Of a stretch of 33,893 nt of DNA, positions 1 to 33,893 are shown one piece after another. Under the pieces are notes generated by a model, which worked only from the letters and a program-made list of their open reading frames with translations, ran no database searches and was not told where the DNA came from. This stretch comes from a virus. Location: IMG/VR virus record IMGVR_UViG_3300015360_000121, positions 1-33,893 of that record, one strand, 5' to 3'. The position numbers and the translations under genes are program-made. The stretch's first letter is position 1. Every line of letters starts with the position of its first letter.

Positions 1-264
1 ACTCACGGATACTGGGACCGCTGATTGATCGCTTGAAATTACCACCGGCATTGACGCTGCCATAGCTGCCTGTCCAAGTCCTGCCGGTATTCCAGCGTCA
101 ATAGAGGATAAAGAAGTATTTCCCGTATCCTGTTTTACGGCTGTTGATACGCCGCTTACAGTAACCGGCATTGCTTCTTGATCGGACGCCATTGTCACCG
201 GCACACTTGCTGCTTTAAGCTCCTGACCCACCGGCACACTTGCTACGAATTCTGATTCTGCCAT
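1..264 (-). CDS. Phage repeat protein, partial (C-terminus beyond window)
   Basis: The gene starts with ATG at 264 and stays open to the left edge, giving 88 residues of an incomplete protein. It contains degenerate copies of a short repeat of the form A-S-x-P-V-x-x-x-S-D-Q-x-A-x-P-V, for example AASMPVVISSDQSAVPV near the edge. This repeat type is common in structural or fibre-associated proteins of metagenomic phages, but its function is not established. An AAGGA Shine-Dalgarno site lies about seven bases before the ATG. The gene follows the intein-bearing lysozyme by 21 bases, so the two are probably co-transcribed. A virion or fibre-decoration role is inferred only from the family resemblance. 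Confidence 0.7.
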   Translation of the reverse strand, partial: MAESEFVASVPVGQELKAASVPVTMASDQEAMPVTVSGVSTAVKQDTGNTSLSSIDAGIPAGLGQAAMAASMPVVISSDQSAVPVSVS

Positions 265-285
265 TGAGCAATTCCTTAAATTATT

Positions 286-1965
286 TTAATTAAATTTTTC
301 TCTTTCCAATTGCCGATATATCTTCATAACTTTATCAACATACCGCTGATTTTCATACATCCCACCTTTAGTCTTTCTAACGCCGCCAGCATTGTAAGCC
401 GCAACTACATCTTCGGTGGTTCTATATATTCCAAAGAATTTCTTTAAATGCTTGCACCCGTAAAGAATACCCAGCTCTGGCCTACACAATTCTGGAAACC
501 AACCTCTAAAATTATGTTCTCTTGCAACGGTCCCAATTACTTGGCAATTATGAACTATTGACCTCCCAATACAAAATGTTGAATCATCTTCAATTTGTAA
601 ATCGTAAGTATTTTTAAACCCTGAATTTTCTACCGATCTTACTGGAAAATAAATAAAATCTGAATCACAGTGCCAATCTGTTTTATTATTCCTTCTAAGA
701 CCCAGAGATTCAGTTTGAACCCATTCACACAAATTTGTTAGTTGACTATTTAAGGTTTGTACGGACTTATGAGAATTTACCATTACATCATAATGGTATC
801 CACCGTGATTTTTTGCTTTACCAATCCTCGGGACAATACCCAACCTCTGTAATATTAAAGCTAATTGGTATGCCAATTCTACAGATGCTGTAGTAACTTT
901 TGCGTATCTTCTGCAACCGTCGCCCAAGAAACATCCCAGAAAAAACCATTTTTGTTTTTCTGGTGGTAGCCACATTGCGAATTCTGGTAAAACTTTATAT
1001 TTGGCAATGTTTGGGACTATCTTTTTTAAAAATGCTGGCCCGGGGCCATAAACAAACACCTGTGCTGAATTAGTTTCTTCCCTCTTATTTATACAATAGT
1101 TGTGAGATTTTCCAAAAACTATATTACATAATTCTATAGCTCGTTTATGTAAATCCACTTCGTTTATATGAAAGGAAAATCCAACTCCCTTATTCTTCTC
1201 TAGCCCATGACCCTCGGCCATATACAAGCCTAAAAGCTCCATGAACTCTTTATTTACGTCTATATATCTTTTTGTCCTGTTTTTCTCTCTACCGCCGCTT
1301 TTGTAGTTTATGTAAATGTATTCTTTATCGACAATATATTCATAAGGGTTCTTCCAGGAATCCTCTCTTACTACAAATTCTGAGATATCCAAAACATCTA
1401 CATCTATAATTTTTGTGTCTGACGGAAACCCTATAAAATCCCATTCAGATAGGTTCTCAGCGTTTATAAACTCTGGGGTGTTATCTGTTAATATCTTTCT
1501 TCTTCCAGTTCTATGCAGACCGATACTTGATTTTTTAGACCATACTTTATGATTTTTAGTTAGGTTGATAGGTTCATTTAGCCCAAGTTTTATTTGAATA
1601 CATTCTTTTATTCCAGAATTGCAGGTAGCAATAACTTTATCAAAGTTCCCGCTTCTATTTACTATAATATCCCCAGAGTTTATCTGTTCAATTGGCTTCC
1701 AGCCAGAAGATGTTAATACTCTTTCTCCCTCGGCTATGCAAAGACCCCAGCTGGTTGCTTGTCCAATTTTTTCAGTCTCTCTGGAACAGCCAATAAGTTC
1801 AGCGAAAGATCTAACACTAAGGTGGTATGACCATGCAGGCTCGTAGCGTACCGCAAAAGTATTTCCGCCACTTTCTGCTAGGACTATAGCACTAACAAGG
1901 AGTTTATCTAAACTGTGAATTATCGAGGTTTCTTCTATAATTTTGCTATATCTGCTTAACGGCAT
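286..1965 (-). CDS. SLT-type lysozyme/lytic transglycosylase interrupted by an intein
   Basis: The 559-residue precursor is a peptidoglycan-cleaving SLT (goose-type-lysozyme-like) enzyme split by an intein. Extein residues 1-75 hold the catalytic Glu31 in LAESGG and the first half of motif II (SWGL). Residues 474-559 hold the rest of motif II (CQVIG) and motif III (AYNAGG, 522-528). Splicing out residues 76-473 would give a 161-residue enzyme, about the size of a single SLT domain. There is no signal peptide, so it is either an endolysin or a tail-associated lysozyme; its place after the tail fibres and lipoprotein fits a lysis role. The start is ATG at 1965. Its leader contains a run of seven C residues, and the nearest SD-like AAGG is rather far upstream (about 14 bases). 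Confidence 0.88.
   Translation of the reverse strand: MPLSRYSKIIEETSIIHSLDKLLVSAIVLAESGGNTFAVRYEPAWSYHLSVRSFAELIGCSRETEKIGQATSWGLCIAEGERVLTSSGWKPIEQINSGDIIVNRSGNFDKVIATCNSGIKECIQIKLGLNEPINLTKNHKVWSKKSSIGLHRTGRRKILTDNTPEFINAENLSEWDFIGFPSDTKIIDVDVLDISEFVVREDSWKNPYEYIVDKEYIYINYKSGGREKNRTKRYIDVNKEFMELLGLYMAEGHGLEKNKGVGFSFHINEVDLHKRAIELCNIVFGKSHNYCINKREETNSAQVFVYGPGPAFLKKIVPNIAKYKVLPEFAMWLPPEKQKWFFLGCFLGDGCRRYAKVTTASVELAYQLALILQRLGIVPRIGKAKNHGGYHYDVMVNSHKSVQTLNSQLTNLCEWVQTESLGLRRNNKTDWHCDSDFIYFPVRSVENSGFKNTYDLQIEDDSTFCIGRSIVHNCQVIGTVAREHNFRGWFPELCRPELGILYGCKHLKKFFGIYRTTEDVVAAYNAGGVRKTKGGMYENQRYVDKVMKIYRQLEREKFN
547..1740 (-). mobile_element. Intein with LAGLIDADG homing endonuclease in the lysozyme
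   Basis: This is a 398-residue full-length intein (precursor residues 76-473). It starts at Cys76 (CIAEGERVLTSSGW, block A) and has a block B with Thr136 and His139 (LTKNHKVW). It ends in block F/G as YDLQIEDDSTFC...IVHN, followed by Cys474 as the +1 nucleophile. Between the splicing blocks lie two LAGLIDADG motifs, LGLYMAEG (245-252, acidic Glu251) and LGCFLGDG (343-350, acidic Asp349), so the endonuclease looks intact. The insertion lies within the conserved SLT motif II, where the unspliced protein should be inactive. Joining L75 to C474 restores SWGLCQVIG. Confidence 0.93.
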
Positions 1966-2017
1966 TTTGGGGGGGTTTGCCTTAAGAATATTGTTTGCTA
2001 TTATTTAATGAATAAAC

Positions 2018-2047
2018 AAGAGGAAAGCCCCGAAAGGCTTTCCTCTT
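2018..2047 (-). terminator. Perfect 12-bp hairpin, probable terminator
   Basis: A perfect 12-bp inverted repeat (AAGAGGAAAGCC with its complement) surrounds a six-base loop. On the minus strand the 3' arm is followed by GTTTATTCATT, a moderately T-rich tail, which fits an intrinsic terminator for the transcript of the 120-residue gene upstream of the lysozyme. The tail is weaker than in a textbook terminator, so it may only partly terminate or may act as a processing or stability hairpin. Confidence 0.6.
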
Positions 2048-2076
2048 GACGAAGCGGTGATAATTCCATTATCAGT

Positions 2077-2102
2077 CCCAATTGACTACTATGTCAATTG
2101 GG
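2077..2102. repeat. Perfect 10-bp inverted repeat with 6-base loop
   Basis: CCCAATTGAC and its complement GTCAATTGGG flank the loop TACTAT. The hairpin lies immediately downstream of the 120-residue gene and about 30 bases before the terminator-like hairpin at 2018-2047. It lacks a T-tract on either strand, so it looks more like an RNA stability element or a protein-binding palindrome than a terminator. Confidence 0.6.
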
Positions 2103-2111
2103 GCCGGGGCA

Positions 2112-2474
2112 TTAACTTTGTTGATATTTTTTGAGAAGAAATTTTGCAACGATCTCTAAAACATCAACCATCCAATCGTCCCAATCTTCCATGTTATCAT
2201 CTTGTGCCCACTTACGCGCCTGGGCGATAAGTTGGTTGATAACCTCTTCGGCATACTTTGACTTTGCCGCCCACTCGAAAATTTGAATAAGAAATGAATA
2301 TGACATTGAACCCCCCTCGGTTGCTGGTTTATTACTATTAACTATCGTCTTTATGATCTCCGCAGTAACTTTGTCTTTTACCACCTTCGGAATATCACCC
2401 CCCTTTGACCCAGAAAAATACTTACTCGCTATACTCATACCCACCCTTAAAATCTGTTGGTAGTTCGTCTTCAT
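2112..2474 (-). CDS. Hypothetical protein, 120 residues
   Basis: I do not recognise this protein. It has no signal peptide and no clear membrane segment. The middle (about residues 55-95) is mostly helical in character with alternating charged and aromatic residues, and residues 94-104 are acidic and Trp-rich (DDNMEDWDDW). It starts with ATG at 2474, 21 bases downstream of the lipoprotein gene, and is followed by two hairpins, so it is the last gene of a short lipoprotein-hypothetical unit. Its position just before the lysozyme suggests a lysis or host-interaction function, but nothing in the sequence proves that. Confidence 0.72.
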   Translation of the reverse strand: MKTNYQQILRVGMSIASKYFSGSKGGDIPKVVKDKVTAEIIKTIVNSNKPATEGGSMSYSFLIQIFEWAAKSKYAEEVINQLIAQARKWAQDDNMEDWDDWMVDVLEIVAKFLLKKYQQS

Positions 2475-2495
2475 TTTTTTATTTCCCCTATAAAA

Positions 2496-3479
2496 CTAAG
2501 TACCTCTTATACATCCATCTCTTGATACGCACTCGGCCCAGCCAAAATCATTGCCGTGGAATATTTCAAATTTTTTATCTTTGCAGGGAATCCAATCTTT
2601 TTTGTCCTCATCTCTCTGATAGAGATAGTGGGTACAATGATTTTCATGATTGCTCGGAAGCATTTTTGGGGGGAAGTGATTAATGTTTAAAAGCGTTTTA
2701 TACCCTTCTTCAAAACTATAATCGGGGTCAAAACGTGCGCGTATAAATTTATATAACGCATTATTTGGCTCTTTTTTGGTTTGTGTCCGAAGCCAATCAA
2801 GCTCCCCAAAAACGTCACTATCACTTATCCACCCAGTTAAAATACCATTGAGTAGGATCCTGTTTGCTTGCAGATGGGAAGTAAACCCGGAAGTTGGTAC
2901 ACCTACTCGCTGGAGTAATTTTCGCTCATCTCTTCTATCCCCTCCTCCCAATCGGTATAATAGCTCATAGTAAATAGCGGTAAACGTTGGGGGCCAGTAT
3001 GAGCGGCCAAGTTCTGAGGATAGATCCCTAGATCTTCCCATAATAAAACCGTTACTCTCTCCGTAAGCAATTATTTCCTCCACGGATTTTAAATCTTGAT
3101 AATGCCAAAAAAGAATAGCCAGCATTAAAGATTGATCCCGAGAATTATCCGTCTGGGATTCTTCTGAATCAAAACAATCGTGTTCTGCATGTCTAAACCA
3201 TAGACCAGGGGTATCTTTTGATTGACTTTGATAGACCGGACATTCTTCTTTTGTCATCCCAGACCAGATGCAATAAAGCGCGGTGAAAGTTGTAGAGTCG
3301 CATTTTGGCTCGATATAGCCGTAAGAATCTTGCTGGGATAAGGATAATCGGTAATACTCCCGCGCCTGAGCGTAAGCTTCTTGATTCTGGGTTTCGTTTT
3401 CTAGGAGATCTTTTTTATGACAACCCCGGCAAGAGGATAGGCCCAGAAGAAATGTCAAAGCTATAACTTTGAACTTCAT
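2496..3479 (-). CDS. Predicted lipoprotein of unknown function
   Basis: The N-terminus is a lipoprotein signal: basic start, hydrophobic core (VIALTFLLGL) and lipobox LSSC with Cys17 as the modification site. The mature part of about 310 residues has many Cys, Trp and Asp residues and a segment reading DNSRDQSLMLAILFWHYQDL (111-130). This resembles helical-toroid enzymes only in general style, so I assign no activity. Export of a phage-encoded lipoprotein suggests modification of the host envelope, for instance superinfection exclusion or a lysis accessory role; this is inference. An extended -10 element lies in its leader, downstream of the methyltransferase terminator, so it may be separately transcribed. 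Confidence 0.75.
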   Translation of the reverse strand: MKFKVIALTFLLGLSSCRGCHKKDLLENETQNQEAYAQAREYYRLSLSQQDSYGYIEPKCDSTTFTALYCIWSGMTKEECPVYQSQSKDTPGLWFRHAEHDCFDSEESQTDNSRDQSLMLAILFWHYQDLKSVEEIIAYGESNGFIMGRSRDLSSELGRSYWPPTFTAIYYELLYRLGGGDRRDERKLLQRVGVPTSGFTSHLQANRILLNGILTGWISDSDVFGELDWLRTQTKKEPNNALYKFIRARFDPDYSFEEGYKTLLNINHFPPKMLPSNHENHCTHYLYQRDEDKKDWIPCKDKKFEIFHGNDFGWAECVSRDGCIRGT

Positions 3480-3518
3480 AAATATCTCTTAGAGTTTTAC
3501 GTTTGGTTTACTAGCTAT

Positions 3519-3533
3519 ATTCTACCATAGAAT
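3519..3533 (-). promoter_or_regulatory. Extended -10 promoter within a palindrome
   Basis: On the minus strand the sequence TGGTAGAAT (3519-3527) matches an extended -10 element (TGn plus TAGAAT). No good -35 is present. The -10 is one arm of a perfect palindrome, ATTCTA-CCA-TAGAAT, so a repressor could overlap it. It would drive the lipoprotein and the 120-residue gene. The same TAGAAT hexamer occurs in the stronger promoter at 33089-33117. Confidence 0.4.
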
Positions 3534-3534
3534 A

Positions 3535-3555
3535 AGCCCCCGAGATACGGGGGCT
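3535..3555 (-). terminator. GC-rich hairpin downstream of methyltransferase
   Basis: AGCCCCCG and CGGGGGCT form a perfect 8-bp stem around a five-base loop (AGATA). It lies beyond the stop of the methyltransferase and upstream of the lipoprotein leader. On the minus strand the downstream tail is TATTCTATGG, poor in T, so termination is likely but not certain; transcription from the structural operon may read through. Confidence 0.5.
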
Positions 3556-3586
3556 AAAAATCTTAACTCAGACCGAAAAGAATTCC

Positions 3587-3703
3587 CTACGAGAGATGCG
3601 CGGTGCCGCCCTGGATCTGGTTCAAAGCCTTTTCCACGAGGAGGTTGAGAAACTTTGTGGAAAACCATTTCAAAGAAACGCTTCCCGAGTGTTCAAGTAC
3701 CAA
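3587..3703 (-). CDS. Possible small ORF overlapping the methyltransferase end
   Basis: In the -1 frame relative to the methyltransferase, a reading frame runs past its stop and ends at TAG 3587. The last part reads like real protein (KFLNLLVEKALNQIQ) with the GC-rich codon style of the methyltransferase. If started at TTG 3703 it is 38 residues long. It could be a tiny gene, the alternative C-terminus of the methyltransferase reached by a -1 shift, or the remnant of a gene that came with it. The start site is poorly supported, since the SD-like GGAAG abuts the TTG. Confidence 0.22.
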   Translation of the reverse strand: MVLEHSGSVSLKWFSTKFLNLLVEKALNQIQGGTAHLS

Positions 3704-5790
3704 CTTCCGTCGACTTCGTGAAAGTGCTCTTTGCAGATTTCTTTGATGTCTTTTAGCCCAATTCGTTGCAGGCTTTTCCCGCTTGTAATCATTTGCCGAA
3801 CAATCATTGAGTGCAAGAAAGGGGTCGTTCTGTGTTCATTCGTGTAGACATTGGGCTCGCGCTCTATCTTCTTGGGGAGATCGCGCAAGTATGTCTGCAT
3901 GAGGCGCACCAGTTCCGATTGAGTTGTCTGGGCAGGTTTTGGCGCCGACTTCAGAGGGCGCGCATTCTTTTGAGTAGTGGGCTTTCTCAGGTTGAATACA
4001 AAGTCGCAGTTTGTAACATCTTGAGATCCTGAACGACCCATGTAGCCTTTGACGCTCTTTTGTTCTTTGTCCAGAAAGCACGTTTCTTCGATCGAGAATC
4101 CAGCGGCCGCCGCAGCGTTCCGAAATGTCTGCAAAACGTCATCATCAGAATTATTGAAAACGATTGATGCCCACCGACCAGGCTTGAGAACGCGGTACAT
4201 TTCCGCGAAGGAGGAATAAACCAAGGTGCGATACTCGTCCCGAGTTTTTCCGCCATGCTCGGGTTTCCGAATTCTGTTGAAATGAATCTCGTGCTTTTCG
4301 TTGGTGAAGCTATCTAGCCATCCCTCCCAGATTACGGAGCAGTCGGAATAGTACAAATTCCCACCAAACGGGGGATCGGTGAAAATATAATCCACCGAAG
4401 CGTTGGGAACAGATGTGAGTTCAGTAGCCGAGGAGTTAGTGAGTGCAACTTGTGCCTGAGTCTTATTGAACTCGAGAGCATAGTAACGACACAAATCGTC
4501 GATCTTGTTTCTAAGCACCTCAAATACATTGCATTCCGCAGAAAGTTGAGGAATGTAGAGCGTGCCGGTAAGAGGGCGCATGCCGCCTTTGATGTTGTAT
4601 CTTCGCATCCTCGTTGCGTGCCAAAAGGTGTTCGTACAGGCAAAGGATAGGCATTGACGCAACCTGAGATCGGGAATTGATTGAACTGCATCCCAGATCT
4701 CGGCGCAGGTACGGAGATTTCTTGGTGTATAGAAGTCAGAAACCTTCTTTATGCCGAGTTTGGCTGGTCCCATAGTCATCATTTCCCTTTGCGGGGCGAT
4801 CGACTGCTTCGGATACCATTTGGTTAGGCGGCGGGTTGCGATCTCTTCTAGAAGATCTAGGTCGAATCGGAGCGGGCTGCGAGTATGACGTCGTACCTTG
4901 CCAGTAGTTCCATTTGTGACTTCGTAGCAAACTTGAACTGGAAGTGAGTAGGGCGTTGCGCGAATGGATCTGCGAGTATATTCGGTGCGGCATTCAGGAC
5001 ACTTGAAGGACTTCGAAACGGTTCCCGAATCCTTTGATTTTTCGTTCCAAAGTACAATCTCCTCCCCGCACTTGCGTCCTGAAGTCTCTCTCGGGCATCG
5101 ATATGCCTCTGACCAAAGAGTGTAGATAATGCGTGCTTTTAGGAGCTCGACGGTGTGCCCTTGGGATGTGCACGAAATCTGGCCGGAGTGTTTTCCGCGC
5201 AGAATTAGACCGGCCTTCTGGATTTGGTTATTTGAAATGTGTTGCGCATATTTTTCGTTGGAAACTGGGTGCCAGGTCGTAAAGAGATCGTCTTCAACGC
5301 GAGACAGGCTTTTCATCAGAGAATCAAAGGTTTTGCGTAACGCTGTTGGTGACACGGAATGCGTGTGATTGTAGGCGATATGACAGGCAGCTGGACCGAG
5401 ATCGTTTAGAATTACGTTGAGTTTCGCGTTGGCAGTGTTGGAGAACATTCGCGCCGCGACCCCAGTCATTCCACTACCGCAAAATGGATCGAGGACTGTG
5501 TCGCCAGGCCGTGTGTAGTGCTGAAGATATGGGATGATTCCTTCAGGTGGAACCTTTGTATGATACGAGTGAGCGTTGTAGACGGCGCTGTTCTTGTCGA
5601 CGCGAATGTTCTTATCAAACGAATCAATTGAACGATTGGGTGCGTCAGAGTTGACGAGGCTCTTTACGTCGTCAGATGACGAAAGATATTTTTTGAAGGG
5701 AAAAGACCCACAATTTTGTCGCTTCGATTTCGCTTGGCTCACGTCTACCGATTCTGCGGACAATCTCTTCCCTACGGCGCTAAGGTTCAA
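3670..5790 (-). CDS. DNA methyltransferase with internal zinc ribbon (probably N6-adenine)
   Basis: The protein transfers a methyl group from S-adenosylmethionine to DNA. Motif I (DPFCGSG, 101-107) binds the cofactor, and catalytic motif IV is DPPF (472-475). Between them is a long insert with a zinc-ribbon-like set of Cys (232, 241, 264, 267), giving the order I, recognition region, IV of the alpha-class arrangement. DPPF favours N6-adenine, though N4-cytosine is not excluded. The frame opens at TTG 5790, overlapping the fibre gene by 11 bases; a later TTG at 5763 has AGGGAAGAGA just before it and may be the true start. No restriction enzyme gene is adjacent, so it is probably an orphan anti-restriction or epigenetic enzyme. 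The gene is visibly GC-richer than its neighbours, with many spurious open frames, suggesting recent acquisition. Confidence 0.87.
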   Translation of the reverse strand: MNLSAVGKRLSAESVDVSQAKSKRQNCGSFPFKKYLSSSDDVKSLVNSDAPNRSIDSFDKNIRVDKNSAVYNAHSYHTKVPPEGIIPYLQHYTRPGDTVLDPFCGSGMTGVAARMFSNTANAKLNVILNDLGPAACHIAYNHTHSVSPTALRKTFDSLMKSLSRVEDDLFTTWHPVSNEKYAQHISNNQIQKAGLILRGKHSGQISCTSQGHTVELLKARIIYTLWSEAYRCPRETSGRKCGEEIVLWNEKSKDSGTVSKSFKCPECRTEYTRRSIRATPYSLPVQVCYEVTNGTTGKVRRHTRSPLRFDLDLLEEIATRRLTKWYPKQSIAPQREMMTMGPAKLGIKKVSDFYTPRNLRTCAEIWDAVQSIPDLRLRQCLSFACTNTFWHATRMRRYNIKGGMRPLTGTLYIPQLSAECNVFEVLRNKIDDLCRYYALEFNKTQAQVALTNSSATELTSVPNASVDYIFTDPPFGGNLYYSDCSVIWEGWLDSFTNEKHEIHFNRIRKPEHGGKTRDEYRTLVYSSFAEMYRVLKPGRWASIVFNNSDDDVLQTFRNAAAAAGFSIEETCFLDKEQKSVKGYMGRSGSQDVTNCDFVFNLRKPTTQKNARPLKSAPKPAQTTQSELVRLMQTYLRDLPKKIEREPNVYTNEHRTTPFLHSMIVRQMITSGKSLQRIGLKDIKEICKEHFHEVDGSWYLNTREAFL

Positions 5791-8092
5791 GCTTATACAT
5801 TTGAGAAACCCACGCGACAGCGGTGTCAGCAGTTCCTGTACTGTCGCAATGAAATCTTATAATATCATTTGCCGAAAACCTTCCGCAGTAACTGACGGTT
5901 CCGGTTCTTGCTCCCGAACCTGTTTTTGAAGCTCCAAGAACACCGTTAGTCGTATATTTAGACGCCGTAGTCAATTCGGTCGCATCGGTTAAAACTCCCG
6001 TAAAGTTTTTAGATGGACCATAGGGGATATCGCCGGCTCCGGCGCTTAAATTCATCCCTACGCAATAAACGCCGGCCTTACCAATCGTGCAGATTGTCCC
6101 AAGCGTAGAGCTATCGACACAAGAAATATCGGTTCCTGTCGCTGTAATTGTCTCAAACCTTTTAACAATCGTGCTTCCCGATCCATTATTATCAGTGAGG
6201 CTTGATAGCCTAGCTTCACTTGTCGGTTGACCGCCCAAAGCGATTGCTTGCGGAAAGTTTTGTGTAAGGGGTATCACCTTAAAATTAACCTCACGTTTCC
6301 CCTCTCCACTATCGGCACCATCGGTTGCTACAACAGAAGTATCCGGCGTCCCCGTGATTAAATTCTGTTGATACATTAATCTGATAACTTTTCTTGATAT
6401 AGAAGTAAAACTAAAGACATCACAAATATTGTGCGAAGCTCCTGTCTGTGTGTTCGCGGCAGCTCCGAGATGATGGCTCTTAGCAATTGCGAACCCCGGT
6501 TGCGAAACGGTTTGCGTTGCTAAGCCGGTTTCCTGAAGTTTAAATGTAGAGGTGTAATTCACGGCATCATCTACTTGAGAAGCTTTAAGAAAGGTCGCGC
6601 AAACTAAAAATTCTCCGGTATAGGGAGGTATGAAAGAAACCCCCAAACTTTCAGAGCCAGCCGAGCAGGTTAATCCTGTCGGCGGGTTCGTCGTCGAGCA
6701 GGGAAATTGTGCATCTTTTGAAGTCCCGTTCAAGGCCATAGATAAGCTTGCGCTAACTATTTCGGTGTACGCCAGGACTGTGGCAACACCAAGGTCGGGG
6801 TTTGCACCAGAGATTTGAGCGTTAATATGCCAGCCTTGGGTTTCAAGAGTTACTTTTGACGTTGAACTTGAGGGGTAGCGAGTAACAGTATAGGTGAGAA
6901 CAGATGCGTTTGCAGAACCAACCAGGAGGGAGTTATTTATTAGAATATTTCCAGAGTTTATAGCTCCAAAAATAGTAAATGTTTTTGCTCCTCCGCTATG
7001 AGAAAAAACAGCACTCAATGCGACTGGTTGCGAATTAGAGTTGGTAATATCAAACGTAGTTTGAACCATGCCACGCGTGCTCGTGCCATCACTCAATGCC
7101 CAAACAGGAGTATTATCGCCCGTTCCTTGATCGCCGGTAAACGTAGCTTTAACTTCATAAATTCCGGCTGGGAGCGCAGAAAATTTTATTTGCGGGAGAT
7201 CAGTATCAGTCGCGTCAACGGTAGCGATTGGACTAGAAATATCAAGTGTAATAGCCGGGCAATCAGCATCGGTTCCGAAAGCGTCTAACGCGGTCCCGGC
7301 ATTAGTCCAACTGCAACTTGCCGTTGAATTAAAATGTGCGTGAGCAACAATTTCAACGGGGTCCGAGACTAAAATCTCATTTACCGAAGATCCCAGGTGC
7401 ATGCGGTCTAATGTAATAGCTGCGGCATCCGCTGTTGCCGTAATTTTAAGTTTTATAGAGTCACTAGCTGGGCAGATAAAAGCCGCAGTGGCCTGTAGCG
7501 CTGATCCGGTTGTTGGAACAAGATCGGTCGCAGTAGTTAAGTCTGTGCCGTCATCGAGTTCAACTACATAGTTTAAATGAGTCAGAGTTCCAGATTCCCA
7601 TTTGTAATAAAAATTAAGGGAACACGCCCTGTTTTCAAGTCCTTCTGGTACGACATAGTCAGACGAAGTAAAAGTATTGCCATTTGCCGCTGCGTTAAAT
7701 AAAGCTGATTTGGTTCCGTAGAGTGGTACGGAAGACTCGACAGTTAGAGTACCTCCAGAGTTCGTCCAACCGACGGAAACTCCCTGTTCAAAATCGGAGT
7801 TAGATAGAATGTTAACGCCCGAACTTGACCCGCCCGAACCGACCGGCAGGGTTGTGGAGCCATCGTTTGAGAACTCAAGTTGTCCCGAAGAATCATTCCA
7901 TTGAATGAAGGGAAGAGTCGCCGAGTTGTCGTTAAAGCTAAGTTTTATGTTCTCCCCGGCACCTCGTCCGATCCGAAGATCAATCGTTGGGATGCGGTGA
8001 TAATTGGCTGCGTAGGCCACACTAGCAATGGCGATAAGAAACCCCGCTAGAGTAAATTTTTTCTTGTGGTTCTTAATTAGGTTAAACATCAT
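5780..8092 (-). CDS. Large fibre-like protein with N-terminal signal peptide
   Basis: This 770-residue protein begins with two Met codons; the second (ATG at 8089) has GGGAG at a better distance. Residues 1-28 form a Sec signal or anchor (basic KNHKKK, then FTLAGFLIAIASVAYA). The following segment (about 30-85) resembles N-termini of phage and bacterial fibre proteins. A Ser/Gly linker at about 83-92 precedes a jelly-roll-like carbohydrate-binding-type domain (NSDFEQG..GW). The rest is Thr/Ser-rich beta structure, and the C-terminus (about 640-770) resembles a C1q/TNF-like trimeric head. Several Cys residues would suit an oxidising compartment. Its place after the baseplate genes fits a receptor-binding or surface-adhesion role. 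A signal peptide is unusual for a virion fibre. Confidence 0.72.
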   Translation of the reverse strand: MMFNLIKNHKKKFTLAGFLIAIASVAYAANYHRIPTIDLRIGRGAGENIKLSFNDNSATLPFIQWNDSSGQLEFSNDGSTTLPVGSGGSSSGVNILSNSDFEQGVSVGWTNSGGTLTVESSVPLYGTKSALFNAAANGNTFTSSDYVVPEGLENRACSLNFYYKWESGTLTHLNYVVELDDGTDLTTATDLVPTTGSALQATAAFICPASDSIKLKITATADAAAITLDRMHLGSSVNEILVSDPVEIVAHAHFNSTASCSWTNAGTALDAFGTDADCPAITLDISSPIATVDATDTDLPQIKFSALPAGIYEVKATFTGDQGTGDNTPVWALSDGTSTRGMVQTTFDITNSNSQPVALSAVFSHSGGAKTFTIFGAINSGNILINNSLLVGSANASVLTYTVTRYPSSSTSKVTLETQGWHINAQISGANPDLGVATVLAYTEIVSASLSMALNGTSKDAQFPCSTTNPPTGLTCSAGSESLGVSFIPPYTGEFLVCATFLKASQVDDAVNYTSTFKLQETGLATQTVSQPGFAIAKSHHLGAAANTQTGASHNICDVFSFTSISRKVIRLMYQQNLITGTPDTSVVATDGADSGEGKREVNFKVIPLTQNFPQAIALGGQPTSEARLSSLTDNNGSGSTIVKRFETITATGTDISCVDSSTLGTICTIGKAGVYCVGMNLSAGAGDIPYGPSKNFTGVLTDATELTTASKYTTNGVLGASKTGSGARTGTVSYCGRFSANDIIRFHCDSTGTADTAVAWVSQMYKLEP

Positions 8093-8101
8093 CCACTCCC
8101 T

Positions 8102-8713
8102 TTAGACTTCAGTTATAATATCGACAACCGGTTTCTTACCAGCGGCTACGCCGCTATCATCTACTTCAGTATCTGTACTCACCGCAAAAACACTTTCTCT
8201 TACTTGACAGTAGTCCGCGCCGATTAGTAGCTTAACTGCAATATTTCCAGCTACGGTATAGCCAACAAATCTTCCACCCTTAATCTTTACTCTGGCAGCA
8301 CTTATCTCAAGAGATACAGTGTCTGCCCCTTTTGTATAAACAACCGCAGGCTTAAAGTCGATCTCAATACCGCTTACATTTACTGAAACCCTGGTATTAA
8401 TTGTTGCATTATCCAGGACTAAAATTCGCCAACCAGAACTTGCCGCAGCTACCGCCGCAGCTAAGGTAGCGTGTGTGGCCCCAGCAGCCGCTCCAACAAC
8501 TGCGTCGTAATTTAATAATTGAAGAGTTACTGTATCCGTAACAGTTTCAAAATATTTCAACCATAAATCTACGAAATAAAATATCCAGTTATGTTCTTTT
8601 GCTGGAGGTCTATCCCCAGAAGTATAACCGGTAAGTTGTCTACCGGCTGTTGGAGCTTGGATTTTACCCGCTGCACCATCAGTCCAGTCAATGTGATTAG
8701 TTGGCTTGGCCAC
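8102..8713 (-). CDS. Tail fibre/spike-like protein
   Basis: This 203-residue protein starts with a short segment (MAKPTNHIDWTDGAAGKI) followed by GDRPPAKEHNWIFYFVDLW (34-52), a pattern typical of the baseplate-attachment N-termini of phage fibres. A helical stretch and then repeating beta segments with alternating Val/Ile (about 95-185) suggest a short beta-helix such as in tailspikes. It lies directly after the DUF2612-like baseplate gene and before the large fibre protein, matching the usual order. No enzymatic motif is visible. Confidence 0.7.
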   Translation of the reverse strand: MAKPTNHIDWTDGAAGKIQAPTAGRQLTGYTSGDRPPAKEHNWIFYFVDLWLKYFETVTDTVTLQLLNYDAVVGAAAGATHATLAAAVAAASSGWRILVLDNATINTRVSVNVSGIEIDFKPAVVYTKGADTVSLEISAARVKIKGGRFVGYTVAGNIAVKLLIGADYCQVRESVFAVSTDTEVDDSGVAAGKKPVVDIITEV

Positions 8714-8735
8714 GTCTTAACCCTCCATGTTTAAT

Positions 8736-9434
8736 TTAGGAGTCATATACTCCACCGACTATCGGGTCTTCAAATCCTGGCCCATAGCCCTCTGTTCCAA
8801 TATCAATAAAAGTATCTTGCGCATAGGCGAAAGGTAATTCAACTCGGTACATCTCGGCATACATACCGTTATTGCTCCCGGCATCATTCGCGTACCCAAG
8901 TCCAAAAACGTCGGGATTATTGTCTTCATAAGAAAAAGCTTCTGTCGCGTGGGCGAAGACTATATGGGCAATCCTAACCCCGCCAGCTAGGATATCTTCA
9001 AGATTCATGATGATACTATTTCTTTCGGCTTGAGTTGGGATTTCAGCCGTACCAGTCAATACAACTTCCCCGTGACCTAGATTGGTATATTTAATCCAAG
9101 CTGTGGTTACAAGAAGATTGAAAATATCAACTAATTTTTCGGCATTGCCTTGAGAGGTATTTTTCCCGATTTGAATATAGATTAAATTCCTATACCCTGC
9201 GTCGGTTTGACCCCCTCTTTCAACTCCAACAATTTCTCCGATAGTCTCTAATTGAGATCCGACCGCCGCATCTATATCTATTAAATCCGTAACTGCACTT
9301 ATTGAAGCATCTTCTAAATCTTGAATCTGCTCGACAATGGCTGTAAGAAACCCCTCAAAACGCGGTTGCTTCTTGTACTGAGTTATCAATCTCGACAAGG
9401 CATCAACTATATGGGTGGTTATCTGTGTGACCAT
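8736..9434 (-). CDS. Baseplate protein, DUF2612-like (tail protein I position)
   Basis: The 232-residue protein has the DUF2612 pattern: a helical N-terminus (DALSRLITQYKKQPRFEGFL), then LETIGEIVGVERGG (61-74), a DAGYRNLIYIQIGKNTSQG segment (77-95), and a later small beta domain. In Mu-like and Pam3-like phages this type of protein follows baseplate J and links the wedge to the fibres. Here it is separated from baseplate J by one gene of unknown function. The C-terminal tail is rich in Gly, Tyr and acidic residues and may contact the fibre encoded next. Confidence 0.82.
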   Translation of the reverse strand: MVTQITTHIVDALSRLITQYKKQPRFEGFLTAIVEQIQDLEDASISAVTDLIDIDAAVGSQLETIGEIVGVERGGQTDAGYRNLIYIQIGKNTSQGNAEKLVDIFNLLVTTAWIKYTNLGHGEVVLTGTAEIPTQAERNSIIMNLEDILAGGVRIAHIVFAHATEAFSYEDNNPDVFGLGYANDAGSNNGMYAEMYRVELPFAYAQDTFIDIGTEGYGPGFEDPIVGGVYDS

Positions 9435-9456
9435 TTTTACTCGTCAATAGTTACGC

Positions 9457-9993
9457 TTAAGAAAGTAAAGTTACAGCGTGATAGCGAATTTTGTATTTAA
9501 ATATATTACTCGCATGGCCGGTAGCAAATACCCCAGTTGCGTTTGTAATTTGAAGGGCTTTATTTGCTGACGCGGATAATTCTTGATAAACCGTGGAAGA
9601 GGATACATACGCCGCACTTGGTTGCTTTAGGATAAGATGCTCGTCGGCAGCGGCGGTAATGAAGGCAACATCAATAGCTGCTACGTCTACCCCAGAGGTT
9701 GCATACTCGATAGATACATCCCCGCCCGAAGTAAATGCAGTAGTCGTGTAGTCGTGGAAAAGTTCAATCTCATCAACTACCAAAAGAATCCCAGCACCTG
9801 GCGCAGCAATGAGTACGACCGGAGTGGTAAACATTGTGGTGATATTTGTTTGAGACAGAGTTCCAGATGCCTCTAGAATCTTAGGCGCTGCTCCGAAAGC
9901 GTCGTCAATTTCAGAACCGAGAAGAAAACCTTTTCGATTCATTTGACTTCCAATTTTATTTAGAAGTGCTTTTTCTGCTGCTGATAATCCCAT
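9457..9993 (-). CDS. Hypothetical structural protein between baseplate J and DUF2612-like protein
   Basis: I do not recognise a named family in this 178-residue protein. It has a helical N-terminus (MGLSAAEKALLNKIGSQMN) and then a mostly beta, Ala/Val/Thr-rich body without Cys, typical of small virion proteins. The length and composition suggest a single beta-sandwich domain. Its place inside the baseplate cluster, between genes that are usually adjacent, makes a baseplate or fibre-attachment role likely. Confidence 0.65.
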   Translation of the reverse strand: MGLSAAEKALLNKIGSQMNRKGFLLGSEIDDAFGAAPKILEASGTLSQTNITTMFTTPVVLIAAPGAGILLVVDEIELFHDYTTTAFTSGGDVSIEYATSGVDVAAIDVAFITAAADEHLILKQPSAAYVSSSTVYQELSASANKALQITNATGVFATGHASNIFKYKIRYHAVTLLS

Positions 9994-10004
9994 ACTTAAT
10001 TCTC

Positions 10005-12098
10005 CTATAAGACATTAATTAACGTGGTTGAAGTATCAAAATCCGCAATCTCTTGCGATCTTATAACAATATTTGCATCGTACCCGCCGAATAGGTAGGT
10101 GTGTACTCCTGAGCCAGCACTAACAAAAGGTAGCGCGGCGGATACTCTATCGGCTGCAACTTGAAAATTATTCGCATTTGGTACCGTAACTATCGTAAAC
10201 ACACTCGTACTATTTAATCCAGAGGGGAGAGTACCCGAAGTGCTGAATTTAACCCTGTCCCCCACCGAACGACCGTGGGTAACATGGAGAAGATTCATCG
10301 TACCCGAAGAGTTAACTGCGGTAAAGGCAGAAGACCCGGAAACTGGCAGGGCAATAGTTGATAGACGTACTACTGCGCTGAGGATTCCCGGAACAGTATC
10401 AATAGAACAAATGAGCCTCGGGGTTACAATAACGTCAGTACCAATCCCAAGTGCATCCCCTGCTGCAACAATTGCATTTTCAATCTGAACTGCGCCGTCT
10501 GCGGGAAAAAGATTGGGATCATCCACTATATCAATTTCTATATGGACGGGTATCGCCGTTGGTCTTGAAAAACCAACATTATGCTCAAACCCTTGGGAGT
10601 CTTCAACTGCCTCAAGTTCTGTACCGTAAGACTCTATTCCAGCAGCAACGACATCAAAAAGAGCCGCAGCAACAGCCGCATTAGTCCCCCCTTGAACAAC
10701 AACTTCGACAGAATTCGGAGGTCTACCATCCGGGTCAGTAACATTGGTTTGATTTTCAAATACAATGGCGTTAGTAACATCCGCAATTGCTAAAATTTTA
10801 GCTAAGATCGCATTTACAGTGGCTCTACCTGCAACAGCAAGTTCACTCAGGCGGCGAGTTTTTAATAGTGCATCGGTTTCGGTATCAGCTCCAATTACGA
10901 TATCCAAAGCGTTAGTTGCTGAGCTCCATCCGGTTACTGGGGTTTCAATTACTGTTAGCCCGCCCGCTGGCGCGGGGGTGGCCCCTGCGGTCTGTGCGCT
11001 TACGGCAACATTAACTTGGGGAAGGGCACCCGAAAGGGTTTCTACTGGGGAAATAGTTACCCCCAAGACTTCTTGCCCTTGTTTCGTAACTGCGAAACTA
11101 AACCCGGAATTGCCATCAATTGCGTCAGTTCTTGCACCTTGATCGGCATCAGTGATCGTAACAACCGCTCCGACCGAAGTGGCTACATACTTAGCATCAG
11201 CATTAATAGCCGAGGAAACTGCTGTGGCAACAAGGGTTGCACTATCTCCGGTTACAACTCCGGTAACTTCTATACTTCTACTTAAGGCAGCGGCACCGCC
11301 AGGAATAGATGTACCGTTATTATCAACATCAATCCAGACACCGACGGATCCATCCTCGTCGTTTATGCGAAAATACTTACCATCTAAAGATCCCGCGACA
11401 TCGGCAACAGTGGTGATAGAGGTTATTTCATTGGTGGTTAAAGAATTAGCTCCGACAATTAAAAGAGGCTGCGGGGTTGAACCGTTCGAAGAAGTAAAGG
11501 TGATTATAAACCCAGCGGTAAAACTTCCGGTTACTGTTACTGAGTCTAAATTTACCAATGCCTCAAGTTTAGTATCGACTGCGGCGGCGTTATCACTAGA
11601 AAGAATTGCCGCAGTCACTTCCCCATCAAAATTTAAGGTAAAACTTCCTGCGTCTGGGACTTGAGAAAAAGTTATGGTTTGAATTTCATCAACCCCAGCA
11701 GCTATAGTTGCGCTTGCCGAGGTAAGGAACTTTGCAGCAGGGTTTCCAGCGACTGAAACTATTCTATCCGCTGGAATAACGGTTGCTACCGTTCCAAAAA
11801 GAGTAAGTGTGCCGGTGGATTTAGTTGCTGATTTTCTTACTGATCCGGTGAGGGATACGACATTATCTAAAGATACCCCTTCAGCACCCGTGGGGTTTAG
11901 ATTATTATAAATGTCTTCAAATAATTGCCAGATTAAAGATTCTCTTTCGGAAAAAATTCCTAAGAGTTGGCCCAAGGGAGCTCTTTCGTCTAAATTTACT
12001 GAATTTCCAAACGTTCCTCGAAGAGAAGATTTAATCTCATCTCGGATATCTTCAATGCGCTTACGGTTAAACCCAGTTGTATTTATCCCAAAGGCCAT
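10005..12098 (-). CDS. Baseplate J-like wedge protein (Mu gp47 family) with inserted beta domains
   Basis: The ends match the baseplate J family: an N-terminal helical part (MAFGINTTGF to about 90, with LLGIFSERESLIWQLFEDIYNN) and the core KTRRLSELAVAGRATVNAIL (413-432) followed by GRPPNSVEVVVQGG. The family is usually about 350-400 residues; this one has 697. The excess lies in two inserted beta-rich domains (about 136-235 and 236-345) and a further one near the C-terminus (about 600-680). The protein forms the baseplate wedge ring around the hub. Its start ATG overlaps the end of the gp25-like gene by one base. Confidence 0.9.
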   Translation of the reverse strand: MAFGINTTGFNRKRIEDIRDEIKSSLRGTFGNSVNLDERAPLGQLLGIFSERESLIWQLFEDIYNNLNPTGAEGVSLDNVVSLTGSVRKSATKSTGTLTLFGTVATVIPADRIVSVAGNPAAKFLTSASATIAAGVDEIQTITFSQVPDAGSFTLNFDGEVTAAILSSDNAAAVDTKLEALVNLDSVTVTGSFTAGFIITFTSSNGSTPQPLLIVGANSLTTNEITSITTVADVAGSLDGKYFRINDEDGSVGVWIDVDNNGTSIPGGAAALSRSIEVTGVVTGDSATLVATAVSSAINADAKYVATSVGAVVTITDADQGARTDAIDGNSGFSFAVTKQGQEVLGVTISPVETLSGALPQVNVAVSAQTAGATPAPAGGLTVIETPVTGWSSATNALDIVIGADTETDALLKTRRLSELAVAGRATVNAILAKILAIADVTNAIVFENQTNVTDPDGRPPNSVEVVVQGGTNAAVAAALFDVVAAGIESYGTELEAVEDSQGFEHNVGFSRPTAIPVHIEIDIVDDPNLFPADGAVQIENAIVAAGDALGIGTDVIVTPRLICSIDTVPGILSAVVRLSTIALPVSGSSAFTAVNSSGTMNLLHVTHGRSVGDRVKFSTSGTLPSGLNSTSVFTIVTVPNANNFQVAADRVSAALPFVSAGSGVHTYLFGGYDANIVIRSQEIADFDTSTTLINVL

Positions 12099-12451
12099 TA
12101 GATTAGTGCCTCACTGAAATTTATTTCGCCGTCGACAGTCGTAGCTCTCATGTCAACACTGAGGGTTCTTGTTACTTTGTCTAAATTCAAGTCAAACTCA
12201 AGCAAAGAGACTATTCCGGGGGTAAAGATAATCTCGTTTATAAAAATAGACTCTACAATTGCCGGGTCTACAATCTTTTTAAAGATCTGTTCGAAATAAG
12301 GAATACCCAATCTTACATCTAAAAACCATTCACCAAAAGAGGTTTTGAATTTCTGGATAATAAATTGGCGAATTTCCTCTTGCCCCGAGGTCATTACTAA
12401 TTCCCCTTCGGATATGTCCCAGTCGCCAGTTGAATCAATTCCTATATTCAT
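12098..12451 (-). CDS. Baseplate wedge protein, gp25-like (GpW/DUF2634 type)
   Basis: At 117 residues this is typical of the gp25/GpW lysozyme-like wedge proteins. The pattern is a short beta N-terminus (GDWDISEGELVMTSGQEEI), the conserved helix (QFIIQKFKTSFGEWFLD), then RLGIPYFEQIF and a C-terminal beta hairpin. These proteins join the sheath to the wedge and sit directly before baseplate J in most contractile systems, as here. Confidence 0.87.
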   Translation of the reverse strand: MNIGIDSTGDWDISEGELVMTSGQEEIRQFIIQKFKTSFGEWFLDVRLGIPYFEQIFKKIVDPAIVESIFINEIIFTPGIVSLLEFDLNLDKVTRTLSVDMRATTVDGEINFSEALI

Positions 12452-13009
12452 CTAAGAAACAGCCCTCACCGCGTCCGTTAGGGGTAACGGCCCAACCGCT
12501 GGAGGAGTTGAGTCGAGGCCCACCGTAGTTATAGTATGGAGTAAAAAGGCATCTCTCATCTTTAGGGGAAGTTCGGAATTAGCCGCATCAGAAACCGATG
12601 GAGAATCTTTAAGTTCTTTTAATTTATTAACTCCCGCCGTCTTTGACGGGGTGTCTAGGGTTGTAGTAGTGATAGAAGACCAAGTTGTTGCGTTAGATGG
12701 AGCACCGATAGAAGAACCCACTCCCATAACCGCAGTAGTGGAGGTAATAGCACTAGCCCAAGAGTTCGCAAAGTTTGTCACTCCCTCTTCTACATTATTT
12801 GTCGGAGTTAGTGCCTCCAATTGAGCCTTAAAAATTGCCTTACTAAAAGTATAGACTATATTCGGGCCTTGGATTATTTGACAAACGAGTTTATTTGTAA
12901 CCATCGAATCGGCCCAATCCGATATATTCTTAGCCCCATCACTACCTCTGGTAGGGGGCACTTGGGCTTTAAAGCTTGATTTCCATAAAGCTAAAGAATC
13001 AACGCTCAA
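12452..13009 (-). CDS. Hypothetical baseplate-region protein
   Basis: This 185-residue protein has no family I can name. It is rich in Ser, Thr and Ala, with a region of tandem Thr (SSITTTTLDTPSK) and a C-terminus with several Pro. It lacks Cys apart from one in the middle and has no signal peptide. It lies between the spike and the gp25-like wedge gene, ending one base before the next start, so it is very likely part of the virion or its assembly. Confidence 0.68.
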   Translation of the reverse strand: MSVDSLALWKSSFKAQVPPTRGSDGAKNISDWADSMVTNKLVCQIIQGPNIVYTFSKAIFKAQLEALTPTNNVEEGVTNFANSWASAITSTTAVMGVGSSIGAPSNATTWSSITTTTLDTPSKTAGVNKLKELKDSPSVSDAANSELPLKMRDAFLLHTITTVGLDSTPPAVGPLPLTDAVRAVS

Positions 13010-13013
13010 TATA

Positions 13014-13700
13014 TCATTCCTTAATGAGAGCTAAGAAGGTTTTTATTTTCAAAAAACTTGCGATGTTTATTGGGACACTAGAGGGGCCTAAAGCTGTACC
13101 CACGGTCAATGCCATAATAGCATCAATCATTTGGTCTACAAGATCTAATAAGTCTATTGTACCATTGCCGATGGTAATCTTCCCTGTTTTGCCCACCTTT
13201 ATTTTACCCAGTAAACCATTAATCTCGATATCACCATTTTCAGATAAAAGGATTTTAGAGTTCCTATATCTAACCGCTAGTTTGTTTGGCTCTACCGGCA
13301 CTTGGTCTAGCAAAGAATACCCTCCGGGTATGGCTACCGCGTCGGATAGGTCGTGCATCCGGCTTACTAGGGGATCAACCTGGCCTCCGAAACTCTTCCA
13401 CTGCTCTAAACTTCTTTGCGCGAAGATTAAAATTACCCCATCTCCTTTCTTAAGAGGAAAGGTAATAGCGGCGGCATTCGCTCTTGGGAAGATAATCGGA
13501 ACATCGCTCAAATCTGGTATCGGAACAATTGTACCGTCGGTGTACTCTCTTTTAAAAGCGGGGGTTATTGTGGCTAGGTTTTTCGTTGGGTTATAAGACT
13601 TTATTGTCCCCGGCATACAGGTATTGAGTGAAATCTGGGAATAAATCAAAGCTTCTTCGATTACTTCGCGGAGTGTTGGTGTTTGTTTCTTTAAAGTCAT
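13014..13700 (-). CDS. Baseplate central spike protein, Gp138-like
   Basis: The first half matches the Gp138 N-terminal (OB-fold) type: MPGTIKSYNPTKNLATITPA (29-48), then PDLSDVPIIFPR, then FPLKKGDGVILIF. The second half holds short beta repeats (GDIEINGLLGKIKVGKTGKI, then TIGNGTIDL) of the kind that form a trimeric beta-helical needle, ending in a hydrophobic helical tail. The role is the membrane-piercing spike at the hub. It overlaps the hub gene by one base. The family also covers trimeric spikes of Mu-like and P2-like phages. Confidence 0.87.
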   Translation of the reverse strand: MTLKKQTPTLREVIEEALIYSQISLNTCMPGTIKSYNPTKNLATITPAFKREYTDGTIVPIPDLSDVPIIFPRANAAAITFPLKKGDGVILIFAQRSLEQWKSFGGQVDPLVSRMHDLSDAVAIPGGYSLLDQVPVEPNKLAVRYRNSKILLSENGDIEINGLLGKIKVGKTGKITIGNGTIDLLDLVDQMIDAIMALTVGTALGPSSVPINIASFLKIKTFLALIKE

Positions 13701-14653
13701 TAGGCTGTAGTTAAAACCGTATTTGTGAAGAGTGTATTTAGCGAGATACTCGTACTTATGTGTTCGGCCTCAACTTCTGAGACCCAAGCCTCGCCGTGAG
13801 TATCCCCCTCAAAATTAACTGTCTGAACTTTATACCAAGATACTTCCGGGGGTGTCCCAAGTCTGACCGCTGCTGCGGGTATAATACGGGGATTAAGAAG
13901 GGACTTAAATAATATAGAGCCCCCCTCTTTTCTTTCAACCCTACCGAGTAATCCAGTTTTGGACGTGACTATAACTGCTGTATCTTTTGTTGGTTCTCTA
14001 TCTTTCGTAACAACTATGGCCCCGTTTTGAATTGACCAATCAAAATTATAGGTCTTAGATAAATTATCAAGAGCAATCTTGGGTGAGCCGCTAATAGTTA
14101 AGCCAAACGGCAAAAAAGCACTAGTTATCGGCGGTATATTTGAGCTATTTGGCTTAATAGCTCCCGGAAAAAAAATTGAAATATCCGAAGTTAATTCAGT
14201 TATGACTGATTGAACTGGGGTGCCAGCTAAGAACCCCTTATCGGTATGGGCAGTATCCATGGCAACTTGGCCTTCTCCGCAATTTAGTGTCGTTATAGTA
14301 TCCGGGGGATTACTCACATGAACCACAGAAGTGCTCTCTGAAGAATTGCTTATGTCACCGATAAAAATTGTTGAAATTAAATCTCTATACCCCGCCTCAA
14401 GGACTATTTTTAATTCTCCCTTATCGAAGAAATTTCTGGATTCTGGGCTTAGATTATAAATTTCTATTGTGGCTTTATTGGGACTGGACTCTGAAGTTTT
14501 GCCGATTTTAAACTTAATCCTAACGCCGCCAACTTCTCTTTCATTTCCCGACGCATCTTTTTTTTTCGTGGTTATGCTGTCGAATATCTTAGCTATACCT
14601 GTCTTAAAATTTAGTGCCGTTACCCTGGCTTGTCTTATATATAGTCTTGCCAC
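13700..14653 (-). CDS. Baseplate hub protein (gp27/gpD-like)
   Basis: The protein starts as a beta-barrel hub: RIKFKIGKTSESSPNKATIEI, then YNLSPESRNFF, then LEAGYRDLISTIFIGDI, which is the standard N-terminal pattern of Mu gp44/P2 gpD-type hubs. The middle contains GSPKIALDNLSKTYNFDWSI (193-212), another family hallmark. The hub forms the channel connecting the tube with the spike encoded next. Length (317) is normal. It overlaps the plug gene by one base, consistent with translational coupling. Confidence 0.87.
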   Translation of the reverse strand: MARLYIRQARVTALNFKTGIAKIFDSITTKKKDASGNEREVGGVRIKFKIGKTSESSPNKATIEIYNLSPESRNFFDKGELKIVLEAGYRDLISTIFIGDISNSSESTSVVHVSNPPDTITTLNCGEGQVAMDTAHTDKGFLAGTPVQSVITELTSDISIFFPGAIKPNSSNIPPITSAFLPFGLTISGSPKIALDNLSKTYNFDWSIQNGAIVVTKDREPTKDTAVIVTSKTGLLGRVERKEGGSILFKSLLNPRIIPAAAVRLGTPPEVSWYKVQTVNFEGDTHGEAWVSEVEAEHISTSISLNTLFTNTVLTTA

Positions 14654-14976
14654 TAGGTAGTGCTTTCAACATAAAATAAATTAACATCGTTACTAAAATT
14701 TAATCTGTTGGGCTGTGCATTATTCCCCGACTCATCGGCCAATAAAAAATATCCTTTTGGCATTCTAGAATCCTTAAACCTAGAGGTAAGGTTTAAATTT
14801 ACAAGAAGAACTACACCCTCTACAATCGGGACTTCAGATACGTCTAGAATATCCATCATCCACCTGGATGTTCTTTCAGTGTAGCGAAAACTTAAAACAA
14901 AAGTAGTTCCCTCCAGACCTATACTAAGAGTATACGCCGGGATATCATTTCTAATTGGGATTTTTAAAATAGCCAT
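14653..14976 (-). CDS. Small baseplate plug protein (Pam3 gp18-like)
   Basis: This 107-residue all-beta protein has the pattern I-P-I-R-N-D-I-P-A-Y near the start, then TTFVLSFRYTERTSRWMMDI and a C-terminal FSNDVNLFYVE. Small proteins of this pattern sit between the Dit-like and hub genes in Mu/Pam3-type phages; in Pam3 the counterpart plugs the baseplate. The function is inferred from order and pattern. Confidence 0.75.
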   Translation of the reverse strand: MAILKIPIRNDIPAYTLSIGLEGTTFVLSFRYTERTSRWMMDILDVSEVPIVEGVVLLVNLNLTSRFKDSRMPKGYFLLADESGNNAQPNRLNFSNDVNLFYVESTT

Positions 14977-14982
14977 TTTTAC

Positions 14983-15720
14983 CTAGTTTACGGGTGTGAT
15001 CGCATTAACGATATTAAATGCGGCACTATTATTACTGGCCGGACTTGCCTGAGCTTCGGCTAATTTTTTCTTAGTCGCTGCATCGGCAGCGGCGGCAGCC
15101 ACAACAACACTTTCTGGAAGGGCGATTTCATCCGTATTGACAACTTGGATTTGCTCACAGGACATCGTAAATCTTAAGGAGTCCCCGTCTTTCGCTTCTT
15201 GGGGAACTTCTAAATTTGTCATAACCAGATTAGTATATTTTCTGAAGTTTGTAACCATGTCGAATGGTTCTCTTTTTTCTAAGACAAGAAGAAGGTAATC
15301 AAAAACTTTCTGTTTAGCAAAGTTTGTATCCAGATCGGATCTATTTTTAATCTGTTCTTCCAAGCCAGTTCCAGTCTTCCCAGAAGTAATCGCGGCGGCA
15401 ACGCTGGATCCCAATACCGCCCCACCCAATGCACCTATCCCCCCCAGCGGGTGGGTAATCTTTGAAGCTAATCCCCCGGATATTCCCCCGATTAATGATG
15501 CTAGACTGCTAAGTGGTCTTTCACTAACAAAACCTTCTATTTCAAGCTTTAAATTTTCCATAATCGCATGGTCAGTGATATTGAACCCCGATTCAATTGG
15601 ACTACTTGTAAGCTTTACACTTCTACTGGTAACTATTTTAGTGGTTGCATCTATCATCAGAGTATCGGCAATGTTTACCGGGGTTGGGTTTTTTCCGAAT
15701 AAAAAAGAGGTTAATGCCAT
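14983..15720 (-). CDS. Dit-like baseplate/tail protein
   Basis: The N-terminal domain reads as Dit-like: beta strands, then SPIESGFNITDHAIMENLKL (40-59) and LEIEGFVSERP, the usual pattern of distal tail proteins that cap the tube. A Gly/Ala-rich helical insertion (about 74-115) follows. Conserved FDYLLLVLEKREPFDMVTN and LVMTNLEVPQEAKDGDSLRF (165-184) complete the domain. The Ala-rich C-terminal tail (VVVAAAAADAATKKKLAEAQ) is low complexity. It lies directly after the tape measure gene, the expected position. Confidence 0.83.
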   Translation of the reverse strand: MALTSFLFGKNPTPVNIADTLMIDATTKIVTSRSVKLTSSPIESGFNITDHAIMENLKLEIEGFVSERPLSSLASLIGGISGGLASKITHPLGGIGALGGAVLGSSVAAAITSGKTGTGLEEQIKNRSDLDTNFAKQKVFDYLLLVLEKREPFDMVTNFRKYTNLVMTNLEVPQEAKDGDSLRFTMSCEQIQVVNTDEIALPESVVVAAAAADAATKKKLAEAQASPASNNSAAFNIVNAITPVN

Positions 15721-15724
15721 AGTT

Positions 15725-17335
15725 TTACTTCGGCTCCATTGATGATTGGAGTCTTGATCTCCCCAAGAAATCGTCTAGGAATTGTTTATTCGTCGTAGTT
15801 ATAATACTTAAAGATTGATTAGCATCCAATCCAGATCCGTTTATGGTGGTTATCGGAGAAAAGATTATAGTCTGACCAGATCCAGGGGAGGTAACGGTCC
15901 CAGTTAAAAAGTCTACATTCCCCGTCTTTTGAATCCCCAGAAGGTTACCCAAACGTTCCAAAAATCCTGGACCGTCTCTTGGTCCAACTTGTTCAATACC
16001 GGGGAAAAATGATCCCCCGTCACCAACTTTTTCTACGCCTAAAAATTTTCCCAGTTTTGTAAAAAATCCAGAATCATCTTTCTTATTAAATAGAGAGTTT
16101 ATAAAATCAGCTAATCTAGTTACGGCATCGGTTAACCCCTGCATACCGACTATGGTGATGCTCGCTAAAGCCCCCATCAACCCGCCCTTACCCCGCATCT
16201 TTGCTAGGGCACCAAATAATGACTTACCAGTACCCCTCTGAAAGACAACCCAATCTTCTATAATTAGGCCGAGGATTACTACAAATAATCCAAGCCAAAA
16301 ATATAAGCTTTTAACCGCCGCAATCATAACTCTAACGCCCATAGCAGCTCTTTGAAAAGCCATACCTATGCCAGCAATAGAACTAAAGATTAAAAGTCCT
16401 AACATTATACCCAACATTATTTTTAGAGCATTATTTAATCCGCCGACTATTCTGGTAAGACCCTTGAAGGCTATGAAAAGATTTGAAACAAAACTTACAA
16501 CATGCCCAATCCATTTAGCTAGGGTTTTAAAGAGTTTTACTAAATTCTGTTTTATAAATTTATCATTTACTATTACCCACTTTCTGAAGGCAGTAACGTA
16601 CTGTTTGGCTTCTGGGAGCATGGTGGATCCAAGAACCCTAGCCAGTATTATTAGAGTATCTTTTAAGTTTGAGAGAACTCCGAATAAGGATTTAGACTGC
16701 TTATCCATCAAGTCAAAAAATAGTCCACCTTCGCCAGACATTGTTTGGAAGGCTTTTTCTACTTCTCTAAAACCAATGTCTCCAGTGGAAACCATGGCGG
16801 AAATTTGAGAATCGGATTTTTTTAAGTTCTTACCTAACTCCTGAATTAGGGGAATACCTGCAAGAAGAAAGTCTCTTAACTCTCTTCCCGTTAATTTCCC
16901 TTGAGATTTAATCTGGGCAAAGTTTTTTGTAACCTGATCTAAGGGTACTGAAACCCCAGCGGCAACGTCACCTAAAGCTTTGAGGGTTGGCTCAAGTTCT
17001 TCTAGTGTCACCCTGGCCGCTAAGAGTTGTTTAGCAGTTCTCTCAACTTGGGGGATGGTGAAAGGAGTTCTTGCGGCGAATAGAGACAGACTATCCAGAG
17101 CGGCTTTAGCTTTATCCGCGTCGCCAATCATAGTCTCAAAGGCGATCCTTGTTTGCTCGGCTGCACCGGCAACCTTTAAAAGACCCACGACCCCCGCAGC
17201 AAATACTCCGACTACGGCACCGACACTAATAATAGAAGTTTTCAACCCGCCGATACTAGCTTCCGCACGAGCGAGCGCGTTAGTATCAACTTTAAACCCG
17301 ATCTTTGCTGACATTTCCCGAATGGTTGTACTCAC
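15725..17335 (-). CDS. Tail tape measure protein
   Basis: The protein sets tail length and is ejected into the envelope. Residues about 60-235 match the tape measure domain (FAARTPFTIPQVERTAKQLL, and GREL..FLLAGIPLIQELGK). Hydrophobic segments occur at about 35-55, 304-327 and 342-365. Only 536 residues long, it predicts a short tail, roughly 80 nm on the usual 0.15 nm per residue rule. The start is GTG at 17335, just after the stop of the chaperone frameshift product at 17339. The next gene begins four bases after its stop. Confidence 0.9.
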   Translation of the reverse strand: MSTTIREMSAKIGFKVDTNALARAEASIGGLKTSIISVGAVVGVFAAGVVGLLKVAGAAEQTRIAFETMIGDADKAKAALDSLSLFAARTPFTIPQVERTAKQLLAARVTLEELEPTLKALGDVAAGVSVPLDQVTKNFAQIKSQGKLTGRELRDFLLAGIPLIQELGKNLKKSDSQISAMVSTGDIGFREVEKAFQTMSGEGGLFFDLMDKQSKSLFGVLSNLKDTLIILARVLGSTMLPEAKQYVTAFRKWVIVNDKFIKQNLVKLFKTLAKWIGHVVSFVSNLFIAFKGLTRIVGGLNNALKIMLGIMLGLLIFSSIAGIGMAFQRAAMGVRVMIAAVKSLYFWLGLFVVILGLIIEDWVVFQRGTGKSLFGALAKMRGKGGLMGALASITIVGMQGLTDAVTRLADFINSLFNKKDDSGFFTKLGKFLGVEKVGDGGSFFPGIEQVGPRDGPGFLERLGNLLGIQKTGNVDFLTGTVTSPGSGQTIIFSPITTINGSGLDANQSLSIITTTNKQFLDDFLGRSRLQSSMEPK

Positions 17336-17338
17336 GGA

Positions 17339-17964
17339 TTATTTTCTCTTTCTTCCGGCATCTTTTGTCATTCTTTTCATCTCGTAATTTTCAGCTTCGG
17401 ATTTTATATCTAGGGCTTCATTGGCGTTGAGAAGATCGTCAATACTCCAATAGGCGTCAATTTCATGAAGGGTACAAATCTTCGCTAAAATCGGCCTCCA
17501 TTTTATTAGGTTTATATTTAGCTTTCCTGGATCGTAGCGTCTCTCTGTGCCGCCGCCGGAGGCTGGTATTTTACAGCGGACAGTGCGCCGAAAAAATCGG
17601 CATATTGCACCTTCAAGACTTCAACCATAACTTTAAAGAGATGGCCGATCTGTCCCATAAAGTGAACATCGTAAACTACAAGTTTGCCATTACACAAAAT
17701 ACCATCAGTGATTTGGCGAGCCTTATCTCTTATTTCTTTTTCTTGAAGTCTTGGGATTAAAGAGCGTATGGCTGGTCCGATGGACTCACCCAGGTCTTTA
17801 TCCATAAAATCATCAATGCTGGCGTGTGCCCCTATGAGACTGGTCACAGTTTCCCCGAGAGTTTTTGTTAGCCATGTAAGCACCTCAAGAGATTTATCAA
17901 CTGGCCATTGGCCTATTTGATAGAGTTCTCCATCAATGCGAACTTCTTCTAGTTTACGAGACAT
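17339..17964 (-). CDS. Tail assembly chaperone, -1 frameshift product
   Basis: Reading 17964 to the slippery site at 17590-17596, then the -1 frame to TAA at 17339-17341, gives a 208-residue protein. The -1 extension is open for 83 codons and carries the usual T-domain features of tail chaperones: NLIKWRPILAKICTL and IDAYWSIDDLLNANEALDIK, ending in a basic tail. The extension has no usable start codon with an SD near its own beginning, which supports frameshifting. This matches the lambda G/GT arrangement, where the longer form binds the tape measure protein and recruits tube subunits. Confidence 0.8.
17518..17964 (-). CDS. Tail assembly chaperone, short form
   Basis: The zero-frame product has 148 residues: a beta-rich start (RIDGELYQIGQWPVDKSLEV) and a helical body (about 30-125). 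It lies between the tail tube and tape measure genes, where the G-type chaperone is always found. Termination occurs at TAA just after Ser148. A second product arises if ribosomes slip at Phe125. The chaperone should coat the tape measure protein and be absent from mature virions. Confidence 0.82.
   Translation of the reverse strand: MSRKLEEVRIDGELYQIGQWPVDKSLEVLTWLTKTLGETVTSLIGAHASIDDFMDKDLGESIGPAIRSLIPRLQEKEIRDKARQITDGILCNGKLVVYDVHFMGQIGHLFKVMVEVLKVQYADFFGALSAVKYQPPAAAQRDATIQES
17590..17596 (-). promoter_or_regulatory. -1 ribosomal frameshift site TTTTTTC
   Basis: The heptamer T-TTT-TTC is in the zero frame (codons Asp123-Phe124-Phe125) and fits X-XXY-YYZ perfectly. It is 70 bases upstream of the zero-frame stop and enters a frame that is open without a stop from the site to 17339. 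A GC-rich stretch (CCGGCGGCGGC) follows about 30 bases downstream and might form a stimulatory structure. Confidence 0.8.
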
Positions 17965-17988
17965 ATCACCGCTCCCCTAAGAATTAAA

Positions 17989-18414
17989 TTATTCAATACC
18001 GCCGTGTAACATAATCAATTCACCAGTTTCGATAATCCACTCGCGCTCGGTGATTTCTTTACCGTATTCTGCGCTTGAGGGTTTTTGAATCCAGCAAATC
18101 TCCCCAGAAAAAATATCGTTGCCGTTATTGTCTTTAACAAGAACCGGAAACGTTCCAGAATTGGCTAGTTCATCTGCCGTAGCAAACCCCTGCATAACCC
18201 CATTAGACAGAGAGGATTGCATAAGAGTTACGGTAAACGTACCACTACGATCATTTGATTTAGCCCTGGCATATTCCCCACTGGCCCCCGAAACTCCTGC
18301 CCAAGTATCGCTATTTCTCTCAACCGTTAGAAATGTTCCATCTGCAAATCCACCTAAAACATGACCGCCGACGATAATTGCAACCTCATTAGGGTCGTAT
18401 GACTTTAATGCCAA
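17989..18414 (-). CDS. Tail tube protein (DUF3277-like)
   Basis: This 141-residue protein matches the tube family of Mu/Pam3-type phages: YDPNEVAIIVGGHVLGGFAD (5-24), DGTFLTVERNSDTW, and SNDRSGTFTVTLMQSSLSN (53-71). Tube monomers stack as hexamers within the sheath. The gene directly follows the sheath gene, the standard order, and precedes the tail assembly chaperone. The length is normal. Confidence 0.88.
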   Translation of the reverse strand: MALKSYDPNEVAIIVGGHVLGGFADGTFLTVERNSDTWAGVSGASGEYARAKSNDRSGTFTVTLMQSSLSNGVMQGFATADELANSGTFPVLVKDNNGNDIFSGEICWIQKPSSAEYGKEITEREWIIETGELIMLHGGIE

Positions 18415-18440
18415 GGTATAGTCCTCCTATAAAAAAAATC

Positions 18441-19769
18441 TTATAAAGTTAAAACGCCTGCAATAGAAACTTTGTGAATGGCTCCTGCCAAGGTTCCTTT
18501 AAAAGTAATGTCCGGCAAGAATCTAACACCCTTATCAACAACTGAAATATCAGCAACGTCTGGAACACTAACTTCATAAGCTGGGTCCGCCGCCAAAATT
18601 CCTTGATTCGTTGCAAGAGTTAGAACCTTACGAATAGCGTTTTCAATAACCGCAACCCCCGCGTTAGTATATGGAACTTTGCTTTCATTAACAAGTTTGG
18701 TATAAACTTCTTCCTGGATTCTAATCTGAATAAAATCTGCTCCCCACATGACGTCAATAAACTCGCCCTCTCCCGTGGTTCCAAACTCCGTATGGCTAAC
18801 CCCGCCTTTGGCGATATAAATATTGCCATTCTTTCCCAAAACATTGCTTTGTTCATCCGTCGTAAGAGTATCAACCGTTATTCCACTCAAGGGTTTGAAA
18901 GCAAAGGTTGCTGAACCTGGATCTTTTGGCAGCAGTCCCCCCATCCAAGCACCTTCTGGAAAATTAGCCGCGTCGGCACTGTACAAAAGAGATGACCTAT
19001 CATACCCCGCGAGTTTAAGATCGCTTGCAATGTCGGTAGTTGACGTGGTTAAAATTCCCGCATCAGAAGAACTTGCAAAATAAAGTTTAGTCCTCGATTG
19101 TGTGTAGGCAGCAATAAGATTGATGGTTGCTTCACTATGATCATACGCGGCGAGACCGTACCAATCATTATTGATCGTTTCAGCGGCTTCAAGACTTGCA
19201 ACTGCCGATAAAACGGTATCCGCATATTGTGTTTGTGAGAAACTTATTGTCGGCTGACTTGCGCCGAGAGTAACTAAAAATGCGGTAAAGGCGTTACCGA
19301 CGCTATCAAAACTTGTTATCGTTATCTCGCGCGCAGCCGTGACCGTAGCTGTATCAACCGTTGTTTCTCCAGCTATTTCAGCAGCTAGGGCTGTCATAGT
19401 TGTTGAATGATCCACAGAAAAAACCACTGGAGTGATTGCTACACCGTCGATAGTTCCTGCTACGGAGTTACTCGTAACAAAATCTGCACTTACCGTAAGT
19501 TTAAAAATAGACGGAAGAGTTCTGCCCTTTTTAGTTACAAAAAGTTTTGTTGGGCGAATAGTCTGGCCGAAATATTTACTCGCAAAAAGTATCGTATCCG
19601 CGCCGGATAGAGTATCCGCAACAACTTCAGCAGAAGAGGCATAGGATTTAATTCTCTGGGAGAACACTGCATTGTTGGAAAGAAAATTTCCGAATCCAAA
19701 ACCAACTCTAGTAGGTACCGTGGTTGTTCTTGAAATGGATACCGTAATAATACTATCTAATTCTGACAT
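18441..19769 (-). CDS. Tail sheath protein (DUF3383-like)
   Basis: The 442-residue protein matches DUF3383-type contractile sheaths. Features include the N-terminal handshake strand (SIITVSISRTTTVPTRVGFG), a YFGQ..RPTKLFVTKKG segment, NNDWYGLAAYDHSEATI (200-216) and a C-terminal half with YIAKGGVSHTEFG and FIDVMWGADFIQIRIQEEV (339-357). The presence of this gene is the main evidence for a contractile tail. The start is ATG at 19769, following the connector cluster. Confidence 0.9.
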   Translation of the reverse strand: MSELDSIITVSISRTTTVPTRVGFGFGNFLSNNAVFSQRIKSYASSAEVVADTLSGADTILFASKYFGQTIRPTKLFVTKKGRTLPSIFKLTVSADFVTSNSVAGTIDGVAITPVVFSVDHSTTMTALAAEIAGETTVDTATVTAAREITITSFDSVGNAFTAFLVTLGASQPTISFSQTQYADTVLSAVASLEAAETINNDWYGLAAYDHSEATINLIAAYTQSRTKLYFASSSDAGILTTSTTDIASDLKLAGYDRSSLLYSADAANFPEGAWMGGLLPKDPGSATFAFKPLSGITVDTLTTDEQSNVLGKNGNIYIAKGGVSHTEFGTTGEGEFIDVMWGADFIQIRIQEEVYTKLVNESKVPYTNAGVAVIENAIRKVLTLATNQGILAADPAYEVSVPDVADISVVDKGVRFLPDITFKGTLAGAIHKVSIAGVLTL

Positions 19770-19795
19770 CTTATAACCTCCCTGTTATAACTATT

Positions 19796-20338
19796 TTAAA
19801 TTCCCGTAACTGTAAATGGCGGAAGTCCCAAATCTTCTTCTTCAGGATTCTCAATAGTTGGATCTATCTCCGCACTTTCGATATATTCAACCTCTTCTAC
19901 CAAGCTAGTTCTTAGTCCAAAGAAAACATCCAGAACTGCCCTATTTTCAAAACCCGTCTCTATCTTGGCACTGATGTCCTTGATATCGTCGGCGTGAAGG
20001 AATGAAATATTCTTGGACCTGAAAATATCTCTAACCGATAAAAGATTTAGAGATGCTTGTAGGTCTGTCATTACCTGTAAATAGTCTACCCCATAAGACT
20101 TTATAGAGGCAGTAATTTTCCTATGCCCATCAGATTTATAACTAGTATCGTCTATCCTTATAATTTCATCATGCCCGTATTTTATTGGCCCAGTAATGAG
20201 ATTAATCGAAACAAGGGGGTTAGGCGGTCTTGGCGCATTTTCTTTTTCAAAGATGATATTAGTCTTAACTGAAACCCTGGCTTTCACCCAAGAATAAATA
20301 GCATCTTCTAGGCCCCGTATACTAACCGCGTTTGCCAC
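19796..20338 (-). CDS. Phage neck/tail terminator-like protein
   Basis: The 180-residue protein fits the neck terminator type (gp12-like of LIC_12616 pattern): N-terminal helix (LEDAIYSWVKARV), then PRPPNPLVSINLITGPIKYG (37-56), GHRKITASIKSYG, and RAVLDVFFGLRTSLVEEVEY. It lies between head completion genes and the sheath, the usual position of the protein ending the tail. The acidic C-terminus (IENPEEEDLG) is not conserved in pattern. It overlaps the upstream gene by 17 bases. Confidence 0.75.
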   Translation of the reverse strand: MANAVSIRGLEDAIYSWVKARVSVKTNIIFEKENAPRPPNPLVSINLITGPIKYGHDEIIRIDDTSYKSDGHRKITASIKSYGVDYLQVMTDLQASLNLLSVRDIFRSKNISFLHADDIKDISAKIETGFENRAVLDVFFGLRTSLVEEVEYIESAEIDPTIENPEEEDLGLPPFTVTGI

Positions 20339-20708
20339 TTTCTATGTCCTCTAAGACTATAACCGCTTTTGTGTAGGTATCCCAATTTTCAGCCTTTCGG
20401 ACTTCGTACCGCTTACCATCGTGTATAACCACATCGTTATCTTCAACTTGGAACGTGGTATAAATTTTAAAATGGCTTCTCTTTCTATCACCTTCGGAAA
20501 TTTGTAAAATCTCAACCCCAGTAATTGGTTGAACGGAAGCAAATGCTTCAAACGTCTCTTCCACCCCTAAGACATGTCTACCCGAAACATATTTACCCTG
20601 TGGACGTCTTAGGATAGTTATCTTCTCATCATCTTGATTTATGAGGATAGAGTGATTGCCTATTTTATTTGAAATACTAAGTGTCACTAGGTGTTGCTTC
20701 ACTTCCAA
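20322..20708 (-). CDS. Head-tail connector-region protein
   Basis: This 128-residue protein is mostly beta: IDQ.. DDEKITILRRPQGKYVSGRH, then EAFASVQPITGVEILQISEG (54-73) and a terminal strand pair (YTKAVIVLEDIES). The pattern and position are those of small head-closure or connector proteins of Mu-like phages, though no family can be stated with certainty. It overlaps both neighbours (32 and 17 bases), consistent with coupled translation. Confidence 0.68.
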   Translation of the reverse strand: MEVKQHLVTLSISNKIGNHSILINQDDEKITILRRPQGKYVSGRHVLGVEETFEAFASVQPITGVEILQISEGDRKRSHFKIYTTFQVEDNDVVIHDGKRYEVRKAENWDTYTKAVIVLEDIESGKRG

Positions 20709-21234
20709 AGGTTTCAGCTTCTTGTCTTATTGACCCAAAGAAATTTCTTGTCTCCGGCACAGATACTTTAAAAGTAATATTATCCTGCATATGTCTTGTA
20801 TCAATTAAAGGATTGTTAAACCCCTTCTTTGCTATGGTAAATGGGGCATTAGGGGGGTCGGATAGGGTGTTTATTTTATTCTTAATAACCTCTTGAACAA
20901 AAAGCCCAAGTCTAGCGAGCATAGTTTTAGCTGGGAGTTTTTTAGTATTAACTTGATCCAGGTTCTCCGCTACCAATTGAACAATTCTACCTGATTGCTC
21001 ATCTATAGTTGAGCGGATAAAGGATCTCTCTGGAATATTGCCACTACCAAATTCATTTATGAAACCAACCCCAGCGGTATGAATATTCCCGCGACTCGGG
21101 TGGGTTCCGGCTTCTTCGTGAATTCCTATAGTGGTATAGGCACCCTTTAAATTTTTATTTTCAGTGACCATGCTGCCCCAACCCATGTCGATATCCGCAA
21201 CCACTATCCGTACTTTTACTGGTCTTTTAGCCAT
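20677..21234 (-). CDS. Tail completion/virion morphogenesis protein (Mu gpG / HK97 gp10-like)
   Basis: The core GVGFINEFGSGNIPERSFIR (56-75) is the hallmark of HK97 gp10-like and Mu gpG-like tail completion proteins. It is followed by a helical segment and by NNPLIDTRHMQDNITFKVSV, also typical. The protein probably occupies the neck. It has 185 residues, a normal length, and its start at 21234 overlaps the upstream stop by one base. Confidence 0.82.
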   Translation of the reverse strand: MAKRPVKVRIVVADIDMGWGSMVTENKNLKGAYTTIGIHEEAGTHPSRGNIHTAGVGFINEFGSGNIPERSFIRSTIDEQSGRIVQLVAENLDQVNTKKLPAKTMLARLGLFVQEVIKNKINTLSDPPNAPFTIAKKGFNNPLIDTRHMQDNITFKVSVPETRNFFGSIRQEAETFGSEATPSDT

Positions 21235-21677
21235 TATTCAAACTCATCCTCATTTTGGGGAAGATCATTGATTTTTGGACTATCATGCATTCTCTTGGTA
21301 AACCGGGGTTTAACTAGGGTTATATCCCCAGCATTGCTCTGTTTATCATCAACCAAAATTCCGCCAGCAAAAGGTATTGGACTTCCAATTGCTTGTTGTT
21401 GCCTTAGCCTAACCGCCAGCTTTAAAAAATTAGCTGCTTTTTGGGATAGATCAACTCTGACATCTCCAACTTCTTCATCGCAGAGTCTAGAAAACTTAGC
21501 TGCTAGGCTCTCGCAAGCAACAATAGATGCGGCAACCGGCCCACCGTATAATGATAAAAGACCGGAAATTTCAGAATTTACTAAAAGAAAGTCATCGGGG
21601 TCGGTGTCCCCGATTAGAAAGCGAACATAGTCTATATTACTAGTTGCTGGATTAGCGCCATAACTTGATCTAGACAT
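21234..21677 (-). CDS. Head-tail adaptor-like protein
   Basis: This 147-residue protein begins with VRFLIGDTDPDDFLLVNSEI (18-37), a pattern seen in small phage connector adaptors, followed by helical segments AASIVACESLAAKFSR and VDLSQKAANFLKLAVRLRQQ. In other phages a protein of this kind joins the portal with the tail completion proteins. The C-terminal 40 residues are likely disordered. Confidence 0.75.
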   Translation of the reverse strand: MSRSSYGANPATSNIDYVRFLIGDTDPDDFLLVNSEISGLLSLYGGPVAASIVACESLAAKFSRLCDEEVGDVRVDLSQKAANFLKLAVRLRQQQAIGSPIPFAGGILVDDKQSNAGDITLVKPRFTKRMHDSPKINDLPQNEDEFE

Positions 21678-21951
21678 TTAATTCCTTGACCTTTTTTGGC
21701 CTGCCGAGTTTCTTTTTAAGGACTACCAATCCGACCGCGATATCTGACTCTTCTTCAAGTATAGCAGAATTTTCTTCAGGTAGCTCACGGCCTTCCCCTA
21801 ATCTTTCTTCCATATGGCTTTCGTTAAGATGGGCAGCAATAACATTTTCTTTCCACCCGTATGCCTCTGGGAGCGCGTCACCGCGTTCTCTAATAGACAT
21901 ATCCCCAGACTGTGTTTTTACTTTTAGCTTTCGTAAAGCATAATACATCAC
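21670..21951 (-). CDS. Hypothetical small protein with AT-hook-like C-terminus
   Basis: The 93-residue product starts MMYYALRKLKVKTQSGDM, continues with an acidic region (about 51-70), and ends LKKKLGRPKKVKELNV. The GRPKK segment resembles an AT-hook or a simple basic tail. Its position right after the capsid terminator and before the connector genes suggests a virion or DNA-contacting protein. No family is recognised. Confidence 0.62.
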   Translation of the reverse strand: MMYYALRKLKVKTQSGDMSIRERGDALPEAYGWKENVIAAHLNESHMEERLGEGRELPEENSAILEEESDIAVGLVVLKKKLGRPKKVKELNV

Positions 21952-21959
21952 TCGCTCCT

Positions 21960-22015
21960 TAAAAATTAAATTAAATTAAAAGGGGTGGCTTAACCTATAA
22001 AGCCAAACCACCCCT
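21960..22015 (-). terminator. Rho-independent terminator after the capsid gene
   Basis: On the minus strand, AGGGGTGG and CCACCCCT form a strong stem (with an alternative inner pairing GGCTT/AAGCC), followed by TTTTAATTTAATTTAATTTTT. This is a good intrinsic terminator, located 27 bases after the major capsid stop. Partial termination here would keep capsid mRNA more abundant than downstream tail mRNA. Confidence 0.82.
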
Positions 22016-22042
22016 CCCCACCAGAAAAAATAAACTTAAATA

Positions 22043-23005
22043 CTAGGCTGTAGCGTTCGAGAAGAAAACTCCAAGATCGGCTGCAACCAATTTTTGATCC
22101 CATGCCATCTGACCTTCAACGCGGTCAGATTCCAAGTGTTCCATACGGAATGATTTCATTCTCATGCCAGAACCTTGAGAACCCATCAGACCGGCCCATA
22201 CAAAAGTATAGCCAGCAGAGGGTTTTAGTAAACCAGGACTTGATTCGCTATAAACTAACAAGGCATCGTTTCCGTACAGACTAGAGTAAGATGCAGTTGC
22301 ACCTTCTACAGCGGTATTTTCGGAAACTTCAGCAACTAGGTATTCATCTACACCAAAGAGCATTGCAAGAATTTCCTCAGTCGCAACTCCACGTTGGGTG
22401 TACTTGATTCTATCTAGGATAGACGCATTACTTCTTAAAGCTGAATGCACCGCTGGGCCAACAACAAGCTTATTAGGCTTCTTGCCAGTTTTCTTGCGCA
22501 TTGCATCTTTTTGAAGATCAATATCGGATACTGGATCAGAACCGGCAGCATCCCACAGAGTACTTGGGGTAATGTCACCGCCAGAAGAGGATCCGGTCCA
22601 GATTGAAGTGGCGAAAAATGCAGAAGCCCACTCTTTCTCTTTTTTCAAGAGGAGTTGTTGCATCAACCATTCGGCTGCATCTTTGTCCAAGTTCAGGGGA
22701 TCGTCTTGATTGGCGCGAACTTGATCATCAATATTTTTATGAAGGGCAAAAACATCAGCACTATATGAATCAGTGTCGATGTTAAACCCGCTACCTGCTG
22801 ACTCAGTACCGGGGGCACGTTTCTTCGCCTCCGAACGGAACCAATCATCACGCGTATAGCGGAAATACAGATCCGATTGTTTTTGAACAGGAACCGAAGG
22901 AAAGACTTTGCTTGCGATAAAATCCTGCGCGTTCTGCATGAAAGCTAGAGAAATGTTAGTTAACGGTCGGTTAACATGAACATCACTTCTTGATGGTTGC
23001 GGCAT
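22043..23005 (-). CDS. Major capsid protein
   Basis: This 320-residue protein fits the HK97-fold capsid family of Mu/Pam3-like phages. Characteristic segments are an N-terminal arm (SRSDVHVNRPLTNISLAF, 5-22), IASKVFPSVPVQKQSDLYFR (31-50), the helical region NLDKDAAEWLMQQLLLKKEK, then KKPNKLVVGPAVHSALRSN and a C-terminal EHLESDRVEGQMAWDQKLVA. There is no long N-terminal scaffold, consistent with a separate scaffold gene. It is followed by a terminator, typical of an abundant structural protein. Confidence 0.88.
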   Translation of the reverse strand: MPQPSRSDVHVNRPLTNISLAFMQNAQDFIASKVFPSVPVQKQSDLYFRYTRDDWFRSEAKKRAPGTESAGSGFNIDTDSYSADVFALHKNIDDQVRANQDDPLNLDKDAAEWLMQQLLLKKEKEWASAFFATSIWTGSSSGGDITPSTLWDAAGSDPVSDIDLQKDAMRKKTGKKPNKLVVGPAVHSALRSNASILDRIKYTQRGVATEEILAMLFGVDEYLVAEVSENTAVEGATASYSSLYGNDALLVYSESSPGLLKPSAGYTFVWAGLMGSQGSGMRMKSFRMEHLESDRVEGQMAWDQKLVAADLGVFFSNATA

Positions 23006-23024
23006 ATGATTAAACTCCTTTTAA

Positions 23025-23393
23025 TTATGCGTTACGGCCTTGTTTATCGATAAGTACAGTTACAAGCTCACCGGCATTGCTTACTGCGTCCAACGTCCAA
23101 CCCAAGATATGATCCCCAGAAGCAGCTGCGACTACCTGACCGTTAGTGTCAGAAGCAACTAGCAAACCTTTGGTTAAAGAAGTTCCGGCACTTGCCTTAG
23201 AAATTCCTGTGACCATAACTTCACAAATATCACCACTTGCAGCTGTTGCTTGAAGAACTCCTAAGCATTCTTCTCCGTCACCACAAAGATTGATACCCGT
23301 TGAAGTCATTTCTACGAGGTAATATTTTTTAGCGGAAAGATCGCCAGCCGCCACTTCATTCCCAAAAACTTGACCTTTAATTTCGTAAGCCAT
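23025..23393 (-). CDS. Capsid decoration protein (DUF2190-like)
   Basis: The 122-residue beta protein reads as DUF2190: EIKGQVFGNEVAAGDLSAKK, then LCGDGEECLGVLQATAASGD (36-55), VMVTGISKASAGTSLTKG and HILGWTLDAVSNAGELVTVL. Family members stabilise the capsid surface. It lies between scaffold and capsid genes, the usual place. Confidence 0.82.
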   Translation of the reverse strand: MAYEIKGQVFGNEVAAGDLSAKKYYLVEMTSTGINLCGDGEECLGVLQATAASGDICEVMVTGISKASAGTSLTKGLLVASDTNGQVVAAASGDHILGWTLDAVSNAGELVTVLIDKQGRNA

Positions 23394-23942
23394 TTAGATA
23401 CTCCCATCTTTAAGATATTTTGCGTAAAGCTTGGGGTTTCTCTGCCATGCTAAAGACTCAGCAACGGTTGGAGAAACTTTTTCGCTTATTTCAATTTCTT
23501 TTGCAATCTTAGTAATCTGTTCTTCTAAATTTTGGCTTCCAGCTTGGCTAGAACCAACTTCAGAAAAAAGACCACTTTTTTCTACCGCTTTATTGGCGGC
23601 AGAAAGAACTTGTTCTAGTGTTGCATAAACTTCGGCTGGGCAATTTTCGCTTACTGCTTTAAGTGCCAAACCTAATTTTTCTTTCTCAACACCGAGATTA
23701 GAAACCAGACTTTCTGCTTTAGAAACAAATTCTTTGGTTTTTCTCTCTTCGCGTTCTTTCTGCAATGCTTCCATTGCTTCTTTAAAACGCTTGTCACTAG
23801 ATTCCAATGCTTTTTCCAGTGTCTCAACTTTGCCCTTCAACTCCTTAGATACTTCTTCCGCTTTAACGGCTGAAGGATCTGGCTTGGGAGCAGGAGTTTC
23901 ATGGGCATTGTCTGCGACTTCATCTTCTTTCTTCACAGTCAT
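23394..23942 (-). CDS. Nested in-frame scaffold, short form
   Basis: An in-frame ATG at 23942 (Met112 of the long form) is preceded by GGGGAG, with six bases between GGAG and the ATG, a very good Shine-Dalgarno site inside a coding gene. Translation from it would give a 182-residue protein consisting of the Pro-rich linker, coiled coil and C-terminal helix, i.e. a standalone scaffold like lambda Nu3 within C. The codons for Gly-Glu-Lys-Ser supply the SD, so it could also be chance. Confidence 0.5.
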   Translation of the reverse strand: MTVKKEDEVADNAHETPAPKPDPSAVKAEEVSKELKGKVETLEKALESSDKRFKEAMEALQKEREERKTKEFVSKAESLVSNLGVEKEKLGLALKAVSENCPAEVYATLEQVLSAANKAVEKSGLFSEVGSSQAGSQNLEEQITKIAKEIEISEKVSPTVAESLAWQRNPKLYAKYLKDGSI

Positions 23943-24275
23943 ACTTTTCTCCCCAATTCCTGTTAATGTAAAAATCTTTGAGAGAATTTCTTCTCTACTA
24001 TCTTCTGGCAATTCCGCTGATGCGGAATTAATAAGCCTAATAGCACCTAGTAAATATTCACTTGCAGATTTTGGTAATTTTGATTTTTCTAGTAGTTCAA
24101 GTATTTTTGATTCGTCACCTAAAGATTTTGAAAGACTCAAAATAAGTTCTTTAGAAATATTTAAAACCATATCTTCCCCATCTTCGGATTTGATAAGCAT
24201 AAAAGTTTTTTTGTTGGCACCCCTGGGAACTAAGCTTACTTCAACAACAGTTAAATCTTTAAGTTGCTTGGCCAA
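23394..24275 (-). CDS. Prohead core/scaffold protein, long form
   Basis: The long form (293 residues) starts with MAKQLKDLTVVEVSLVPRGA, then NKKTFMLIKS, the start typical of phage protease-associated core proteins. The remainder is highly charged: helices around 40-105, a Pro-rich linker (124-135), a long coiled coil (about 140-190) and a C-terminal helix. It overlaps the protease gene by 17 bases. A second translation start appears to lie inside it (see 23394-23942). The protein should fill the prohead and be degraded by the upstream-encoded protease. Confidence 0.82.
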   Translation of the reverse strand: MAKQLKDLTVVEVSLVPRGANKKTFMLIKSEDGEDMVLNISKELILSLSKSLGDESKILELLEKSKLPKSASEYLLGAIRLINSASAELPEDSREEILSKIFTLTGIGEKSMTVKKEDEVADNAHETPAPKPDPSAVKAEEVSKELKGKVETLEKALESSDKRFKEAMEALQKEREERKTKEFVSKAESLVSNLGVEKEKLGLALKAVSENCPAEVYATLEQVLSAANKAVEKSGLFSEVGSSQAGSQNLEEQITKIAKEIEISEKVSPTVAESLAWQRNPKLYAKYLKDGSI

Positions 24276-25233
24276 GATCTTCCCTTATCCCAAAACCGCC
24301 AATTGAAAAAGAATTTATGCCGCCAGCCTTGACTTCTTCCCAAAGCTTATCGTCATTTATTTTTACTGATATTATCCATGAACCTTTTAGAATCTTAGCA
24401 CCGTTGAAATCAAAGTCAATCGGAGCTATGTGACTCTCGACGATATTTGCCGGGGCTTCTACGAGATGTTTTAAGCCCACGACTCTCGAGTCCTTCAAGA
24501 ATCGGTGGGCAGCACCTTCAATCTCGCTCCCTGAGATTATATCTCCCTGCGCGTCAATGGTATCTGGCTCAAGAACAACCCCAGTTACAATTTGTTGTTC
24601 TATATCGGTTTTTATTATTCTATTTAAATCAATTTTATTATTCTTATTTAATTGTACACTATTTTCATTTGTCCGGGGGATACCCGAATCTTTTATTTCT
24701 TTTTCTGCCTTTATTACCGCGTCCAAAACCAACCAATTAGGGTTTTTACCTCCGGTGTAGAGATAATTAGACCCCTTAAAGGAAATACCCCGAGAATCTT
24801 GAAAGTGTTCAGAGATCGAATTTGTGAAGTATTCTAAATCAGCTTGGGTTGATGCAGTAAAGGTCGGGACAAGGGCAAACAATTCGGATCCAGAAAGCCA
24901 AGAATCGTAAAAATTATTAACAATGGGATACCTATCTTTATAGGGTTTTTTAGTTAAATCCCCCTCAAGATAAGGAACGTCATCCACCCAAAAAACTCCG
25001 TCAATTAATTTACCATCTAGCACAAACTCGTCGGGAATAGCTGAAAGTCTTCTGACAAAGGGGTTTTCGGAATTTTCATCTTTTAATTCCTGGGAGGAAA
25101 AATCGGCAATCATCCGGGTGCCAGAATAGACCGGGCTTATAAATACTGGAAGGCGTGGTTCGCACCACCTCCACAGAGTTGCAAGATTGTCATTTATAAG
25201 AGATGTCGGTGTTGGGGTCGCGCTAATCGGCAT
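24259..25233 (-). CDS. Prohead protease (XkdF-like) fused to a ligase-like nucleotidyltransferase domain
   Basis: The C-terminal half (about 210-324) is XkdF-like: TGVVLEPDTIDAQGDIISGS, then VGLKHLVEAPANIVESHIAP (252-271, candidate His256) and GGINSFSIGGFG (304-315, candidate Ser310). It should cleave scaffold and capsid arm. The N-terminal half (about 22-172) resembles ATP-dependent DNA ligase: a degraded motif I region (EPRLPVFISPVYSGTRM, where a Lys-x-Asp-Gly should be), motif III-like EFVLDGKLIDG (69-79) and a motif IV/V-like segment RGISFKGSNYLYTGGK, then NWLVLD (148-171). The catalytic Lys of motif I is missing, so it is probably a nucleic-acid-binding or structural remnant. The two halves are joined by a polar Asn/Lys-rich linker (181-205). 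Confidence 0.78.
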   Translation of the reverse strand: MPISATPTPTSLINDNLATLWRWCEPRLPVFISPVYSGTRMIADFSSQELKDENSENPFVRRLSAIPDEFVLDGKLIDGVFWVDDVPYLEGDLTKKPYKDRYPIVNNFYDSWLSGSELFALVPTFTASTQADLEYFTNSISEHFQDSRGISFKGSNYLYTGGKNPNWLVLDAVIKAEKEIKDSGIPRTNENSVQLNKNNKIDLNRIIKTDIEQQIVTGVVLEPDTIDAQGDIISGSEIEGAAHRFLKDSRVVGLKHLVEAPANIVESHIAPIDFDFNGAKILKGSWIISVKINDDKLWEEVKAGGINSFSIGGFGIREDLGQAT

Positions 25234-25529
25234 TATTTCACCCCGGTAATCGTCACACCCTCACCATTGGTGGTAGAGTCAATATACACCTTATACAAAT
25301 CAATCGAAGATTTATCCGAACTCCAGAGTTCTATAACCCCACTAGCTGCTAGGGGTTCTGCAATGGTAGACGCAACATCTGCCCCACCGATAAAGACGGG
25401 ATTGGTATTAGCCGCTAAAGCTTTAATTTTACAATACTGAACTTTAAACTCTGCTGCCTTGAGACGTTCTCTAGTCCCAGCCGCAGTTACAGTTTTCTTA
25501 AAGGAGAAACCCCCTAAACTTACCGCCAT
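25233..25529 (-). CDS. Small beta-structured virion-like protein
   Basis: The 98-residue protein has the pattern of small phage beta proteins: FKVQYCKIKALAANTNPVFI, then GGADVAS, PLAASGVIELW and DLYKVYIDSTTNGEGVTITG (77-96). Such proteins occur in many metagenomic phages near the head or fibre genes. It may decorate the head or serve as a fibre base. It overlaps the protease start by one base. Confidence 0.68.
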   Translation of the reverse strand: MAVSLGGFSFKKTVTAAGTRERLKAAEFKVQYCKIKALAANTNPVFIGGADVASTIAEPLAASGVIELWSSDKSSIDLYKVYIDSTTNGEGVTITGVK

Positions 25530-25677
25530 AAATTCACCTCATTATTTTCTTTTGGATAAAATCAGTTTGCATATCTTTAATTATAAACGCAATAGCAAAG
25601 AATTAAAAGTCCCTTCCGCTGACCGCCACGGTTACGTGCTAAACTATACTTAAAGCCCCCACACAACCGGAGATAAA
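25530..25677. other. Intergenic region upstream of the plus-strand gene
   Basis: This is the largest gene-free gap inside the structural region. On the plus strand TATACT at 25645-25650 could be a -10 for the gene at 25678, but there is no good -35 about 17 bases upstream. No hairpin terminator is evident. On the minus strand I see only the stop region leading into the 98-residue gene, whose SD (AGGTGAATT) lies at its right end. Confidence 0.4.
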
Positions 25678-26004
25678 GTGAGCGATACCCCCAAAAACGG
25701 CAACGATTTTCTTAAGACTATAGGCATGTTCATACTCGTCCTTAGCATCCTTGGCTCTCTCGCGGCCATATTCCAACAACAGATAAATTCTTCTGGAGAG
25801 AAACAGGTTGTATCTATTCAAAATTTGGAAAAAAGCCTAATCGAACTTAGGGACCGGAACCAGCGCATAGAGGATAGGCTACGGACACACGTAGAAAATG
25901 AAGAAATACACTACGGTGGGTTATATAAATTAAACGGCAAACTAGATGTCTTAGAGGAGAGAATGAGAAAATGCGAAAACTGGCAGAAGAAGAATAGTAA
26001 TTAG
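25678..26004 (+). CDS. Membrane-anchored coiled-coil protein, only plus-strand gene
   Basis: The 108-residue protein starts at GTG 25678, preceded by GGAG at a spacing of five bases. It has one membrane segment (FLKTIGMFILVLSILGSLAAI, about 12-32) and then a charged coiled coil (about 44-72 and 84-105). Topology suggests an N-terminal anchor with a helical exposed domain. It is the only well-supported gene on this strand, is convergent with the Mu F-like head gene and leaves nine bases between the two stops. This is the arrangement of a phage moron with its own promoter; possible roles are superinfection exclusion or a holin-accessory protein. No family is recognised. Confidence 0.7.
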   Translation: MSDTPKNGNDFLKTIGMFILVLSILGSLAAIFQQQINSSGEKQVVSIQNLEKSLIELRDRNQRIEDRLRTHVENEEIHYGGLYKLNGKLDVLEERMRKCENWQKKNSN

Positions 26005-26013
26005 TTCTTGGCC

Positions 26014-27060
26014 TCACCCCCCAATTATGAGATTTACCGCACATAAACAGTTTGGGTGTAGCGGCGGGTAAGGTGCAGACCCCAATCCCGACTGGAAATC
26101 TTCATTTAGTGGGATTCTAATCCCTGAAAGTGGTTCACAAAATCCGCACAATTTATCGTGCGGTGTAACCACCCATTCTTTTAGTGACAGAGTCTTATCA
26201 AACAATCCGGCCTCGCTCGCTTGATCCCAAAGTTCTGTTTGTCCCTTGGAGGCAATGAAAGCTGTCTCGGTATTAGCTATTGTCTCGGCTCGTTGTGATA
26301 ACAACCTATCCGAATACGCGCCCACAAGGGCGTCAACATCTTTTGGTTTTCTAGCTATAAACTGGGTTTGTGCTGGGCTTAAAGCAACGAAATTTTTAGA
26401 TTCTAAATTTCTTCTGAAATTAAATACTGCATTGGCTTGTCTCTCGTTTAGACCGATGACATTTTTTATTTCTGAAACTAAATTTCTTCTTGGTGTGGGT
26501 TCTAAAAATGAGCGGCTAAGATAGGTAGATATGGCTGCTTTAGACTCATTGGTAATCCCAAAAGAAATGCCAAGGATTCTTTGGTTGATAAAACTATTTA
26601 TCTTAGAAGAATCCGGCTTAAAAGAAAACTCACCACTATTAGTGCTAGGGCTAGGAACATTGATACCTCCTATTTGAACTTCTTCTTTGGGTCCGGCTCT
26701 TCTTAGAAGTAAATAGGAGCCGACGGCTGCTGCCAATACTTTTGCGAAGGTTTTAGCTTGAAAATTTCCGCTAAATTCAATTCCATCCCTTAGTATATCA
26801 TCTAAGTCTTCCAAGTCATTAGTAAGCCCCAGGAAATTTATACTGTCTATTGCCTGGGGGGTATTAAGGGCTATCAATGACTCTTTTAACTGACTCTCAT
26901 TAGTTGATTCTCTGAGAGATTTTATAGCCTTTACAATCTTTGGCTTTATTTTAGGCTTATATCTTTTAACTACTTCAGTAATAGTCTTATACTGGGAAGA
27001 CTCTGGAAACCCCAAGGTCGTTTCAGATTCTTTAGCTTTAAATATGCTATTTCTTATCAC
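26014..27060 (-). CDS. Head morphogenesis protein (Mu F / SPP1 gp7-like)
   Basis: The C-terminal part carries the Mu F-like pattern: LSQRAETIANTETAFIASKG, then LKEWVVTPHDKLCGFCEPLS and PYPPLHPNCLCAVNL, a Cys/His-rich end often found in these minor capsid proteins. The open frame extends back to 27153, but the extra 31 residues overlap portal codons and look unnatural. The GTG at 27060 overlaps the portal stop by 14 bases and is preferred, giving 348 residues. The protein is a minor head component that follows the portal in Mu-like phages. Confidence 0.83.
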   Translation of the reverse strand: MIRNSIFKAKESETTLGFPESSQYKTITEVVKRYKPKIKPKIVKAIKSLRESTNESQLKESLIALNTPQAIDSINFLGLTNDLEDLDDILRDGIEFSGNFQAKTFAKVLAAAVGSYLLLRRAGPKEEVQIGGINVPSPSTNSGEFSFKPDSSKINSFINQRILGISFGITNESKAAISTYLSRSFLEPTPRRNLVSEIKNVIGLNERQANAVFNFRRNLESKNFVALSPAQTQFIARKPKDVDALVGAYSDRLLSQRAETIANTETAFIASKGQTELWDQASEAGLFDKTLSLKEWVVTPHDKLCGFCEPLSGIRIPLNEDFQSGLGSAPYPPLHPNCLCAVNLIIGG

Positions 27061-28378
27061 CAGAACTATTCCCGCCACCCATGTGCGCAAGCATTGCCGA
27101 AATATCCTCCGGGGCTTTAGGAAGATCAGCCAATTCTCTAATTTTATTTTCAAGATTTGGATCCGGGAATAAAGGCATCCCCGCGCCCGCGAGGTTAGAA
27201 ATTAACTCTCCTAAATCTTTAGGATCTGGAGATTCAATATCTCCATGCTTAAGATTAGGGGTAAATTCGGTATTAAACCCATTTAATTCAAGGAGTCTTG
27301 GTATCGCATAGGTGTTAAAAACTTCTCCGATATGCCCAAGCCATGTACCGAGCGCAGAGGCGAAAAGGTTTGTCTTGGAACTTGAGAGAGAAAATGATCC
27401 GTGAGTTTCGTGACCAAGTAAAATAAAATCGGCTAAGACAACCATGGATAGACGCTGGTCATATCTTCCTATAATTGCATTTGTGTCAAAGGCTCTTTTG
27501 CCAGAGGAAGACAGAAGCTTAAAGTCGTAAAGAAGTTTTCCAGATTCGTCGTAGGCTAGGGGGAAAATCAAACCAGCTTGCTCGTCTACTCTAACATTTT
27601 TTACGATCTGCTCAAGTTTAGCTCTAATCTCTTTTTCTTTTGGGGAAGCATCAGAAGATAAAATTTGTGGTGGTACAAGGGCAATGGGGAGACCGGCTAA
27701 ATCTCTTTCGATACCAATCGCTTCAATATTTTCAATGTGTTTTTTTAGAGTATGGGGCCTGACGGCATTTCGTAAAACGCTCCTTCCCTCGGGAGAATTT
27801 TTCTTATTCGTAGTCCTAAATAAAAGGGATTTCTCAATGGGAATATAGCGAGTATCAAATACCGGAGGGGGTCTTTGAACCATGCCCTTAAGCCCACCCT
27901 CATCGTCAAAGTCCCAACGCCACAGAGTCTCCTGGGCACGTCCGGGAAGTTTTCTCCAACCAATCTTTCCATCCTTAAACTTTGAACGCTTAGATGAACT
28001 TTTTTGATCTCGGCCTAATCTTTTCTTATAAACAATCTCGTGATAGCTCCAGCCGAAAACTAACATACTCATAATTTCTGAAATTACATCTGACCAGGTT
28101 GATGACATATCCTCAAAACAGCTTTCTATAAATTCCACTTGTTCGTTTTGATCTTTGCCCTTTTCATTGGCATTAACCTTCCAAGGAACTCGGCGCATGA
28201 GCATATCAACAACGAAAAGTATGGCACCAATAACTGGATCATTATCGGCCATTTCGCGAAGAACCTTTCTCCCGCGCTCGCCTTGGAGCTCTTTCAGGAA
28301 CTCCTCATTTATTTCTCCAGACATATGGTTTAGCCCAGATGATCCAAGCTCTCTAAGGTCTGAAAGTTCTTTTGCCAT
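27047..28378 (-). CDS. Portal protein (Mu gp29/DUF935-like)
   Basis: The 443-residue protein is a portal of the Mu type: DNDPVIGAILFVVDMLMRRV (45-64), MSMLVFGWSYHEIVYKKRLG (103-122), and KLPGRAQETLWRWDFDDEGG followed by YIPIEKSLLFRTTN. It forms the dodecameric ring at the packaging vertex. The ATG at 28378 has TAGGAG about ten bases upstream, close to the TerL stop at 28392. It is followed by the overlapping head morphogenesis gene. Confidence 0.88.
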   Translation of the reverse strand: MAKELSDLRELGSSGLNHMSGEINEEFLKELQGERGRKVLREMADNDPVIGAILFVVDMLMRRVPWKVNANEKGKDQNEQVEFIESCFEDMSSTWSDVISEIMSMLVFGWSYHEIVYKKRLGRDQKSSSKRSKFKDGKIGWRKLPGRAQETLWRWDFDDEGGLKGMVQRPPPVFDTRYIPIEKSLLFRTTNKKNSPEGRSVLRNAVRPHTLKKHIENIEAIGIERDLAGLPIALVPPQILSSDASPKEKEIRAKLEQIVKNVRVDEQAGLIFPLAYDESGKLLYDFKLLSSSGKRAFDTNAIIGRYDQRLSMVVLADFILLGHETHGSFSLSSSKTNLFASALGTWLGHIGEVFNTYAIPRLLELNGFNTEFTPNLKHGDIESPDPKDLGELISNLAGAGMPLFPDPNLENKIRELADLPKAPEDISAMLAHMGGGNSSGDKK

Positions 28379-28391
28379 TTTCGAGTAACTC

Positions 28392-30851
28392 CTACGATAA
28401 ACTATAGGCCACTGATTTTTTAGTGAAAGAAGTAAAATCTATATTAGCAATATCCCTCTTGCCTAGTCTACACAAGGCTTGAACCATTGCATCGGTTTGA
28501 TCTTTATATTTAGAATTGGGGAAAGTTGCAATCTCTTCAATGAACGCACCTAGCCACGGCTTTGAGCCGATAGCTGGGAAGTAAACATTTCTACCCTCAA
28601 ATTCCGGCTGTACTGATAATGCTCTATCCTCCTTGGATCTAGTCGCTTTAATGCCGATAAGCCCGGAGATTTTATCTTTAAGAGCCGATAGCACTGCTTC
28701 GCCATTGGCGGCTTTCTCAACTAACTTCGCTTTAGCTTCGGGATAAGTTGCGGAAAAAAGTTGAATTGCTTCAACGGTTTCAACAAAGTCCATTTGCTTT
28801 CTAACTTGGTCAATCAAATACTTGTTGGCACCTTTTCTCCCCCAAATCTGACCGACAGTATATGCAGAAGACGCATTACCCGTAAACGCTAAGTCCCACG
28901 ACTGGATATATTCATCCATATCCATTGGGAGTTCGTCGTAGTGTCTATACCAAGCCCGCTTGAATATTCCCCCTTCGAGTGGCGAAGGTCTTTGTTGGTA
29001 GAGGGAATTCCAATAATATTCTCCAACTTCTTTCTTTATCTTTTTAAGTGCTCTCTCGTCATATCTCTCGGGGCAAAGTGCTTTGCCTGGCATTCTTCCA
29101 AGGGGGTCATGTTTTTCAGCAATGGCTGGAAGGCGGATAACTTTCCAAGTCCCTTTTTGGTCGAGGTCAGACTGTAACCAACCCTGTAAGTCGTTTTCAT
29201 TCCATCTAGTACCCAGGATTATCAGGGCCGCACCTGGCTCACCGCGAGTTGCGAAAGTAGATTTAAACCATTCAATATTTCTTCTCTGGTACGCTGGTGA
29301 TGCAGCTTGTTCAGAATTCTTTACAATGTCGTCGATGATGAGGCAATTGTGGACAAGTATTCCGTCAGCAAAGAAGTTGTGGTTTCCTTCCACTTGGATG
29401 TCATAGACAAATTCCTCTCTTTCGCTAATTGGCCCAACTGAGGAAATGGTGTCGATTTGGATTTGTGGTGCGTCATGTGACAAGGCTGGCATAGAGTTAT
29501 CAGATTGTCTGGGTGATTGTTGCCCGGAGTCTCGTCTATATGATGCACTATTAAGTCGTGAGAAATTTGGCAAATCGAACAACTTTGAAAGTCTCTTTGT
29601 AGAATAAGATTCCGTACTTTTATCAAGAAAGCCGCCGGACTCCGACTTTTTGAATTCCGTGAGTTCCCCACACCCGTCATACGGGTGGAGTGTGCTTGAT
29701 TGGAGCAGTCCCGACCACAATAAGTTGTTCTGGAACTTTTGGGGTGAAAAGACGTTCTGCATTGCGGACACCGCTTTGTTTTTTTGACTTTCGTAGAATT
29801 TTTGCAGGTTTTTGAACAGTATTTTAAAGACTTTCTCGGCACCGGATTTTCGCAGATTAAGCATTTCTTTCGATTCTTGAAAGAATGGTGTTTTTGAGAG
29901 CATTTTAAAGAACAATAGAATGCCGTATGCCCCCTTCGGTATGCTTTCTCCACATCGTAAGATTTTTTTGTAAATATTTTTTCGCATAGATGACATGTTA
30001 CTTCCAAATCTACTTTTCTCATTTCGGAATAACATTGCCGACAAACCCTTCCGCGACTGTTTTTTGATTTCTGGCAATTTGCACAGATTTTGTTTTTCCG
30101 GCTGCGGGAGGGTAATAATCCTGTCTCCTCGCCGTAGATCTTTCGTCTCTTTGTACCCCGATCCCAATACGAAGACTCTGTGATCATAAGTGCATTTAAG
30201 TCTTTTTCCAGATTCTGATTTAATTTCGTAGAATTGTTTAAAGGGAAGTTTTTGGGTTGCTTCAATTGATTTATACTCAGCCCTATTTTCCAAATGATTA
30301 TATGACAGGATGTTACAATCTATATTCTTGTTTACTATGTCCCCTATGGTTTGCAAGCCTTTATTAGTTTGAATTAAAGTTTTTTCCCCGAGACAATGCG
30401 CCCCTCGGCCAGTTATTGGTCCTCCGGCACCAGCAGTCGTCATGCCCCCGCCCTGAACTGTTTCCCATCTTGACGATGCAGTCGCTTCTTTATTTATCTC
30501 GATACCAAGCCTCGGATTTTCAATTGCCATGTCTCTAACACGTCTGCCCCACAGCGCAGCAAACTCCGCCTCATAAGAAGCTAGGATTATTTTTTTATTG
30601 GGGAAAAGAGATAAGAACCACAGGGGCGACCAAAACGAAATTAACTCGGATTTTCCGGCTCTCGGGGGCATTTCAATAATCAACCTTCCACCGTTAAATA
30701 TTGCTTCAGTAATCTCTCTTCCGATAAGTTTTAGGTAGTCGTAGCGTTTCCATTTCCCTTCTGAGAATTTAGCCGCGAAAAGATCCGGGCGCAAACGCCA
30801 CGATTCATTGAACTCATTGACAGAAATCTTTTCTTTAGGCTCAGACAACAT
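28392..30851 (-). CDS. Terminase large subunit interrupted by an intein
   Basis: The precursor is about 820 residues (numbered from an upstream TTG; the ATG is residue 2). The N-extein has Walker A PPRAGKS (63-69) and ends GPITGRGAH (153). The C-extein resumes with CLIIDDIVKN, whose LIIDD is Walker B (505-509), then the coupling motif LGTRW and a nuclease domain starting at SWDLAF (Asp654). After loss of 350 intein residues it is a 469-470 residue TerL, normal length. It cuts concatemers and pumps DNA into the prohead. Starts TTG/ATG/TTG occur in tandem here; GGAG lies three bases before the ATG and six before the following TTG, so the exact start is uncertain. It overlaps the small upstream gene by 14 bases or less. 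Confidence 0.93.
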   Translation of the reverse strand: MLSEPKEKISVNEFNESWRLRPDLFAAKFSEGKWKRYDYLKLIGREITEAIFNGGRLIIEMPPRAGKSELISFWSPLWFLSLFPNKKIILASYEAEFAALWGRRVRDMAIENPRLGIEINKEATASSRWETVQGGGMTTAGAGGPITGRGAHCLGEKTLIQTNKGLQTIGDIVNKNIDCNILSYNHLENRAEYKSIEATQKLPFKQFYEIKSESGKRLKCTYDHRVFVLGSGYKETKDLRRGDRIITLPQPEKQNLCKLPEIKKQSRKGLSAMLFRNEKSRFGSNMSSMRKNIYKKILRCGESIPKGAYGILLFFKMLSKTPFFQESKEMLNLRKSGAEKVFKILFKNLQKFYESQKNKAVSAMQNVFSPQKFQNNLLWSGLLQSSTLHPYDGCGELTEFKKSESGGFLDKSTESYSTKRLSKLFDLPNFSRLNSASYRRDSGQQSPRQSDNSMPALSHDAPQIQIDTISSVGPISEREEFVYDIQVEGNHNFFADGILVHNCLIIDDIVKNSEQAASPAYQRRNIEWFKSTFATRGEPGAALIILGTRWNENDLQGWLQSDLDQKGTWKVIRLPAIAEKHDPLGRMPGKALCPERYDERALKKIKKEVGEYYWNSLYQQRPSPLEGGIFKRAWYRHYDELPMDMDEYIQSWDLAFTGNASSAYTVGQIWGRKGANKYLIDQVRKQMDFVETVEAIQLFSATYPEAKAKLVEKAANGEAVLSALKDKISGLIGIKATRSKEDRALSVQPEFEGRNVYFPAIGSKPWLGAFIEEIATFPNSKYKDQTDAMVQALCRLGKRDIANIDFTSFTKKSVAYSLS
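29321..30187 (-). CDS. Zinc-finger HNH homing endonuclease nested in the intein, +1 frame
   Basis: This 288-residue protein (from ATG 30187; the frame opens 26 codons earlier at TTG 30265) is read one base downstream of the terminase frame. It has four Cys pairs-of-pairs: 35/38-49/52, 65/68-92/96, 109/112-124/128 and 140/143-157/161. An HNH domain follows: Cys203/206, HH 215-216, Asn228, Cys233/236 and His240. Very basic and Cys-rich, it looks like a DNA-binding site-specific nickase or nuclease. The nuclease would spread the intein DNA by homing. The frame starts within intein block B and runs 25 bases past the intein end into the terminase extein. No strong SD precedes the ATG, so translation could be low or by another mechanism. 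The tail of about 45 residues overlapping block F/G may be merely run-on. Confidence 0.82.
   Translation of the reverse strand: MITESSYWDRGTKRRKIYGEETGLLPSRSRKNKICANCQKSKNSRGRVCRQCYSEMRKVDLEVTCHLCEKIFTKKSYDVEKAYRRGHTAFYCSLKCSQKHHSFKNRKKCLICENPVPRKSLKYCSKTCKNSTKVKKTKRCPQCRTSFHPKSSRTTYCGRDCSNQAHSTRMTGVGNSRNSKSRSPAAFLIKVRNLILQRDFQSCSICQISHDLIVHHIDETPGNNHPDNLITLCQPCHMTHHKSKSTPFPQLGQLAKERNLSMTSKWKETTTSLLTEYLSTIASSSTTL
29346..30395 (-). mobile_element. Intein in terminase whose endonuclease is in another frame
   Basis: Residues 154-503 of the precursor (350 residues) form the intein. Block A is CLGEKTLIQTNKGLQTIGDI starting at Cys154. Block B is CTYDHRVFVL (His225). Block F is FVYDIQVEGNHNFFADGIL, and the intein ends HN followed by Cys504. 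The intein splits the terminase just before Walker B. The stretch between the splicing halves (about 257-462) shows no LAGLIDADG or HNH motif in this frame and is Ser/Lys/Leu-rich. The same DNA in the +1 frame encodes a zinc-finger HNH protein, so this frame probably acts as a disordered linker kept free of stops. Confidence 0.93.
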
Positions 30852-31047
30852 CAACTCCGCTATCTTCCATGGTGTTTCTCAGGAATTTTAAAAGTTTACC
30901 AGCCCTGCCGAGCATAATCATCTGCATTGGTTCCGAACCGCCAAGAAGCGGGTTACCTGTAGAAAACCAGATTCTAGTTTTCTCTTGGTCTTTAAAATAA
31001 TTTCTCACTAGAATATAGCACTCTTCAATTTGCTGCTCTTGCGTCAT
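30841..31047 (-). CDS. Small protein with MbcA/ParS/Xre toxin-binding-like domain
   Basis: The 68-residue protein reads like the C-terminal domain of MbcA/ParS/Xre antitoxins: RIWFSTGNPLLGGSEPMQMI (25-44), then MLGRAGKLLKFLRNTMED. The family pattern is N-P-x-L-G-G-x-x-P-x-x-x-x-x-x-G-x-x. There is no HTH domain and no toxin gene next to it. It lies between TerS (23-base overlap) and TerL (overlap up to 14 bases), so it is translationally linked to packaging. Possible roles are a packaging cofactor or an anti-toxin decoy. Confidence 0.72.
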   Translation of the reverse strand: MTQEQQIEECYILVRNYFKDQEKTRIWFSTGNPLLGGSEPMQMIMLGRAGKLLKFLRNTMEDSGVDVV

Positions 31048-31609
31048 TATTACCCTCTTCGATAATCTCCGCTGTGAGTATATCTAGACTGTCGTTTACT
31101 TTTCCTAAAAGTTTTGGATTATTAGCTAATTTATCTATAAGAGTTGCAGTATGGTTGATACTTATGTTACCAACATGTTCTACTCTTGGATTATTTTCAT
31201 GCCATCCGGCTCTAGATTTTAGATAGAAAATAATTGCTGGGAGGCTTCCTTTTTCGATATGCTCTCGTAGTTTAGCTGCTACGGATATGGTTCCCTTTGC
31301 CCTCCCCCTTAAGAACCTTTCTTTTATTTCCGGGAAATTCTTACAATATCTATAGAAAGCAGACGTCCCGCAACCCACTGCATGGCCGCAATCCTCCAAT
31401 GTCAATCCAAGAGTCGCAACATTTTCCAGAGTATTTAGTTCAGCCGCTGTTAAAGGCAGCTCTACTGGGATAACCTCTACTCCTCCAGGAGCCAACGCTC
31501 CATCAACGATATCGTCAAATTCTTTGGACAGTTCCTTCTTAGTCTTCTTCCCCTTCTTTCTCTCGACATCCATAATCTTTCTTAAACTTCTTGGAAACGC
31601 ACCAGCCAT
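31025..31609 (-). CDS. Putative terminase small subunit
   Basis: This 194-residue protein has a basic N-terminus (RKIMDVERKKGKKTKKELSK), a helix-turn-helix-like segment ENVATLGLTLEDCGHAVGCG (62-81), then STSAFYRYC-type and FLRGRAKGTISVAAKLREHI (104-123), with SLPAIIFYLKSRAGWHE, a pattern shared by small terminases that recognise the packaging site. Its position before TerL agrees. The start ATG overlaps the upstream TAA by one base. Assignment is by position and pattern. Confidence 0.78.
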   Translation of the reverse strand: MAGAFPRSLRKIMDVERKKGKKTKKELSKEFDDIVDGALAPGGVEVIPVELPLTAAELNTLENVATLGLTLEDCGHAVGCGTSAFYRYCKNFPEIKERFLRGRAKGTISVAAKLREHIEKGSLPAIIFYLKSRAGWHENNPRVEHVGNISINHTATLIDKLANNPKLLGKVNDSLDILTAEIIEEGNNDARAAN

Positions 31610-31890
31610 TAGCCAATCTCCCTTTTCTCACTGAGGGAACTCCGGCTGTCGGGAATATTGCCAAAGAATTTTTGGCCTTTAAGATCACTAACAAACCGCC
31701 AGTTCCTACCAGAAGCTTCAAGTTTTAAATAGAGTTCGGGGGAATAATAACTCACGATATAGCCTCTAAAAAACTGGTTTACCCAATCGTAACTCTTGAC
31801 TACAACCTGCGAACCTGTAATGGGTTCTCTTACAAGAAAGGGCAATTCAATATTTCTAAGTTTCCAAATTTCAAAAATAGATTCTATCAT
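31609..31890 (-). CDS. Hypothetical protein, 93 residues
   Basis: I do not recognise this protein. It has a mixed composition with aromatic residues (YDWVNQFFRGYIVSYYSPEL, 34-53), no membrane segment and no Cys. It lies between the ParB-like protein and TerS in the same operon, with a one-base overlap to TerS. A packaging or regulatory role is possible only by position. Confidence 0.6.
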   Translation of the reverse strand: MIESIFEIWKLRNIELPFLVREPITGSQVVVKSYDWVNQFFRGYIVSYYSPELYLKLEASGRNWRFVSDLKGQKFFGNIPDSRSSLSEKREIG

Positions 31891-31902
31891 ACCTATATTT
31901 TA

Positions 31903-32523
31903 TCATGCTTCGCCAGCATAGCCGCAAGAGGGACAGGGAATTAATTTTTTTTTCTTAACTTTTTTCTCGGTCTCTTCTGGCGGACTTACCGTCCCGTCTA
32001 ATTTAGCCATGTCAAAATCAAAAGCTAGATCGTCAAGTTCAATCTTGTCAAACGCTAGGGAATTTAGATCAAATCCATCTAACTCCAAAGCATTTACCAA
32101 TGAAGCTAACGTCCTCACGTCCCATTTAGAATTCTTCGCCGTCTGGTTATCGGCAATAGAAAACGCGGCGGCGGTGGTATTATCTTCCTCATGGACAATC
32201 ACAGCAACCCTATCCCAACCCAACTCTTTCATAGCTAACAACCTCCCCTCGCCTGCGCGTAGGAGAAGGCCACTCGTAGTTTTTTGAGCGGATAGTGGAA
32301 GTCTTTGGCCAAACTTTTTAAGCATGGCTTTTTTAGACTCTATGTCTTCTTTCGGGTGGGTATTCGGGTTTCCTGGGTCTAAAGAAAGTTCGGAAATATT
32401 GATGACAAAAGGCCATAATTGCGGTAAGATATAAGGAGGTCCATCCGCAGTAACGGCTAATGGCAAATCAACTATTTTCTTCTTAGATTTTTTCCATCTC
32501 TTTGTATATTCGTCATCCGGCAT
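31903..32523 (-). CDS. ParB/Srx-like nuclease-domain protein with C-terminal zinc ribbon
   Basis: The ParB/Srx-like core includes SELSLDPGNPNTHPKEDIES (counted from an upstream TTG as about 52-71), then LLRAGEGRLLAMKELGWDRV and SIADNQTAKNSKWD. These patterns are typical of phage ParB-like proteins located next to terminase genes, which may nick or bind DNA or use NTP. The C-terminus is IPCPSCGYAGEA, a half zinc ribbon. The frame can start at TTG 32547, but the ATG at 32523 overlaps the RHH stop in the common ATG/TGA way, and I prefer it (206 residues). Confidence 0.8.
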   Translation of the reverse strand: MPDDEYTKRWKKSKKKIVDLPLAVTADGPPYILPQLWPFVINISELSLDPGNPNTHPKEDIESKKAMLKKFGQRLPLSAQKTTSGLLLRAGEGRLLAMKELGWDRVAVIVHEEDNTTAAAFSIADNQTAKNSKWDVRTLASLVNALELDGFDLNSLAFDKIELDDLAFDFDMAKLDGTVSPPEETEKKVKKKKLIPCPSCGYAGEA

Positions 32524-32716
32524 TGGGAAACTTCTTTGCCAACTCAACTTTAAACTTATGGCGTAGGATATTTCTAATAATTAAACTGACCGGCTTTTCT
32601 TCTTTCAGTGATGCTTCTTTTAAAACATCAGCCAGGGGTTTCTCAAGACAGAAAGCGCAACGCTCAGTAACCACGACATCCGACAATTTTGGCCTCCCCC
32701 TACTTTTTTTACCCAC
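32513..32716 (-). CDS. Ribbon-helix-helix-like DNA-binding protein
   Basis: This 67-residue protein begins with GTG and the basic segment GKKSRGRPKLSD, then a beta strand (CAFCLEKPLADVLKEASLKE) and a helix VSLIIRNILRHKF, the pattern of Arc/MetJ or CopG-like repressors. It may be an operon autoregulator. AAGGA lies about ten bases upstream. It overlaps the ParB-like ATG by 11 bases. Confidence 0.68.
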   Translation of the reverse strand: MGKKSRGRPKLSDVVVTERCAFCLEKPLADVLKEASLKEEKPVSLIIRNILRHKFKVELAKKFPNAG

Positions 32717-32733
32717 TTACGTGTATTCCTTTA

Positions 32734-32970
32734 TTAAATTTTAAACCAGGTTAAGTCTTCCCAATACCAGAAATCATTATTTATGGTATGTACCGCCGCT
32801 ACTTTTCGAGAACGGTGATACAGGGTGGTCTGATAAACACCATATACTATTTTGTAATTAGTCTTTTGAGAAAGGTACCTAAAGGTTGTAAGCAGTTTCT
32901 CGGAGGCGTCAAAGCTTATAAGTTTCTTCCCAGGTGCACAGATAACATCGCTGTTTGGATAAGATCTCAT
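32734..32970 (-). CDS. Hypothetical protein, 78 residues
   Basis: No family is recognised. The protein has many aromatic residues at its C-terminus (FWYWEDLTWF) and several basic residues. It starts at ATG 32970 with AGAGGTG eight bases upstream. It is the first gene downstream of the promoter at 33089-33117 and the first of the long minus-strand operon. Confidence 0.62.
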   Translation of the reverse strand: MRSYPNSDVICAPGKKLISFDASEKLLTTFRYLSQKTNYKIVYGVYQTTLYHRSRKVAAVHTINNDFWYWEDLTWFKI

Positions 32971-33088
32971 ATTTTGACACCTCTAAAAGTTGAAATACAT
33001 ACCTTTTATGCCCCATGAAGGCACACCGCATAGAGAAGTAAATTTTATTGAGTATATACACAAACACCCTGAATTGGAATATTATTTT

Positions 33089-33117
33089 ATTCTATATCAG
33101 GGAGAGGGGATTATCAA
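33089..33117 (-). promoter_or_regulatory. Sigma70-type promoter for the packaging operon
   Basis: On the minus strand TTGATA (33112-33117) and TAGAAT (33089-33094) are separated by exactly 17 bases; each hexamer has one mismatch to consensus. It overlaps the resolvase stop codon and would start transcription about 110 bases before the 78-residue gene, giving the long operon its entry point. Confidence 0.55.
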
Positions 33118-33713
33118 ATCTTAATGAGCTTGTGTACAAACCCCAGAGAAAGGTCGACTTTTCTAGAAATATCCCTATAGGACAGCCCTGACACCCTCAA
33201 TTTCTTGCACCTATCCACTAGCTGTTGGTTAATCTTAGTTGGGTTGCCGTACACCCTACCCTTGTTCTTCTTTGCCGCCGCCATCGCAGCCTTAACCCTA
33301 GTCGAGATGTTTTTTCGCTCCATCTCAGCAATTTCGGCAAATGCCGACAGGATAGTCCTTCTAAAAGGCATCTCTTTATTAAGGCTTAGGATAGGCTCAG
33401 AAACCGAGAGGAACCCGACCCCAATGCTATCCAGATCTAAGAGAAGCTTAATAGCCATAGAAGCATCTCTAGCTAGTCTATCCATCGCGCTAACTACAAT
33501 AGTATCAACTAGCCCAAGCTTACACTCTTCGATAAGCCTCTTGAGTTCGTCTCTTCCCTCCACAGTTTTGCCACTTCTAGCCGCATCGCGGTAAAACTCT
33601 AACTTAGTCCCAGGGGGTAGGGTTTCTATCCAACCATTAATAATCCCACTTTGAGCTTCAAAATCCTGCTTTTCAGATGAATATCGCATGTAAATTGAGT
33701 ATTTTTTAATCAT
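33114..33713 (-). CDS. Serine recombinase (resolvase/invertase family)
   Basis: The 199-residue protein fits the small serine recombinases. The catalytic domain starts YMRYSSEKQ with Ser12 as the probable nucleophile in the R-x-S motif. It continues AARSGKTVEGRDELKRLIEE, DTIVVSAMDRLARDA (75-89) and AEIAEMERKNISTRVKAAM (the E-helix region), and ends in a helix-turn-helix like Hin (SGLSYRDISRKVDLSLGFVH). It is too short for a large integrase, so it more likely inverts, resolves or exchanges DNA. The ATG at 33713 has AAGGA eight bases upstream. It lies beside the 42-bp AT repeats, which could include its target or an origin. Confidence 0.85.
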   Translation of the reverse strand: MIKKYSIYMRYSSEKQDFEAQSGIINGWIETLPPGTKLEFYRDAARSGKTVEGRDELKRLIEECKLGLVDTIVVSAMDRLARDASMAIKLLLDLDSIGVGFLSVSEPILSLNKEMPFRRTILSAFAEIAEMERKNISTRVKAAMAAAKKNKGRVYGNPTKINQQLVDRCKKLRVSGLSYRDISRKVDLSLGFVHKLIKI

Positions 33714-33722
33714 TTCGTAGTC

Positions 33723-33751
33723 CTTATATAGGTTTATATCGAAACTATCAA
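33723..33751 (-). promoter_or_regulatory. Candidate promoter for the serine recombinase
   Basis: TTGATA (33746-33751) and TATAAG (33723-33728), 17 bases apart on the minus strand, have the same -35 as the promoter at 33089. The -10 overlaps the SD, so the mRNA would have a very short leader, which makes the exact start uncertain. Confidence 0.35.
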
Positions 33752-33800
33752 GGCTTATCGGCAGTAATCTTAAAAACTTTATAAAATTTTTAAAATTTTT

Positions 33801-33893
33801 CTATAAAAAAATTTTTAAAATTTTTTAAAATTTAAAATTTTTCTATAAAAAAATTTTTAAAATTTTTTAAAATTTAAAATTTTTCTATAAAAA
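33801..33893. repeat. 42-bp AT-only tandem repeat at the window edge
   Basis: The sequence CTATAAAAAAATTTTTAAAA recurs at 33801, 33843 and 33885, exactly 42 bases apart, and the copies are identical except for the single C per unit being their only non-AT base. The third copy is cut by the window end. A degenerate AT-rich half copy precedes (about 33768-33800). The unit is nearly self-complementary, which suits a DNA-unwinding element, bent DNA or an assembly break. Array size beyond the window is unknown. Confidence 0.85.

Follow-up and report, generated by a model that had tools for sequence, protein, structure and literature searches.

A degenerate DNA ligase domain fused to an XkdF-type head protease in an uncultivated virus, and its multi-enzyme relatives

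The fusion gene and its surroundings

The window analysed here is the whole of IMG/VR virus record IMGVR_UViG_3300015360_000121, a stretch of 33,893 nucleotides that contains a block of head genes on its minus strand. Read in the coding direction, the block runs from a portal protein (27047..28378) through a MuF-type head morphogenesis protein (26014..27153), the fusion gene (24259..25233), a scaffold-like protein directly downstream (23394..24275) and a decoration/scaffold-type small head protein (23025..23393) to the major capsid protein (22043..23005). A 98-aa protein encoded just upstream of the fusion gene (25233-25529, minus strand) has no counterpart in Pfam, in PHROGs or among the relatives retrieved.

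The fusion gene lies exactly where the initial annotation had placed it. Its ATG overlaps the stop of the preceding gene (TAATG), giving a coupled start, and its frame is open across all 324 codons. Open reading frame and Pfam match together define a protein of 324 aa in which a degenerate ligase domain is followed by an XkdF head protease. The ligase-like nucleotidyltransferase domain occupies residues 1-175 (24709..25233, minus strand), and the codon usage of this N-terminal part is normal, resembling that of the neighbouring genes. The domain is followed by a short linker of 28 residues (176-203; 24625..24708, minus strand), which leads directly into XkdF (residues 204-315; 24289..24624, minus strand).

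Several other genes on the minus strand of the window carry features of their own. The large terminase gene (28392-30854) is split by an intein-like insert, matched by PF14890 above cut-off at residues 164-503. In the transglycosylase (SLT) gene (286-1965), a LAGLIDADG domain is accompanied by weak matches for intein splicing, so that a second intein is probable. A 706-aa open reading frame (3670-5790) is matched by a DNA methylase profile (N6_N4_Mtase) in two stretches, possibly because of another intein or insert. A ParB-like protein (31903-32547) and a serine recombinase (Resolvase, PF00239; 33114-33713) are encoded upstream of the terminase genes.

A degenerate ligase in front of a conserved protease

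The C-terminal half of the protein is an XkdF-type head maturation protease, as had been proposed for it, and scores 99.3 bits against PF14550 (cut-off 24). His256, Glu266 and Ser310, presumed to be catalytic by analogy with prohead proteases in general, are all retained. Across 62 aligned XkdF domains, the corresponding residues are conserved at 98%, 98% and 100%, respectively; distant XkdF domains diverged too much for their alignment to be used in scanning. The window protein shares with XkdF (PF14550, Peptidase_S78_2; PHROG 3017) the C-terminal domain, the His/Glu/Ser set and the site between portal/MuF and scaffold/capsid genes. Ordinary XkdF proteins, unlike the window protein, have no enzyme domain in front. 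Judged by its residues, the window protease should still process the head.

Residues 1-175 on their own have no match in Pfam, PHROGs or the phage collection. Since direct library searches came back empty, the domain was tested through its relatives. BLASTP aligns the window protein with the ligase of one relative, L008, at E=6e-9; the Smith-Waterman score of the same pair is 104, compared with 33±5 for 1000 shuffles. Against a profile built from six related ligases with the window sequence left out, the window domain scores 35.4 bits (E=7e-10), while the best of 2000 shuffled window sequences reaches 6.2 bits.

Structural comparison leads to the same family. AlphaFold2 folded the domain from a seven-row alignment with pLDDT 74 and pTM 0.70, although two of the five models were poor. 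This alignment includes ligases, so the fold is not an independent line of evidence, whereas the profile and BLAST tests are independent of the model. In an alignment that mixed ligase and XkdF fragments, the latter half of the ligase was wrongly placed, and this alignment was kept out of folding. Searched against the PDB, the model finds DNA ligases best (Foldseek E 4e-5); VIA-align superimposes it on them with Z up to 11.4 over 140-146 residues, and the closest folds are the ASFV ligase, human LIG1 and LIG4, and archaeal ligases. A mismatch in the fold of residues 1-175 would have refuted the initial annotation; the top structural matches are all ATP-dependent DNA ligases. The idea that the domain is unrelated to ligases and that its motifs are chance look-alikes starts from the empty searches with residues 1-175 alone. 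It is refuted by the profile, BLAST and shuffle results, with which the fold and the shared fusion partner agree, and is left with next to no probability. Residues 1-175 are a degenerate ATP-dependent DNA ligase nucleotidyltransferase domain.

Degeneration extends to every catalytic motif. When aligned with the ligases, the motif stretches quoted in the initial annotation fall on motifs I, III, IV and V, and the motif I Lys that it reported missing is indeed replaced, by Val35; four further catalytic positions are also lost, so that the decay goes deeper than first described. At motif I (ISPVYSGTR; 25114..25140, minus strand), Arg40 is kept beside Val35, the position where 48 of 49 related domains have the nucleophilic Lys. 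The motif III acid, Asp or Glu in 46/49 relatives, has become Lys75 (EFVLDGKLI; 25003..25029, minus strand). Motif IV (SRGISFKG; 24772..24795, minus strand) has Arg148 in place of the Glu found in 48/49 and keeps Lys153. Motif V (NWLVLDA; 24718..24738, minus strand) has lost both Lys residues, to Val169 and Asp171; the first of them is present in 45/49 relatives.

The scaffold of the fold has fared better than the five catalytic positions. Among the conserved non-catalytic positions, 43 of the 67 that can be compared are kept by similarity, and 14 more fall within deletions, of which the domain has two internal ones relative to intact ligases. No OB profile matches any open reading frame of the window, including the region that follows the nucleotidyltransferase domain. 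Compared with an ATP-dependent DNA ligase (PF01068), the window domain thus shares the fold and the positions of motifs I, III, IV and V, but has all key catalytic residues replaced, is shortened and lacks the OB domain. Profile, BLASTP, fold and motif evidence agree on a dead ligase domain fused to a head protease, as the initial annotation had held. Nucleotidyl transfer is not expected of this domain on the basis of its residues, and the protease is the sole part expected to work.

Multi-enzyme relatives anchored on XkdF

Relatives of the fusion were found by scanning IMG/VR with XkdF, the LigD-type 3'-phosphoesterase (PE) and ligase parts, together with custom profiles. They include 36 distinct single open reading frames of 766-1846 aa in which ligase, PE and XkdF follow one another in constant order; 27 of these also carry a uracil-DNA glycosylase (UDG) and 19 a class I methyltransferase. 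In the fullest relatives, the order is nucleotidyltransferase-like domain, methyltransferase (or a Dam-like or metallo-beta-lactamase-like domain), ligase, OB, UDG, PE and XkdF. DNA_ligase_A_M, UDG, methyltransferases, the metallo-beta-lactamase fold, the D12 methylase and XkdF are all matched by Pfam above cut-off. The first domain has no Pfam match and is read as nucleotidyltransferase-like from its GS..DID motif. The PE domain scores 15-18 bits against Pfam LigD_N, below the cut-off of 31. Its model (pLDDT 95) has as its seven best PDB matches LigD-type PE domains only, with nothing else at E<0.001, and the presumed active site (His56, Asp58, Arg60) is invariant in 27 sequences. Modeling thus confirms a LigD-type phosphoesterase fold.

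Homologous fusions that retain the motif I Lys had been named as something to look for, and the 48 of 49 related domains with this residue supply them. These ligases are intact-looking, yet motif III is Asp rather than Glu in most of them, which speaks against assuming activity from sequence. Another relative, L068, has decayed separately, with the motif I Lys changed to Arg and the motif IV Glu to Thr, and several relatives have no ligase domain. The open reading frame of L010 (L010:2-2107) carries an anti-CBASS Acb1 (PF23474, 115 bits) in front, along with OB, LigD-type PE and XkdF. In the related viruses L103-L106, a UDG-like domain directly precedes XkdF and its first motif is degraded (FLSLMPT versus F[IV]GASPG), a possible parallel to the dead ligase of the window.

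Variants of other kinds were also observed. In L061, an opposite-strand open reading frame resembling an HNH homing endonuclease (L061:4136-5056) interrupts the polyvalent frame inside the OB domain; an Rfam search found no intron at this interruption. L011:1222-3351 is one open reading frame with rubrerythrin-like domains, UDG and XkdF. The PHROG family phrog_14859, annotated as 'RNA ligase' and 373 positions long, has an XkdF-like C-terminal stretch, and other XkdF fusions may therefore already exist among reference phages. Two candidates from such phages were rejected. The 'DNA methyltransferase/prohead protease' of Rhizobium phage RHph_Y1_11 has 212 aa, too short for both domains, and is read as XkdF only, while the 'Prohead protease' of Roseobacter phage DSS3P8 matches the Acb1 part of L010 but is a stand-alone protein of 150 aa.

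Gene order ties the window to these viruses. Relatives with sequenced flanks have portal and MuF before the polyvalent frame and scaffold, decoration and capsid after it, as in the window, with the scaffold-like protein in the same place. Their portals are 37-56% identical to the window portal, and 50-56% in the closest group, which covers the portals beside many polyvalent relatives. The start of the window protein coincides with the start of the ligase domain in the relatives, and the window linker lies where they carry the OB, UDG and PE domains. XkdF and portal trees place the window beside ligase-bearing relatives without firm support, so loss of domains, as opposed to late fusion, is a reading based on the order of the domains and the decay of the motifs. 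No other open reading frame of the 33.9-kb record matches the passenger profiles; the record is possibly a fragment, and a ligase may be encoded elsewhere in that virus.

The relatives point to an origin that the initial annotation had overlooked, in which the domain was once cargo in a protease-anchored protein of several enzymes. At a probability of about 0.68, the window encodes a pared-down and catalytically dead version of this family, whose enzymes would be passengers carried into the head by the XkdF protease.

The present state of the dead domain invites two other accounts. The initial annotation proposed that the fold is reused as a scaffold, DNA-binding or portal-docking module in head assembly; in such a structural job, a pseudo-enzyme would set the place of the protease in the procapsid through contacts with scaffold, portal or DNA. 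A retained fold core from which all catalytic residues are gone, an intact frame and ordinary codon usage are consistent with such a job, as is the degraded UDG-like passenger of L103-L106, where the fold likewise seems able to outlive the chemistry. However, many XkdF proteases, including those of L012-L019 and psiM2, work without a ligase-like domain in front. Searches with the window's own protein, its portal and its capsid turned up no close relative, which leaves no conserved binding surface that could be tested. As a full explanation, the structural job is doubtful. The alternative of a functionless relic, in which the N-terminal part is eroding late toward a plain XkdF protease, would account for the two internal deletions and the loss of every other passenger, and the independent decay of L068 and the relatives entirely devoid of ligase fit with it. 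Against it, 324 codons remain open with normal usage, and fold positions are better kept than catalytic ones; simple decay is therefore also rather unlikely.

Proposed passengers of a head protease

XkdF and ATP-dependent ligases are each well known. From head maturation in general, XkdF is expected to lie inside the procapsid, and anything fused to it to go in as well. Internal head proteins of known phages leave the head with the DNA. The architecture described here can be compared with several established systems. Polyvalent proteins of phages and conjugative elements were described in 2017 (Iyer et al., 2017; PMC5512222). Like the relatives, they have several unrelated enzyme domains per chain, are encoded by phage late genes and are predicted to be delivered with DNA. 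The multi-domain character is clear in the relatives, whereas the window protein pairs a protease with a single dead enzyme domain. XkdF is absent from the main text of that paper, whose abstract assigns the likely processing to zincin-like metallopeptidases (Iyer et al., 2017; PMC5512222). The present family differs in that the head protease is a fixed C-terminal anchor and the cargo consists of DNA repair and modification enzymes.

Another example is LigD, the bacterial and archaeal NHEJ ligase with a 3'-phosphoesterase. The relatives likewise pair an ATP-dependent ligase with a LigD-type PE, but show no polymerase domain and have XkdF and UDG in the chain, while the window protein retains only the dead ligase. 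In 50,697 phage records, the sole carrier of the PE domain is ANMV-1 virus, which comes from an uncultured archaeon. Its 866-aa protein AJP62006.1 combines, as the relatives do, nucleotidyltransferase-like, ligase, OB and PE domains near head genes; in contrast to the relatives and the window protein it lacks XkdF, and unlike the window domain it keeps the ligase Lys. A comparable use of a structural protein is found in phage P23-45, where a virion RNA polymerase is fused to the tape-measure protein for entry into the virion (PMC10770324). There, the carrier is a tail protein and the cargo an RNA polymerase, whereas here a head protein carries DNA repair functions. No description of the XkdF-anchored enzyme architecture was found in the open-access literature, and other journals may hold some. 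As far as the open-access literature shows, this architecture is new, while XkdF, ATP-dependent ligases and polyvalent proteins are already known.

The proposed mechanism begins with the protease part of the family being built into the procapsid together with scaffold, which would take the fused enzymes inside as its passengers. At maturation, the protease would cut itself and the scaffold, and the enzymes would stay in the head. Once freed, they would accompany the DNA into the cell, there to repair or modify its ends. A ligase, a 3'-end healer, a uracil remover and a methyltransferase would fit a role in repairing or protecting incoming DNA, and Acb1 fits defence on entry. In the window virus, the passengers would have shrunk to a single ligase domain whose fold core outlasted its chemistry; this leftover would be at most a passive passenger or a module for assembly or binding. 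We infer packaging, self-cleavage, injection and any present role of the dead domain, whereas the homology, the loss of catalytic residues, the architecture of the family, its gene order and the retained protease residues are directly observed.

A different role for the relatives is that they act late in the infected cell, for example on replicating DNA, with the protease fusion serving co-expression only. That packaging in the virion is a prediction leaves room for this account, as does the ANMV-1 protein with its nucleotidyltransferase-like, ligase, OB and PE domains free of XkdF. However, XkdF is strictly C-terminal and the gene sits among head genes, the Acb1 anti-CBASS cargo of L010 would be most useful on entry, and the ANMV-1 gene, from a reading of its neighbours, is also in a head-gene block. 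A purely late role is accordingly considered improbable.

Carriage into the head by the protease, the favored reading, extends to a wider proposal that is put forward tentatively and at somewhat less than even odds. A widespread, undescribed class of viruses may pack a set of enzymes for repairing and modifying DNA ends (ligase, LigD-type 3'-phosphoesterase, uracil-DNA glycosylase, methyltransferases and sometimes Acb1) as a passenger of the head protease, free it by self-cleavage and inject it, with the dead ligase of the window as a pseudo-enzyme in a binding or assembly role. What began as a single-gene curiosity becomes an architecture conserved in dozens of uncultivated viruses, and the passenger enzymes of the family form a natural gradation, with intact ones at one end and decayed ones at the other. 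XkdF families that bear names such as 'DNA methyltransferase' or 'RNA ligase' may owe them to annotation carried over from fused proteins. The architecture suggests a simple way to load a phage head, by fusing enzymes to a protease that must be inside anyway, and the proposed mechanism predicts DNA repair delivered by the virion.
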